This document shows positions 1 through 64,000 of a DNA stretch of 64,000 bases, piece after piece. The stretch comes from Muribaculaceae bacterium (lineage in GTDB: Bacteria; Bacteroidota; Bacteroidia; Bacteroidales; Muribaculaceae), in NCBI GenBank assembly GCA_022484565.1, contig JAKVKZ010000001.1:1-64000 (forward strand). The letters are read 5' to 3'. The position numbers were made by a program, and so were the translations under genes. Every line of letters starts with the position of its first letter. Positions within the stretch are counted from its first letter, which is position 1. The notes under the pieces were generated by a model. The model searched no databases and was not told the DNA's origin. It was given only the letters and a program-made list of their open reading frames with translations.

Positions 1-449
1 TGAAAGTGTCCCACAAATTTTTTCACTATACTTTTCAGTACTATTGTGAAGGGCTGGACAGCATGAAAATATGTGGGACATGGGGCAAAGGCGTGGGACA
101 GTTTTGGGCCTTTAACTAATTGACAATCAAAAAGATTGTGAAAGTGTCCCACAAATTTTTGCATCATACTTTTCAGTACTATTGCGGAGGATGGGACAAC
201 ATGCAAATAGGTGGGACATGGGACAATGGCGTGGGACAGTTTTTGACCTTTAACTGATTGACAATCAGAATTGTTCTGAAAGTGTCCCACAAATTTTTTC
301 ACTATACTTTTTAGTGCTATTGTGGAGGATGGGACAGCATGCAAATAGGTGGGACATGGGACAAAGGCGTGGGACAGTTTTGGGGCTTTAACTAATTGAC
401 AATCAAAATGGTTGTGAAAGTGTCCCACAAATTTTTGCACTAACTTTTC
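1..449. repeat. 138-bp direct tandem repeat, about 3.25 copies, open at the left window edge
   Basis: TGAAAGTGTCCCACAAATTTTT recurs at 1, 139, 277 and 415 (exact 138-bp spacing). Units share GTGGGACAtGGGaCAa(a/t)GGCGTGGGACAGTTTT and TTTAACTnATTGACAATCA. No ORF spans it. Confidence 0.95.
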
Positions 450-630
450 CTTATACGAATCGTCATTTGGAAAACTGATGACCATTGACACGCCAAGCTG
501 TGGGACAATGTGGAATAAACTGTATTGAGGAAATAGGCATTTCATAATTTGTCAAATTCATTAATCGACAAATATACTACAGCAGGGCAATAAAAATGCA
601 CGAAAATCGCCCAAATGGACAGATGGAATT

Positions 631-1602
631 TCAGGAAATAAGCAGACGGACCAAATAGCGGGGCAGGTGGGAATAAATGACATGAAGTTCATCGTTATAG
701 AATTTCACTGCCTGATTGTAAGTGATGTGCTCGTGCGATTGGATTAACTTGATGGTGTCGGACGAGGAGACACTGCTAGAGAGGATGCAATTGCGGATGT
801 GATAATGGAAAAAGCGGTGGTTGCACTTCTTAAGAAGTGGAAGATGACGGGAATAACCAAGTTTTTCGGCCAAGGCAGACATCAGCTCCATGTTGCTGTC
901 GTATTGACGATAGTCATCAAGAAGATGCTTACTGGAAGTCATGCCGCCCCAACGGTAGAAATAGCCGCAAAGCGGAGTGATGGCGAGCCGCTGAACATGA
1001 TGGAAAACCTGAAGGTTGAAGAAACGATCCTCTCCCCACATTTCGGGATATGCCTCCCAAAGGAAACTCTTGAGAAGAGAAGTCTTGTAGAGTTTGCCAC
1101 ATACATTGACAGGGATGAGGTGGTCGTTGCCAAGGAACGACTGGATATAATTATTACGGATGTCCTTGCCCTCGATAATTTGCGGAAGGACATTTTCCAC
1201 GTGTGAGCGATAGAAGCGCAACCCAGAGATAGAGAGGAAATGAGATAAATTCATCTGCGCAATATCAGCCTTAGCCCTTTCAATAGCCTCGAGAAGCGAA
1301 GCCAAGGAACGAGAGTGGATAGAATCATCGCTATCGATAAAAGTGATGTATTCGCCGTTGGCAAGGCTAATGCCGAGCAGACGGTTGGCGTAGAGGCCCT
1401 TGTTTTTGGGGTTACGGATATAATTGATGCAAGAGTGGCGATTGGCAATTTGCTGACAGGTATCGGTGGTGCCATCGGTGGAGGCATCATCAATAAGAAT
1501 GATCTCAAAATCCTTGTAGGTCTGCGCAATAACTGAATTGACACAGCTGGCAATGTGACGCTTGCAATTATAAACGGGAATTATAACAGAAATCATAGAC
1601 AA
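631..1602 (-). CDS. Glycosyltransferase family 2
   Basis: N-terminus MISVIIPVYNCKRHIASCVNSVIAQTYKDFEIILIDDASTDGT and a DSDD motif typical of GT2. Confidence 0.9.
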   Translation of the reverse strand: MSMISVIIPVYNCKRHIASCVNSVIAQTYKDFEIILIDDASTDGTTDTCQQIANRHSCINYIRNPKNKGLYANRLLGISLANGEYITFIDSDDSIHSRSLASLLEAIERAKADIAQMNLSHFLSISGLRFYRSHVENVLPQIIEGKDIRNNYIQSFLGNDHLIPVNVCGKLYKTSLLKSFLWEAYPEMWGEDRFFNLQVFHHVQRLAITPLCGYFYRWGGMTSSKHLLDDYRQYDSNMELMSALAEKLGYSRHLPLLKKCNHRFFHYHIRNCILSSSVSSSDTIKLIQSHEHITYNQAVKFYNDELHVIYSHLPRYLVRLLIS

Positions 1603-1612
1603 CAGTTATTAA

Positions 1613-2743
1613 TTAGACCTTACCGATAATGAGAGCCGCAAGCAGACGGCTGCGCTCAATTAGATAAATCACAAAAAGAGTAACTGCAATCACCGCAAAA
1701 GCAATGCAGGCGGCAATCACAGCAAGAGGTACAAATGCAAGCCCGATATCCTTCAAAAGCTGTTGCAAGGCAGTGAGAGGAAAGAGGAAGAAAAAGTGGA
1801 GGAGATAAATTCCAAGACTTTTATTTCCAAGGAAATTGAAATAACGGGCAACGACCGACGGATGACTTGAGCCAGCCTCGCCGGCAGCATATTCCTTTTT
1901 GCTCCAAGGAATCACGGCTGCAAAAGCTATGATGATTATGCCGAAATGCTCAAAGGGGCGTGAAACAAACGGAAACCATGACGGCAAAGAGGGAAAGTCC
2001 CACGGATAGACCGTGACGAAGAAAGCCACGATGAAAAGAACGACAGCAACAGTGAAGGCAATGCCTGAAGAACAAAGACGCCTGAAATCATCAGCATGGC
2101 TTTTGGCGAGGACACCCATCATGAATATAGGGAAGAATCGCGCAAGAAGGCCGAACCCGACAACATCGAAATTGCTGTCCTCCGACGACAGATAATTGCC
2201 TGAAGGTGAAACGTAAGAAGCCAAGAAAACAAGAACCGCATAAACAATGACTATAGCCAATACCTGTTGCCAAAAACTTTTGAGACAGGAGAGCAAACGG
2301 CTGAACGGCCAATAAAGCAAGAACATCTCGAAGAGGCAAAGAGTGAACCAATAGCCATCCTTCCAGTAAGCGCAATAAAGATGCGGGAGGTCGGGAGAGA
2401 AAGGCGACAAAAGATGACTGTGGGGATAATACCAGATGAAAAGCGCACTGACAATGAAGAAAGGAATCATCAACTGGCGGAAACGCCGCCATAAATCAGG
2501 AGAAGCAAAGGCACGTCCCGACGAAGAAACCTTGAAAGTGAAATAGCCGCTGATGAAGAAGAACACCGGCATGTGGACCTCGCTGATAATCTTGAAAATG
2601 AGAGCCGCATCCATCTGGCGAATGCACATCACCAAAGCATGGCCCATCACCACGAGGAAAATGGCAATTCCCTTGAGCAAATCGAAATACTCGATGCGGT
2701 GGTGACCGGAATGAGATATGGAAACAGACTGTGACATAATCAA
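1613..2743 (-). CDS. Acyltransferase 3 family membrane protein (OafA/YrhL-like)
   Basis: EYFDLLKGIAIFLVVMGHALV N-terminal motif, multiple hydrophobic segments. Confidence 0.85.
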   Translation of the reverse strand: MIMSQSVSISHSGHHRIEYFDLLKGIAIFLVVMGHALVMCIRQMDAALIFKIISEVHMPVFFFISGYFTFKVSSSGRAFASPDLWRRFRQLMIPFFIVSALFIWYYPHSHLLSPFSPDLPHLYCAYWKDGYWFTLCLFEMFLLYWPFSRLLSCLKSFWQQVLAIVIVYAVLVFLASYVSPSGNYLSSEDSNFDVVGFGLLARFFPIFMMGVLAKSHADDFRRLCSSGIAFTVAVVLFIVAFFVTVYPWDFPSLPSWFPFVSRPFEHFGIIIIAFAAVIPWSKKEYAAGEAGSSHPSVVARYFNFLGNKSLGIYLLHFFFLFPLTALQQLLKDIGLAFVPLAVIAACIAFAVIAVTLFVIYLIERSRLLAALIIGKV

Positions 2744-3291
2744 TCGTTAATTTTTTCGACCAGTGACGGGTGGATGTAAGCTGTGGCTACGGCAACGACA
2801 CCCTCAATCATGACAACCACACGGCGGTCGCCCTTAATGCGGACAAAAATGCCTTCGGCACCTTCAAACGGACCACCAAGAATGCGGACATGCTCGCCAT
2901 GAGTGAACTGCTTCGGGTCGGCATCAAGATAGACAAGCTGCTCATCGTAAGTGCCGGCAACAGCAATGAAATTCTCCATTTGCCGTTCAGGGACGATGAC
3001 AGGCTTGTGAGTCTCGTGATCCATGATGTAGCGGATGGGCATTGCAGTGGTCTTCTTGTAATCAACCATGTCGGGAGTGGAGATATGAATGAATACAAGA
3101 TTATTAATTGACGGCACAAGTTTCTTAACCCGGCGCTCGTGCACCATAGTGAGGCGATACTGCATAGGGACAAAGTTCTCGATTCCCTTGGAATCAAGAT
3201 CCTCCTTTACTTTCAGTTCGCGACGATAAGTAACGCGGATGGCATACCATTTTTGGGGGGCAGAGGCCGATTTAGAAACACTTTGCACCAA
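2740..3291 (-). CDS. NusG/RfaH-like (UpxY-type) transcription antiterminator; start codon uncertain
   Basis: KWYAIRVTYRRELKVKEDLDSKGIENFVPMQYR and a KOW-like HGEHVRILGGPFEGAEGIFVRI. No in-frame ATG lies near the domain start; in-frame TTG (3291) or GTG (3288) are candidates. The supplied ORF to 3396 runs into the upstream gene. Confidence 0.8.
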   Translation of the reverse strand: MVQSVSKSASAPQKWYAIRVTYRRELKVKEDLDSKGIENFVPMQYRLTMVHERRVKKLVPSINNLVFIHISTPDMVDYKKTTAMPIRYIMDHETHKPVIVPERQMENFIAVAGTYDEQLVYLDADPKQFTHGEHVRILGGPFEGAEGIFVRIKGDRRVVVMIEGVVAVATAYIHPSLVEKIND

Positions 3292-3325
3292 GATTTTATT
3301 GATAATGATTAATCTTGGTGCAAAG
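3281..3325 (-). promoter_or_regulatory. Promoter -7 box overlapping a perfect 15-bp inverted repeat in the leader of the UpxY-like gene
   Basis: CTTTGCACCAAGATT (3281-3295) and AATCTTGGTGCAAAG (3311-3325) are exact reverse complements with a 15-nt spacer. The minus strand reads TAACTTTGC, matching Bacteroidetes TAnnTTTG. Confidence 0.65.
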
Positions 3326-3335
3326 TTACGAAATT

Positions 3336-6300
3336 TTATTTGACAATAACGCTTTCGCCAGAAGAATGCGCAGTGACCTGCGGAGCATATTGACACTGAA
3401 TAGTTGCAATTCCAACGCTGTAAGAGCCTTCAGCCGTGACATAAAGGTCGAAATTAAGGATGTGCGTGCCTTTAGGCAAATAGTCGAAAAATAGGTTAGT
3501 CTTGCTATCCTTAGTTTCCAAGTAGTAGCCAGTGCCATCAAGACTCTTATATTCAGAGATCTGATTGAGAGGCTCGAAGCAAGCACCACGCTCGTCGGTG
3601 AGAGTGACAAACTCGAGGTCGCGTGTGTTCTTGATGACAAAACGCACCTGCACCTTGTCGCCTACGTGCAGTACGGCATTCTTGGCGATTGAAGGCACAT
3701 TGGAACCTTTGGCATAAGTGTAAATCTCCTTTTCGAGAGAAAGTTCAGGAATGCTCTTGGCCTTGAGCGATTCCATAGGAGCAGAATACTGGCAATAAAC
3801 GGCACCCCAAGCAGGGCTGTAACCGTCACGGTCGATAGTGAGCGCATTGTTAGCGGCAGCATCAATGGTGAGCTGCTTTTTGCAATAGCCGAGATAGCGG
3901 TCGATAGTGGAGAAACGCACCGGCTGCGAATTGATGCTGATTGCCGGCATTTCCTGCTTCTGTCCTATCCACTTAGTGCCTGTGGAAAGAATGGCATAGA
4001 TGGCATCGGAAGCCATGCTGGAACCGCCCCAGTCGTTGACCTGCTTCTGGAGAAGAATCCATTTGCGGATTTGGTCGATGTCGGCAGTGTCGGAAGGCAC
4101 AACTTCAGCAAAAGTCTGAAGCATCAGCGAGGTGATTGATACCTTGTTGAAGAAATAGTACCAGCCACGACGGAGATTATCCCAATACATGCCAGTGGAA
4201 GGCTTGGTGATGCTGAACTGGCGGAGCGACTCAACAATAGTAGAGGCATCCGTGGTGTAGCCATTGCGGTTGAGAGTAAGCGCAAAGTAAGCCTTGTCGG
4301 CGAGGTCCTGACCCTTCCATTCCTTAGTCATATAGTTGAGAACACGGTGGAAAAGTTCTTTCACAGTGTTGGACTGAGAAATGCTTGGGAACAAAGTGCG
4401 GACATAGGCGTAGCTGGCAAAGCCAGAATAGTCGTTCTTATCCTTTCGAGAGTTGTAATTTCTCAGGAAGACACTGTCGCAATATTTCACTGCCTTGTCA
4501 ATCATTGAGGAAAGATATGGATTAGCAGGCAAATAGCCGAGATGCTTCAACTCGCCAAGAAGTTCGAGTACCGCATGAGTGGTGTACTCATCGGAGTGGC
4601 ACCCAGTGTGATTGAGCCAAGCGAAACCACCATTGGACCGTTGATGCGACTTCAATTCATCGACTATCTTCGTCATTTCGGCTTTGACGGCAATACTGTC
4701 GAACAAACGGGAAATGGACTTCATCTGGAGCGTCTGGCGCTGGGCCTCCTGCATCCAAGGTGAGGCAAGGAGAGTGCCGACCTTCAAATCCTGATTCTTT
4801 TCAAGCATGGAGACAAGGACGGAATCCTGCTCATTATTTTCCCAATAAGTGATGGCCTCCTTGATTTGCGGGTCGGACTTGGCGATGCCCTGAGCAAGTG
4901 CGATGGCAAAGAGCGAATGGGCAAGAGCGGTGGCCGTGATATAGTTATCGGAATGAATCGAAGGCAATGCAGTGACGCAATACCAAACAGGATTATCGCA
5001 ATATTCAAGAGTAATGCGGCTCTTGGAACGGAACTTAGGCAAATCGAGCGAATAATGCTTTGTGCCTGCGTTGATGAAGAGCGGGGTGGTTTCGATAACA
5101 GGCGAAACTGAAGGCAGAACAGAAAGCAAATCCTGCTCGCCATCGCCAAAGTTGGCAGTAGCTGCTTTTATGCGATAGCCCACGAACGTTGCGCTGTCGG
5201 GCACATCCCAAGGGATGAAGACAGCTTGAGTGGCGTGAGGCTGAAGTGAAACCTTGACTTGCTTAGTGGAGATGACCTTATTAGTGGCAGGGTCGAAAAG
5301 TTCGATAAGCACGTCGCAATTCTGAACCTCGTCGGAGGAATTGAGGACAGATGCGCTTAAAGTGGCCTTGTCGCCGTGACGCAGGAAACGAGGCAGACTG
5401 GGTTGCACCATGACAGGCTTCTGAGCGACGACATCGCTGACGAAACGTGCGGAAAGGAGATTATCGGTGTAAGCAATCGCCTGGAAGAGCCAAGTGGTGC
5501 TGAAATTAGGCGCACTGAACTCGACAGTGACATTGCCATCCTTGTCGGCCACCAGCGACGGCATCCAGAGCGCAGTCTTGATTTCACCCTTGCGGATAGG
5601 AATGTTGGAAAGATTTTCCTTTCCCTTTGGGGCGGAATCTTCTCCTGCGGCATCATTCTCAGACCTTGAGATTTCTTTCGTTTCCGCTTTTTGAAGATCA
5701 GCGATTTCCATAGGATTACCAATGTAAGTATCTTCCTCATCAGTGTCAGATTCGCCGAGAGATGCACACATCATACGTTGAGAAAAGCGCATAAACATGT
5801 TGCTGTAGCTGCGAGAGAAGAAATTTTTATTGTACATATTTAGCTCCGGCAATATGATTCTGTGTACTTCCCTGAAATTGCCGGTCCAAGAGAATGACGA
5901 TGAGGAAGGATAGACAGAGGCAGTCTGGACACTCGTAAGGTCGTAGAGCCATTCGTAAATATTAAGCGGTGACCAGTTATTGGCAACAATGGCGTCGAGA
6001 GCCTTGTTGTACATTTCGCAGATAAATGCGCCCTGACGGAGTTGGTCGCGATTGTTGAGAAGTTGGAAAGACCAACGTTCAGGAGTGTTGGGCGTGATAT
6101 GGTCGCGGAAAGACGTTGCCTTAATTGTGAGCTTCTCATCCTCCTGCAATGTGAAACGGTGACTCCATTGCGAGGTGCGGAAATCGCTTGTGCAAACAAG
6201 GTCAACGGTCAAGGTGCGGTCGGTGTCGGAAGGAGCCTCAAACTTGAGAGTATGCAGGCCGGTGGAGAAATGCTGCCAGCCCTCCTTGACGATTTTGTCG

Positions 6301-9011
6301 TTAGTGGATACGATGTAATAAATATTGCTTTCCTTAGTGGAATTGCCGAGGATGATAGACACTGCTTTGCCATGCACCTGCATTTCATTTTCAGGAAGCC
6401 ACATGGCAGACTTCACAGGCGGCACTTTGTCGGTGAGATGATAGACGACGAGTGGCTGGTCAATCTTGTTGGCAGTGCTGTCGTCCTTGATCTCGATGTG
6501 CATATCGTATTGGCCAGAGGCGAGTGAAGAAAGGTCAATTGCAGGATTTTTCGACGGGAAAGAGCCTGTTTTGACGATTTCCTTATTGGAATCAGTTATT
6601 GAATAGTTGCAAGTGGAGGAAGTGTCGGCAGCTTCGGTGCTGGTGACTTTCACAGGCAATGCCACTGGCTTATCAAGGTTGAAAGTGAGATTTCCACACT
6701 CAATATGCCTGCGATTGCCGAGCCAAAATACCTTTTCGGCAGATTGAGTCTCGCCGGCTGCATTGGTGGCCGAGGCCGTAAGTTTGTAATGGAAGAAATG
6801 ACGGAAGAAAAAAGACCATGGTTCGTCGTCGTTAGAACCGCATTTTTCAAATACTTCCTTAGGGATGCTAATATTGAAATTGCCTTCGGCATCGGTGGTG
6901 ACGGTGAAGGTGGAAAGTGATTCATCGGCATTGTTGTTTCGACTGCCCCACCAGCACCATTCATTACGACTGAGAGAACACTCCACTTTAGTGTCGGCAA
7001 CCGGCACTTGCGAATAAGTAGTGACCTTGCCTTTGAAATTCACATCGCAGTCAGTGGCAAAGTTGCTTTTCTTGTCGGGGAAATCGATGTAGAAGGTAGG
7101 AGTCTTGTATTCACTTACTGTGACTGAAGCAGAAGCAATATCCCACGTGCTATCGATTGGAGTTACCTTAATCGAGAAATTTCCATTAAGACGGTCGGCA
7201 GGAATGTCGAAAGATCCGGAGCAACGTCCATAGTCGTCGGTGCTTAAGTAATTCTTCTTGATGAGTTGATTATTGGAATCGAAGAACGAGGCCTTAAACT
7301 TGGCATTATTGATAGTGCGATTTACGTCATCGCCATGATCGTAGATAATTACCGTGTACTTGATTGTCTCACCCGGACGATACACCCCAAGGTCAGTGAA
7401 AATTTTAGCTGAAGTTTTAGTGTCTTCCCTCCTAATAGAGTGCTCATAGGCACTTATAATCGGCGCATAGCGGTCGCTGCCTTTGACGGCGGAGAAGCGA
7501 TCCCATTTTTCGCTATTGATTTCGATGTAGCCAAGTGAATTTGTAAAGTCTGACTTTTGTGTAGGGGGAATCGGTAATCCAAAGTTGTCGATTCGAGTGA
7601 TTCCCACTCCCTGAAGCGGAGCACCTGTGTGAGCATCGACAGCAAATGCCTTGGCAGGCTGGTCGGCATTCATGCTTGAGAAAAGCATGATGTCGCTGAC
7701 ACTGAAAACGTTAGGGACATTCTCACGCAATTCAATATCACGTGATTTTTGGGGAGTAGTAGGGAAATCGGCGAAGAAGAAGTAACGGCCATAGTCGAGA
7801 GGTGGAAACTCCACGTCAACTTTGCCATTGAAAGGCACAGTTCCATCGACGTGAATGTTTTTAGTCGTGACAAGTGTTAGCTTGCTGAAAAGCAATTTGT
7901 CGTAAGCATCGTATTTCCTCAAATGGGCGGGCAACTTATAAAGGTAAATCGTGAAATCATTCACATTATGTACTTCGCAATTCACTTTCACTGAATCGCG
8001 CGATGTGAATTGTCCGGCATTGGAGGTCTTTACATTTTTGCTCTCGATGTTGATGATGCGGTTGATGACTTCAGCTGTGAAGGCTGATTTTGGAAACTTG
8101 TCGCGTTGAGCCTTCAGCATTTGATATTCCAGAGGAATGGAATCGATTTGGTTGAGATACCAAATCAAGGCCTTTGAACTGTATTCCGACGAGGAGAAAT
8201 GATGGAAAAGGTTGAGCGCGGTTTCTTCCAGCTTTTCCTTAGCGTCATGCTTCCAATCGGCATATTTTTGCTCGGCAGTGATGGCAGGCGCTGCATCCTC
8301 GGCATGCTGCGACCGCAACGATGAGTAATAGCCCTCAATAATTTTGTTCACTTCTTCTTTGGTGGCAGAAGTGGCATTATCACGTGCCTCTCCCAGCATA
8401 TCGGTGAGCAAATCAATATTGTGGTAAGTGAGAAAATCGAAAAGGGTGGGATAGAACGGAACAGAAAGAGAATCGCAGGTGATCACGCCAGGATAGGCCG
8501 TGATGGGCTGGTGCTGCAAAGCGGCAACATCAGTTATTGACTTATTGACGAGCGAGATAATCTTTTTGTGGAAAAGAGTTGGACTCCATTCAGTGATGTC
8601 GTCGGGCACGGTTCCGTCGGGGACAATGCGTCCGGAAATCTTGTAGCTGAATTTGGAATAATAGGAATTGTAGGCCATGGCCTCCAAATGATAGAGAATG
8701 GCGCGGGAGCAGGGATTCTTATCGATGGCTGCCACGCTGTCGATGCCTTTGATTACAGAAGGCATATTATCATCTGAAATCATACTTTTTGCGAGCGATG
8801 ACTGGATAAGATATTTGATTACATCGTTGCTGTTGCCATCCTGCAATGCTTTGTGCAGATTTTTATCTGCGTTTTCAATTACAGTTTTTGGAAAATCGAA
8901 ATCCGGTTTTGTACTGTTTACTAATTTTTTTCCTGTCATGGTTAGTGAAATTAATGACACCACTAAAAGAGCGGCTACTTTTATTGCATTGTGAAAAGTC
9001 GACTTATTCAT
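3336..9011 (-). CDS. Large alpha-2-macroglobulin/MG2-domain family protein (1891 aa)
   Basis: DLGVYRPGETIKYTVIIYD, IRKGEIKTALWMPSLVADKDGNVTVEFSAPNFSTTWLFQAIAYT and a C-terminal helical-toroid-like region. No CxEQ thioester motif seen. Confidence 0.85.
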   Translation of the reverse strand: MNKSTFHNAIKVAALLVVSLISLTMTGKKLVNSTKPDFDFPKTVIENADKNLHKALQDGNSNDVIKYLIQSSLAKSMISDDNMPSVIKGIDSVAAIDKNPCSRAILYHLEAMAYNSYYSKFSYKISGRIVPDGTVPDDITEWSPTLFHKKIISLVNKSITDVAALQHQPITAYPGVITCDSLSVPFYPTLFDFLTYHNIDLLTDMLGEARDNATSATKEEVNKIIEGYYSSLRSQHAEDAAPAITAEQKYADWKHDAKEKLEETALNLFHHFSSSEYSSKALIWYLNQIDSIPLEYQMLKAQRDKFPKSAFTAEVINRIINIESKNVKTSNAGQFTSRDSVKVNCEVHNVNDFTIYLYKLPAHLRKYDAYDKLLFSKLTLVTTKNIHVDGTVPFNGKVDVEFPPLDYGRYFFFADFPTTPQKSRDIELRENVPNVFSVSDIMLFSSMNADQPAKAFAVDAHTGAPLQGVGITRIDNFGLPIPPTQKSDFTNSLGYIEINSEKWDRFSAVKGSDRYAPIISAYEHSIRREDTKTSAKIFTDLGVYRPGETIKYTVIIYDHGDDVNRTINNAKFKASFFDSNNQLIKKNYLSTDDYGRCSGSFDIPADRLNGNFSIKVTPIDSTWDIASASVTVSEYKTPTFYIDFPDKKSNFATDCDVNFKGKVTTYSQVPVADTKVECSLSRNEWCWWGSRNNNADESLSTFTVTTDAEGNFNISIPKEVFEKCGSNDDEPWSFFFRHFFHYKLTASATNAAGETQSAEKVFWLGNRRHIECGNLTFNLDKPVALPVKVTSTEAADTSSTCNYSITDSNKEIVKTGSFPSKNPAIDLSSLASGQYDMHIEIKDDSTANKIDQPLVVYHLTDKVPPVKSAMWLPENEMQVHGKAVSIILGNSTKESNIYYIVSTNDKIVKEGWQHFSTGLHTLKFEAPSDTDRTLTVDLVCTSDFRTSQWSHRFTLQEDEKLTIKATSFRDHITPNTPERWSFQLLNNRDQLRQGAFICEMYNKALDAIVANNWSPLNIYEWLYDLTSVQTASVYPSSSSFSWTGNFREVHRIILPELNMYNKNFFSRSYSNMFMRFSQRMMCASLGESDTDEEDTYIGNPMEIADLQKAETKEISRSENDAAGEDSAPKGKENLSNIPIRKGEIKTALWMPSLVADKDGNVTVEFSAPNFSTTWLFQAIAYTDNLLSARFVSDVVAQKPVMVQPSLPRFLRHGDKATLSASVLNSSDEVQNCDVLIELFDPATNKVISTKQVKVSLQPHATQAVFIPWDVPDSATFVGYRIKAATANFGDGEQDLLSVLPSVSPVIETTPLFINAGTKHYSLDLPKFRSKSRITLEYCDNPVWYCVTALPSIHSDNYITATALAHSLFAIALAQGIAKSDPQIKEAITYWENNEQDSVLVSMLEKNQDLKVGTLLASPWMQEAQRQTLQMKSISRLFDSIAVKAEMTKIVDELKSHQRSNGGFAWLNHTGCHSDEYTTHAVLELLGELKHLGYLPANPYLSSMIDKAVKYCDSVFLRNYNSRKDKNDYSGFASYAYVRTLFPSISQSNTVKELFHRVLNYMTKEWKGQDLADKAYFALTLNRNGYTTDASTIVESLRQFSITKPSTGMYWDNLRRGWYYFFNKVSITSLMLQTFAEVVPSDTADIDQIRKWILLQKQVNDWGGSSMASDAIYAILSTGTKWIGQKQEMPAISINSQPVRFSTIDRYLGYCKKQLTIDAAANNALTIDRDGYSPAWGAVYCQYSAPMESLKAKSIPELSLEKEIYTYAKGSNVPSIAKNAVLHVGDKVQVRFVIKNTRDLEFVTLTDERGACFEPLNQISEYKSLDGTGYYLETKDSKTNLFFDYLPKGTHILNFDLYVTAEGSYSVGIATIQCQYAPQVTAHSSGESVIVK

Positions 9012-9056
9012 AATTCAATGTATAAAATGATTAAACAAAAACTGTGCCAAAATAAT

Positions 9057-9107
9057 GAAAAAATCCCGAAACATTAATCATCTCGTGGGGTGAGAATGTT
9101 TCGGGAT
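9057..9107 (-). terminator. Rho-independent terminator downstream of the CpxP/Spy-like gene
   Basis: ATCCCGAAACATT (9063-9075) pairs perfectly with AATGTTTCGGGAT (9095-9107), followed on the minus strand by a T run. Confidence 0.8.
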
Positions 9108-9151
9108 GCGGGTATAAAAGAAAGTTAGTTTTAAAAAAATATTGTCATAAT

Positions 9152-9613
9152 TTATTTCTGAGTACGCGCAGCCCGATGATGGTCGAGCATACTGCGAGTG
9201 AAGCGCGTTTCAGCGCGTTTCAGCAAGAACAGCTGTTTTTTGGTCAGAATCCGAGCGAATTTCTGGAAATAGGCAGTTTCGATTTGACCTTCACGAAGTT
9301 TCACGTTTGCAAGAGCCTCAGCAGCCCTTTCATATTCGGCTTCGCTTACTGAAGAGCGGGAATTGCTGACACGGTATTCCAAATCGCGGGCTTCTTTGTT
9401 GGCTTGGAATATTTCGCGTTCCATCTGAGTGTAGAGCGGGAAAAATTCATTTTGCTGCGCAGGTGTCATGCCTACTTCTTTCACAAGCATGTCGTGCTTG
9501 TACTGACGGACTTCGTTAATCCACTTTCCGCGGTTGGAAGTCTGAGCATACATGCCAACATTGCCTGCGAGGGCAACAAAAGCTAAAAGAGTCAGAATCA
9601 AATACCTTTTCAT
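9152..9613 (-). CDS. Exported Spy/CpxP-like helical protein
   Basis: Signal peptide MKRYLILTLLAFVALAGNVGMYAQ, then a charged helical protein with MTPAQQNEFFPLYTQME. Confidence 0.6.
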   Translation of the reverse strand: MKRYLILTLLAFVALAGNVGMYAQTSNRGKWINEVRQYKHDMLVKEVGMTPAQQNEFFPLYTQMEREIFQANKEARDLEYRVSNSRSSVSEAEYERAAEALANVKLREGQIETAYFQKFARILTKKQLFLLKRAETRFTRSMLDHHRAARTQK

Positions 9614-9641
9614 AAAAACATTGTCAGAAGATTAATGATAG

Positions 9642-10052
9642 CTATTTCACTGCTTCTTCAGGTGCGTCGGCCGCACTGGCAGAGTCCTGAGCGTACACGC
9701 TGTCCTGATAAGTCAGGATGTCGTATTCCGAAACATCGCCCTGAAGCATGAAGTCGTCAACATTGTCCTTGTTCTGGAATCCAGCTGTAATGTTCTGTTC
9801 ACGAGTAGTGGAATTTTGAGAACCGCTGAGATTATTGAACATCTTCATCATGCACCAAATGCCGGCGAACATTGCAGCCATGTACACGTAAGTGCGCACT
9901 CTATGCCACATTGTGGGCTTCGGCACGGCGGTTATTTCCTGCTCTGGCAAGGATTCAGCCATTTTACTGGCAAAATCACTGAAATAGTTTTCGGGTACTT
10001 TAAAACCTGAATCTTTTCCTAACTTTGATAATATGTCAGAATCTTTATTCAT
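9642..10052 (-). CDS. Single-TM protein, putative anti-sigma factor or sigma-operon membrane partner
   Basis: Directly downstream of the ECF sigma gene on the same strand; one central TM (VYMAAMFAGIWCMMKMF). Confidence 0.6.
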   Translation of the reverse strand: MNKDSDILSKLGKDSGFKVPENYFSDFASKMAESLPEQEITAVPKPTMWHRVRTYVYMAAMFAGIWCMMKMFNNLSGSQNSTTREQNITAGFQNKDNVDDFMLQGDVSEYDILTYQDSVYAQDSASAADAPEEAVK

Positions 10053-10085
10053 TGCGAATATATGACATTATAAAGTGATAAAGGT

Positions 10086-10646
10086 TTAATCGTCATCCGA
10101 AAAAAATTCTTCAATTTTTTTCACTGCATGGTGATAGGATGCCTTCAATGCTCCCACAGAAGTGCCGAGAATTTCGGACATGTCCTCATATTTCATTTCG
10201 TCGTAGTAGCGCATGTTGAACACGAGCCTCTGCTTTTCTGGAAGTTTGTTTATCGCTTTTTGCAGTTGCAGCTTCAGGTCGTCGCCATCGAACCACTCAT
10301 CGGATTCAAGATTGTTAATCAGGAATGAGTCCTCGTCGTCGATAGAAAGCTGGTTGCGTAGTTTCTCTTTATTGATGAACGTGATGGATTCGTTGATGGC
10401 AATTTTGTAAAGCCAAGTGGAAAGTTTGGCATCACCACGGAAACTGTCGATATTGGTCCAGGCTTTCATGAAAGTGTTTTGGAGCAAATCGTTGGTGTCG
10501 TCGTGGTCGATAACGATACGACGAATCTGCCAATACAGCGGCTGCGTGTAATGGTTGATAACTTTCGTAAATGCCTCACGGCAAGTGGCGTTATCGTGCA
10601 ATTGAGCTACAATTTCCTCTTCGTTATATTGCTGCGAATCTGTCAT
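10086..10646 (-). CDS. ECF-type RNA polymerase sigma factor
   Basis: DLLQNTFMKAWTNIDSFRGDAKLSTWLYKIAINESI (region 2) and LPEKQRLVFNMRYYDEMKYEDMSEILGTSVGALKASYHHAVKKI (region 4). Confidence 0.92.
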   Translation of the reverse strand: MTDSQQYNEEEIVAQLHDNATCREAFTKVINHYTQPLYWQIRRIVIDHDDTNDLLQNTFMKAWTNIDSFRGDAKLSTWLYKIAINESITFINKEKLRNQLSIDDEDSFLINNLESDEWFDGDDLKLQLQKAINKLPEKQRLVFNMRYYDEMKYEDMSEILGTSVGALKASYHHAVKKIEEFFSDDD

Positions 10647-10807
10647 TAATCATAAATAATGCGCTAAGTTAGTGCAAAGTTTTGAAATTTGCAGCATTGA
10701 AAGGTGCTGTAGATGTAATAAATTTTATTAAAAGTGGATAATTGAACAATTTTTCAAACAAATTGGCACGATAAATTATGTGATGGTGAGAGCATATTTT
10801 AAGAAAC

Positions 10808-12076
10808 TTAACCCAAGAATTGAATTACATTCAAAGCTGTAATTCCATTATCAAGTTGTTGTGCCATCACATCATTTGATAAAACGAAACTATGCAACAG
10901 TGGCTTGTCGAGAATGCTGGCAAGTTCCACGAGATGACGTGCATCCGTGCGTTGAACGTGCTCGGCCTGTTTAATTTCAAAAGCATAATATCCTTTGGAA
11001 GTTTCAATCAGGCAATCCACTTCTCTTCCATCGTTAGTGCGCAAATGATAAAATGACACCGGTGCATTTGTCTGCTTCACCTGCTTATACATTTCGGCAA
11101 TGACCAGACTCTCGAATTCGGAACCAGAAGGAGCACTCCGCTTTTTCAGCACAGCTTGTAGCACACCATTGTCCAAATAATGAATTTTGGGCGATTTCAC
11201 AAGCCGTCTTCCCGCATTTCTTGCCCAAGCAGGGAGCGAGAGAGTTTGATAACTGATTTCCAAGTATTGAAGGTATCTTTGCACAGTTTTGGAGCTGACA
11301 TTAATGTGCGCACCGAGTGAGGAGGCATTGCACAAATTGCCGGTCTGAAGTGCCAACAGTTGCTGAAGCTTCATGTAAGGCTCAAGGGCCTTGAATGAAG
11401 CCAAATCGCGCACGTCCCTTTCAAGATAAGTGCGCACATAGGTCTGAAGCCATTTAAATCTGTCATCCTCGCTCATCTGTTCGTCGGATAATGCAGGATA
11501 GCCACCATAGGTGACATAGTGTTGCCAAGCCTTTATCTTTTTAGGATGATTTGCATCGAGGAGCAGCGATGGATAAAATTTTGGGACTGTCTGAGTCATT
11601 ACCATTTGCTGGAAAGGAGAATCCGCCACCTCATTATCCCACGAGTCAGTTTCCAGCTCTGGAACGGTCAACGGAAATAAGTCTTGAATTATACATCTTC
11701 CTGCCAAACTTTCCTTCACTTTGTTCATCAGCAGCAATTGGCTGGAGCCAAGGAGAATGTAACGTGGAGTGTCCCATTGGTCATAAACCGACTTAATGCT
11801 TTCAATCAAGACTGGTTCTTTCTGTATTTCGTCAAGAATAGCTTTGGGATACAGAGCATTCCATTGTGATGCGGTAAGTGCAGTGAAATTTGGCCTCATC
11901 ACAGGGTCCTCTATGGAAATATATGTGTAATCAGGAAACGACTGTTTGACAAATGTGGTTTTCCCTGTCTGTCGTGCTCCAGTCACAACCAATATCCTTC
12001 CCCACTTTGATTGTGTGAGTTCGCCAATATGCTTGGAAATGTATCTTGCCTTCATATCATGAATGTTAGGCCACAA
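10808..12076 (-). CDS. ATP-binding protein, AAA_14 + DUF4143 type
   Basis: Walker A GARQTGKTTFVKQ, YISIEDPVMR, ILLGSSQLLLM, FYHLRTNDGREVDCLIE. Confidence 0.88.
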   Translation of the reverse strand: MWPNIHDMKARYISKHIGELTQSKWGRILVVTGARQTGKTTFVKQSFPDYTYISIEDPVMRPNFTALTASQWNALYPKAILDEIQKEPVLIESIKSVYDQWDTPRYILLGSSQLLLMNKVKESLAGRCIIQDLFPLTVPELETDSWDNEVADSPFQQMVMTQTVPKFYPSLLLDANHPKKIKAWQHYVTYGGYPALSDEQMSEDDRFKWLQTYVRTYLERDVRDLASFKALEPYMKLQQLLALQTGNLCNASSLGAHINVSSKTVQRYLQYLEISYQTLSLPAWARNAGRRLVKSPKIHYLDNGVLQAVLKKRSAPSGSEFESLVIAEMYKQVKQTNAPVSFYHLRTNDGREVDCLIETSKGYYAFEIKQAEHVQRTDARHLVELASILDKPLLHSFVLSNDVMAQQLDNGITALNVIQFLG

Positions 12077-12123
12077 AGATAATGATAAAACAAGTATCTC
12101 GGATTAGTTTTTGATTAATAAAA

Positions 12124-12223
12124 CGTAAAATTTGGACTTGTATTCCAAATATTACGCCATTTTTTGGATTTGCACTCCAAATTTTACGCCTAAATTGGGA
12201 CTTGAAGTCCTAATATTACGCCA
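12124..12223. repeat. Cluster of three short palindromes with 32-bp period
   Basis: TTTGGACTTGTATTCCAAA (12131), TTTGGATTTGCACTCCAAA (12163), TTGGGACTTGAAGTCCTAA (12195), separated by ATTACGCC/ATTTTACGCC spacers. Confidence 0.85.
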
Positions 12224-12328
12224 TTACGTTGGTGAAACTTTTCAAAACATTCATCGTCTTGATGGATTTAATTGGGAATGAGGGATTTTATTTGTAGATT
12301 TGTGAACTAATCAGAAAAATAAGACGAT

Positions 12329-12670
12329 ATGGAATCTGGAAAGAAAATTGAAGTGAAATATTTGCGAAGCGAGTTCAACGACGGTTGGGGCACACTAGTT
12401 GATGTGTACGCCGACAAGGACGGGACTGAATATATCCGAAATGGACGGCACGGCAGCGAGGAGACCACGGTGGAATGGGAGGAATGTGTGCTGTGCGGTG
12501 ACAGCATGGCATTTAATGCACCTGGGGAAGGTACTGAATTTGTGATGATTGACGAAGCAAGAAGCACGAAATTCAGCGAAAAAATCGGCAAAGACGGTGT
12601 CACCACGAAGAAGATTGCTCCATATTACTATGCCGGCGAAGTGGAAGGCGTGGAGAAGATAGAATTGTAA
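12329..12670 (+). CDS. Hypothetical protein (113 aa)
   Basis: Intact ORF with composition of a real acidic protein; no recognised domain. Confidence 0.55.
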   Translation: MESGKKIEVKYLRSEFNDGWGTLVDVYADKDGTEYIRNGRHGSEETTVEWEECVLCGDSMAFNAPGEGTEFVMIDEARSTKFSEKIGKDGVTTKKIAPYYYAGEVEGVEKIEL

Positions 12671-12740
12671 CTTTGAGTTATGAGCTAATTATGCAACAGT
12701 CGGACGCGGAACTCTTCAACCTTAATTGCTGAGAAGCTAG

Positions 12741-12938
12741 TTATTTAGTCTCTGAACTATTTGGCTTTTCCTTTGACTTCTTGAGGCGACCGCTGCGATG
12801 GAGGGCATCGGCAATAATCCATTGGAGTTGGCCGTTAGTGGAACGGAACTCGTCGGCAGCCCACGCTTCGACAGCGTTCATCGTCTTGGCATCGATGCGG
12901 AGCACGAAACTTTTGGTTTTTGAATCCTGATTTGACAT
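12741..12938 (-). CDS. Arc-like ribbon-helix-helix protein
   Basis: KSFVLRIDAKTMNAVEAWAADEFRSTNGQLQWIIADAL resembles the Arc/RHH fold. Confidence 0.75.
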   Translation of the reverse strand: MSNQDSKTKSFVLRIDAKTMNAVEAWAADEFRSTNGQLQWIIADALHRSGRLKKSKEKPNSSETK

Positions 12939-12996
12939 TATATGGAATTATTGCCGCATGGCTCAATTCAAGCCATGCGGCAAATATTATGTTGGA

Positions 12997-13971
12997 CTAA
13001 TGATTGAGAGTACCTGTGTTGATTACGGGTTGTGCCGATTCGTCGGCGCAAAGCACAACGAGGAGGTTGCTCACCATTGCGGCCCGTTTTTCGTCGTCAA
13101 GCTCAATCTGCTCGGCTGAAAGTTTGTCGAGAGCAAGTTTAACCATTGAAACTGCACCTTCCACAATCTTCTCGCGTGCAGCAACGACTGCCGATGCCTG
13201 CTGACGGCGGAGCATGACAGCTGCGATTTCGGGAGCATAAGTGAGATAATTGATGCGGGCTTCAACGACTTCGATACCGGCCATGGCAAGACGCTCGTTG
13301 AGCTTCTGTTCAAGCTGCTCGTTGATTTCCTCACCACCGGCCCGGAGAGTAAGTTCATTACCATCGGCAGATGAGGCTTCGCCATTTTCATCGTAGGCAT
13401 ATTGGCCCGCCACTTGGCGGAGGGCGGCATCACTCTGAATGCGAACAAACTTTTCAAAAGCGTTCATGCGGCTTGCAGCCGTCTTGTTGCCAGCCACCGT
13501 CTGAGCGTCGATTTCGAACATCGCCTTGTAGGTGTCCTTGAGTTTCCACACCATAACGAGGCCGATAAGGATAGGGTTGCCATTTTTGTCGTTGACCTTA
13601 ATAGGCTCGATGTCGAGGTTGCGGGCACGGAGAGTGAGGCTTTTCTTAGCGAGGAAAGGATTAACCCAGAAGAATCCATTTTCAGAGAAAGTCCCTTTGT
13701 ATTTACCGAAAAACACCATCACGGCTGTGGCGTTAGGCTCAAGCATGATGAATCCAGCTAAGTAAATAATAGTTGCAATTATCAGAATGATGGCTCCAAC
13801 GAGCGAAAGACCGCCTGTGAGGTTGAAATCTTCGGTCGCGTCATTGTAGTTGGCACCCACAATAGTGAACAGATAGACGATGACAGCAATTAAGATTAAA
13901 ATGAAGAAAATAGCGAGAAAGCCATTTATCCTCATTCCGTTAAATTTCATTTCTTTAGTTTCCATAATCAA
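12997..13971 (-). CDS. SPFH/Band 7 domain membrane protein
   Basis: Two N-terminal TMs, GFFWVNPFLAKKSLTLRARNLDIEPIKVNDKNGNPILIGLVMVWKLKD, AMAGIEVVEARINYLTYAPEIAAVMLRRQQA. Confidence 0.88.
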   Translation of the reverse strand: MIMETKEMKFNGMRINGFLAIFFILILIAVIVYLFTIVGANYNDATEDFNLTGGLSLVGAIILIIATIIYLAGFIMLEPNATAVMVFFGKYKGTFSENGFFWVNPFLAKKSLTLRARNLDIEPIKVNDKNGNPILIGLVMVWKLKDTYKAMFEIDAQTVAGNKTAASRMNAFEKFVRIQSDAALRQVAGQYAYDENGEASSADGNELTLRAGGEEINEQLEQKLNERLAMAGIEVVEARINYLTYAPEIAAVMLRRQQASAVVAAREKIVEGAVSMVKLALDKLSAEQIELDDEKRAAMVSNLLVVLCADESAQPVINTGTLNH

Positions 13972-14165
13972 TAAATTAAAATGATATTAAAATGATATCG
14001 CAAAGGTACAGCAGAATTTTGATTATGCAAATTTTTTTGAAGAAAAAACAGCTTTGACAATAATATTTAATCCTAACTTGGAATTTACTCTATTGAAATC
14101 AGCTAATCGTAAAGTTTTTGCCGACATCTTGCCCTTACGCAAGTGCCGGCAAACATTACTATAAA

Positions 14166-14999
14166 TTAATGAGTGGATTTCAGATACTGCAAATCTCCAT
14201 ACCAATAGCTGGCGGTGGTACCACCATCGATTAGGAAGTCGGAACCGCTAATGAAACGGCCTTTTGGTGACATGAGGAATTCAGCCAAGTCGCCAACTTC
14301 ATCGGGCGTTCCTGCACGGCCAGCAGGCGAAGCCTGAATCATTTTCAGATAGCCATCTTTGCGAGGACCATGAAGTTCGTCGTTGGCAAGTGGCGTGATA
14401 ATGATGCCCGGGCTAATCGAGTTGATGGTTGCGCCGCGTTTTCCCCAGCGAGTTGCCTCAAACATCACGCGAAGCACATTACAACGCTTGGAATATTGAT
14501 AAGCCTTTAGCGTGTCAGTTATCTCCCTGAGAAATGGCAGGTTCATAAGCTCATCAGTTGGCGTCGTGGCGAGAGCGTCGCTTTGCACCTGTGGAATATT
14601 GCCCAAACGGTGACCACTTTGGGAAGAAATGATGATGCCCGAGCCGCCATCAGCTATTACCTTGCCTACTTCCTCCATCAAAACAGCGGTGCCATAGAGG
14701 TCGGTCTTCAGAATCACATCTACAGGAGCCTGTGATGGTGATACTCCTGCGGCATTGATGAGATGAAATATCTCACCGAATACTTGTGCATGAGTTATCA
14801 TATTTTTGATAGACTCACGTGAACTCAAATCGGCCTGAATGGTACTGCACTCAAATCCTGCGTCTTCCAACGTCTTTGCAGCGATTTGCGCATTATCCAA
14901 TTTATAGTCGGCCAATACAATATGTTTGCCGGCACTTACCCTTCGGGCTATAGCCTGTCCGATAGAACCAGCTCCCAATAAGATTACTACACGTTTCAT
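14166..14999 (-). CDS. SDR-family oxidoreductase
   Basis: Rossmann motif VILLGAGSIGQAIARRVSAG, INAAGVSPS, C-terminal GSDFLIDGG. Confidence 0.88.
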   Translation of the reverse strand: MKRVVILLGAGSIGQAIARRVSAGKHIVLADYKLDNAQIAAKTLEDAGFECSTIQADLSSRESIKNMITHAQVFGEIFHLINAAGVSPSQAPVDVILKTDLYGTAVLMEEVGKVIADGGSGIIISSQSGHRLGNIPQVQSDALATTPTDELMNLPFLREITDTLKAYQYSKRCNVLRVMFEATRWGKRGATINSISPGIIITPLANDELHGPRKDGYLKMIQASPAGRAGTPDEVGDLAEFLMSPKGRFISGSDFLIDGGTTASYWYGDLQYLKSTH

Positions 15000-15001
15000 A
15001 A

Positions 15002-15616
15002 TTAGAATTTCTTTAATAATTTTGCTACTCTATCCTTAATATCCACCTTTTGACATTCATGACCGTAGATGCTGAATCCGCTAAGAACTTCAGAATTCGG
15101 ATAAGTCCGCTTAACATCGGAAACAGTAGAAGCTAATCCACTTCCTTCATGAGTGGTGAAAGGGATGAGAGTTTTGCCATTAAGGTCATAATCGCGGAAA
15201 AAAGAGAACATCACTCTGGGGTAAGTGCCCCACCAGACGGGTCCGCCAATAAATATCGTATCGTAATTGGCGATGTTGTCAATTTTGCCTTTGTACGACG
15301 GAAATTCATTGTTTTTGGCTTCCTCAGTCGCGAGATTTACAAGGTCCATATAGGGCATGTCATAGTTTTTATCGGCCACAATCTCAAACTGGTCGGCTCC
15401 TGTGAGTTCGCAGATGGCATCAGCCGCACGCTTCGTGTTACCAATCTTAATATTACCTACGCTATAGTTCTCGCCTGCATGAGAGAAGAAAACCACAAGC
15501 ACTTTTTCTTTCTTTTCCATATTATTAAATGTTTTTGATTCTTTATTTTGTGCATGTCCTGTGCAAGCGAGCATAAGCATGAAGCACAAGGCAATAATTG
15601 ATACAATGTTCTTCAT
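15002..15616 (-). CDS. Flavodoxin with N-terminal export signal
   Basis: KVLVVFFSHAGENYSVGNIKIGNTKRAADAI and FIGGPVWWGTYPRVMFSF flavodoxin motifs, preceded by MKNIVSIIALCFMLMLACTGHAQ. Confidence 0.85.
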   Translation of the reverse strand: MKNIVSIIALCFMLMLACTGHAQNKESKTFNNMEKKEKVLVVFFSHAGENYSVGNIKIGNTKRAADAICELTGADQFEIVADKNYDMPYMDLVNLATEEAKNNEFPSYKGKIDNIANYDTIFIGGPVWWGTYPRVMFSFFRDYDLNGKTLIPFTTHEGSGLASTVSDVKRTYPNSEVLSGFSIYGHECQKVDIKDRVAKLLKKF

Positions 15617-15628
15617 AATCGTTATATA

Positions 15629-16183
15629 TTAAATGCTTTTCACAATCTTTGCGGGGATTCCAACGACAACTGTGTTGTCGGGTACATCTTTTGTAACCAC
15701 CGACCCAGTACCTACGATAGCATTTTCGCCAATAGTTACACCAGGCAAGATTCTTACGAAACCACCAATCCAAACATTCTTTTTGATATGTATGGGCTTT
15801 GCCATAATTATGCGGATGTTCTTGGGTTCATGATTCACCGTGAGCAGACTTGTGCCTGGACCTATCATTACGCCATCGTCGATGGTGATGCCTCCGAGTG
15901 ACATCATTGTGAGGTTGTGATTGATATAGACGTTGCTGCCCAAATGCACCTCTGAGCCACAATCGATGAACATAGGTGGAGTGATGAAAGTTCCCACGCC
16001 TTGTGTGCCGCTAAACAGCTCATTCTCCATCTCCGCAATCTTAGCCTTATCTTTAGGGTCAGTCATGCGGATTTGCCAGCAGATGTGATCGCATCGGTCA
16101 ATTTCCCCATGCACTTCTTTCTGATAATCCTCTTGACGAATGTCGTAAGGTTCTCCTTTTTGTATGACTTCAAATACGCTCAT
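15629..16183 (-). CDS. Maltose/galactoside-type O-acetyltransferase (left-handed beta helix)
   Basis: PPMFIDCGSEVHLGSNVYINHNLTMMSLGGITIDDGVMIGPGTSLLTVNH hexapeptide repeats. Confidence 0.88.
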   Translation of the reverse strand: MSVFEVIQKGEPYDIRQEDYQKEVHGEIDRCDHICWQIRMTDPKDKAKIAEMENELFSGTQGVGTFITPPMFIDCGSEVHLGSNVYINHNLTMMSLGGITIDDGVMIGPGTSLLTVNHEPKNIRIIMAKPIHIKKNVWIGGFVRILPGVTIGENAIVGTGSVVTKDVPDNTVVVGIPAKIVKSI

Positions 16184-16191
16184 TATTTATT

Positions 16192-16869
16192 TTAATAATT
16201 TACTTGATATCTCATCCATACGGCACCATCGGAAAACTGCTCAACACTTTGGAGGGATAATTGGATTGGCTCTGCATCCTCAGGCAGTCCGTCGAACACA
16301 CCGAGCATGCCTTCACGCCCGTCGATGGCAGGACCAAAGAGCACACTTACTTCGTCGAGAAGGCCTGAAGACAGGAAAGCTCCGTTGATGTGCGGACCAC
16401 CGACAATGGCCATGCGCTCTACTCCAAACTTTGTGTTGAGGATTTCTACGGCCTGCTTCAAGTCGGTGCGCTGCTTGCCGCATGCAATCCATGAAATGCC
16501 GAGACTTTCAAGATAAGACAGATATTCCTTGGATGCCTTTTCGCTTACTATAATGAGTAAAGGTTGTCCGTAAAGTTCAGTATTCTGGAACTTCAATCGG
16601 CCTAAATTATCGGCAATTACATTATAGCCATCAGCATCGGTGGCTTTATGGAATGCTGTGCGGCCAATAGTCGTTTTGTCCTTAGGCTCGAAGAATCCCT
16701 GCTCGGTCATTTCGAGAGAAGCAGTGATGCGTCCGCTCACCGTCGTAGGAGCATTGAGAGCGTCCAAAATCTTGTAATATTCGTTGACTCCGTTAATTTT
16801 TGAGGTCATGGCGCAATCAATGCGACCATCGACCGATGCCATCATGTGGCAGATAATATAGGGTTTCAT
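16192..16869 (-). CDS. RibD C-terminal/dihydrofolate reductase-like protein
   Basis: MKPYIICHMMASVDGRID; VERMAIVGGPHINGAFLSSGLLDEVSVLFGPAIDG. Start at internal Met 16869 preferred. Confidence 0.8.
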   Translation of the reverse strand: MKPYIICHMMASVDGRIDCAMTSKINGVNEYYKILDALNAPTTVSGRITASLEMTEQGFFEPKDKTTIGRTAFHKATDADGYNVIADNLGRLKFQNTELYGQPLLIIVSEKASKEYLSYLESLGISWIACGKQRTDLKQAVEILNTKFGVERMAIVGGPHINGAFLSSGLLDEVSVLFGPAIDGREGMLGVFDGLPEDAEPIQLSLQSVEQFSDGAVWMRYQVNY

Positions 16870-17120
16870 AATTTTCGTTTTGTTTATTTTGTTATCACGG
16901 TGCAAAATTATGACGAATAACCATGGATTCAGGTAGATATATTACGGAAATGTTTACCAATATTACCTTTTTCAGAAAAGAGTAACAAGAATGACGTTGG
17001 CAGAATATTGGAAAGATCTCAACAAAACAAAGAGGCAAGGCTCAATTGGAAAATGCTGGAAAAATAGATGAAGAATTTATTCTACCATTTTACAATTAAG
17101 CCGCAATTTAGCGGCTGATA

Positions 17121-17155
17121 AAAATAAAGGGCCACGGAGGAATCCATGACCCTTT
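17121..17155 (-). terminator. Terminator downstream of the 17.2-18.0 kb lipoprotein gene
   Basis: AAAGGGCCACGG/CCATGACCCTTT stem followed on the minus strand by ATTTTTATC. Confidence 0.65.
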
Positions 17156-17201
17156 CAGGGAAAATATGTCGTTAAAGATTATATAGTAGTCAATCTTTGC
17201 C

Positions 17202-18026
17202 TTATTGGGCATGCAGATAGCCTGTCGCCTCTACTTTCTTTCCAGCACATTCAAAACTGATTGTGGCCTTATCGGAATCGTAATACAAATTAGCCAAGAA
17301 ATTAGTGATGAGGTAGCTCTTGAAAGGCACACCGGAAATGGTAGGAACAATGTTGTTGCCAGTAATGGTATAGCCTGTAGCAGTAGGGGTTACGGTAAGA
17401 TGCGGGAAAGTCATACCAGATTGTGCCGGCATGTTGGCGTCGAACTGTGCATTGGCAAGATAAAGAGCTGCGCTGTCCTTGGCTGCATCGAGAATAAAGC
17501 CGTACTTCATTTCCGTGTTCTTATAGATTTTCGTTGCGTCGAGAGTGTCGGTAACGGTGGTGTTGGCAGTGGTGTATGCAAGTTTGTTGGAGGTGGCCTG
17601 AACCTGGAATGTGCCGTTCACAGTGTACTGGAGTTTTATCACTCCGTCGAGGATTTGGCCCGAGAGGTTGGTGATGGTGTAACCAGAAACTGCCGTGCCG
17701 CTTGCGTCAACAGGAGTGACCGATGAAGCAGTGAATGTGTAGCCTGTGCTTGAAGAAGCAGACAAAGGCAAATCCTTAACCATGAAAGTTACTTCAGGCA
17801 TCTGAGCCGCGAATTTCGTGGTGACAGTGATGTTGGTCTTGGCATTGGCGAAGTCAAGATAGAACTGATAAGTGGCTGCATACATACCTGTACTGCCGGT
17901 TGAGACGAGAGTGACGCGATTAATCATGTCGGAACTCATTGTGGCATAATTCTCGTCGTTGTCGTTGTTGCACGAAGCCATAATCAAGGCAAGTGCAATA
18001 AAGAATAATGATAAATACTTTTTCAT
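17202..18026 (-). CDS. Lipoprotein, DUF4840-like
   Basis: MKKYLSLFFIALALIMASCNNDNDE lipobox; beta-rich repetitive remainder. Family name tentative. Confidence 0.6.
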   Translation of the reverse strand: MKKYLSLFFIALALIMASCNNDNDENYATMSSDMINRVTLVSTGSTGMYAATYQFYLDFANAKTNITVTTKFAAQMPEVTFMVKDLPLSASSSTGYTFTASSVTPVDASGTAVSGYTITNLSGQILDGVIKLQYTVNGTFQVQATSNKLAYTTANTTVTDTLDATKIYKNTEMKYGFILDAAKDSAALYLANAQFDANMPAQSGMTFPHLTVTPTATGYTITGNNIVPTISGVPFKSYLITNFLANLYYDSDKATISFECAGKKVEATGYLHAQ

Positions 18027-18119
18027 AATAGAAATCTGTTATTGTTTTTTTATATGTTTTTATTGTTATCGTAAAATAAATGCCTGAATTGACCAATTAT
18101 TGCATCAATCAGTGGAAAC

Positions 18120-20378
18120 TTATATGTTCACCCGCAAGGTAACTCCCAACTGGCGTGGTTTGCCACGCTGCAGGAACGCATTTCCGATTGACACAAAATA
18201 GAATGAACGATAATCGGTGTCGGAGAGGTTTGTTCCCCAAAGCGACAAGGAATAATGGTTGCCCTCAATTGCTATGGATGCTCCCGGAAGCGCGTATAGA
18301 GACTGCTTCACAGTGTTCGCCTCATCCCAATACATATCGCCCACGGCACGAACATCGGCTGAAATGACTATACGGCTTGCCCATTTTGCAGAGAGAGGCA
18401 GGGTGTAGTTTGCACCTGCAAAGATAGTGTTTTGTGGCGCATAAGGGATGAAATTTCCCGCATAATCTTGTTTTCCGTTGTTGAAACGGGTGAATTTAGC
18501 ATTGGTGTAGCCGTAACTGACATTGATTTCGAGTGCATCAAATGGGATGATTTTCATAGCCAGTTCAGCTCCGAAACTGCGTGTACGTCCAGCATTAGTG
18601 GTGATTCTGCCAGTTGTGGTGCCGTCGGGGTACACCGTGAGTTGCTGGTCGGTACAGCGGATATAGAATGCGGAAATATCCGTCTGAATACGACGGTCGT
18701 AACATTCAATGTGGCTGCCGGCCTCGAAAGTCCAGCACTTTTCGGGCTTGTAGCTAACTATTTGGTCAACATCATATTTCATGGCCAATCCCATCAAATT
18801 CATTATGCGCTCCTGAAGTACATCGGAGAACATTTGAGTGTTGAATCCACCTGATTTGTAGCCCTTGGATATGGATAAATACACATTTGAGGGGCTTGGC
18901 ATGGAGAGATGATACAATGCTGAAACTTTCGGCAAAAACTGAAAAAACGATTTTGATAGATGTCCCGGGAAGTCGATATTGACATCATCGTGACGGAAAA
19001 GGCCTCCAGTGGAGGCATCGATAATGCTGAAACCAGTGTTGGCACTGCTGTGATAGTTAAGCGCTGAATGTTCGAAATCGAGGCGGAAGCCGCCGCTGAA
19101 AGTCCATCGGACAACATCGTAGGATGATTGATGGTACACTGCCGCACCGTAGTCAGGGCATCGGAAATTATCGCCGAGTAGAAATTCCCGGGAATCCCAT
19201 TTGATTGGGTAGTCGGGATTGGCGTCGTTGCGGTGCTTCTCAATAAGCTGCTCGATGCCGTAATCCTTGAATGTGACAGGAGCATCCATGTTGTAATGCT
19301 TATAGAAGCCGTATGCACCACACACCCAATGGTAATCCTTGTCGGCGTTGCTCTTTACCACAAATTCCTGTGTAAACCCGTATTCCTTGCGGGCCTGTGT
19401 GAGCGTGAAATAGGATAGCGGCAGGAAATCCTGATCCATGGTCATGTTGTCGTTGATATACTGAAAACTGGTTATCGAGGTGAGTGTCATGTTGGTCTTG
19501 TGCCATTGGGCTGTAATTCCGTCCATTATGGAAGTGCGGCGGTAGAAGCAGGTGTCGTTGTAATTTATTTCGCCGGTGGCGAGATATTCGTAGGGATAAC
19601 CGCCTTGATGCAGAATCGACATGAAAAATACGTTGGAGAGGGAGAAATCATTACTTGGCTGCCATTGGAGCTTAATGCGACCTGAACCGAGGTGCTCCCA
19701 ATCGCATTTCTTGCCGTTGTAAAGATTCGTGAAGAATCCGTCGGTGGAACGGTAATAGCCCATAATTCCCAATCCGAGAGTACTGCTCAACTTGGCATAA
19801 TGCGACATGGCTGTCCTGTAGCTATTGGCTGAGGCATATTCGGCGAGGAAGCGAGTGCCTTGATATTGGAGCGGCGACAGAGTGCTGATGTTGATAAGTC
19901 CGCCCATAGTGTTGCGCCCGTAAAGAGTGCTTTGCGGCCCGCGCAGCACCTCAATGCGGTTGATGTCGATTATGTCGAAATCGTAGTTGTCCTTATTGAG
20001 AATGGGGATGTTGTCGATGTTCATGCCCATGGCAGGCATATCCATGCGGGAGCCAAGTCCACGTACGAATATCGCAGATGTCATCCGGGAGCCGTATTCA
20101 GGAATAAACAGGTTAGGAACCATAGCGCTGGCATCGCGCGAAGTAAGAATTTTGCGGTGCTCAATGCCTGATTTACCGAGAATCGTGGATGATATTGGCT
20201 GATTTGTGAGGTCAAGCCCATTTTTCAGCGCGATAACGGAAAGTTCACGAAGCCTGATGGCAGTGTCGGCAGGCTGATAAAGGTCGGTGACGGCAGATGC
20301 CGATGCAGCTCCGAAAATGGAGATAATCAGCGTAAGCACCGCCTTCAGACTGAGAAATATCGGAAAATTGTGATTCAC
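18120..20378 (-). CDS. TonB-dependent outer-membrane receptor
   Basis: IFVRGLGSRMDMPAMGMNIDNIPI, EVLRGPQSTLYGRNTMGGLINI plug motifs, C-terminal beta strand VTLRVNI. No SusD neighbour. Confidence 0.92.
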   Translation of the reverse strand: MNHNFPIFLSLKAVLTLIISIFGAASASAVTDLYQPADTAIRLRELSVIALKNGLDLTNQPISSTILGKSGIEHRKILTSRDASAMVPNLFIPEYGSRMTSAIFVRGLGSRMDMPAMGMNIDNIPILNKDNYDFDIIDINRIEVLRGPQSTLYGRNTMGGLINISTLSPLQYQGTRFLAEYASANSYRTAMSHYAKLSSTLGLGIMGYYRSTDGFFTNLYNGKKCDWEHLGSGRIKLQWQPSNDFSLSNVFFMSILHQGGYPYEYLATGEINYNDTCFYRRTSIMDGITAQWHKTNMTLTSITSFQYINDNMTMDQDFLPLSYFTLTQARKEYGFTQEFVVKSNADKDYHWVCGAYGFYKHYNMDAPVTFKDYGIEQLIEKHRNDANPDYPIKWDSREFLLGDNFRCPDYGAAVYHQSSYDVVRWTFSGGFRLDFEHSALNYHSSANTGFSIIDASTGGLFRHDDVNIDFPGHLSKSFFQFLPKVSALYHLSMPSPSNVYLSISKGYKSGGFNTQMFSDVLQERIMNLMGLAMKYDVDQIVSYKPEKCWTFEAGSHIECYDRRIQTDISAFYIRCTDQQLTVYPDGTTTGRITTNAGRTRSFGAELAMKIIPFDALEINVSYGYTNAKFTRFNNGKQDYAGNFIPYAPQNTIFAGANYTLPLSAKWASRIVISADVRAVGDMYWDEANTVKQSLYALPGASIAIEGNHYSLSLWGTNLSDTDYRSFYFVSIGNAFLQRGKPRQLGVTLRVNI

Positions 20379-20446
20379 GATGCAAAATTACGCAGTCTTT
20401 CCGAGGTTGACAATCACTAAAAGTAGTGATTTTATCAGGAAATAAT

Positions 20447-20455
20447 TAACTTTGT
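20447..20455 (+). promoter_or_regulatory. Bacteroidetes -7 promoter box upstream of the FISUMP-like gene
   Basis: TAACTTTGT about 40 bp before the 20494 ATG; palindrome AATCACTAaaagTAGTGATT at 20412-20431 just upstream. Confidence 0.5.
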
Positions 20456-20493
20456 GGTCAATATGGCAATAAATTGCCAATACACTTGAAGAT

Positions 20494-21192
20494 ATGATTG
20501 CTAAATGCCCGAATTGTGGAAAGGAGTTGGAAATCTCCGTTGAGCGTCTGTTGAAGTTTCAGAACGTGATGGTTTGTCCGGATTGTCTTACGGAATTTCT
20601 CGGAAGTAATGATGCCGAGTTCATGCGCAATCGTGAACTCAACGGCGTGAAAGGAATTGATGAAAAGGAAGCCGTTGATTTGGGACTCAGTGCGAAATGG
20701 GCAAACTCAAATGTGGGGGCAAGGGTTGCAGAGGAGAGCGGAGGCCGCTACGGATGGGCTGACCCAACTGGGCAAAAGACTTTGATTTTTCTTGGTGACT
20801 ACCCTAATTCAGATCCGCCAGAACAAATTTGCGGAACGGAATACGACATTGCCACAGCTCGATGCGGAGCAGAGTGGAGATTGCCAACAATGGCTGAATT
20901 TAAAGAGCTGAGCGAAAAGTGCGAATGGGAATGGATAAAATATAATGATGCAACAGGAATGAAAGTGACTGGACCTAACGGAAATCACATATTTCTTCTG
21001 GCTGGCGGTTATCGCTACGATGTGGTCCTATACAACAATGGAGTTTATGGTAATTATTGGAGTGGAAATCTGTATGAGAGAAATTCAGGGAAAGCATATA
21101 GGCTATATTTTGAAAATAATCATTGCTGCTGGGATTATGTGTTCGGACGCAGCTATGGACTGTGCATGAGGCCAGTGAAAAAGAATGATTGA
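20494..21192 (+). CDS. Zinc-ribbon + FISUMP/DUF1566-like domain protein
   Basis: CPNCGKELEI..VCPDCL N-terminal CxxC pairs; DLGLSAKWANSNVGA..YGWADP..EWRLPTMAEFKEL..YRLYFENN..SYGLCMRPVK. Confidence 0.7.
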   Translation: MIAKCPNCGKELEISVERLLKFQNVMVCPDCLTEFLGSNDAEFMRNRELNGVKGIDEKEAVDLGLSAKWANSNVGARVAEESGGRYGWADPTGQKTLIFLGDYPNSDPPEQICGTEYDIATARCGAEWRLPTMAEFKELSEKCEWEWIKYNDATGMKVTGPNGNHIFLLAGGYRYDVVLYNNGVYGNYWSGNLYERNSGKAYRLYFENNHCCWDYVFGRSYGLCMRPVKKND

Positions 21193-21427
21193 CGGAATGT
21201 GCTGATATTGAGGGGAAAGGTTTCATTAAACTGCCATAAAACTGGAATATTGCAAGAATAGGCTCAGAAAATGATAGTTGATATTCATGGATTAGCCAAT
21301 CGTAGAAACTGAAAAGGGGTGGAGAAAAGTGGAGATGTCGCTAATGGAACAATAAAGAAAACTAATAGGATAAAAAAATTGACAATATTTAATCGATGAA
21401 ATTGGAGGCTGATAGCAAAACATTTAC

Positions 21428-21435
21428 TATCTTTG
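21428..21435 (+). promoter_or_regulatory. Promoter -7 box for the nuo-upstream leader/ncRNA
   Basis: TATCTTTG matches TAnnTTTG; a TTGG lies about 22 bp upstream. Confidence 0.6.
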
Positions 21436-21439
21436 CACC

Positions 21440-21704
21440 TTGAAAGCGGGAAATTGTGCTTAAAGGAGTGCGAAACTCCGAAGAAGTGCTGAATTTTCCA
21501 GTTTTGATTAAATTAATCAAAAATTTAGAGCAATAAAACGACAGTGAGACATAACGCGAGAAATAGCTACAGCAACAGCCAAGGACATCGGGTGATGCCG
21601 CATGGTGGGAATTGTATAGTTATTGAAGCGTTGAAAGTGTGCGCTGTGAAAAGATTGGAATGAGCCAGACTGTAGAGAAAAGAAGCGGTATAGGCTCATT
21701 TTTT
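21440..21704 (+). ncRNA. Candidate structured ncRNA or attenuated 5' leader upstream of nuoA
   Basis: Promoter-like box, then a 52-nt extended hairpin (GGGAAATT/AATTTTCC, GTGCTT/AAGTGC, GGAGT/ACTCC), a perfect palindrome TTTTGATTAAATTAATCAAAA, and a terminator hairpin with T6. No plausible plus-strand ORF. Confidence 0.55.
21659..21704 (+). terminator. Rho-independent terminator or attenuator before nuoA
   Basis: AATGAGCC (21659-21666) pairs with GGCTCATT (21693-21700), inner ACTG/CGGT, T6 tract 21699-21704. Confidence 0.7.
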
Positions 21705-21752
21705 ATTGCTTGACGAGAAGAGAAATTAATAACAGAGTATTAAAAAGATTAT

Positions 21753-22127
21753 ATGGAAGTATCAATTTTTGGTATTCAGAGCACCACGCTGATGGTAGTG
21801 GCATTGCTGACAGGCATAGGCTTGGTGGCAGCGGCGCTGATTATTGCATGGCTTATCGCTCCGCGCAGCTACACGGTGCAGAAGATGGAGCCATACGAGT
21901 GCGGCGTGCCGACACGCGGCGAGAGCATGATGCAATTCAAAGTAGGTTACTATTTGTTTGCTATCCTGTTCCTGATGTTCGATGTTGAGACAGTTTTCCT
22001 GTTCCCATGGGCAGCAATATGCAAAAGTTTAGGTCCTAACGGACTGCTGAGCGTGGCTGTGTTCCTTGGAGTACTTATTTTGGGCCTTGCCTACGCATGG
22101 CGGAAAGGAGCATTGAAATGGGCGTGA
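21753..22127 (+). CDS. nuoA: NADH-quinone oxidoreductase subunit A
   Basis: YTVQKMEPYECGVPTRGESMMQFKVGYYLFAILFLMFDVETVFLFPWA. Confidence 0.95.
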   Translation: MEVSIFGIQSTTLMVVALLTGIGLVAAALIIAWLIAPRSYTVQKMEPYECGVPTRGESMMQFKVGYYLFAILFLMFDVETVFLFPWAAICKSLGPNGLLSVAVFLGVLILGLAYAWRKGALKWA

Positions 22128-22729
22128 AAATAAAGTCGATGAAGCAGGAAGACTTCAAGGATAACGAATACATTGAAAGTCTGATTAAGAAGCTGAAGGA
22201 AAACGGCACCAATGCGGTAGTCGGCATGTTCGATGACCTTATCAATTGGGGACGTTCAAATTCACTTTGGCCATTCACATTCGGTACAAGTTGCTGTGCA
22301 ATTGAATTCATGAGCCTCGGAGCTGCACGTTACGATATGGCGCGTTTCGGTTTTGAAGTAGCGCGTAACAGTCCACGTCAGGCGGACTTTATCATGCTTC
22401 AGGGCACGATAGTCCATCGTATGGCATCCCCGATGCGCAGGCTTTATGAGCAGCTTGCCGAACCAAAATACGTTATAGCCGTAGGCGGATGCGCCATTTC
22501 CGGCGGACCATTCAGAAATTCCTACTGCGTGGTGAAGGGTGTTGACCAAATACTTCCAGTGGATGTGTATATACCCGGATGTCCTCCACGTCCAGAAGCA
22601 ATGTTCTATGGAATGATGCAGCTTCAGCGTAAAATAAAGGTTGAGCGTTTCTTCGGCGGAGTGAACAGGAAAGAGCGGATTCGTGATTTTCTGGCCCAGC
22701 ATCCTGAAGAGGAATTCGAGAAGAGATAA
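22118..22729 (+). CDS. nuoB: NADH-quinone oxidoreductase subunit B
   Basis: GTSCCAIEFM, GGCAISGGPF, VYIPGCPPRPEA. Start at internal Met 22118 preferred over 22097. Confidence 0.95.
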   Translation: MGVKIKSMKQEDFKDNEYIESLIKKLKENGTNAVVGMFDDLINWGRSNSLWPFTFGTSCCAIEFMSLGAARYDMARFGFEVARNSPRQADFIMLQGTIVHRMASPMRRLYEQLAEPKYVIAVGGCAISGGPFRNSYCVVKGVDQILPVDVYIPGCPPRPEAMFYGMMQLQRKIKVERFFGGVNRKERIRDFLAQHPEEEFEKR

Positions 22730-22781
22730 ACGAGAGAAACATCGAGATTAAGTACATACAAGATATATACATTATTATATA

Positions 22782-24410
22782 ATGGCGAATATACAAGAAA
22801 AAATCAGCGCACTTTGCCCCGAAGCCACATTTGAGGAAGGCGAGACACTGCTTGTGACAGTGCCTGATGCGAAATGGCATGCATTGGCAAAGGCAATGAA
22901 GGAAGATGCTGATTTGAGCTTCGACTATTTAGTGGGAATAACCGGTGTGGACTGGAAAGAATCCATGGGCTGCATCTATTATTTCACATCGACAAAATAT
23001 GGCACGCACGTAAGCGTGAAGGTATCCACTACCGACCGTGAAAAGCCTATGCTGCACAGCGTAAGCGATTTATGGAAGGTGGCATTGATTCATGAGCGTG
23101 AGGTGTACGATTTCTACGGAATAATCTTCATCAATCATCCCGACCTGCGCCGATATTTCCTGCGCAATGACTGGAAGGGATTTCCATTGAGAAAAGATTA
23201 CGATGCAAGCGACAAGGCCAATCCTATACGTCTCGAAGCCGAGAAGAATGAGGATGATACCGTAAGCTACATTGAAGATGCTGAAGGGAAAATCCAAAAG
23301 AAACGCAAACTGGTGTTCAAACCAGAGGAATATGTGATAAACATCGGCCCGCAACACCCGTCAACCCACGGTGTGATGCGTATGCGCACTGCATTGGAAG
23401 GCGAGACAATCACACATATCGACATGGTTACCGGCTATATTCACCGTGGCATAGAGAAACTGTGCGAGGGACTGGGTTATCCGCAATCGCTGCTATTCAC
23501 TGACCGAATGGATTATATGTCGGCACATCAGAACCGTCACTGCCTATGCCTTTGCATTGAAAAGGCCCTTGGGCTGGAAGTTCCAAAACGCGCCCAAGTA
23601 ATCCGCGTGATGATGGATGAATTGATGAGGCTTTCCTCCCACTTGCTTTCATACGGCTGCCTTACGATGGATCTCGGTGCAACAACCGCTTTCTTCTATG
23701 GCTTCCGTGAGCGCGAGATTATCCTGAACATATTTGAAAAGACATGTGGAGCGAGAATGTCGCTCAACTATGATACAATCGGTGGCGTTATGGCCGATAT
23801 TGACGTTGATTTCGCAAACGACGTAAAAGCCCTTTGCAAATTGATGCCTGAACGCCTGAAAGAATATCACAAACTCTTCACTGGCAACGTGATTGCCAAC
23901 AACCGTCTGCGCGGTGTGGGCGTTTTGAGCCGTGAAGATGCTATCAACCTCAGCGTGACTGGCCCTTCGGGACGTGGTTCAGGGTGGGCATGCGATGTGC
24001 GCAAGACAGCACCTTATTCCATTTATAACGAAATCGATTTTGACGAAATCACAGAAACGGAAGGCGACAGTTTTGCCCGTTATATGGTCCGTATGCGTGA
24101 AATGGAACAATGTGTGAAAATCCTTGAGCAACTTGCCGACAACATTCCTGAAGGAGATTATTGCGCGAAAGTACCTAAGATTATCAAGTTGCCTGTTGGC
24201 CATTGGTTCCAACAAGTGGAGGCAAGCCGCGGAGCATTCGGCGTGTACATTGAAAGTACAGGCGAAAAGACTCCATACCGTATGCACTTCAACAGTCCGT
24301 GCCTGAATCTGCTCGGAGCAGTTGACCCTTGCACACGCGGTGAGAAGATTGCCGACCTGATAGCAATCAACGCATCTCTCGACTATGTGGTGCCTGATGT
24401 TGACAGATAA
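22782..24410 (+). CDS. nuoCD: Fused NADH-quinone oxidoreductase subunit C/D
   Basis: NuoC-like N-terminus (HEREVYDFYGIIFINHPDLRRYFLRNDWKGFPLRKDY) fused to NuoD (NIGPQHPSTHGVMRMRTALEGE, DRMDYMSAHQNRHC). Confidence 0.95.
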   Translation: MANIQEKISALCPEATFEEGETLLVTVPDAKWHALAKAMKEDADLSFDYLVGITGVDWKESMGCIYYFTSTKYGTHVSVKVSTTDREKPMLHSVSDLWKVALIHEREVYDFYGIIFINHPDLRRYFLRNDWKGFPLRKDYDASDKANPIRLEAEKNEDDTVSYIEDAEGKIQKKRKLVFKPEEYVINIGPQHPSTHGVMRMRTALEGETITHIDMVTGYIHRGIEKLCEGLGYPQSLLFTDRMDYMSAHQNRHCLCLCIEKALGLEVPKRAQVIRVMMDELMRLSSHLLSYGCLTMDLGATTAFFYGFREREIILNIFEKTCGARMSLNYDTIGGVMADIDVDFANDVKALCKLMPERLKEYHKLFTGNVIANNRLRGVGVLSREDAINLSVTGPSGRGSGWACDVRKTAPYSIYNEIDFDEITETEGDSFARYMVRMREMEQCVKILEQLADNIPEGDYCAKVPKIIKLPVGHWFQQVEASRGAFGVYIESTGEKTPYRMHFNSPCLNLLGAVDPCTRGEKIADLIAINASLDYVVPDVDR

Positions 24411-24442
24411 CAGATTAACAAGAAACAAAAAAGAATTAAGAT

Positions 24443-25519
24443 ATGTTTGACTTCGGAATAGTCACAAGATGGTTTGATCAGTTGTTGTGCGGAATAATGC
24501 CCGGATGGCTTGCCACAACGATAGAAGGTGTAATCATAGCCGTGGCACTTATTTTGGTGTATGCGGTGCTGGCACTGTTCTATATTTTGTATGAACGCAA
24601 GTTGTGCGCATGGTTTCAGTGCCGTTTAGGCCCTATGCGTGTAGGCCGTTGGGGATGGATGCAGGTATTCGCCGACATGTTCAAAATTTTGATAAAGGAA
24701 CTTATCAAGTTGAGAAATACTGATAAATTCCTGTTTGAACTTGCGCCATATTTGGTGATTCTCGCTTCAATGTTGTCGTTTGCCGTTCTGCCATGGGGCA
24801 GAGGGTTGCAAATCATAGATTTCAATATCGGAGTGTTCTTCATGATAGCCGTGTCGGGTCTTGGCGTGATAGGTATCCTGCTTGCAGGCTGGGCCAGCGA
24901 CAGCAAATATACACTTGTCGGCGCACTGCGTGGCGGTGCCCAGATGATAAGCTGCGAACTTTCAGTAGCTATGTCGATAATGACTATGGTGGTACTCGCC
25001 GGCACGATGAGCATCAGCGGCATAGTGTATGCACAGGAAGATGCATGGTTCATATTCAAGGGCCATGTTCCGGCAATAATTGCATTTATCATTTATCTTA
25101 TAGCAGCAACGGCTGAGACAAACCGTGGCCCGTTCGACCTTCCTGAGGCTGAACATGAGTTGACCGCAGGTTACCACACTGAATATTCAGGTATCCATTT
25201 CGGATTTTTCTATCTTGCAGAATACCTCAACCTGTTCATTGTGTCAGGTATAGCAGCGTTGATGTTCCTTGGCGGTTGGATGCCACTTCACATTCCAGGA
25301 TGTGACGGGTTCAATATGGTAATGGACTGGATTCCGAGTGTAATCTGGTTCCTTGGCAAGGCATTCTTCATCTCATTCATCATCATTTGGTTTAAATGGT
25401 CATTCCCGCGTGTCCGTATCGACCAACTGCTTGCTATGGAGTGGAAATATCTGATGCCGATAGGCTTGTTCAACATTGCCCTGATGACGGTGGTAGTGGT
25501 GTATGGCTGGCATTTTTAG
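24443..25519 (+). CDS. nuoH: NADH-quinone oxidoreductase subunit H
   Basis: YERKLCAWFQCRLGPMRVGRWGWMQ, AATAETNRGPFDLPEAEHELTAGYHTEYSG. Confidence 0.95.
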   Translation: MFDFGIVTRWFDQLLCGIMPGWLATTIEGVIIAVALILVYAVLALFYILYERKLCAWFQCRLGPMRVGRWGWMQVFADMFKILIKELIKLRNTDKFLFELAPYLVILASMLSFAVLPWGRGLQIIDFNIGVFFMIAVSGLGVIGILLAGWASDSKYTLVGALRGGAQMISCELSVAMSIMTMVVLAGTMSISGIVYAQEDAWFIFKGHVPAIIAFIIYLIAATAETNRGPFDLPEAEHELTAGYHTEYSGIHFGFFYLAEYLNLFIVSGIAALMFLGGWMPLHIPGCDGFNMVMDWIPSVIWFLGKAFFISFIIIWFKWSFPRVRIDQLLAMEWKYLMPIGLFNIALMTVVVVYGWHF

Positions 25520-25549
25520 AGAATAAGAAAAATTAGACAATATATATAA

Positions 25550-27076
<1,527 letters not shown>

Positions 27077-27087
27077 GAGATACAATT

Positions 27088-27321
27088 ATGACACTGAAAA
27101 TAATATCGGCTGAAAAGGTGGAGTTCGAGGGAAAGGTTGAAAGTGTAACCTTGCCTGGAGCGCTTGGGTCGTTCACGGCTCTTGAAAACCACGCCGCGCT
27201 GTTGTCATCGCTTGTAGCCGGAGATGTTGTTTACAGCATCGGAGGCGAAAAGACCAAGGTGGCAATAAGAGGAGGAGTGGCTGATATAAATAAAAATGTG
27301 GTGTCGGTGTGCATATATTAA
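27088..27321 (+). CDS. atpC: F1Fo ATP synthase subunit epsilon (short, 77 aa)
   Basis: LKIISAEKVEFEGKVESVTLPGALGSFTALENHAALLSSL, located directly after atpD. Confidence 0.92.
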   Translation: MTLKIISAEKVEFEGKVESVTLPGALGSFTALENHAALLSSLVAGDVVYSIGGEKTKVAIRGGVADINKNVVSVCIY

Positions 27322-27334
27322 TAAGCCAAATAAT

Positions 27335-28447
27335 ATGAAAAGAATTCTGACCATATTGATGACTTTAGTGATGCTTTTGGCAGTCGCTCCATTTGCGCTT
27401 GCCCAAAGCGAAGCTGGGTCGGCAGATGCACAGAAGACCGAAGCACAAGGTGATAACCAGATTAACCCTAAAAAGATTATTTTCGCGCACCTTGGCGACA
27501 CTTACGGGTGGGAACTTCCTTTCACCCACGATGTCCGCCTGCCGTTGCCGATAATAGTCCGCGGAAATGACGGATCATGGCGTTGCTTCAGCTCGGCACG
27601 GCTTATGAACGGTGCTGAATACGAAGGATTCAAGATAGCAAGTGCTGACGATGCCAACTATCCGAGCAAGGTGGTTGAGATGGTAAACGGAACGGAATAC
27701 CGTCCGCTTGACCTTTCAATAACCAAGGATGTGCTTGCACTGATTATTTCGGCGTTGGTAGTGTTGGCCTGCGTGTTCAGTCTGGTCCGTTGGTATAGGC
27801 GCAATCCGATGAAGGCACCCCGAAAAGGTGTGGGCATTATAGAAGTAATCACACAGTTCGTTTATGATGGCGTGATTGTATGCACGCTTGGCGATAAGGC
27901 AAAGAAGTTCGGACCATATCTGCTCACGGTGTTCTTTTTGATATTGTTCATGAACCTTCTTGGACTGTGCGTGATATTCCCTGCCGGAGCCAATCTGACG
28001 GGTAACATTGCCATAACAATGTTTCTTGCTGTATGCACGTTCCTGCTTACTAACCTGTTCGGAACGAAGCATTATTGGAAGGACATCTTTTGGCCTGATG
28101 TTCCACTTTGGCTGAAGTTCCCGATACCGATAATGCCATTTATCGAATTGTTCGGAATCTTTACCAAGCCGTTTGCATTGTGTGTCCGTCTGTTTGCCAA
28201 CATGATGGGAGGTCACATGATAGTGCTGGTGCTCACGCTTTTGATATTCATATTCCAAGCGACGATGAATTCAATGGTTGTGACAGGTGCAACAACAATA
28301 GTGTCGGTGGCATTCTCCTTGTTCATGCTTTTAATCGACACATTAATCAGTTTTATCCAAGCTTACGTGTTTACAATGCTTTCCACATTGTTCATATCGT
28401 TGGCGCAGGAGAAAGGTGAAAAAGAGCAAGTAATAGAAAGTAAATAA
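27335..28447 (+). CDS. atpB: F1Fo ATP synthase subunit a, N-terminally extended
   Basis: MPFIELFGIFTKPFALCVRLFANMMGGHMIVLVL and C-terminal SFIQAYVFTMLSTLFIS; signal-like N-terminus. Start at 27335 preferred. Confidence 0.93.
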   Translation: MKRILTILMTLVMLLAVAPFALAQSEAGSADAQKTEAQGDNQINPKKIIFAHLGDTYGWELPFTHDVRLPLPIIVRGNDGSWRCFSSARLMNGAEYEGFKIASADDANYPSKVVEMVNGTEYRPLDLSITKDVLALIISALVVLACVFSLVRWYRRNPMKAPRKGVGIIEVITQFVYDGVIVCTLGDKAKKFGPYLLTVFFLILFMNLLGLCVIFPAGANLTGNIAITMFLAVCTFLLTNLFGTKHYWKDIFWPDVPLWLKFPIPIMPFIELFGIFTKPFALCVRLFANMMGGHMIVLVLTLLIFIFQATMNSMVVTGATTIVSVAFSLFMLLIDTLISFIQAYVFTMLSTLFISLAQEKGEKEQVIESK

Positions 28448-28471
28448 CAAATAAAAATATTAACAACTTAA

Positions 28472-28729
<258 letters not shown>

Positions 28730-28745
28730 TATATAAAAGATAGAT

Positions 28746-29243
28746 ATGGAACTGTTCAAGCCCGAAATCGGCTTGGTGTTTTGGATGTTCATCGTATTCC
28801 TGCTGTTACTTTTTGTACTCGGGAAATATGGATGGCCTGCAATCATCAAAAGTCTTGACAAACGGGCTGCTCTAATCGACAAGGGTGTGGAATATGCCCA
28901 GAATGCGAAGGAGCAACTCGACAGTGCCAAGGCTGAAGCCGAAAAAATAATAGCGGAAGGTCAACGACGTCAAGACGATATCTTGCGCGATGCCGAAAAG
29001 ATGAGGACAAGTATCATCGAGGAGGCAAAAGCGGCAGCATCGGTTGAGGCGAAGAAGGTGATTGACGCTGCACAGCTGTCGATCGAACAAAGCCGTAAAG
29101 AATCGGAGCTGCAATTCCGCAACGAGGTGAGCGCATTTGCCATAAACATCGCTGAAAAGATGGTGCGCAAAGACATGGCAAACGATAAGGCGCAAGCCGA
29201 CTTGGTTGACAAATTGCTGAACGAGGTTGAAAAGAAAAACTGA
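28746..29243 (+). CDS. atpF: F1Fo ATP synthase subunit b
   Basis: Single N-terminal TM, GWPAIIKSLDKRAALIDKGVEYAQNAKEQLDSAKAEAEKII helical stalk. Confidence 0.93.
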   Translation: MELFKPEIGLVFWMFIVFLLLLFVLGKYGWPAIIKSLDKRAALIDKGVEYAQNAKEQLDSAKAEAEKIIAEGQRRQDDILRDAEKMRTSIIEEAKAAASVEAKKVIDAAQLSIEQSRKESELQFRNEVSAFAINIAEKMVRKDMANDKAQADLVDKLLNEVEKKN

Positions 29244-29249
29244 TAGATT

Positions 29250-29789
29250 ATGAATGACGGACTTATTCCAACACGTTATGCCAGGGCACTCTACAAGTTT
29301 GCCATGGAGAGTGACAGTGCGGCGCAGGTTTATGGTGAGGTGAAGCAACTGAACAAGAGTTTCACTGACATTACTATGCAGCGCACAGTTGACAATCCAT
29401 TCATAGCCATAGCGGATAAGGAAAAAGTGCTTTTGTCGGCAGCCGGAGCACAGAAAGACGGATGCCTCGACAAATTCGTATTGATGGTCATCAGACACAA
29501 CCGAGAAAATTTCATGCGAGAGATTATTCTGCAATACGGTAAAATCTACCGTGAGCGGAACAATATAGCTCAGGTGGAAATAGTGACGGCATCAAAAATG
29601 CCCGATGCTAAAATCGCAGAGATAGCTGATGTGGTGAAGACGCAGCTTGCAGGCAAGACCATAGAGGAAACTCACACCGTCAATCCTGAATTGATAGGCG
29701 GATTCCTTGTAAAGGTTGACAATATAGTGCTCGACGCCACAATAAAAAATGAATTAAAGAAATTGCGTTTAAAACTCCTAAGTAATTAA
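29250..29789 (+). CDS. atpH: F1Fo ATP synthase subunit delta
   Basis: IPTRYARALYKFAMESD; C-terminal IEETHTVNPELIGGFLVKVDNIVLDATIKNELKKLR. Confidence 0.93.
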   Translation: MNDGLIPTRYARALYKFAMESDSAAQVYGEVKQLNKSFTDITMQRTVDNPFIAIADKEKVLLSAAGAQKDGCLDKFVLMVIRHNRENFMREIILQYGKIYRERNNIAQVEIVTASKMPDAKIAEIADVVKTQLAGKTIEETHTVNPELIGGFLVKVDNIVLDATIKNELKKLRLKLLSN

Positions 29790-29795
29790 AGTGAG

Positions 29796-31367
29796 ATGAT
29801 AAACCCAAGTGAGATATCAGAGGTGCTGAAAAAACAGCTCGAAGAGGTCAACAGTAAGGTCTCTTTCGAGGAAGTAGGCACAGTACTTGAGGTGGGCGAT
29901 GGAGTGGCACACGTGTACGGACTCGACAATGTAGAAGCTAATGAGCTAGTTGAGTTTGAAAATGGTGCCATGGGTGTTGCCATGAACCTTGAAGAGAGCA
30001 ATATCGGTGTGATTTTGCTGAATAAGGTGGATACAGTGTCGGAGAACATGTCAGTTCGCCGTACAGGTGAGATAGCATCAATTCCTGTGGGTGAAGGTCT
30101 GCTTGGCCGCGTGATAAACGTGCTTGGTGAACCAGTTGACGGCAAAGGACCGATTGAAGGCAAATTGATTCGCCTTCCGCTTGAGCGTAAAGCTCCGGGC
30201 GTAATCTTCCGTCAGCCTGTGAATCAGCCGTTGCAGACTGGTATCAAGGCAATTGACTCAATGATACCAATAGGTCGCGGACAGCGTGAGCTGATAATCG
30301 GCGACCGCCAGATAGGCAAGACAGCTATCGCTATTGACACAATCATCAACCAGCGCGAGAACTTTGAGGCAGGAAAGCCAGTATATTGCATATATGTGGC
30401 AATCGGCCAGAAGGCATCCACGGTGGCATCAATAGTGAATGAACTGAACCAGCACGATGCAATGAAATACAGCATCGTGATAACAGCACCTGCCAGTGAG
30501 GCAGCTGCAATGCGCTATTATGCTCCATTCGCAGGAGTAGCCATCGGCGAATATTTCCGTGATACGGGCCGTGATGCCCTTATCGTGTACGATGATTTAT
30601 CGAAGCAGGCAGTGGCATATCGTGAACTTTCATTGATTCTTAAGCGCCCGTCGGGACGTGAGGCATATCCTGGCGATATTTTCTATCTGCATTCACGTTT
30701 GCTTGAGCGTGCTGCCAAGATAATCGAGAGCCAGGAAGTGGCTTCATCAATGAACGACCTTCCTGAGGAATTGAAACCGATTGTGAAAGGCGGCGGTTCA
30801 CTTACAGCACTTCCTATCATTGAAACTCAGGCCGGTGACGTGTCTGCTTACATTCCTACAAATGTGATTTCCATCACCGATGGACAGATTTATCTGGAAA
30901 GCGGTTTGTTCAATAAAGGTATCCGACCAGCAGTCAACGTCGGTATTTCAGTATCGCGTGTCGGCGGTAATGCCCAAATCAAGGCGATGAAGAAAGTTGC
31001 CGGAACATTGAAGATTGACCAATCACAATATCGTGAGTTGGAGTCGTTCACAAAGTTCGGCGGCGATATGGATGCAGTGACGGCAAGAATCATTGATAAA
31101 GGCCGTAAGAACGAGCGGCTGCTTGTTCAGCCCCAATATCAGCCAATGTCTGTGGAGGACCAAGTAGCATTGATGTTCTGCGGAACACACGGACTTCTTG
31201 AGAAAGTGCCAATCGATAAAGTGGCTGAATTTGAGAAAGTATTCTTGCAACTTCTGAAGTCGAAACACAAGGAAGATGTGCTTGATGTGCTGAAAACAGG
31301 TAAGATTACCGATGAAATAATGGAAACGCTGACTAAAGCAGCAGCGAAAGTGTCAAGTAAATATTGA
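29796..31367 (+). CDS. atpA: F1Fo ATP synthase subunit alpha
   Basis: [53 protein letters not shown]. Confidence 0.97.
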
Positions 31368-31379
31368 TAATAAGCAGAA

Positions 31380-32258
31380 ATGGCAACATTACGAGAATTA
31401 AAAGGAAGAATCGGCTCAGTGGCCTCGACTGAAAAGGTGACGAGTGCCATGAAGATGATTTCGTCGGCAAAGATGCACAAGTCCGCACAGGCTTTGAAGC
31501 GTCTGCTGCCGTTCAGGAATCAGATACAGTCGATTATCAGCCATTTGTTGGCTGCCGACGGTGACTATAATTCACCGCTGATTGAAGTCCGTGATGTGAA
31601 AAAGATAGCCATTGTCACATTTGGTTCAGATGATGGCCTTTGCGGTGCCTACAACATCAACATCGTGAAGAATCTGCTTGTGCAAATCAAGAATGTGCGT
31701 GAGCAATACGGCAAGGGAGTGAAAATCATCGTTTACCCCATTGGTGGTAAAGTGGTGAAGGCCGTGGGCAAGGTAAAAGGAGTGGAAGTGAAAGAAGCTC
31801 CAATCAACACCCGCAGCAATCGTGAACAACTCACGGAGTTCACGGAAATGCTGAAGGAACAGTTCCTTGACCATGAGATTGATGCTGTGAAGCTGCTATA
31901 CATGCATTTCCATAGCGTGAGCAAGCAGACCATTCAATTTGACCAGTTCCTTCCGGTATCGAATAAGGATTTGATGGCGAAAGGCAGCAAGAAGTCGTTG
32001 AACCGCTCCTGCATATTTGAACCAGACGCGAATGCTATTTTCGGCAGTGTGCTTCCGCTTTACATAATGTCGGTGATGCAGGAAATATTCACTGAATCAA
32101 CGGCAAGCGAGCAGTCGGCCCGAGTTATGGCGATGCAGACCGCCAACGACAACGCCAATAATCTGCTTGAAGAGCTGCAGCTTGATTACAACAAGATGCG
32201 CCAGCAGAGCATCACCACCGAATTGCTTGATATTCTCGGTGGTCAGGTTGAAAGGTAA
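31380..32258 (+). CDS. atpG: F1Fo ATP synthase subunit gamma
   Basis: MATLRELKGRIGSVASTEKVTSAMKMISSAKM; SARVMAMQTANDNANNLLEELQLDYNKMRQQSITTELLDILGG. Confidence 0.95.
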   Translation: MATLRELKGRIGSVASTEKVTSAMKMISSAKMHKSAQALKRLLPFRNQIQSIISHLLAADGDYNSPLIEVRDVKKIAIVTFGSDDGLCGAYNINIVKNLLVQIKNVREQYGKGVKIIVYPIGGKVVKAVGKVKGVEVKEAPINTRSNREQLTEFTEMLKEQFLDHEIDAVKLLYMHFHSVSKQTIQFDQFLPVSNKDLMAKGSKKSLNRSCIFEPDANAIFGSVLPLYIMSVMQEIFTESTASEQSARVMAMQTANDNANNLLEELQLDYNKMRQQSITTELLDILGGQVER

Positions 32259-32358
32259 AGAAACGAACAGAAAGAGGGGAAACATACCGGACTCTCTTTC
32301 GGAAATCAAATAAGAACGACCGGTATTATTATGTTATTTTCATTAGATTGACTTATCT

Positions 32359-32955
32359 ATGAGTATTAAGGAGTATTTCTCTTCTCTCTTCACGGGAGTA
32401 AGAAGTTTGATAAAGGGCATGGAAGTTACCGGAAAGGAGCTTGTCACGCCCAAAATCACTGAGCAGTATCCGGAAAACCGCGACACACTGAAGATTTCAC
32501 CGCGTTTTCGCGCCACATTGAAATTGAAGTATGACGAAGAAGGACGGCATAAGTGCATAGCCTGCGGAATCTGTCAGATGAATTGTCCGAACGGTACAAT
32601 CAAGATAGTGACCAAGATGGTGGATATGCCGGACGGGAAAAAGAAGAGAAAGCTGGATAAGTGGATTTACGACCTTGGCAGCTGCACATTCTGTATGCTT
32701 TGTGTAACTACGTGTCCGCACGATGCCATAGAATTCTCCAATGAATTCGAGCAGGCCGTGTTCACACGCGAGAAACTTGTGAAGCAGCTGAATTATTTGC
32801 CTGAAAAGGAAGAAGAGCCTAAGCCGGCATCTGCGCCAGTGGCTGCGAAACCTGCAGCACCTGCTGCGGCAAAACCAGCAGCAGAGACTGCAAAACCTTC
32901 TGATAAAGCTCCGCAGGCTGCTGAACCCAAAACAGAAAATAAAGAAAATAAATGA
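32359..32955 (+). CDS. nuoI: NADH-quinone oxidoreductase subunit I with Ala/Pro/Lys-rich C-terminal tail
   Basis: Two 4Fe-4S motifs CIACGICQMNCP and CTFCMLCVTTCP; tail KPASAPVAAKPAAPAAAKPAAETAKPSDKAPQ. Confidence 0.95.
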   Translation: MSIKEYFSSLFTGVRSLIKGMEVTGKELVTPKITEQYPENRDTLKISPRFRATLKLKYDEEGRHKCIACGICQMNCPNGTIKIVTKMVDMPDGKKKRKLDKWIYDLGSCTFCMLCVTTCPHDAIEFSNEFEQAVFTREKLVKQLNYLPEKEEEPKPASAPVAAKPAAPAAAKPAAETAKPSDKAPQAAEPKTENKENK

Positions 32956-33473
32956 ATATGGAATCAGTAGGAAATATTATCATGTATTTCATAATTGCGT
33001 TGGCAATTATCGTGTTCTCGGTGCTGACAGTGACTTCGCGCAAGATATTGCGTTCAGCCGTATATCTGCTATTCACATTGTTCGCTACGGCAGGAATTTA
33101 TTTCCAATTGGATTATGAGTTCCTCGGTACCGTGCAGATTGCAGTGTACGCCGGAGGCATCGTAGTGCTGATAGTGTTCGCAATTCTGCTCACCCACAAG
33201 CCGGGAGAGAGAGCCGAACGACTGACGTCGCACAAACGGTTCATGGGATTGACGGCAGCGTTGGCCGGCATATTGGTATGCGGTTATGCACTTGTCAATT
33301 TCGCATCAAATGCGGCAAGTGAATTGTCGAAAAATTTCAGTTGCGACATCCGTGGGATAGGCAACGCACTCCTCAGTACCGACAAGTTCGGCTATCTGTT
33401 GCCATTTGAGGCAGTCAGTATTCTGTTGTTGGCATGTATAATCGGTGGCGTAGTAATAGCCCGTAAAAGATGA
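32952..33473 (+). CDS. nuoJ: NADH-quinone oxidoreductase subunit J
   Basis: SAVYLLFTLFATAGIYFQLDYEFLGTVQIAVYAGGIVVLIVFAILLT. Confidence 0.95.
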   Translation: MNMESVGNIIMYFIIALAIIVFSVLTVTSRKILRSAVYLLFTLFATAGIYFQLDYEFLGTVQIAVYAGGIVVLIVFAILLTHKPGERAERLTSHKRFMGLTAALAGILVCGYALVNFASNAASELSKNFSCDIRGIGNALLSTDKFGYLLPFEAVSILLLACIIGGVVIARKR

Positions 33474-33796
33474 ATATCATGAAGTTTGATTTGACAATAC
33501 TAATGTATATAATTCCGAGCGTGATAATGTTCTGCTGCGGAGTGTATGGGTTTATAACCCGTAAGAATATGATAGCCATATTGATATCGCTTGAGTTGAT
33601 GCTCAATGCAGTGGATATCAATTTTGTCGTGTTTAACCGTTATTTGTTCCCCGGCCAAATGGAAGGGATGATGTTCAGTCTGTTTGCCATAGCGATAGCA
33701 GCCGGCGAGACAGCGCTTGCGATAGCCATTGTAATAAATGTGTATCGCGTTGTGAAGAATGTTGACATCAGGGAACTCACTAAAATGAAATTTTAA
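33470..33796 (+). CDS. nuoK: NADH-quinone oxidoreductase subunit K
   Basis: MIAILISLELMLNAVDINFVVF; AIAAGETALAIAIVINVYR. Confidence 0.95.
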   Translation: MNIMKFDLTILMYIIPSVIMFCCGVYGFITRKNMIAILISLELMLNAVDINFVVFNRYLFPGQMEGMMFSLFAIAIAAGETALAIAIVINVYRVVKNVDIRELTKMKF

Positions 33797-33801
33797 GCCC
33801 A

Positions 33802-35730
33802 ATGAATTTAAATTATACAATAGCCGTATTGATTCTCCCATTCTTGACGTTCGTATTTCTCGGACTTGTGGGAGTTAAGATGAAGAAGAAGGCCGCTGGA
33901 ATAGTGGGTGTGTGCTCAATGGGAGTAACCGCATTCATTGCGTTCGCAGCAGCTTTCACATATTTCTTCGGCACTGACCAAGGCCAGGTAATCGACGGAG
34001 TGCGTCAGCAGTTGCAGGTATTCGACTACACATGGATGCAGTTTACCAAGAATTTGGTTATAAAGATAGGAGTGCTGCTTGACCCGATATCGGCGATGAT
34101 GCTTATAGTCATCACCACAGTATCGTTCATGGTGCACCTCTACAGTTTAGGATATATGGATGGCGAGAAAGGATTCCAGCGCTATTATGCGTTCCTTTCA
34201 TTGTTCACCCTTGCGATGCTCGGATTGGTTGTGGCATCCAACATATTCCAGATGTACATTTTCTGGGAACTTGTGGGAATCTCGTCATATCTGTTGATTG
34301 GTTTTTACTACACCACACCGGCAGCAGTGGCTGCGGCAAAGAAAGCGTTCATCGTGACGCGTTTTGCCGACCTCGGTTTCCTGATTGGTATCCTGATTCT
34401 GAGCTACTACACACAAACATTCGATTTCATTACATTGACGAGTAATCCTGGCGCAGTGATATCAAGTGCCGGCGGAGCCACATTCCTTGGCTGTTCAGCC
34501 ATGGCATGGGCAATGACGCTGATATTCATTGGCGGTGCCGGTAAATCGGCAATGTTCCCGTTGCATATATGGCTTCCAGACGCCATGGAAGGCCCAACAC
34601 CAGTTTCGGCATTGATTCATGCCGCAACGATGGTTGTTGCCGGTGTTTACTTGGTGGCACGTCTGTTCCCGATATATTGCCTTGAACAAGGCACAATGAC
34701 AATAATTACTGTGATTGGCGCATTCACTGCATTCTATGCTGCAGCCGTGGCATGTACACAGAGCGACATAAAACGTGTGCTTGCATTCTCTACCATATCA
34801 CAGATAGCATTCATGATGACATCACTTGGTGTGGCAAGTCAAATGCTCGACAACGGTGTGGGTTACATGGCTTCCATGTTCCACCTATTCACACATGCGA
34901 TGTTCAAGTCGCTCCTCTTCCTTTGCGCAGGTGCGATAATACATTCAGTACACAGCAACGAAATGACCGCCATGGGCGGACTTCGCAAATATATGCCGAT
35001 ATGCAACTGGGCATTCCTATTCGGTTGCCTCGCAATTTCCGGTATTCCTCCATTCTCAGGCTTCTTCAGTAAAGACGAAATTCTTGTTGCCGCTTATGCC
35101 AAGAGTCCTCTGTGGGGAATCTGGTTGGCAGTAGTGGCAGGAATGACAGCATTCTATATGTTCCGTCTGTATTACAAGATATTCTGGTGGAACAATCCTG
35201 ACTACGGTGACCATAAGCCTCATGAGGCGCCGTGGACAATGACATTGCCGTTGATAATACTCGGACTGCTTGCACTTTGCGCAGGTATGATTCCATTCGG
35301 AAAATATGTCAATCTGGCGCGTACAGTGGAATATGAGAGCGGAATCAATTGGATGGTTGCAGGCTCAAGCGTATTGATAGCCTTGATTGGTATCGGGCTT
35401 GCTACGAAATTATACTTGAAGGAGAATCCGAAACCCGACAGGATGGCCGAAAAGACTCCAGGGCTTTGGACAGCAGCATACCGCCGCTTCTATATGGATG
35501 AGTTCTATCAGTACATCACCCACCATGTGATTTTCGCACATGTAAGTACGCCAATCGCATGGTTCGACCGCCATATCATCGACGGAACAATGAACATGTT
35601 GGCGCGCGTCACACATTCCACATCTTATTCAATACGCCGATTCCAATCAGGCAATATCCAAAGTTATGTGTGGATATACCTTATCGGAGCTTTGGCACTC
35701 GCGACTATCGTAATGTTATGTGTAATCTAA
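33802..35730 (+). CDS. nuoL: NADH-quinone oxidoreductase subunit L
   Basis: FWELVGISSYLLIGFYYT, GKSAMFPLHIWLPDAMEGPTPVSALIHAATMVVAGVYL. Confidence 0.97.
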   Translation: MNLNYTIAVLILPFLTFVFLGLVGVKMKKKAAGIVGVCSMGVTAFIAFAAAFTYFFGTDQGQVIDGVRQQLQVFDYTWMQFTKNLVIKIGVLLDPISAMMLIVITTVSFMVHLYSLGYMDGEKGFQRYYAFLSLFTLAMLGLVVASNIFQMYIFWELVGISSYLLIGFYYTTPAAVAAAKKAFIVTRFADLGFLIGILILSYYTQTFDFITLTSNPGAVISSAGGATFLGCSAMAWAMTLIFIGGAGKSAMFPLHIWLPDAMEGPTPVSALIHAATMVVAGVYLVARLFPIYCLEQGTMTIITVIGAFTAFYAAAVACTQSDIKRVLAFSTISQIAFMMTSLGVASQMLDNGVGYMASMFHLFTHAMFKSLLFLCAGAIIHSVHSNEMTAMGGLRKYMPICNWAFLFGCLAISGIPPFSGFFSKDEILVAAYAKSPLWGIWLAVVAGMTAFYMFRLYYKIFWWNNPDYGDHKPHEAPWTMTLPLIILGLLALCAGMIPFGKYVNLARTVEYESGINWMVAGSSVLIALIGIGLATKLYLKENPKPDRMAEKTPGLWTAAYRRFYMDEFYQYITHHVIFAHVSTPIAWFDRHIIDGTMNMLARVTHSTSYSIRRFQSGNIQSYVWIYLIGALALATIVMLCVI

Positions 35731-35762
35731 TCGTGACGACGGTTATAAAAAATATATAGAAT

Positions 35763-37265
35763 ATGATTTTCTCGAATATATTAATCTACTTTGTAGTAAT
35801 ACCGATTTTGGTGCTTGGATGCCTATTCGCAACCAAGAACATCAAGCAGGTGAGGACCGTTGTTGTGATTGGCGCTTCAGCGCTTATGGTCCTTGCATTA
35901 TACTTAGTGTACTCATTCTTGCAGCAGCGCGGTGCAGGTAATGCTTCCGAAATGCTGTTCAGATACGATGCAGTTTGGTTCAAACCGCTTAATATTCATT
36001 TTGCACTTGGAGTTGACGGCATCTCAGTTGTTCTGATATTGCTTTCCGCATTCATAGTGTTCGGCGGAGTGTTTGCCTCATGGCGTATGGATCCTTTGCC
36101 AAAGGAGTTCTTCCTTTGGTTCTTCCTGCTTTCGACAGGCGTTTTCGGTTTCTTTATCTCCATTGACATGTTCACAATGGTCATGTTCTACGAGGTAGCA
36201 CTGATTCCGATGTATCTGCTGATTGGAGTTTGGGGAAGCGGAAACAAGCGTTATGCGGCGATGAAACTGACATTGATGCTTATGGGCGGTTCGGCATTCC
36301 TGATGCTTGGCGTAATTGGAATATATTTCCATTCGTCGGCTGACCCGAATAATCTGACGATGAATATTCTGACGATTGCCCAGAACAATGCCATTCCACA
36401 CAGTTGGCAATATTTCCTGTTCCCGATGACGTTTGTCGGCTTTGGAGTGCTTGGAGCTATGTTCCCATTCCACACATGGTCGCCTGATGGCCATGCAGCA
36501 GCCCCGACAGCAGTGTCGATGCTTCATGCAGGCGTTCTTATGAAACTTGGAGGTTACGGATGCTTCCGTATTGCCATTTTCCTGATGCCTTTCGCAGCGC
36601 AGCAACTTAACTGGATATTCCTGATACTTACAGGTATCAGCGTGGTTTACGGTGCGCTTAGCGCATGTGTTCAAACCGATTTGAAATATATCAACGCATA
36701 TTCTTCAGTCAGCCACTGCGGTATGGTGCTTTTCGCATTGCTGATGCTTACAAACACGGCAGTGACCGGTGCAGTACTGCAAATGTTGTCGCATGGTTTG
36801 ATGACGGCCTTGTTCTTTGCTTTAATCGGTATGATTTACGGTCGTACTCACACGCGTGACATCCGCAAGATGGGCGGAATGATGAATATAATGCCATACT
36901 TGAGTGTGTGCTTCGTGATTGCCGGACTTGCTTCGTTAGGTCTGCCTGGATTGAGCGGATTTGTTGCAGAGATGAACATTTTCGTAGGTTCATTCATGCA
37001 TCCTGATTTGTTCCACAGAATCCTTACAATCGTAGGTACCACATCAATTGTGATTACAGCAGTTTATATTCTGCGAATGGTAGGCAAACTGCTTCTTGGT
37101 CAGGTACAGGACAAACATCATTTGACTCTTACCGATGCAAATTGGTACGAGCGTCTGTCCACACTGACGTTGATTGTCGGGATAGTAACCATCGGTTTCT
37201 TCCCGAGCTTCTTTGTGGAAATAATCAAGAACAGTCTGTCATTCGTGAAGGCTTTAGTAATGTAA
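35763..37265 (+). CDS. nuoM: NADH-quinone oxidoreductase subunit M
   Basis: MFYEVALIPMYLLIGVWG, MFPFHTWSPDGHAAAPTAVSMLHAGVLMKLGGYG. Confidence 0.97.
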   Translation: MIFSNILIYFVVIPILVLGCLFATKNIKQVRTVVVIGASALMVLALYLVYSFLQQRGAGNASEMLFRYDAVWFKPLNIHFALGVDGISVVLILLSAFIVFGGVFASWRMDPLPKEFFLWFFLLSTGVFGFFISIDMFTMVMFYEVALIPMYLLIGVWGSGNKRYAAMKLTLMLMGGSAFLMLGVIGIYFHSSADPNNLTMNILTIAQNNAIPHSWQYFLFPMTFVGFGVLGAMFPFHTWSPDGHAAAPTAVSMLHAGVLMKLGGYGCFRIAIFLMPFAAQQLNWIFLILTGISVVYGALSACVQTDLKYINAYSSVSHCGMVLFALLMLTNTAVTGAVLQMLSHGLMTALFFALIGMIYGRTHTRDIRKMGGMMNIMPYLSVCFVIAGLASLGLPGLSGFVAEMNIFVGSFMHPDLFHRILTIVGTTSIVITAVYILRMVGKLLLGQVQDKHHLTLTDANWYERLSTLTLIVGIVTIGFFPSFFVEIIKNSLSFVKALVM

Positions 37266-37296
37266 TTGTGTTGAATTAGAAATATAGAAAAGAAAA

Positions 37297-38760
37297 ATGG
37301 ATTATTCTCAATTTTTAATGATGCCGCAGGAAATAGGCCTGTTGATCGTATTCCTGCTAGTGTTTTTGTTCGACACATTTATGCCTAAGCGCCTACAGAC
37401 GTCGTTGTCGTACATAACTTGTGTGCTATTTGCCGTTTATACGGCTGTGAGCATGATTTGCCCGCTAAAGGGCATGGCATTCGCAGGAATGTTTGAGTCA
37501 ACTGCCGCCACATTCGTGATGAAGCAGATATTGAACATCGGTATGCTGATTGTGCTTATACAATCAATAAAATGGGCAAACGAGGACTTCACAATAGTAC
37601 GTCGCGGTGAATTCTACGAATTACTGCTTGTGACACTGTTCGGAATGTACCTTATGATTTCAGCCCGTCACTTCCTGCTGTTTGTGATTGGTCTTGAATC
37701 CGCTTCCCTGCCGCTTGCTGCACTTGTGGCATTCGACAAGAAACGCTATGAATCACATGAGGCCGCTGCCAAATACATGTTCACAGCGATGTTCTCATCA
37801 GCAATATTCATGATGGGGCTTTCGTTTGTGTATGGCATTGCCGGTTCACTTTATTTCAACGACATAGCTTTTAAGGTGGCTGGTACTCCATCAGCATTGC
37901 TTATTGTAGCTCTTGCGTTTGTGATTTCAGGCGTAGGCTTCAAACTTTCACTTGTGCCGTTCCACCTCTGGACAGCCGATGTTTATCAAGGTGCGCCTAC
38001 GGCAGTGACATCGTATCTTTCAGTAATATCGAAAGGTGCGGCTGCTTACGCATTCCTTATAATCATGGTTCAGACTTTCGGTGCAGTATATTCGCAGGTT
38101 TGGGAATGGATGCTGTATGCATTGATAATACTTACAATCACTCTTGGTAACTTGTTCGCAATCCGTCAGCGCAATCTGAAACGATTCCTCGCATTCTCGT
38201 CAATTTCACAAGCAGGATACATAATGCTTGGGGTTATTGCAGCAAATGAGATTGGAATGGCTTCATTGATGTACTACGTGCTTGTTTACATCTTCTCGAA
38301 TCTTGCAGCCTTCGGTGTGATTTCCGCAATAGAGAACAAGACAGGACGTGTGGGTATGGATGACTATAACGGACTGTATCATACAAATCCTAAACTGGCA
38401 TTCACAATGATGCTTGCCATGTTCTCACTTGGCGGTATCCCTCCGTTCGCAGGATTCTTCAGCAAGTTCTTCATATTTATGGGAGCTGTGAAGACAGGAG
38501 AAGTTGCAATCTACATTCTTGTGCTGATAGCATTGATAAATACAATCATATCACTTTACTACTATCTGCTTGTCGTTAAGGCAATGTTCATTGTGGAAGG
38601 TGACTGCGTGGTGCCACGCATAAAATCAGAGACCAGCGAACGACTTGGAATGACGATATGCACTTTAGGCATAATCTTGATTGGCCCTGCAAGCTGCATC
38701 TACACATTCCTTACGCTTGTGGTCAAGGACGGAAGCAGCATGTTCTGCTTTATCCAATAG
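37297..38760 (+). CDS. nuoN: NADH-quinone oxidoreductase subunit N
   Basis: GVGFKLSLVPFHLWTADVYQGAPTAVTSYLSVISKGAA. Confidence 0.95.
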   Translation: MDYSQFLMMPQEIGLLIVFLLVFLFDTFMPKRLQTSLSYITCVLFAVYTAVSMICPLKGMAFAGMFESTAATFVMKQILNIGMLIVLIQSIKWANEDFTIVRRGEFYELLLVTLFGMYLMISARHFLLFVIGLESASLPLAALVAFDKKRYESHEAAAKYMFTAMFSSAIFMMGLSFVYGIAGSLYFNDIAFKVAGTPSALLIVALAFVISGVGFKLSLVPFHLWTADVYQGAPTAVTSYLSVISKGAAAYAFLIIMVQTFGAVYSQVWEWMLYALIILTITLGNLFAIRQRNLKRFLAFSSISQAGYIMLGVIAANEIGMASLMYYVLVYIFSNLAAFGVISAIENKTGRVGMDDYNGLYHTNPKLAFTMMLAMFSLGGIPPFAGFFSKFFIFMGAVKTGEVAIYILVLIALINTIISLYYYLLVVKAMFIVEGDCVVPRIKSETSERLGMTICTLGIILIGPASCIYTFLTLVVKDGSSMFCFIQ

Positions 38761-38792
38761 GAAATAGAGAAAATTAATTCCATCATAATAAC

Positions 38793-38836
38793 ACAAACAA
38801 AGGGCGCAACCATTGAGGCTGCGCCATTTGTTTGTT
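38793..38836. terminator. Bidirectional terminator between nuoN and the convergent DUF3108 gene
   Basis: ACAAACAAAgGGCGCAaCC attga GGcTGCGCCaTTTGTTTGT. Confidence 0.75.
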
Positions 38837-38859
38837 ACTGGCCATTGACCGAGTAAATA

Positions 38860-39690
38860 CTATTTAACCTGTGAAGTAACGGGATTGGCAACACCCTTGA
38901 AAGAGCGGAGAAGAACCTTAGCTACACCTATCTTCAAGTACATGTCGAGGCGGATAGGAAGCTTGTTGGCATCGTCGGTAACATAAAAAGTAACTACCTC
39001 TTTCATCTTGTTGTCGCGCTTCTGCCAGAGTGTGAAAACATGGCAACGATATTTCAAATCATTGTCGGCCTCTACCTTGGAAATACCACCATAAGTAAGA
39101 GTTTGTGATTCCACACGTTTGCCTGTGGCAACAGGTAAATATATTTTTTGTCCAACTTTGAAAGTTGACATATTGAATGAGCGGGCATAAGCGATGATGC
39201 TCAGCATGTCGTAAATATTGCGGTTGCTATTGAAAGCTGTGTTTGTTACCTGTCCCTTACGTACACGGCGCTGCTTGATATGGCATTTTTTGTTGCTGTA
39301 GGTGAACCAAGCCTGGTCAAGAGTGTAAGTGCCGTCCTCAAAAGAACCTTTGCGGTAATATAAAGGGATGAGATTTGTGGCAATAATGCTTGTAATAGTG
39401 TCACGCATCTTAAAAACCACATCAGCCGTACTGTTTGTGCGGCATGACAAGTCCATCCGATAGGCTGGTGTTCCATGCCATGATGCACTGCGGGTTGACA
39501 TTTGGGCGTTACCGCCTTTCATCCATATAAGTTTCCACTTATAATAGAGATTATAAGAAATGACTTCTCCTGCTTTGGAAGCGGTGTTATTGGCAGCTTC
39601 ACTTTGGGCACTTACCAAAAGTGATGTGCCGAAGATGCTCAGTCCAGCGAGGAGCATCACCAAATAAGTTTTGAATAATTTTTTAGTCAT
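38860..39690 (-). CDS. DUF3108-like exported protein
   Basis: Signal peptide; GEVISYNLYYKWKLIWMKGGNAQMST; ATGKRVESQTLTYGG; FYVTDDANKLPIRLDMYLKIGVAKVLL. Confidence 0.75.
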   Translation of the reverse strand: MTKKLFKTYLVMLLAGLSIFGTSLLVSAQSEAANNTASKAGEVISYNLYYKWKLIWMKGGNAQMSTRSASWHGTPAYRMDLSCRTNSTADVVFKMRDTITSIIATNLIPLYYRKGSFEDGTYTLDQAWFTYSNKKCHIKQRRVRKGQVTNTAFNSNRNIYDMLSIIAYARSFNMSTFKVGQKIYLPVATGKRVESQTLTYGGISKVEADNDLKYRCHVFTLWQKRDNKMKEVVTFYVTDDANKLPIRLDMYLKIGVAKVLLRSFKGVANPVTSQVK

Positions 39691-39789
39691 AGCGCTGTAA
39701 AAACTTTGTTTGAAAATTAGACTTGAAGAGACGAAATAGGTTTATTTGGCAAGGAAGAAAATGCGAATAAAACTTACCTTTGACAGAAA

Positions 39790-39818
39790 TCCCCAAATCC
39801 TGTGGCGGAATTTGGGGA
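39790..39818 (-). terminator. Possible terminator downstream of the PfkB kinase gene
   Basis: TCCCCAAAT/ATTTGGGGA 9-bp stem; T-rich on the minus-strand 3' side. Confidence 0.45.
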
Positions 39819-39870
39819 CTATGAATTGGAAATAAAAATATTTTTAAATAGACTTATTGATTGAAAGTTG

Positions 39871-40761
39871 TCAGCCGAGTTCATGTTTCAGTTCCTCAGG
39901 CAGGAGAGGCATAGCCCCTCTTTGGGTGCAGACAAATGCTGAAACCTTGCGAGCAAATTCATGAGCTGCCGCAACAGATTTGCCTGCTATCGTGGCGGCA
40001 ACATAGGCGGCAGTGAAAGAATCACCAGCACCAACAGTGTCGATGACTTCCACGTGCTTGCGGTCGAAATATGAAGTGACGTTATCAGGTAAGAACACAT
40101 AACTTCCCTCGTCGCCCCATGTGGCGAGTACTTGACGAAGATTGTACTTTTTGAGTAGCGCACGGCTAATATCCCAAACACGGTCGCTGTGCATGTCAAC
40201 AAGATTCCACAAAATCATAATTTCCTCTTCGTTTGTCTTCAGAACGTTGCACCGCTTCAGGGAATCATCGAGCAAATCTTGCGAGTAGAAATTGCTTCGT
40301 ATGTTAACATCGAAAATTTTAAGTGCATCATCAGGCACAAGGTCGAGGAATTTGGCAATTGTAGCACTTGACCTTTCGCTGCGTTGCGCTAAAGTTCCCC
40401 AGCAAACAGCAGCAGTGTTACGGGCAATCTCCTCCATATCTGCGGTGAAAGGAATATTGTCCCATGAGGAATTGTCGGTGAATTCATAAGTCGCACTACA
40501 GGCATCGGTAAGACGAACCTGCACCTCACTCGTCGGAAAATGAACAGTAGGAGTGACGTGGTGGAGACCTTTTTTGTCAAGCTCATCCACAATCTGTTTT
40601 CCCAAATCGTCATCACCCACGGCACTGACCACATAAGCATCGCAGCCAAGCTGTGAAGCATGAAAAGCGAAATTTGCAGGTGCACCACCGAGTTTTTTGC
40701 CGCCAGAGAATACATCCCAAAGTACTTCGCCAAGACCAACTACATATTTACCCTTTCTCAT
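39871..40761 (-). CDS. PfkB-family carbohydrate kinase (fructokinase-like)
   Basis: VGLGEVLWDVFSGGKKLGGAPANFAFHASQLGCDAYVVSAVGDDDLG; DTVGAGDSFTAAYVAA. Confidence 0.9.
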   Translation of the reverse strand: MRKGKYVVGLGEVLWDVFSGGKKLGGAPANFAFHASQLGCDAYVVSAVGDDDLGKQIVDELDKKGLHHVTPTVHFPTSEVQVRLTDACSATYEFTDNSSWDNIPFTADMEEIARNTAAVCWGTLAQRSERSSATIAKFLDLVPDDALKIFDVNIRSNFYSQDLLDDSLKRCNVLKTNEEEIMILWNLVDMHSDRVWDISRALLKKYNLRQVLATWGDEGSYVFLPDNVTSYFDRKHVEVIDTVGAGDSFTAAYVAATIAGKSVAAAHEFARKVSAFVCTQRGAMPLLPEELKHELG

Positions 40762-40816
40762 TATGATTTTAGATTTTATAAATTAATGCGAATATAGTCA
40801 AATATCCGTATCGTTG

Positions 40817-41728
40817 TCATTCACTGGTGAAAGATATTTTACCGCCCTTTTTGCAACCGAAAGTCAATCCGCTGACAGGCATTATAAAGCTATTGTCGGG
40901 AACATCATTTGATTTTTGGAGTGTGAAACTTCCTTTCATATTGATTTTCTTCAATTTGCCGTCGGTAATCTGTGAAAATAGCGTGTAAGAATACGTTTGG
41001 GGCTTTAGGTCTTCAAGATAATCAGCGCCCATGAAGCAGCCTTTGTAAATTTCTATGTGTCCTGATGATTCGGATTTGCAGGTGATTTTCCAATCGGGGG
41101 AAAGACGCAATGCAATATGTGCGCCATTTGGAGCATTTAAATCAATTTCGGAGAAACTGCCTAAATCAGCGTATTCAGTAACTTCCGACTTATTTCCAGC
41201 ACTATCGTAAGCATAAATTGTCATGTAGCCGTCACCTTCACCGCCCTTGACGGAAGAAATGTTCTTTAAGTCAGGTAAACATGGACTGCACATTAGGTCA
41301 CGGTAATGAATGGCGTTGAATACATCAAGAATCTGTATTGAGCCATTATCCAAAACCATGGCGATTACAGGATTGACATCCTGACCAATGTCAGCGATGG
41401 TGAGATTTTTGCATTTTCCTTGAAGACCTTGCAATTCATAGGGAGGTTTGCCATCAAAATTTTCGAAATCCATACTTTTAGTGAACTCCCGCATTTTATC
41501 TTCGTTGAAAGTTATGAAAACTTTGCCTCCCTTGACGAATGCCGTGAAATTCATGTTGAACCCGCTTTCATCGCCGGCAGCACTTTTATAGGTTTTAGAG
41601 ATTGTTGTCGATGTGTCGGCAGCTGATGCTTGTGATTTCTGTACCGTTTCATCCTTTTTCACTGAAGATGAACAGGAGAAGAAAATCAGGCAAAATAGAA
41701 TTGCAAAGAAAGGAATAAAATTTTTCAT
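40817..41728 (-). CDS. Secreted lipoprotein, paralog family A member 1
   Basis: Lipobox FCLIFFSCSSS; shares LTIADIGQDVNPVIAM with the next gene. Confidence 0.75.
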   Translation of the reverse strand: MKNFIPFFAILFCLIFFSCSSSVKKDETVQKSQASAADTSTTISKTYKSAAGDESGFNMNFTAFVKGGKVFITFNEDKMREFTKSMDFENFDGKPPYELQGLQGKCKNLTIADIGQDVNPVIAMVLDNGSIQILDVFNAIHYRDLMCSPCLPDLKNISSVKGGEGDGYMTIYAYDSAGNKSEVTEYADLGSFSEIDLNAPNGAHIALRLSPDWKITCKSESSGHIEIYKGCFMGADYLEDLKPQTYSYTLFSQITDGKLKKINMKGSFTLQKSNDVPDNSFIMPVSGLTFGCKKGGKISFTSE

Positions 41729-41755
41729 AATCTGATGTGTGTAATATTAAAATGC

Positions 41756-42643
41756 TTAATTATAAACAGTATAAACAATTACTGGCTTTCCCAAAGCTGA
41801 CGAGAATGGAAATCCAGTTATGGGTGTGAAAATTGCCTGATTGCAATTTTCATCAGTTATTACCAAAGAAAAAGTGCCTGGGATGTTGATTTTGGAGGTG
41901 GTTGAGCCGATGGTGCTGCTGGTCAAGACATAAGAATATATTGGGTTGGTCTTTGAAAAGTTAGTGTCGGAGAAACGTCCGGAATAAATAGCGCCGTTAA
42001 CTTTACATGATAACTTCCAATCGCGGGAGAAACTCAGAACAAGATTTCCATTGCGGCTTGAAGCCGGATAAAAGCTTCCAATGCCGTTGTACTCCTTAAT
42101 CTCATATTTTTTGCCCATCTCATCGTGGCCGAAAATGGTGACGTATCCACCAATGGCGTTGCCATCCTCGTCAACATCACCCACGCTGCCCGCATCAAGC
42201 CATAGCACGTCGCTCACGCCTTTCAAAGGCAAGCTGCAACGTAAATCGCCAGTAGAGAGGGCATTGAAAAAGTCGAGAATCTGTACAGAACCGTCGGTTA
42301 ACGACATGGCAATTACTGGGTTTACATCCTGCCCGATGTCAGCAATCGTCAAACTGGCACAATCACCTGCAAGACCTTGCACTTCGATAGGCATACGGCC
42401 AGTGAAAGGATATTTTTTGCCAATATTACGGCAGAAAGCCTCGGCTTTATCTTCATCGTAACGAATAAAGACTTTACCATAAGAAATGTAGGCAGTGATA
42501 GGGGAGTTGAAGTCGCCCACACTTTCAATCGGTCTGTAAGTGAAAGATTTGGAAATATGCGTTATGTCACTCTCCTGCGCAAGGCAATAAAAGGTCGCGG
42601 AGCACAAGAACATCAGTAACATGATGCTTACCAACTTTTTCAT
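41756..42643 (-). CDS. Secreted protein, paralog family A member 2
   Basis: Signal peptide; same LTIADIGQDVNPVIAM block; DVDEDGN loop. Confidence 0.75.
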   Translation of the reverse strand: MKKLVSIMLLMFLCSATFYCLAQESDITHISKSFTYRPIESVGDFNSPITAYISYGKVFIRYDEDKAEAFCRNIGKKYPFTGRMPIEVQGLAGDCASLTIADIGQDVNPVIAMSLTDGSVQILDFFNALSTGDLRCSLPLKGVSDVLWLDAGSVGDVDEDGNAIGGYVTIFGHDEMGKKYEIKEYNGIGSFYPASSRNGNLVLSFSRDWKLSCKVNGAIYSGRFSDTNFSKTNPIYSYVLTSSTIGSTTSKINIPGTFSLVITDENCNQAIFTPITGFPFSSALGKPVIVYTVYN

Positions 42644-42662
42644 GAACCAAATATGTTTAGAC

Positions 42663-43292
42663 TTATTGTTCTATGAAAATCTTGAAAGTGGAATATGGCT
42701 TCCAATTAAGATTGCTGATATCGACAATTTTTTTTGGAATGCCATTGATAAATGATTCAGCCTCTTCAGCAGTGTAAATCTTACCACCTTCGCCTATATA
42801 AGATAATGTAGGAGCGGCATCGTCGCTATCATTAACCGATTTCTTCACGAACCATTCCCCATTATCTCTACTCTTGACGATTTTGTGATATTCTGTACAA
42901 TATGTTCCAGCTTCAGGGCTACCGCTGCTGATTACCACATTGGCCTGAATGGCGATGGTATATCCAGGCTTTTCTATTCCCACAACATCAGTCGTGTCAC
43001 CAAAAGTGATGACGCAGCCATAGTGTGCAGCCTTGTTCTGGAGCAATAGCTCATCCAGCCCGTCGCCATCAATATCGTAAAATGCAAATTCATCGGGCAT
43101 AATGTCAATGCTGTCGTTGATGACCTCACTATCCCAAAGTTTTTCCACTTTGTTGGCGTCGATAGTAGAAACAGGCACACCGGCAGCAGAAGTAACAGAA
43201 TCTTCATGCGATGCCTTGCTTTTCGCAACACCACTGCATCCGGCGAGCGACAAGCAGCATAAAATTGAAAGGGATAATGCGATTTTTTTCAT
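42663..43292 (-). CDS. Secreted lipoprotein, paralog family B, short form
   Basis: Lipobox CCLSLAGCSG; FAFYDIDGDGLDELLLQNKAAHYGCVITFG aligns to the C-terminal half of the next two genes. Confidence 0.75.
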   Translation of the reverse strand: MKKIALSLSILCCLSLAGCSGVAKSKASHEDSVTSAAGVPVSTIDANKVEKLWDSEVINDSIDIMPDEFAFYDIDGDGLDELLLQNKAAHYGCVITFGDTTDVVGIEKPGYTIAIQANVVISSGSPEAGTYCTEYHKIVKSRDNGEWFVKKSVNDSDDAAPTLSYIGEGGKIYTAEEAESFINGIPKKIVDISNLNWKPYSTFKIFIEQ

Positions 43293-43301
43293 TATAATAA
43301 G

Positions 43302-44489
43302 TTATTGGTAAGCAAAAGTTGCAAGTTTGCTGAACGGCATCCAGTTAAGACGGGATAGGTCAACAGACTTTTTGGGCATTTTGGCAATAATGGCCTTGGC
43401 CTCGCTAACGATTTTGGCGTTATGGCTTGTGTCGCCGTTGTATTCGGTCACTCTCTTGCCAGTGGAGTCGGTGAACGACAGCGTGCTGCAAGAGGCGATT
43501 ACCTCATTGCACTCAAATTGGTGATATTCGGTGTAAACCGCGCCACCAGAGCCAGCCGCGCTACTAATTGTGACGAAGTTGCCGAAAATTGCGATGCGAT
43601 TCTTGGAATCCTCCCTTGCCACAATGCGGACATTGGCGCCATAAGAAAGAACGCAGCCGAGCGAGTTTTTAGTATCACGGAGGAAAATTTCCTCATCGCC
43701 ATCGCCGTCGATGTCGATAAAGGCGAATTGCTCAGGCTTTGTGTTCTCTTCTTCAGCAATGCTGTCGGCCCACAGATTTTCAAGACCGGCTTCAGCCCAG
43801 TAGTTGCGGCAATCGTTGCGACGGAGAAGCTTGTGGTGCTCGCTTTCAGTGCCATCGCAGGTGAAGGCGTTGCCGTTCCACCGAAGGTACATTGTGGAAT
43901 TTTCCATTGCATCGCCTTCTCCAGCACTTTGCTCGAACTTGATGTCCTTGCCGGTGCGAGGCAAAGTCACAACGCAAGTCAATCCAAATGGAATCTTATC
44001 GGCAGGAGGAGTTGGCAAAGGCGTCATAGTGTGAGTGGTGGCATCGAAGTCGAAGAACATCAACACGTTGAAATTACCGCTGTCGGCATCGAAAAGGTCA
44101 CCTTCCTCAAAATCAGACATGTAAATGGCTATCAATTTGTGCCCGTCGGCTTTGTTCCAATAGCACATCTGCAATATGTTGTCAACTCCTGTTTCGGGCA
44201 TAGTGCTTGAAAGGTAGCCATTTTTCACATCGAGAATGTATTGCGACAGAAGTTTGGACTTGCCGGTATTCATGCGCAGGATGGTGTTATTGACGGAATA
44301 GCCGGGATAGACCTTTGCAAAGTCCTTGAAGAAATCGGTGATGTTGGGATTGGGGGCATTGACTTTTATGGTTTTTGCCTTCCACACCTTAATCAAATCG
44401 CTAACACAATAATTCTTTACTGCCGCCTTTGCTGAAAGAGTCAGAAGGCAGATTGAAAGAATAAGAAATATGTTGATTATACGTTTCAT
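43302..44489 (-). CDS. Secreted protein, paralog family B, full length
   Basis: Signal peptide from Met 44489; FAFIDIDGDGDEEIFLRDTKNSLGCVLSYG; IPFGLTCVVTLPRTGKDIKFEQ. Confidence 0.75.
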   Translation of the reverse strand: MKRIINIFLILSICLLTLSAKAAVKNYCVSDLIKVWKAKTIKVNAPNPNITDFFKDFAKVYPGYSVNNTILRMNTGKSKLLSQYILDVKNGYLSSTMPETGVDNILQMCYWNKADGHKLIAIYMSDFEEGDLFDADSGNFNVLMFFDFDATTHTMTPLPTPPADKIPFGLTCVVTLPRTGKDIKFEQSAGEGDAMENSTMYLRWNGNAFTCDGTESEHHKLLRRNDCRNYWAEAGLENLWADSIAEEENTKPEQFAFIDIDGDGDEEIFLRDTKNSLGCVLSYGANVRIVAREDSKNRIAIFGNFVTISSAAGSGGAVYTEYHQFECNEVIASCSTLSFTDSTGKRVTEYNGDTSHNAKIVSEAKAIIAKMPKKSVDLSRLNWMPFSKLATFAYQ

Positions 44490-44511
44490 TGCTTGAAATT
44501 TGTGAAAATTA

Positions 44512-45684
44512 CTATTTACGGACAAAAGATTTCAGTTTGCTGAAAGGCATCCAGCCGAGATTGTCAATGTCGATAGGCGTTTTCGGAACTTTGGCGATAA
44601 TGGCTTTAGCCTCCTTTGCCGCCTTGGAATTTTGATTTGTTTCGCCATTGTATTCGGTAATCCTATTGTCGTTTTCATCGTTATATTCCATGATGTCGCA
44701 ACTGGCGACTACCTTGCTGTTCTCAATCTTGTGATATTCGGTGTTGACCGCACCGCCAGTGCCAGCCGAGGAGGTGACAGTGACGAAACCATTGTAAATG
44801 CTGATGCTGCTCTTGAAGCCTTGCTGCGCAATGACGTGGAAGTAAGAATTGATGATGCAGCCAAGACGGTTGGGAGTGTCGCGCAAGAATAACTCCTCAT
44901 CGCTATCGCCGTCGATGTCGATGAAGGCAAATTCTGAAGGCTTGGCATTCTTTTCCTTAGCTATGGTGTTTGCCCAAAAGCCTGCAATGCCAAAATTAGC
45001 AATAGTGCTGCGGATGTCGTCGCGACGGAGCTGCTTGTGGCGCTGCGACACAACTCCATTGGTGGAGAAACTGTTGCCATTCCAATGCAGGAACACGGTG
45101 GCAATGTCAGTGTTGCTGCCAGTGCCAGCTTTCTGCTCGAATTTTATGTCCTTGCCGGTACTTGGCAAAGCCACTTGACAGTTTAGCCCGAATGGAATGC
45201 CGTCGGCCGGCGGAGTTGCCAATGGCGTCATGGTGCGGGAGGCAGCATCGTAGTCGTAGAACATCAATGCTTTAAAAAAGCCTGCATCGGGGTCGTCGGC
45301 TGCACCTTCGGCAAAATCGGTGAGATACACAGCAATCAGCTTATTTCCGTTGTTCTTGTTCCAATAGCACATCTGCAATTGCTTGACGCTACTTTCGGAA
45401 CTGGAAATAAAGCCATTCTTCGCGTCGAGGGAGAAGGACTTAAGCACCTTGGACTTGCCAGTGCTAAGGCGGGTAAGAGTAGGAGAGGTGGCATTGCCGG
45501 GATAAGCAGTGGCAAAAGCCTTGAAAAAGCCAGCGATATCGGGTGTAGTGGCATTGACCTTGATGGTGCGAGCCTTCCAAGCCTTAATCACGTCGCTCAC
45601 CGAATAATTCTTGGCTGTCGTCTTGGCCGAGGCGGGCAAAATGACGAGCGCAAGAAGAATTAATATGTTGATTAATCGTTTCAT
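44512..45684 (-). CDS. Secreted protein, paralog family B, full length
   Basis: FAFIDIDGDSDEELFLRDTPNRLGCIINSY; IPFGLNCQVALPSTGKDIKFEQ. Confidence 0.75.
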   Translation of the reverse strand: MKRLINILILLALVILPASAKTTAKNYSVSDVIKAWKARTIKVNATTPDIAGFFKAFATAYPGNATSPTLTRLSTGKSKVLKSFSLDAKNGFISSSESSVKQLQMCYWNKNNGNKLIAVYLTDFAEGAADDPDAGFFKALMFYDYDAASRTMTPLATPPADGIPFGLNCQVALPSTGKDIKFEQKAGTGSNTDIATVFLHWNGNSFSTNGVVSQRHKQLRRDDIRSTIANFGIAGFWANTIAKEKNAKPSEFAFIDIDGDSDEELFLRDTPNRLGCIINSYFHVIAQQGFKSSISIYNGFVTVTSSAGTGGAVNTEYHKIENSKVVASCDIMEYNDENDNRITEYNGETNQNSKAAKEAKAIIAKVPKTPIDIDNLGWMPFSKLKSFVRK

Positions 45685-46418
45685 TTCTCGTCGGGTTGGG
45701 TGATTTCGGCCTCTATGTTATATTTCAGATATTTGTTCCAAAGAGCCTTGGCATTGTCGCGGAAAGCCAGAGGAGCAGCGTTGAAAGCCTTGTCGAAAGT
45801 GAATTCACCGCCTTGATTGCTGCCGTCAACAAATATCTGATTGCGTCCGCGCATGGCGAACTTGTCGGCACCTTCGTGCATAATCAGTTTCATCGGGATA
45901 GCACTGACATCACCGTGAGCTGCAAGTTGATACATCACCCAGACTTCGGAAATGCCATCGCCGTCGAGGTCGGTAACGCTAAAGGCACCACGAACGAAAT
46001 TGGCTTGTACCGACACTTCGCAATCGCTTGCCAAATCGTAGATTTTCCAGTCCTGCACGGGCTTGCCGTCGGTGATGATGTAGTGATAGACGAAGAGTTC
46101 GGCATCCATACAATCAGGGTTGTCATGCTTTATCCTTGGACTGTTCCATGTGCCTGTCTCAGTCATCACCAAAAGGTTTTCACCGGCTTTGTCGGTCCAT
46201 TTCACAGCTTTGAAAAGTTTGCCTTCAGTCTTTTTGACTTTTGCACCATCGGGCAACTCGTTTTCGGACATTTCGGTGATGGACGGAGGAGAGACGGATT
46301 TTGCCGCAACCGTTGATGCCGTGCTTTTGGAAGGAGCAGTGGTGGCAACGTTTTTTGAGGCTTTGACGCATCCCATTGAAAGGATGGCCACTAAAATTAA
46401 AACGAAAGATTTTTTCAT
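45681..46418 (-). CDS. Secreted lipoprotein, paralog family C (M949_RS01915-like, tentative)
   Basis: GENLLVMTETGTW..AELFVYHYI..WKIYDLASDCEVSVQANFVRGAFSVTDLDGDGISEVWVMYQ. Confidence 0.7.
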   Translation of the reverse strand: MKKSFVLILVAILSMGCVKASKNVATTAPSKSTASTVAAKSVSPPSITEMSENELPDGAKVKKTEGKLFKAVKWTDKAGENLLVMTETGTWNSPRIKHDNPDCMDAELFVYHYIITDGKPVQDWKIYDLASDCEVSVQANFVRGAFSVTDLDGDGISEVWVMYQLAAHGDVSAIPMKLIMHEGADKFAMRGRNQIFVDGSNQGGEFTFDKAFNAAPLAFRDNAKALWNKYLKYNIEAEITQPDEK

Positions 46419-46478
46419 AGAAATAGTATTTATTATTGAGAATAGAATTATGATTGAAAGTTTAATGTTGCAAATTAA

Positions 46479-47156
46479 TTATTTGGGAACTGGATAATGA
46501 ATATTTTTGTTCCATAAAGCGGCTGCATGAGTGCGGAATGCCTTTGGAGCGCTGAGCATTGCAGCGTCCATGGTGTAGTTGCCTCCGTCATATTTTGCTT
46601 TGCCATTTTCATCTGTGCCAATCCATGCTTTTGTGGTACCGCGAAGTGCATATTTTTTTGTACCCTCGTGCATGTTAATCTTCATTTCGGCTGGGCCAAT
46701 ATCACCACGGCACATTTTGCGATAGATTATCCAAACTTCAGCAATACCATTATTATTCAGGTCAGTTATGCTTAATGCGTCAGGCAAAAACTTCGCAAAG
46801 AGGTCGCAACTGCAATCAGCAACGTAATCGTAGATGCACCAAGTTTTTGTGGCGGAATTGCCGGATAGAATATAGTGATAGGCAAAAAGTTCCGCATCGT
46901 TGTTGTCCTTGTCGGAGTGTGGAAATTTGTCGTTTTTTTCGATGCCAGTCTCGCTCATGACCACAAGATTCTTACCAAGGCGGTCAATCCATGAGAATGC
47001 GCTGACGAATTTACCTTCAAAGCTAATTCCATCGGGAATGTCAGCTGAATTGACGGCATGTGCAGCAATGCTGCGATGGGACTTGGCAGCGGCATCAGAA
47101 TTTGTGATGCAGATTGAAAACATCACAAGAAATATCAGACAAAAAGTTTTTTTCAT
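46479..47156 (-). CDS. Secreted protein, paralog family C (M949_RS01915-like, tentative)
   Basis: GKNLVVMSETGIEKN..AELFAYHYIL..WCIYDYVADCSCDLFAKFLPDALSITDLNNNGIAEVWIIYR. Start at internal Met 47156 preferred. Confidence 0.7.
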   Translation of the reverse strand: MKKTFCLIFLVMFSICITNSDAAAKSHRSIAAHAVNSADIPDGISFEGKFVSAFSWIDRLGKNLVVMSETGIEKNDKFPHSDKDNNDAELFAYHYILSGNSATKTWCIYDYVADCSCDLFAKFLPDALSITDLNNNGIAEVWIIYRKMCRGDIGPAEMKINMHEGTKKYALRGTTKAWIGTDENGKAKYDGGNYTMDAAMLSAPKAFRTHAAALWNKNIHYPVPK

Positions 47157-47258
47157 GGGCTTATGATAATTCTTTGGTGTAAAAATACTAACTATAAATG
47201 AAGTAAGCAAATTTTTGGCGGCCTAAATGAGGACAGTGGATATAAGTAATTTCGATTA

Positions 47259-47318
47259 AAACCGAAAAATAATATAAGATTTTTCGGTTTCATACGAAAA
47301 ATATCATGAAATTTTTCG
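47259..47318. repeat. Two palindromes with 32-bp period upstream of the secreted paralog cluster
   Basis: AAACCGAAAAAT (47259-47270)/ATTTTTCGGTTT (47279-47290) and CGAAAAAT (47295-47302)/ATTTTTCG (47311-47318), both with 8-nt loops. Confidence 0.8.
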
Positions 47319-47556
47319 GTGTTAGCGGGAATGAGGGCGGAAAAACGAAAGCGCTGGATGCTGTTGGATGAAGAAGTCTATTTTGGGAAAGTTCAAGATG
47401 CAAATAGAATTTTTTGATTTTTGAAGATTATTCATCGGTACAAAAAGGTAAAAGATAGGAAGGTTTGAAAGGGGAAAAATGGGTTGACGCGACAGTGATA
47501 AAATTAGGATAAATAAAAAATTGCGCCTAAATGCTTGCAGATTCAAAGCAATACAT

Positions 47557-47564
47557 TAACTTTG
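47557..47564 (+). promoter_or_regulatory. Bacteroidetes -7 promoter box for the 47.6 kb gene
   Basis: TAACTTTG about 80 bp upstream of the ATG; leader hairpin ATGCCGgaccgctCGGCAT at 47584-47602. Confidence 0.55.
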
Positions 47565-47643
47565 TACGATGAAAAGCTAAAACATGCCGGACCGCTCGGC
47601 ATAAGAGACAACGAAATATAAAACAACTAATTATCACAATAAC

Positions 47644-48543
47644 ATGAGAAGATTATTACTTTTCTTGGCAACTTGTTTGCCTCTGTTGGCAATAGCACAG
47701 GGAGTAACGATTACGAGCACAGAGCCTCTACTTGCAGACTTTGGCAGTGCTGCGTATTACCCTGTATTGAGCGCTGACGGACAAAAATTGCTGTTCACAG
47801 GCGAGAATCAGCAAGGTCTTAACCTTTACAATTTCAGTGACCAGAAAGTTACTGAAATAACCACTGCGGAACGTGCCGGATTCGGGGCACAGTTTGGTAA
47901 AGACGGGCGAATCTACTACACGACGCAGAAACGTGTGGATGGACTTTGCTACCGTAGCGCAATGAGCTATGACGCAGTCACAAAATCAACTTCCACAATA
48001 GTAGCCGACCAGCGCATATTGCAAATGCCATGTATGGTGAATGGCGGAGCCGTTGTGAAATCGACAAAAGGCACAATCACAACTTCGGGTGTGAAGGACA
48101 AAGGGACCTACGTCTATACCAAAGGCTCGAAAGTGATTGTAGTGAAGAACGGCGTGGAGAAATCTTATTCACCAGTTGAATCGTATGCAGGTTATCTTTG
48201 GGCTTCATTATCACCTGATGGACAGAAAGTTATGTTCTTTGCAGCAGGTAAAGGCATCGTAGTGATGGACCTTAACGGCAATGTGCTGGCGCAACTTGGC
48301 AAATATGAAATACCTTGCTGGCTTGGCAACAATTATATTGTAGCCCAGAATTCCAAAGATGACGGTTATACTTACACATCATCGCAAATAGTACTTATGA
48401 AGGCCGACGGAAGCAATTTCAAGGCACTCACCGCTCCTGAATCGATGACTATGCAGCCAACTACTGATGCAGCAGGCGACAAGATTGTCTATACAAATGC
48501 TGAAGGCCAGCTTTATCTTATGAAAGTAAACATTAACGAATAA
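47644..48543 (+). CDS. Exported TolB/PD40-type beta-propeller protein
   Basis: Signal peptide; repeated YPVLSADGQKLLFTGE, ASLSPDGQKVMFFAAGKGIVVMDLNG. Confidence 0.75.
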   Translation: MRRLLLFLATCLPLLAIAQGVTITSTEPLLADFGSAAYYPVLSADGQKLLFTGENQQGLNLYNFSDQKVTEITTAERAGFGAQFGKDGRIYYTTQKRVDGLCYRSAMSYDAVTKSTSTIVADQRILQMPCMVNGGAVVKSTKGTITTSGVKDKGTYVYTKGSKVIVVKNGVEKSYSPVESYAGYLWASLSPDGQKVMFFAAGKGIVVMDLNGNVLAQLGKYEIPCWLGNNYIVAQNSKDDGYTYTSSQIVLMKADGSNFKALTAPESMTMQPTTDAAGDKIVYTNAEGQLYLMKVNINE

Positions 48544-48554
48544 CAGTCCCGAAA

Positions 48555-50951
48555 ATGAAAAAGATATTATTGACCATTGCTACAGCAATGATGGCTATCG
48601 GTGCTTATGCCGCCCAGCCAAGCGATGTACACATATATATTAATCCGGGACATGGCGGTCACGACAGTGACGACCGTAATGTGGTGATAGAACCATTCTC
48701 ATCGGGCGACCCAAATGGATATTGGGAATCGAATTCAAACCTTGCCAAAGGCTTGGATATGCGCGATATACTTCAGTCACGCGGATTTAAAGTGACAATG
48801 TCACGCGTAACCAACACTTCCGATGACGACCTTGGGCTTGAGACAATAGGCTATCTTGCCAACAACAGCGGTGCCGATATTTTCCTCGCTATCCACAGCA
48901 ACGCAACTGGTAATGCAAGCAGGGTGAATTTTCCTATAGGCTTGTATAGAGGATACTCGGGCAAACCTCAAGTTGCCAAATCGGATGTGCTTGCCAATAT
49001 GCTACAGCCATATTTGCTGAGCAACCAGGCAACAGTGTGGACAAGTACTACGCCAAGCACATACGGTGACTGGACATTCTATCCTGATTGGGGAACTCAG
49101 GGGCTTGGCGTGCTTCGCGTGCTCACCATCCCGGGAATGCTTTCAGAAGGTTCGTTCCACGATTACATACCAGAGACCTACAGGCTAATGAACAATGATT
49201 TCTGCTGGCTTGAAGCATGGCACTTCGTGAAGATGATTGACCAATATTTCAGTATTCCTAAATACACAGTAGGTAATCTTGCCGGTTGCATCACCGATTC
49301 CCGCATACTTCGCGATAAGGATTATATAATGTACGGGCGCGATAAACTCAATCCTCTTATGGGAGCAAAAGTTACTCTTCAAAACTCCGATAGCACAGTA
49401 GTGGCAACATATACCACCGACTCGCTTTATAATGGCTATTACATTTTCAAAATGATGACGCCAGGCAAATATCGTATTAAAGTGAATGCAAACGACCATT
49501 ATAACGTAGCCCAAGATGTGCAGATTGTTGCTGACACCACAATGTATGCCAACATCGGCATGAACCGCATCCGTAACACAGCACCTGAGGTGGTAAGTTA
49601 CTCACCAGTGTGGAACGACGGCGATAGCGCAGTGCTTTGCAACATACCGATTACCATGACATTCAATTGGGATATGGATACTGAATCGGCAGAGAAGGCG
49701 TTTACTATCACTCCATCCGTGAAAGGTACATTCACATGGGAAGATACAAATTATAAGATGGTATTTACTCCTGACGAACCGTATCAGGCCAACACCAAAT
49801 ACACTGTCACACTTGCCAAGAGTGCAATGCACGGAGGCGGAACTCCGATGAGAAATGACGTGACTTTCAGTTTCACAACCGACAGTCGCAGATTCCTCGA
49901 TGTGATAGGCCAATTCCCTAACGATGGCGAGAATGTGCATTATTCGGGTGCAGCAATTGATATTCGTTGCGACAGGCCAATCAATGCCACTCCGATATTC
50001 AGTCAGATAACGTTGACTGATTCAGCCGGCAATGAAGTGGCGTTCAACAAACGAGGAATGACTAATAACAAGACGACCGGCAGTTACGGGTTCATTCGTC
50101 TGCCGATACTGAGCAAACTCACTGTTGGCGCTACCTACACACTGTCCTTTGACGGTGCAATTGCAGATTATAACGGCATCAAACTTGAAAATCCGATTGT
50201 GGCAAAATTCAAAGCCATTGATGCCAGTGCTGCCAAGAACGGCACAGTGGTGGCTAACTTCGAGGATGCAACACAATACACTCTAAACACCAGCGAGAGC
50301 ACTAATTACAAATCCGCCGTTGTCTCCAACAACACTACCTACAAACTCTTCGATTCAAAGAGCATGCTTCTCAACTACACTTTCACCGGCACATCGGACG
50401 GCGTGATAAGTTTCAATACTTCCGCTCCTACAGAGACGTTTACTTCAAATGACTATCTTGGAGCGCACATCTATGGCGATGTGAACGGAAACAAAGTTGT
50501 GGCAGAATTGAGTGCTGACGGAGAAAAGGTATTAGTCCCTATTTGCGATGTCACATTCGATGGCTGGAAATATGTCACAGCACCTCTTACTTCGCTTACT
50601 GCCAATAAGGCATACAAGCTAACAGGAATAAGGCTTATACAGACAGCCTCGCCAATGAGCACTACTGGCAAGATATATTTCGACAACTTTATCAAGTCGA
50701 ACACTGGCGGTGTGAACAAGGTGGCTGTGTCGGGACTCAAAGTATTCCCAAGTCCAGCGGCTTCTGTAATAAGTGTGACTGCTGATAAGAAAGTGGAAGG
50801 TTTGCAACTTATAGGCAACAACGGCGTAGTCGTTGCACAGTCTGACGCATCAAGCATTAATGTCGAGGGAGTTGCCAATGGTGCATATCTTCTCCGCATT
50901 AAGGTAGCCGACGGCTTTGCAATCAGCAAAGTTGTAGTGGCTCATAAGTAA
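48555..50951 (+). CDS. N-acetylmuramoyl-L-alanine amidase (Amidase_3) with Ig-like and C-terminal sorting-like domains
   Basis: IYINPGHGGHDSDDRNV, FLAIHSNA; Ig-like EVVSYSPVWNDGDSAVLCNIPITMTFNWDMD; C-terminus LKVFPSPAASVISVTADKKVEGLQLIGNNG..GAYLLRIKV resembling T9SS type A. Confidence 0.82.
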   Translation: MKKILLTIATAMMAIGAYAAQPSDVHIYINPGHGGHDSDDRNVVIEPFSSGDPNGYWESNSNLAKGLDMRDILQSRGFKVTMSRVTNTSDDDLGLETIGYLANNSGADIFLAIHSNATGNASRVNFPIGLYRGYSGKPQVAKSDVLANMLQPYLLSNQATVWTSTTPSTYGDWTFYPDWGTQGLGVLRVLTIPGMLSEGSFHDYIPETYRLMNNDFCWLEAWHFVKMIDQYFSIPKYTVGNLAGCITDSRILRDKDYIMYGRDKLNPLMGAKVTLQNSDSTVVATYTTDSLYNGYYIFKMMTPGKYRIKVNANDHYNVAQDVQIVADTTMYANIGMNRIRNTAPEVVSYSPVWNDGDSAVLCNIPITMTFNWDMDTESAEKAFTITPSVKGTFTWEDTNYKMVFTPDEPYQANTKYTVTLAKSAMHGGGTPMRNDVTFSFTTDSRRFLDVIGQFPNDGENVHYSGAAIDIRCDRPINATPIFSQITLTDSAGNEVAFNKRGMTNNKTTGSYGFIRLPILSKLTVGATYTLSFDGAIADYNGIKLENPIVAKFKAIDASAAKNGTVVANFEDATQYTLNTSESTNYKSAVVSNNTTYKLFDSKSMLLNYTFTGTSDGVISFNTSAPTETFTSNDYLGAHIYGDVNGNKVVAELSADGEKVLVPICDVTFDGWKYVTAPLTSLTANKAYKLTGIRLIQTASPMSTTGKIYFDNFIKSNTGGVNKVAVSGLKVFPSPAASVISVTADKKVEGLQLIGNNGVVVAQSDASSINVEGVANGAYLLRIKVADGFAISKVVVAHK

Positions 50952-50970
50952 GGAAAACTATTCTTTTCGC

Positions 50971-51004
50971 GGCGTTCCAGCATAAAAATCGATGCTGGAA
51001 CGCC
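50971..51004. terminator. 13-bp perfect hairpin after the amidase gene
   Basis: GGCGTTCCAGCAT (50971-50983)/ATGCTGGAACGCC (50992-51004); no immediate T tract. Confidence 0.55.
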
Positions 51005-51054
51005 CGTGAGAGAATAATTTTAAGAAAAATATTGAAAAATAAATAATAATTTCA

Positions 51055-51062
51055 TACTTTTG
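51055..51062 (+). promoter_or_regulatory. Bacteroidetes -7 box upstream of the BadF-type kinase
   Basis: TACTTTTG matching TAnnTTTG about 57 bp before the ATG. Confidence 0.45.
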
Positions 51063-51118
51063 CTAATTAAAAATTCGGGAAAATTTAAAAGAATTAACCC
51101 CACCTTGAAACATCAGGC

Positions 51119-51955
51119 ATGAAAATAATAGCAGATAGTAGTTCTACTCGTACGGAATGGTCGCTGGTTGACGGCGGAACCATAGTTGAGCATGCGTTTA
51201 CTGAAGGTCTGAATCCGTTCTTTCAGTCTCGGAGAGAAATCAGCCACAGTGTAAGGCTTGAATTGCCAGAGGCCTTTTTCAAGCGCAGATGGGACCATGT
51301 TCATTTCTATGGTGCAGGATGTACGAATGTGGAGAAAAAGAAAATTGTGTCGGCATCACTGATAGCACAATTTAAAACGCCGGTAACCGTAGAAAGCGAT
51401 TTGCTTGGTGCCGCGCGAGGATTATTCATTCATCAATCAGGTATAGCTTGTATTCTTGGGACTGGTTCCAACTCTTGCCTTTACGATGGGCAAAGTATAA
51501 CTAAAAATGTGCGTTCACTTGGCTTTATCCTTGGAGATGAAGGAAGCGGGGCGGCATTAGGAAGGCATTTCACGAGCGACTGCATGAAAGATCTTGCGCC
51601 GAAAGAAATAGCCGATGAATTTTTCGATAAATTCAAGGTTACTACCGACGACATTATGGATGCAGTTTACACGAGCGCTTTCCCTAACCGGTCATTAAGC
51701 ACATTCTCGTTTTTCCTTTCCGAGCATCTTGACAATGATTATGTGTATAACTTGGTGTATAACGAGATTATGCTGTTTTTCCGTCGGAATCTGGCCCAAT
51801 ATGAATATAAGGATTATCCCGTTTGCTTTGTAGGCTCAATAGCTTGCATATATTCCGATGTACTGAAAACGGTTGCATCCAATTTCGGTGTGGAAATAAA
51901 GAAGATTGTGCGTGCTTCCATGCCGGGCATGGTGGAATATCATGCACAGGAATAA
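51119..51955 (+). CDS. BadF/BadG-type N-acetylhexosamine kinase (GlcNAc/MurNAc kinase-like)
   Basis: IIADSSSTRTEWSLVDGG, ACILGTGSNSCLYDG, GFILGDEGSGAALGRH. Confidence 0.82.
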   Translation: MKIIADSSSTRTEWSLVDGGTIVEHAFTEGLNPFFQSRREISHSVRLELPEAFFKRRWDHVHFYGAGCTNVEKKKIVSASLIAQFKTPVTVESDLLGAARGLFIHQSGIACILGTGSNSCLYDGQSITKNVRSLGFILGDEGSGAALGRHFTSDCMKDLAPKEIADEFFDKFKVTTDDIMDAVYTSAFPNRSLSTFSFFLSEHLDNDYVYNLVYNEIMLFFRRNLAQYEYKDYPVCFVGSIACIYSDVLKTVASNFGVEIKKIVRASMPGMVEYHAQE

Positions 51956-51997
51956 GAAGTTAAATTCATCATTATTAAATTTATAGCAATAAAAATT

Positions 51998-53053
51998 ATG
52001 AAGAATCTCATAATCAAGTCAATGCTTTTTGGGGGAGCGCTAATAATTTGTGCCGTGGCTCTGAATGCTCAAGAGCCAGCACGTAATACCGCTCCTAAGC
52101 AGGTGGTAGTAACCACCAAGACTCAAATACCTACTGGTAACCGCGATATGCAGGCACGCCGTCCGGGCGCTCAGCAGAGTTCAAATATGGGTAATGGAGC
52201 GCAAGCCGCTTCAAGTACTACTGGACATCGTGGAGGCCAAGGAGTTTCCACATCGAATCCCGGTGGACCGACTTCAGTAAGCAGATCGGGCAACGTCAAT
52301 CCGCAGAATGCAGGCAATAATTCCAATTTGACGCGCAACAGGGTGAAACCTCCACGCAATCTGCACGCTACTGAGGATAACGGAAGTGCCGTCAGCAACT
52401 CTAAAAAAACGAATACGGGCAGCAGTTTTGTAAACCGCAATAATAAGACAGTAAATGCTGGTCAAGGCAATTATGTGAGGAAGACAGAGCCAGCGCGCAA
52501 TTATTCCAAAGAGCGCCGTTTCGTAAAGGCGCCAGTGTATCAGCAAGGTCATTATCTTGCACCACCTACAAGGGCATATCGCTTGAACAATCATCCAATT
52601 TCACGCCCTTATCGTCCATCGAACTATTCTTTCCTTGCCACAGCTCCGAGAATTAATTCAGTGCTTGGTCTGTCGTTTGGCACTGCCATTGGTGCAAGCC
52701 TTACCTCGCTATACAATAATAATTATATAATTGACGGATATACCGACCAGACGATTTACCTGCGTGGAGCTTCCGAGCAGGGATATGTGTGGGACGACGC
52801 TGAGTTGAACTACAGTTCAGGCGTTCTTGTCAGTGCGCAATTCAGCTATTCTACGGAATATGATGACATATCCCGTTACAATACACTTCACTATAATCTT
52901 TGTCGGACTTATGGCGACCCTGTAGCCTTCAATTACAATGGAGGCGAAACATGTGCATCGTGGTATGGCCAAAATGGCATAGGATATGTTACGCTTGAAT
53001 ACTTCATTCAGAACGATCGTTATTACACAGTACTAAGTTACAGCAATAACTGA
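51998..53053 (+). CDS. Exported hypothetical protein with low-complexity N-terminal half
   Basis: Signal peptide; Gly/Asn/Ser/Arg-rich segment then a compact C-terminal domain. Confidence 0.6.
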   Translation: MKNLIIKSMLFGGALIICAVALNAQEPARNTAPKQVVVTTKTQIPTGNRDMQARRPGAQQSSNMGNGAQAASSTTGHRGGQGVSTSNPGGPTSVSRSGNVNPQNAGNNSNLTRNRVKPPRNLHATEDNGSAVSNSKKTNTGSSFVNRNNKTVNAGQGNYVRKTEPARNYSKERRFVKAPVYQQGHYLAPPTRAYRLNNHPISRPYRPSNYSFLATAPRINSVLGLSFGTAIGASLTSLYNNNYIIDGYTDQTIYLRGASEQGYVWDDAELNYSSGVLVSAQFSYSTEYDDISRYNTLHYNLCRTYGDPVAFNYNGGETCASWYGQNGIGYVTLEYFIQNDRYYTVLSYSNN

Positions 53054-53079
53054 TTGTTTTTCCAATCAGGCATGATAAT

Positions 53080-53119
53080 AAAGGGTTTTTTCCATTTTGG
53101 TATGGAAGAAACCTTTTTT
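53080..53119 (+). terminator. Rho-independent terminator
   Basis: AAAGGGTTTTTTCCAT ttttggt ATGGAAGAAACCTTTTTT; wobble-paired stem with T tract. Confidence 0.7.
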
Positions 53120-53248
53120 ATTGATGAATCCGTTAAGAAAAGTAAGAATATTGCACATTAATTTCTTTAAATTTGTGCTTAAATCATAAATAGTGTTTAA
53201 TTGGTGAAATCAAGTTCAACTTTGTTTTCCATAATTAAATGTTTATAT

Positions 53249-53256
53249 TAATTTTG
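53249..53256 (+). promoter_or_regulatory. Bacteroidetes -7 box upstream of the 53.3 kb gene
   Basis: TAATTTTG matching TAnnTTTG about 80 bp before the ATG. Confidence 0.45.
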
Positions 53257-53336
53257 TCGAATAAGTGTAAGGCCGTGCTTATTGGATTTGTCGGTTGGCC
53301 TATTGATATATAGAACTTAAAATAACAATTATCATA

Positions 53337-56300
53337 ATGCAGAATATTAAAATCATCAGGACATTAGCAGTTGTCATACTATCGGGAGTGCTTGGTTGCT
53401 TTTCAGCCATGGCTGATTCGGTGAGCGCTACCGAGAAGGCAAAAATCCAGACGGCAGTTGAATCGACAGTTCCTGCCAATATGGGCATCGGAAAGGTCAG
53501 GGTAAAGACTGTGTCGGTCGACAAAGCTTCATCCACCATATCAGTAAATCTCGGAGGTGACTATGCAGATGTTCCATTTACCCGTATGTCGGTTGATGCT
53601 CTAAAGGCTCAGATAGCAGCATCATCAGCCGAATATTCGGGCTACAATGTGAATTTAATGATTGATAGCATTGATATAAATAAGTATTTTCCGGAATATA
53701 CAGCCGTATCAAAACGTACTCATGATTTGCGTTTTATATCTCCGCTTGACCCAAGTTACAATTATTCGTCAGGACTTAATGGTTACAATATTGTAATTTG
53801 GCAAAGTCATGGTTGGTATTTTGAATCATCGCTTAACCGTTGGCAATGGCAACGTGCACGTATGTATCAGACCGTTGAGGACCTATATACCCAAAGTTAT
53901 GTGATGCCGTATCTCATGCCAATGCTTGAGAATGCCGGGGCTTACGTGTTCAGCCCTCGCGAGCGCGACACCAATATTAATGAAGTGATTGTTGACAACG
54001 ATGGCGGTAATGCTCAACTTGGTTACAAGGAGCATAACAACGGCGGAAAATGGAAAACCGGTGATTCTGTGGGCTTTGCATATAAGCGTGCCCAATATGA
54101 AGGCTATCAGAATCCTTTCCGTGAAGGCACTTTCAGATATGCTAAGACAACTAACAATTTACATAAGTATTCCACAGCACAATGGAATGCCAATATCCCT
54201 GAAGACGGTATGTATGCAGTTTACATTTCCTATAAGACAATACCCGGAAGTGTGAGTGATGCTGTATATACAATAAATTCAGCGAACGGTCAGAAAATGT
54301 TTACCGTGAATCAGCAGATGGGTGGAGGCACATGGCTTTATCTCGGTCATTATTATTTCAAGAAAGGTTTGAATAATGCGGCAGTTGAATTGTCGAATTA
54401 TTCAACTTCCGAGGGTTATGTAACGGCAGATGCTGTGAAAATAGGTGGTGGTATGGGGAATATAGCCCGCAAGGTAGAAGGCTCTTCAAACGATGAACGG
54501 TTTGACGAAGCCACCACAGATACTGGCAACAAGAGTATTAAATACGATTGGATGGTAAGCAATCATCCGCGTTACACTGAAGGAGCACGCTACTTTATGC
54601 AGTGGGCGGGAATTCCTGATACAATTTATTCACCTTTCCGTGGCGTTAACGACTATAAGGACGATTATCAGGACCGTGGCTCATGGGTCAACTATCTTGC
54701 CGGTGGTTCAGTAGTGCTTCCGCAGGCTCAGGGACTTCATATCCCAATCGACCTTTCAATGGCATTCCACAGCGATGCCGGCACTACAAAGAATGACGAT
54801 GTGATTGGTTCACTCGGCATCTATTACAGCAATCATTTCGGCAACTATAATAATGGTACTCCACGAATTCTGTCACGTGATTTCACCAACATTGTATTGA
54901 CCAACATCACAAATGACGTACGTCGTCAGTTCAAACCTGACTGGAAACGCCGTGGCATGTGGGACCAACGTTATTTCGAGGCACGTCAACCAGAAGTTCC
55001 TGCAATGCTGCTTGAACTGCTTTCGCATGAGAATTTCGCAGATATGAAATATGGGCTTGACCCAAATTTCCGCTTTACAGTAAGCCGTGCCATTTATAAA
55101 GGTATGGTACAGTTCCTTTCAAAGCGTGATGGTCATGATTACAAGATAGAACCGCTTCCAATAAATTCATTTGCCATAACTCCACTTACAGGAACAACAT
55201 TTAACCTGACATGGAAGGCAACGAAGGACACCCTTTGCGATAAGGCTGATGCAACGAGATTTGCAGTGCTTGAACGCATAGGTGACGGAGGTTTCAAGCA
55301 GATAGCACTGACATCATCGTCAAGTTACACTGTAAACATCAGCGATAACCTTGTGCATAGCTATCAGATTATTGCCATGAACGATGGTGGCAGAAGTTTT
55401 CCTTCTGAGTCACTCGCATTGGGCGTAGCAAAAGATTCAAAAGGTACAGTGATGGTAGTGAACGACTTCACGCGAGTTTCAGCACCCGATTGGTTTGATT
55501 CAGGTGAAATGGCCGGATTCTATTCAGAAAAAGACCATGGTGTGCCATACATTAAGGATATCAGCTATATAGGTCAGCAATATGAATTCCGCCGTAAATT
55601 GAAATGGACCGATGATGATGCTGCCGGATTCGGTGCCAGCCGCTCCAATTATGAAACTAAAGTGATAGCGGGCAACACATTCGATTATCCTTACATTCAT
55701 GGTGCTGCAATCATGAATGCCGGTTATTCATTCGTTTCATCAAGCGTTCAGTCGGTGTGTGACGGAGGTGTCCGTCTTGGCAACTACAAGATGGTTGACC
55801 TTATAGTGGGTAAACAGAAAGAAGTGCCTGTGGGCAGTGGTAAAGACATGCCTGCACGTTATAAGGCGTTCCCAACGTCGTTGCGTGATGCTATTTCAGC
55901 ATATTGCAAACAAGGTGGTGACATATTTGTTTCCGGAGCATTTGTTGCGTCAGATATTTGGGACCGCGACAGTGTGAATGCAGAGGAAAAGGCTTTTGCG
56001 CAAAATGTACTGGGATATAAATGGCGTGTTTGCCAGGCTGCCGTGAACGGCGAGGCATATTGTGTGCCAACAGTTTTCCAACAGCTTTTGTCTGACAAAA
56101 CCATTAGTTTCAATACTGAATTGAACAAGGACATGTACTGTGTGGAATCGCCTGATGCAATTCTGCCGTTTAACAAGAAAGTAGCTTCCACCACGCTTCG
56201 TTATAAGGAGAATAATCTGCCTGCAGCTATGGCAATGGCAACAAATTATAAGACTTACGTTATGGGCTTCCCGTTTGAGACTATAAAGGACGGGGCAGTG

Positions 56301-56363
56301 CGTGATGACTTGATGAAACAGGTGCTTGATTTCTTCAAATCGACCGACAACTTAAACAAATAA
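53337..56363 (+). CDS. Large exported amidase-like protein with golvesin/xanthan-lyase-type domain
   Basis: Amidase-like YNIVIWQSHGWYFESSLNRWQWQRARMYQTVEDLYTQSYVMPYL; golvesin-like EDGMYAVYISYKTIPGSVSDAVYTINSANGQKMFTVNQQMGGGTWLYLGHYYF. Confidence 0.7.
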   Translation: MQNIKIIRTLAVVILSGVLGCFSAMADSVSATEKAKIQTAVESTVPANMGIGKVRVKTVSVDKASSTISVNLGGDYADVPFTRMSVDALKAQIAASSAEYSGYNVNLMIDSIDINKYFPEYTAVSKRTHDLRFISPLDPSYNYSSGLNGYNIVIWQSHGWYFESSLNRWQWQRARMYQTVEDLYTQSYVMPYLMPMLENAGAYVFSPRERDTNINEVIVDNDGGNAQLGYKEHNNGGKWKTGDSVGFAYKRAQYEGYQNPFREGTFRYAKTTNNLHKYSTAQWNANIPEDGMYAVYISYKTIPGSVSDAVYTINSANGQKMFTVNQQMGGGTWLYLGHYYFKKGLNNAAVELSNYSTSEGYVTADAVKIGGGMGNIARKVEGSSNDERFDEATTDTGNKSIKYDWMVSNHPRYTEGARYFMQWAGIPDTIYSPFRGVNDYKDDYQDRGSWVNYLAGGSVVLPQAQGLHIPIDLSMAFHSDAGTTKNDDVIGSLGIYYSNHFGNYNNGTPRILSRDFTNIVLTNITNDVRRQFKPDWKRRGMWDQRYFEARQPEVPAMLLELLSHENFADMKYGLDPNFRFTVSRAIYKGMVQFLSKRDGHDYKIEPLPINSFAITPLTGTTFNLTWKATKDTLCDKADATRFAVLERIGDGGFKQIALTSSSSYTVNISDNLVHSYQIIAMNDGGRSFPSESLALGVAKDSKGTVMVVNDFTRVSAPDWFDSGEMAGFYSEKDHGVPYIKDISYIGQQYEFRRKLKWTDDDAAGFGASRSNYETKVIAGNTFDYPYIHGAAIMNAGYSFVSSSVQSVCDGGVRLGNYKMVDLIVGKQKEVPVGSGKDMPARYKAFPTSLRDAISAYCKQGGDIFVSGAFVASDIWDRDSVNAEEKAFAQNVLGYKWRVCQAAVNGEAYCVPTVFQQLLSDKTISFNTELNKDMYCVESPDAILPFNKKVASTTLRYKENNLPAAMAMATNYKTYVMGFPFETIKDGAVRDDLMKQVLDFFKSTDNLNK

Positions 56364-56397
56364 GGATATTTATCTATAAAACAACTTTTGAATATTT

Positions 56398-57855
56398 ATG
56401 AATACTATTAATTGTTTCATACCCTTCGTTGATGAGCAGCAGGCGCGAGCCACTGTTGATGGGTTGAAATCGAGCAAATTTATTTCAAAAATCTTTCTTC
56501 TTGCCGATGAAAACGCAAAAGGAGGAATAGAGGGATGTGAAGTACTGAAAATTGATGCCCTCACCTCAACCGCAACTATCAAGCAGATTGCCGCTAATGC
56601 CGGCAACGGATATGTGCTGCTTTACTGCAAATATGATACATTGCGGTTAGGTTATCTTGCCATTGAGCGAATGTTGAGGATATTGGACGATAGTCAGTCG
56701 GGCATGGTTTATGCCGACCATTATAAGGTTACTAATGGCAAACAAGTGAAAGCTCCTTTGATTGATTATCAGGAGGGCAGTCTGCGCGATGAGTTTGATT
56801 TCGGGTCCTTGATGCTTTTTGGTGCGGATTCATTCCGCAAGGCGGCTTCAATGGTGAAACAGAATTATGGTTTTGCCGGATTATATGATTTCCGCCTGAA
56901 ATTGTCGCAGTTTGCACATATTACCCATGTCGACGAGTATCTATATACTGATGTGGAACTTGATACCCGCAGCAGTGGTGAAAAGGTTTTTGATTATGTT
57001 GATCCGAAGAACCGTGGACGTCAGATAGAACTTGAAAAAGCGGTTACGGAACATTTGAAAGAGATAGGAGCGTACCTTGAGCCGAAATTTGAAAAAGTGC
57101 AATTCGATGAAAATGATTTTGAATGTGAAATGTCGGTAATAATACCTGTTCTTAACAGAGTACGTACAATCCGCGATGCTTTGAAGTCGGCACTTTCACA
57201 GAAATGCGATTTCAAATTCAATGTGATAGTAATCGACAATCATTCAACTGATGGCACTACTGAGGCAATTGATGAATTCAAGTGCGACAATCTTATCCAT
57301 ATAATACCTGACCGTGATGACCTCGGCATAGGCGGTTGCTGGAATTTTGCCGCCCATAATAAGCATTGCGGTAAATTCTTCATCGGTCTTGACAGCGATG
57401 ATGTGTTCAGCAGTGAGGAAACTCTATCCAAGATGGTGAAAGCCTTCTACGAGCAGAATTGTGCAATGGTTTCGGGCACTTATATGGTGACTGACTTCAA
57501 TATGAAGATGATTGCTCCAGGCGTAATTGACCATCGTGAATTGGCTCCCGAAAATGGCCGGAATAATTTGCTCCGGGTGAATGGCATCGGTGCGCCACGT
57601 GCGTTCTACACGCCATTGTTCCGCAAGGTAAATTTGCCAAACACCTGCTATGGAGAGGACTATGCAGTGGGATTGATGATGTCGCGCCATTACTTGATAG
57701 GACGTATATATGATGTGCTGACTTATGGCCGTCGTTGGGAAGACAATTCTGATGCCAATCTTGACATCGTCAAGGAAAATGCCAACAACCTTTATAAGGA
57801 CCGCACACGTACTTGGGAACTCCGGGCACGCATTAAAATGAACAAATCAAATTAA
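56398..57855 (+). CDS. Double-domain GT2 glycosyltransferase, copy 1
   Basis: C-terminal domain SVIIPVLNRVRTIRDALKSAL..VIDNHSTDGTTEAI..LDSDDVF; N-terminal half resembles a degenerate GT-A domain. Confidence 0.82.
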   Translation: MNTINCFIPFVDEQQARATVDGLKSSKFISKIFLLADENAKGGIEGCEVLKIDALTSTATIKQIAANAGNGYVLLYCKYDTLRLGYLAIERMLRILDDSQSGMVYADHYKVTNGKQVKAPLIDYQEGSLRDEFDFGSLMLFGADSFRKAASMVKQNYGFAGLYDFRLKLSQFAHITHVDEYLYTDVELDTRSSGEKVFDYVDPKNRGRQIELEKAVTEHLKEIGAYLEPKFEKVQFDENDFECEMSVIIPVLNRVRTIRDALKSALSQKCDFKFNVIVIDNHSTDGTTEAIDEFKCDNLIHIIPDRDDLGIGGCWNFAAHNKHCGKFFIGLDSDDVFSSEETLSKMVKAFYEQNCAMVSGTYMVTDFNMKMIAPGVIDHRELAPENGRNNLLRVNGIGAPRAFYTPLFRKVNLPNTCYGEDYAVGLMMSRHYLIGRIYDVLTYGRRWEDNSDANLDIVKENANNLYKDRTRTWELRARIKMNKSN

Positions 57856-57883
57856 TTATAAATAAATTAAACGTAAAAAAGCT

Positions 57884-59341
57884 ATGAAATCAATTAATTG
57901 TTTCATTCCGTACGCTAACGCCGAACAGGCTAAGTCAACACTTACAGCACTTAAAGCTAATAAGCTGGTAAACAAAATCTTTTTGCTTGCGACAGGTGAT
58001 GCTAAAGATGCACCTGAAGGCTACGAGGTGATTAAAATTAAAACCCTCACAGCCACCTCCACAATGAAATCAATAGCAGAACATGCCGATGCTGATTTTG
58101 TTCTGCTTTTCACTAAATATGTCACTCTAAAGTTTGGACCATACGCTATCGACCGCTTTGTGAAACTCGCTTGCGATTCACAGTCGGGAATGCTCTATGC
58201 CGACCACTATAATGTCAGCGACGATAAAGTGGAGAAAGCTCCAGTGATTGACTATCAGCAGGGCAGTCTGCGTGACGATTTTGATTTTGGTTCAGTGCTT
58301 TTCTTCTGCGCAGAATGCTTCAAGAAAGCTGCCGCTGCTATGAAGGCCGACTATGAATTTGCAGGTCTTTATGATATCCGCCTCAAACTTTCGCAATTTG
58401 CAGCGCTTACACATATCAATGAATACCTTTATAGCGATGTGGAACTCGACACCCGCAAGAGTGGAGAGAAACTTTTTGATTATGTTGACCCTAAGAACCG
58501 CGGACGTCAGATAGAAATGGAACAGGCCGTTACCGAGCATCTTAAGGAAGTCGGTGGTTATCTTGCTCCGAAATTCACTAAGATAGAATTCAACAAGGGT
58601 AATTTCGACTATGAGGCAACAGTCATCATCCCTGTTCGTAACCGTATCCGTGTAATTCGCGATGCCATCAAGTCGGTGCTCAACCAAAAGACTGATTTCA
58701 AGTTCAATCTTATGGTGGTTGATAACTTCTCAACCGATGGCACACGTGATGCGATAGACGAATTCAAGGACGACCCACGTCTTATCCACATAATCGCCGA
58801 CTACTATGATATGGGTGTAGGTGGTTATTGGAATCTTGCGGCAAATCACGAGAAAGCCGGCAAGTTCATCATTCAGCTTGATTCCGATGATGTCTATGCC
58901 GACGAGAATACTTTATCAACAATGGTCAATGCTTTTTACGAGCAAAACTGCGCAATGGTTGTCGGTACTTACATGATGACTGACATCAATCTGCACATGA
59001 TTGCCCCTGGCATTATCGACCATAAGGAATGGACACCTGAAAACGGCCGCAACAATGCACTCCGCATCAATGGACTTGGCGCACCGCGTGCTTTCTACAC
59101 TCCAGTGCTCCGTGAAGTAAAGGTGCCTAACACCAGCTATGGTGAAGATTATGCGCTAGGCTTGAATATTTCACGTAATTATCAGATTGGACGTGTTTAT
59201 AAGCCTGTCTATCTGGTACGTCGTTGGGACGACAATAGCGATGCCGACGTTGACATTGTGAAGATGAACACCAACAACACATATAAAGACCGCATCCGCA
59301 CTTGGGAACTCCAGGCGCGAATAGCTATGAACAATAAATAG
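57884..59341 (+). CDS. Double-domain GT2 glycosyltransferase, copy 2
   Basis: Collinear with copy 1, identical blocks such as NRGRQIE, FYEQNCAMV and NGRNN; TVIIPVRNRIRVIRDAIKSVL, LDSDDVY. Confidence 0.82.
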   Translation: MKSINCFIPYANAEQAKSTLTALKANKLVNKIFLLATGDAKDAPEGYEVIKIKTLTATSTMKSIAEHADADFVLLFTKYVTLKFGPYAIDRFVKLACDSQSGMLYADHYNVSDDKVEKAPVIDYQQGSLRDDFDFGSVLFFCAECFKKAAAAMKADYEFAGLYDIRLKLSQFAALTHINEYLYSDVELDTRKSGEKLFDYVDPKNRGRQIEMEQAVTEHLKEVGGYLAPKFTKIEFNKGNFDYEATVIIPVRNRIRVIRDAIKSVLNQKTDFKFNLMVVDNFSTDGTRDAIDEFKDDPRLIHIIADYYDMGVGGYWNLAANHEKAGKFIIQLDSDDVYADENTLSTMVNAFYEQNCAMVVGTYMMTDINLHMIAPGIIDHKEWTPENGRNNALRINGLGAPRAFYTPVLREVKVPNTSYGEDYALGLNISRNYQIGRVYKPVYLVRRWDDNSDADVDIVKMNTNNTYKDRIRTWELQARIAMNNK

Positions 59342-59353
59342 AAACTGCTGATT

Positions 59354-60301
59354 TTGATGGGAAAGGTAAGTCAAGAACAGGTGAACGGCCTTATTTCACG
59401 CCAAATGAACGATTGGTCATTGGCAGGCGACAATTATGCCGCATTGGCAGGCGTTAAGGTGAAGAGGTTTGAAGTGAACGGGCGAGAAGTGCAAGTTCAG
59501 TTCAATCCCGCCCGTATCGTTTCTTCGGCTGCAAAGGTTGACGACAAGTCGCTCAGCGAGCGTAGGTGCTTTCTGTGCGCTGCGAATCGTCCAGTGGAGC
59601 AAGAAGGCTTGGCGTGGGGCGATCTATACACCATTCTTGTCAATCCTTTTCCTATTTTCCCGCGTCACCTCACCATCCCGAGTAATGATCATAAACCGCA
59701 GCGCATAAAGGGCCGCATTGGTGATATGCTTGGTTTGGCTGCCGACCTTCACGATTTTGTGATTTTTTACAATGGCCCTAAATGTGGAGCTTCCGCTCCC
59801 GACCATTGCCATTTTCAGGCCGGCAGTAAGGGGCTGATGTCTTTGCCTGCCGGGAAAGTTGATGGACGGCTGATAAAAGGTGATGAGCGTGCAGGAATCT
59901 ACCGTCTTTTAAACTGGACGTGTCAGGCTTTCATAATTAAGGCCACTGAACAGGATGCAGCTGCAGACTTGTTCAATCAGTTGTATGCTGTACTGCCTAT
60001 TCATGAGGGTGAAGATGAGCCGATGCTCAACTTGCTTTGCTGGACCGAAAATAAATCTGGAATCACGGAATGGAATATCGGCGTGTTTCCGCGTGTGAAG
60101 CATCGTCCGAGCTGCTATTTTGCAGAAGGTGATTCCAACATTCTTCTTACTCCGGCATCGGTGGATATGGGTGGCGTGTTTATCACTCCGCTTGCAAAAG
60201 ATTTTAATAAAATCAAGGCATCCGACATAGAAGCGATACTTAAAGAAGTGTGCTACGATGAGGATGCGATGAACGAAATAGAAAACAAAATAATAATATA
60301 G
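59354..60301 (+). CDS. DUF4922 domain protein (HIT-superfamily-like nucleotidyltransferase/phosphorylase)
   Basis: RRCFLCAANRPVEQ, YTILVNPFPIFPRHLTIPSNDHKPQRI, GASAPDHCHFQAG. Confidence 0.8.
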   Translation: MMGKVSQEQVNGLISRQMNDWSLAGDNYAALAGVKVKRFEVNGREVQVQFNPARIVSSAAKVDDKSLSERRCFLCAANRPVEQEGLAWGDLYTILVNPFPIFPRHLTIPSNDHKPQRIKGRIGDMLGLAADLHDFVIFYNGPKCGASAPDHCHFQAGSKGLMSLPAGKVDGRLIKGDERAGIYRLLNWTCQAFIIKATEQDAAADLFNQLYAVLPIHEGEDEPMLNLLCWTENKSGITEWNIGVFPRVKHRPSCYFAEGDSNILLTPASVDMGGVFITPLAKDFNKIKASDIEAILKEVCYDEDAMNEIENKIII

Positions 60302-60303
60302 CC

Positions 60304-61626
60304 ATGAATGAAGTCCCTAAAGTAAACGTTGGCATAATGAGTGAACCCGAAATTGAGTTTACTCTAAATGGTGAATATATCAGCGATAACATAAAAATCA
60401 GCGGTGTACACAAAGCCACATTCAGCAACGGTAAAGTTCTCTTCAACGATAAAGAGGCCGACACAGTGGTGTTTGTGCCGGTCGATGCTGAAAAATGCTC
60501 TTTTACATTGCATGATGTGACCATCGGCGTGAATTTTCATTGGCAGCGAAAGGAAAATCAGACGTTTCGCGGTGCATTGAAACTTATTGTGGAAGGCAAG
60601 AAGGTCACTGCAATCAATACTCTTTCGGTGGAAAAATACCTTGAAAGTGTAATTTCTTCCGAAATGAGCGCTACGGCTTCGCTTGAATTGCTTAAGGCAC
60701 ATGCAGTGATTTCCCGCAGTTGGCTGCTTTCGCAACTTCACGATGAGCATAGCGAAGATGGAAACGGCAGTCTGAGCGCACCGAGTGCATGCGTTACGAG
60801 TGCTGATGAGCAGATCTGCTGGTACGACCGCGACAATCATGTGAATTTTGATGTCTGTGCCGACGACCATTGCCAGCGCTATCAGGGCATAACGCGTGAG
60901 TCCACCGAGAATGTGTGCCAGGCTGTGAAAGAAACTTGGGGACAGGTTGTGGCTTATAATGGCGAAATCTGTGATGCACGTTTTTCAAAGTGTTGCGGTG
61001 GAGCGTTCGAGCAGTTTGAAAACTGCTGGGAGCCGACCCATCATCCGTATCTCGATGTGCGTCTTGATGGACCGGACGAGGATAATTATCCGGATTTGAC
61101 AGATGAGAAAAATGCTGAAAAATGGATTCTTTCTTCGCCAAAGGCATTCTGCAACACGTCGGACAACAAGATTCTTTCGCAAGTGCTGAACAATTACGAC
61201 CAGGAAACCACCGACTTCTATCGCTGGAAAGTGGAATATACCCAAGAACAGATTTCAAAATTGATTAGAGAGCGTTCAGGAATAGATTTCGGAGAAATAC
61301 TTGATTTGGAGCCTGTGGCACGAGGCACGTCAGGACGACTTTACAAATTGCGCTTCGTTGGTTCAAAACGTACTTTGGTGATTGGTAAGGAGCTTGAGAT
61401 ACGTCGGATTCTTTCACCTTCGCATCTTTACAGTTCGGCATTCGTCGTTGAAAAGGTAGGCGATGTGCATGGAGTGCCTCAAAAGTTCATCCTGCATGGT
61501 GCTGGTTGGGGCCATGGCGTTGGGCTGTGTCAGATTGGTGCTGCAGTGATGGGAGAAAAAGGCTATAATTATCAGTCAATTCTATTACACTATTTCATAA
61601 ATGCCTCAATTGATAAACTTTATTAA
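60304..61626 (+). CDS. SpoIID/LytB domain protein
   Basis: LSVEKYLESVISSEMSATASLELLKAHAVISRSWLL; CGGAFEQFENCWE; HGAGWGHGVGLCQIGAAVMGEKGYNYQSILLHYF. Confidence 0.9.
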   Translation: MNEVPKVNVGIMSEPEIEFTLNGEYISDNIKISGVHKATFSNGKVLFNDKEADTVVFVPVDAEKCSFTLHDVTIGVNFHWQRKENQTFRGALKLIVEGKKVTAINTLSVEKYLESVISSEMSATASLELLKAHAVISRSWLLSQLHDEHSEDGNGSLSAPSACVTSADEQICWYDRDNHVNFDVCADDHCQRYQGITRESTENVCQAVKETWGQVVAYNGEICDARFSKCCGGAFEQFENCWEPTHHPYLDVRLDGPDEDNYPDLTDEKNAEKWILSSPKAFCNTSDNKILSQVLNNYDQETTDFYRWKVEYTQEQISKLIRERSGIDFGEILDLEPVARGTSGRLYKLRFVGSKRTLVIGKELEIRRILSPSHLYSSAFVVEKVGDVHGVPQKFILHGAGWGHGVGLCQIGAAVMGEKGYNYQSILLHYFINASIDKLY

Positions 61627-61640
61627 TATATTAAGCCGTC

Positions 61641-63584
61641 ATGAGTAATAATATCAAGAAACGCTCACCGTGGGCTTGGATACCTACGCTATATTTCGCA
61701 CAAGGATTGCCTTATGTGGCAGTAATGACAATTTCAGTCATTATGTACAAGCGTCTTGGCATGTCGAATACGGATATAGCACTTTACACTGGCTGGCTCG
61801 GCTTGCCGTGGGTAATAAAACCTTTCTGGAGTCCATTTGTTGACATAATCAGGACAAAACGCTGGTGGACGCTTACAATGCAGTGGATTGTGGCACTCGC
61901 ATTTGCAGGAATTGCATTTACTATACCTACAGCATTTTATGTGCAGTTCACGTTCGCAATCTTCATGCTGATGGGCTTTGCATCAGCCACTCACGACATA
62001 GCCGCCGATGGATTTTATATGCTTGCCCTTACAGAGCATGAGCAATCGCTATATGTGGGGATACGCAGTACTTTCTATCGTGTTGCCACTGTGGTGGGGC
62101 AGGGATTACTCGTGATTTTGGCAGGCGTGGTCGAAATGAATTCTGGGCTTGAACCAGTGAATGTCACTGTTGAGGCTAATCCTGCATTGAAGACTGCCAC
62201 CGCTGTGGTACCTTCAATAAATATAAGCGCTGCCGACATGAAAAACGATGCTCATTTTGTGGTAAGCGCTACAGATTTGAAGGTCGCAGTCAATGCACCG
62301 AAGACGGTTGCAACCGATTCTGCGAAAACGATGCCGTTTGCAACTTATGCAAAACTTATGATGGATTCCGTCAACAACATGAACGTGAGAAACGGACTTG
62401 TTGCAGGTGCGGTGGTTGATAAAAGCGCGCCTAAGGCAGAAGCGCCAAAGAAGGAAACTGATGGTGCATTCCGCGCATGGTTGCGCTCACATTTCGGTGA
62501 CAAACGTAATGTGACTGTTGATGGCAGAGACAATAATATTGCAATCGTTGCAGTCCGTCTCACTAAAAAGCCTGAGCCTGGCAAGGACATTATCTTGAGC
62601 GTCACTAACAATAAGGGTGATCAAAGCATTAAGCTCGAATCGGATAAACTTGCCACACGCTTTGTGTTCAACGATAAGAACTGGGACAAGCCGGCTTATC
62701 TCTATTTCACTATTGACCATAAAATCACAAAGACCGCTTCGGCTTCATTTGTCGGAGCATCAGGAAATATTCCGTTTGCGTGGATGATTGTGTTCATCAC
62801 ATTATCGGTATTCTTCCTTGTAGTTGTGGTTTATCACACATGGGCCTTGCCAAAGCCGGCGAGCGACGCCAACCATGACGACACTTCCGCCAAGAGCATT
62901 TTCAAGGGCTTTATCAACACATTCGTGACATTCTTCACCAAGTTGCCTGTTCCGCAGACGATAGCGGCGATCATGTTCATGCTGTTCTACCGTTTCCCTG
63001 AGGCACAGCTCACGAAGATTATTCAGCCATTCCTGCTTGACCCGCTTGACAAAGGCGGTCTGGCACTTACTACTGGAGAGGTTGGCCTTGTGTATGGCAC
63101 TGTAGGAATAATCGGGTTGACAGTAGGTGGAATAATAGGTGGCTTAGCAGCTGCTAAAGGCGGATTGAAACGCTGGTTGCAGCCAATGGCTTGGAGTATG
63201 TCGCTTACATGTCTCACGTTCATCTACCTTGCATTCTCGCAAAACCAGTCATTGCTTTCAATTAATATCTGCGTCTTCATCGAGCAATTCGGATATGGAT
63301 TCGGTTTCACTGCATATATGCTTTACCTGATTTACTATTCCGAAGGCAAATACAAGACGGCGCATTATGCAATTTGCACTGGATTCATGGCTTTAAGCAT
63401 GATGCTTGGCATGATAGCTGGTTGGCTGCAGGAAACAATCGGTTACGAGAATTTCTTCATTTGGACCATGATATGCTGCTTGTGCACAATCGGCGTGTCG
63501 ATGATAGTGAAGGTTGACCCTAAATTCGGTCTGAAGGAATCTGAGAAGAATGAGGAAGTGGCCACAAAAGACGACAAAAAATAA
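61641..63584 (+). CDS. ampG: AmpG-like MFS transporter with large central extracytoplasmic insertion
   Basis: WIPTLYFAQGLPYVAVMTISVIMYKRLGMSNTDIALYTGWLGLPWVIKPFWSPFVD; SATHDIAADGFYMLAL; about 200-residue hydrophilic segment between TMs. Confidence 0.85.
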   Translation: MSNNIKKRSPWAWIPTLYFAQGLPYVAVMTISVIMYKRLGMSNTDIALYTGWLGLPWVIKPFWSPFVDIIRTKRWWTLTMQWIVALAFAGIAFTIPTAFYVQFTFAIFMLMGFASATHDIAADGFYMLALTEHEQSLYVGIRSTFYRVATVVGQGLLVILAGVVEMNSGLEPVNVTVEANPALKTATAVVPSINISAADMKNDAHFVVSATDLKVAVNAPKTVATDSAKTMPFATYAKLMMDSVNNMNVRNGLVAGAVVDKSAPKAEAPKKETDGAFRAWLRSHFGDKRNVTVDGRDNNIAIVAVRLTKKPEPGKDIILSVTNNKGDQSIKLESDKLATRFVFNDKNWDKPAYLYFTIDHKITKTASASFVGASGNIPFAWMIVFITLSVFFLVVVVYHTWALPKPASDANHDDTSAKSIFKGFINTFVTFFTKLPVPQTIAAIMFMLFYRFPEAQLTKIIQPFLLDPLDKGGLALTTGEVGLVYGTVGIIGLTVGGIIGGLAAAKGGLKRWLQPMAWSMSLTCLTFIYLAFSQNQSLLSINICVFIEQFGYGFGFTAYMLYLIYYSEGKYKTAHYAICTGFMALSMMLGMIAGWLQETIGYENFFIWTMICCLCTIGVSMIVKVDPKFGLKESEKNEEVATKDDKK

Positions 63585-63590
63585 GTTGTA

Positions 63591-64000
63591 ATGAAAAAGA
63601 TATTTGCAACATTAATAGTATTGCTTGCCATGGCATTTTCGTTGAATGCCGAGGTAAAGCCAGGTATTGAAGTGCTCCGCGACAACGGGTTCAAGCAACT
63701 TCAGGGCAAAAGGGTAGGGCTTATCACAAATCCTACCGGCGTTGACAATAATCTTCGTTCCACTGTTGATATCCTCAGCAGTGCTCCTGGTGTGAAACTT
63801 GTGGCCCTTTATGGCCCTGAACACGGAGTGCGTGGCGATGCCCATGCCGGTGATGCTGTGAACGATTCAATTGACCCGATAACTCATGTGCGCGTGTATT
63901 CACTTTTCGGCAAAACTCGAAAACCTACTCCTGAAATGCTGAAGGATGTGGATGTGCTTATCTATGACATTCAGGATATTGGTTGCCGTTCTTACACATT
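63591..64000 (+). CDS. namZ: DUF1343/NamZ-type exo-N-acetylmuramidase (truncated by window edge)
   Basis: Translated from 63591: MKKIFATLIVLLAMAFSLNAEVKPGIEVLRDNGFKQLQGKRVGLITNPTGVDNNLRSTVD..ALYGPEHGVRGDAHAGDAV..DVLIYDIQDIGCRSYT. Confidence 0.85.
   Translation, partial: MKKIFATLIVLLAMAFSLNAEVKPGIEVLRDNGFKQLQGKRVGLITNPTGVDNNLRSTVDILSSAPGVKLVALYGPEHGVRGDAHAGDAVNDSIDPITHVRVYSLFGKTRKPTPEMLKDVDVLIYDIQDIGCRSYT

Follow-up and report, generated by a model that had tools for sequence, protein, structure and literature searches.

A minus-strand cluster of seven exported, locally duplicated proteins in a Muribaculaceae bacterium that looks like a lineage-specific accessory operon

Organization of the cluster and its putative expression signals

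The analysed window, the first 64,000 nucleotides of contig JAKVKZ010000001.1 of a Muribaculaceae bacterium, carries seven minus-strand genes at positions 40817-47156, all of which were recovered as open reading frames at the places originally assigned to them. These genes, which fall into three families (A, B and C), and the adjoining features are as follows.

39791..39817, minus strand: hairpin CCCCAAAT-N11-ATTTGGGG after pfkB, a possible transcript end, read from the sequence
39871..40761, minus strand: pfkB-family sugar kinase gene (PF00294, 1.1e-38), possibly co-transcribed
40817..41728, minus strand: A1, probable lipoprotein, 303 aa, with an FFSC motif conserved in homologs
41756..42643, minus strand: A2, exported protein, 295 aa (E 1.2e-45 against A1)
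42663..43292, minus strand: B3, lipoprotein with the B-C domain alone, 209 aa (lipobox LAGC; positions 227-392 of the B model HMM)
43302..44489, minus strand: B1, exported two-domain protein, 395 aa, 55% identity to B2
44512..45684, minus strand: B2, exported two-domain protein (B-N plus B-C), 390 aa, overlapping the C1 stop by ATGA
45681..46418, minus strand: C1, a 245-aa member of the M949_RS01915 family with a weak lipobox, SMGC (NF046077, 174.6 bits; AlphaFold2 model)
46479..47156, minus strand: C2, which opens the putative operon and encodes a 225-aa member of the M949_RS01915 family with a signal peptide (NF046077, 179.1 bits; sister of C1)
47180..47211, minus strand: candidate Bacteroidetes-type promoter TTTG-N20-TATTTTTA upstream of C2, from a motif search
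47261..47288, no strand: perfect palindrome ACCGAAAAAT-N8-ATTTTTCGGT, 28 bp, candidate operator
47293..47320, no strand: second copy of the 28-bp palindrome, with 2 mismatches, its start lying 32 bp from that of the first copy

The intergenic distances from C2 downstream are 60, -4 (the ATGA overlap), 22, 9, 19 and 27 bp, in agreement with the first-pass annotation, which had described seven consecutive, closely spaced genes; its count of seven stood, but the operon may continue into pfkB (39871-40761), which starts 55 bp past A1. The close spacing and the ATGA overlap suggest a single transcript, perhaps extending through pfkB. Besides the hairpin after pfkB, a second terminator-like site was found at 38825-38803, past the DUF3108 gene.

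The candidate promoter was the one match found on the minus strand of the interval 38800-47700, against 0.15 expected in shuffled sequences. The twin palindromes are expected 0.01 times in the window, and no further copy with up to three mismatches was found in 877 kb of host DNA. The lone promoter together with a twin palindrome unique in these 877 kb suggests one regulated operon, as far as this can be read from the sequence; the palindromes could act on either the cluster or the divergently oriented PD40 gene (47644). No regulator gene was located near them, and no RNA element was detected in the cluster region.

Inspection of the N-termini confirmed the earlier assignment of an export or lipoprotein signal to every one of the seven proteins. 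B3 carries a textbook lipobox and is a clear lipoprotein, A1 is a probable one and C1 a possible one, while the N-termini of A2, B1, B2 and C2 resemble those cleaved by signal peptidase I.

Three unrelated families of exported proteins

Sequence comparisons bore out the sorting of the seven proteins into three families, with two copies of A, three of B and two of C, as well as their origin by local duplication. A1 and A2 are 41% identical, B1 and B2 55%, and C1 and C2 42% (E 3.1e-47), whereas B3 aligns solely with the C-terminal half of B1 and B2 (34-35% identity; E 1e-74 against the B model). Chance is thus ruled out as the source of the within-family kinship: the E-values are about 1e-45 or lower for the A and C pairs, and 1e-74 for B3 against the B model. 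The earlier placement of B3 in family B was therefore correct as to membership, but the protein is half-length and consists only of the C-terminal domain.

No significant relation was found among A, B and C themselves. A single fold for all three, prompted by similar-looking loops (IADIGQDVNP in A, IDIDGDGDEE in B and TDLDGDGISE in C), was considered but found no support, as hhalign profile-profile probabilities reached only 0.8-7%. The B loop (DxDGDxDEE) and the C loop (DxDGDGxxE) are also reminiscent of FG-GAP/VCBS repeats (PF01839, PF13517), but only one motif is present per protein and every score fell below the Pfam gathering cut-off (11-16 bits for B against cut-offs of 22-27; the best score 16.4 against 26.9). 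An AlphaFold2 model of B, built from two sequences, had a pLDDT of 39 and was discarded as worthless.

Families A and B gave no family match in Pfam, NCBIfam, PHROGs or PADLOC, and none of the three families had a significant match among PDB sequences; A and B, which had not been recognised before, are marked out here as two unnamed exported families. A role in anti-phage defence was rejected on the lack of any PADLOC match.

In contrast, the earlier assignment of C to the M949_RS01915 family held firmly, as C1 and C2 matched the full NCBIfam model NF046077 at about three times its curated cut-off of 60 bits. Both retain the DxDxDG-type loop, W124, D128, C133 and K177 of that family; they differ from its other members in standing as two tandem copies within a larger operon, the C gene being elsewhere nearly always single and alone. 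Two cysteines are near-invariant in the family, C133 and the one in the alignment column of residue 167. In C1 the latter column, a cysteine in 47 of the 48 aligned rows, holds an alanine; C133, the likely disulfide partner of the residue-167 cysteine, is retained. The AlphaFold2 model of C1 (pLDDT 87.9) has an all-beta body and a helix at the C-terminus, and a fold search of this model against PDB and viral libraries returned no match at E<=0.001. Family C thus appears, as modelled, to have a confidently predicted fold with no clear solved relative.

Distribution in other genomes and history of the locus

None of the 148 genomes sampled from the host's family besides the host itself carried family C, and it was present in 25 other genomes of a phylum sample of 348 that includes the host. 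A further survey yielded 80 named loci, mainly in Flavobacterium, Mucilaginibacter, Chryseobacterium and chitinophagal relatives, nearly always with one C gene per locus beside unrelated housekeeping genes; searches of plasmids gave no match. In one Bacteroidales metagenome-assembled genome, Rhs-repeat-like genes directly follow the C-family gene (L104:9983-12908), a possible toxin context.

Outside the host, A was found only in three genomes of the same family (G028, G048 and G1041), each time as a lone lipoprotein gene, beside an unconfirmed, weak and partial match in G115 (E 1.5e-4), and in none of the 324 other genomes of a class-wide sample. B occurs in two further genera within that family and was likewise missing from the class-wide sample. 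Viral contigs held no relatives of A or B, and the genome_contigs set none of A. Both families were thus found only within the host's family, in a small number of genera, where they occur apart from each other.

The two domains of B also occur separately. B-N stands alone in host contig 28 and in genus g18, where a further domain, D, is joined to B-C; genome G001 has this fusion in the opposite order, and in the host D is encoded by a separate gene straight after the lone B-N gene. Family B is therefore modular, and these exported domains form a mix-and-match set. The individual loci are, in host contig 28, the lone B-N gene followed by a gene for a secreted protein with a D-homologous C-terminal part (L223:6343-7994), the D fusion to B-C in G161 (L210:7243-8622) and the reversed fusion in G001 (L209:2006-3658).

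The first-pass annotation had proposed that the three families are kept together and form a multi-component surface system, whose interacting subunits would be A, B and C. Signs of co-transcription and the sets of paralogs are what such a machine would lead one to expect, but neither the A-B-C order nor the co-occurrence of the families is conserved anywhere sampled: no A or B gene lies in flanks of up to 10 kb around the 80 C-family loci, A stands alone elsewhere and the B domains occur separately. Moreover, searches of the seven proteins with Pfam and NCBIfam revealed neither SusC/SusD nor T9SS sorting domains. Independent scatter of the families had been named at the outset as the outcome at odds with a conserved system; this was tested, and scatter is what was found. 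Because of this scatter the reading as a conserved system fails, and we consider a surface machine very improbable. The cluster instead has the appearance of an accessory operon particular to one lineage, encoding seven exported proteins of the envelope.

In the C-family tree, C1 and C2 are sisters (support 98/90) on long branches, nested among Flavobacterium and Dysgonomonas homologs. Given this nesting of the sister copies and the lack of C in the rest of the host's family, C was likely gained once horizontally and duplicated locally long ago; losses of C elsewhere in the family may be an alternative history. A recent transfer, judged by composition, was rejected: GC content and codon use are ordinary and give no clear sign of a recent change.

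The cluster lies between nuoN and the PD40 gene, at a site whose gene content varies. In two genomes (G004 and G032) the genes next after nuoN encode proteins of about 830-850 aa and precede the PD40 and Amidase_3 orthologs; at this post-nuoN place the window has the minus-strand genes from DUF3108 to C2. The PD40 propeller gene and the large Amidase_3/Big_5 gene (47644-50951) form a pair conserved in several genera of the family (L200-L204), adjoining the spot at which the gene after nuoN varies.

Possible roles of the operon

The two literature leads on the function of C disagree. In R. anatipestifer, a Tn4351 insertion in M949_RS01915 led to loss of the LPS ladder (PMC5294843). In Stenotrophomonas rhizophila, a C-family member, Tai5b, is encoded after the T6SS effector gene tae5; the C-terminal domain of Tae5 resembles the GspSA amidase domain, and Tai5b is predicted by AlphaFold3 to bind the effector, its assignment as an immunity protein being likewise a prediction (PMC13340143).

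Upkeep of surface polysaccharide, in which C would affect the display of O-antigen or capsule and A and B would help at the surface, draws on the first lead, on the NCBIfam name of the family and on glycosyltransferase genes in the window (56398-59341). The phenotype, however, comes from a single transposon mutant, for which no complemented derivative turned up in the text of that paper (PMC5294843), C homologs are surrounded by unrelated housekeeping genes, and the glycosyltransferase genes lie 9 kb off on the opposite strand. We regard this role as unlikely.

The second lead points to protection. Since a homolog of C is predicted to be the immunity protein for a peptidoglycan-amidase effector of the T6SS, we propose tentatively, at well short of even chances, that the operon encodes a protective array of exported binders. 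Its genes would share a single promoter and a dedicated operator made up of the twin palindromes. Their products, soluble or lipid-anchored, would bind ligands in the periplasm or at the outer membrane, and A, B and C proteins would act side by side and not as a single machine. They would guard the envelope by capturing cell-wall enzymes, whether incoming or of the host, C in the manner of Tai5b and A and B with other ligands; as in poly-immunity arrays, copies that diverged after duplication would broaden the set of ligands bound.

In favour of protection we counted the presence in some C proteins of YARHG, a domain hypothesised by its discoverers to bind peptidoglycan (PMC3355149), as at a locus where an N-terminal YARHG domain (PF13308, E 3e-16) is fused to a C-family domain (L083:3795-4748), a YARHG gene adjoining a B-C-domain gene in G161, and the orphan immunity arrays of co-oriented genes that are a known theme in Bacteroidales (PMC12247911). 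Against it we counted that among 95 neighbours of C homologs no domain typical of toxins or the T6SS is prominent or recurrent, that TssC was not found in the host genome (82.5% complete), that the role of Tai5b is predicted and the one C mutant has an LPS phenotype, and that nothing ties A to protection.

Compared with periplasmic T6SS immunity proteins (Tai/Tsi), the seven products share export, judged by inspection, but no effector gene lies beside the cluster, which is flanked by pfkB, DUF3108, PD40 and Amidase_3 genes, the latter two standing in conserved chromosomal order with nuoN. Likewise, Tai5b shares with C the NCBIfam family name and export, whereas the window genes adjoin no vgrG or amidase effector and the host has no detected TssC. 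The cluster resembles the AID/rAID orphan immunity arrays in its short, duplicated, co-oriented genes and lack of an effector, but the immunity proteins studied there carry SUKH domains (PMC12247911), and the proteins of the cluster are exported and match no such domain. Of the features that define rAID arrays, a tyrosine recombinase was absent from the annotated flanking genes, and inspection revealed no conserved motif common to the intergenic sequences of the cluster.

Alternatively, the operon may have no joint function, the three exported families sharing a transcript through chance insertion and duplication and performing separate minor envelope jobs as ligand-binding or structural lipoproteins. 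The independent distribution of the families, the ordinary base composition and the varied combinations of B domains elsewhere agree with this, whereas the close spacing, the ATGA overlap, the one promoter and the dedicated twin palindrome suggest co-regulation. We see this as a serious contender, though below even odds, and at least as likely as protection; the latter is put forward as the best explanation because it offers the most specific mechanism with support.

A bolder form of the protective reading, which we think doubtful and less probable than a role in polysaccharide upkeep, is that A and B are undescribed families of exported binders that together with C make up a regulated operon with no effector, protecting the periplasm against toxins aimed at peptidoglycan as the exported equivalent of the orphan-immunity arrays. 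If the protective reading is true, such arrays would extend to exported proteins. As to family C at large, which is widespread in Bacteroidota, its annotation as 'surface polysaccharide biosynthesis protein' is thinly based, since it goes back to one transposon mutant, and competes with a predicted immunity role; the M949_RS01915 family name should not be read as function.
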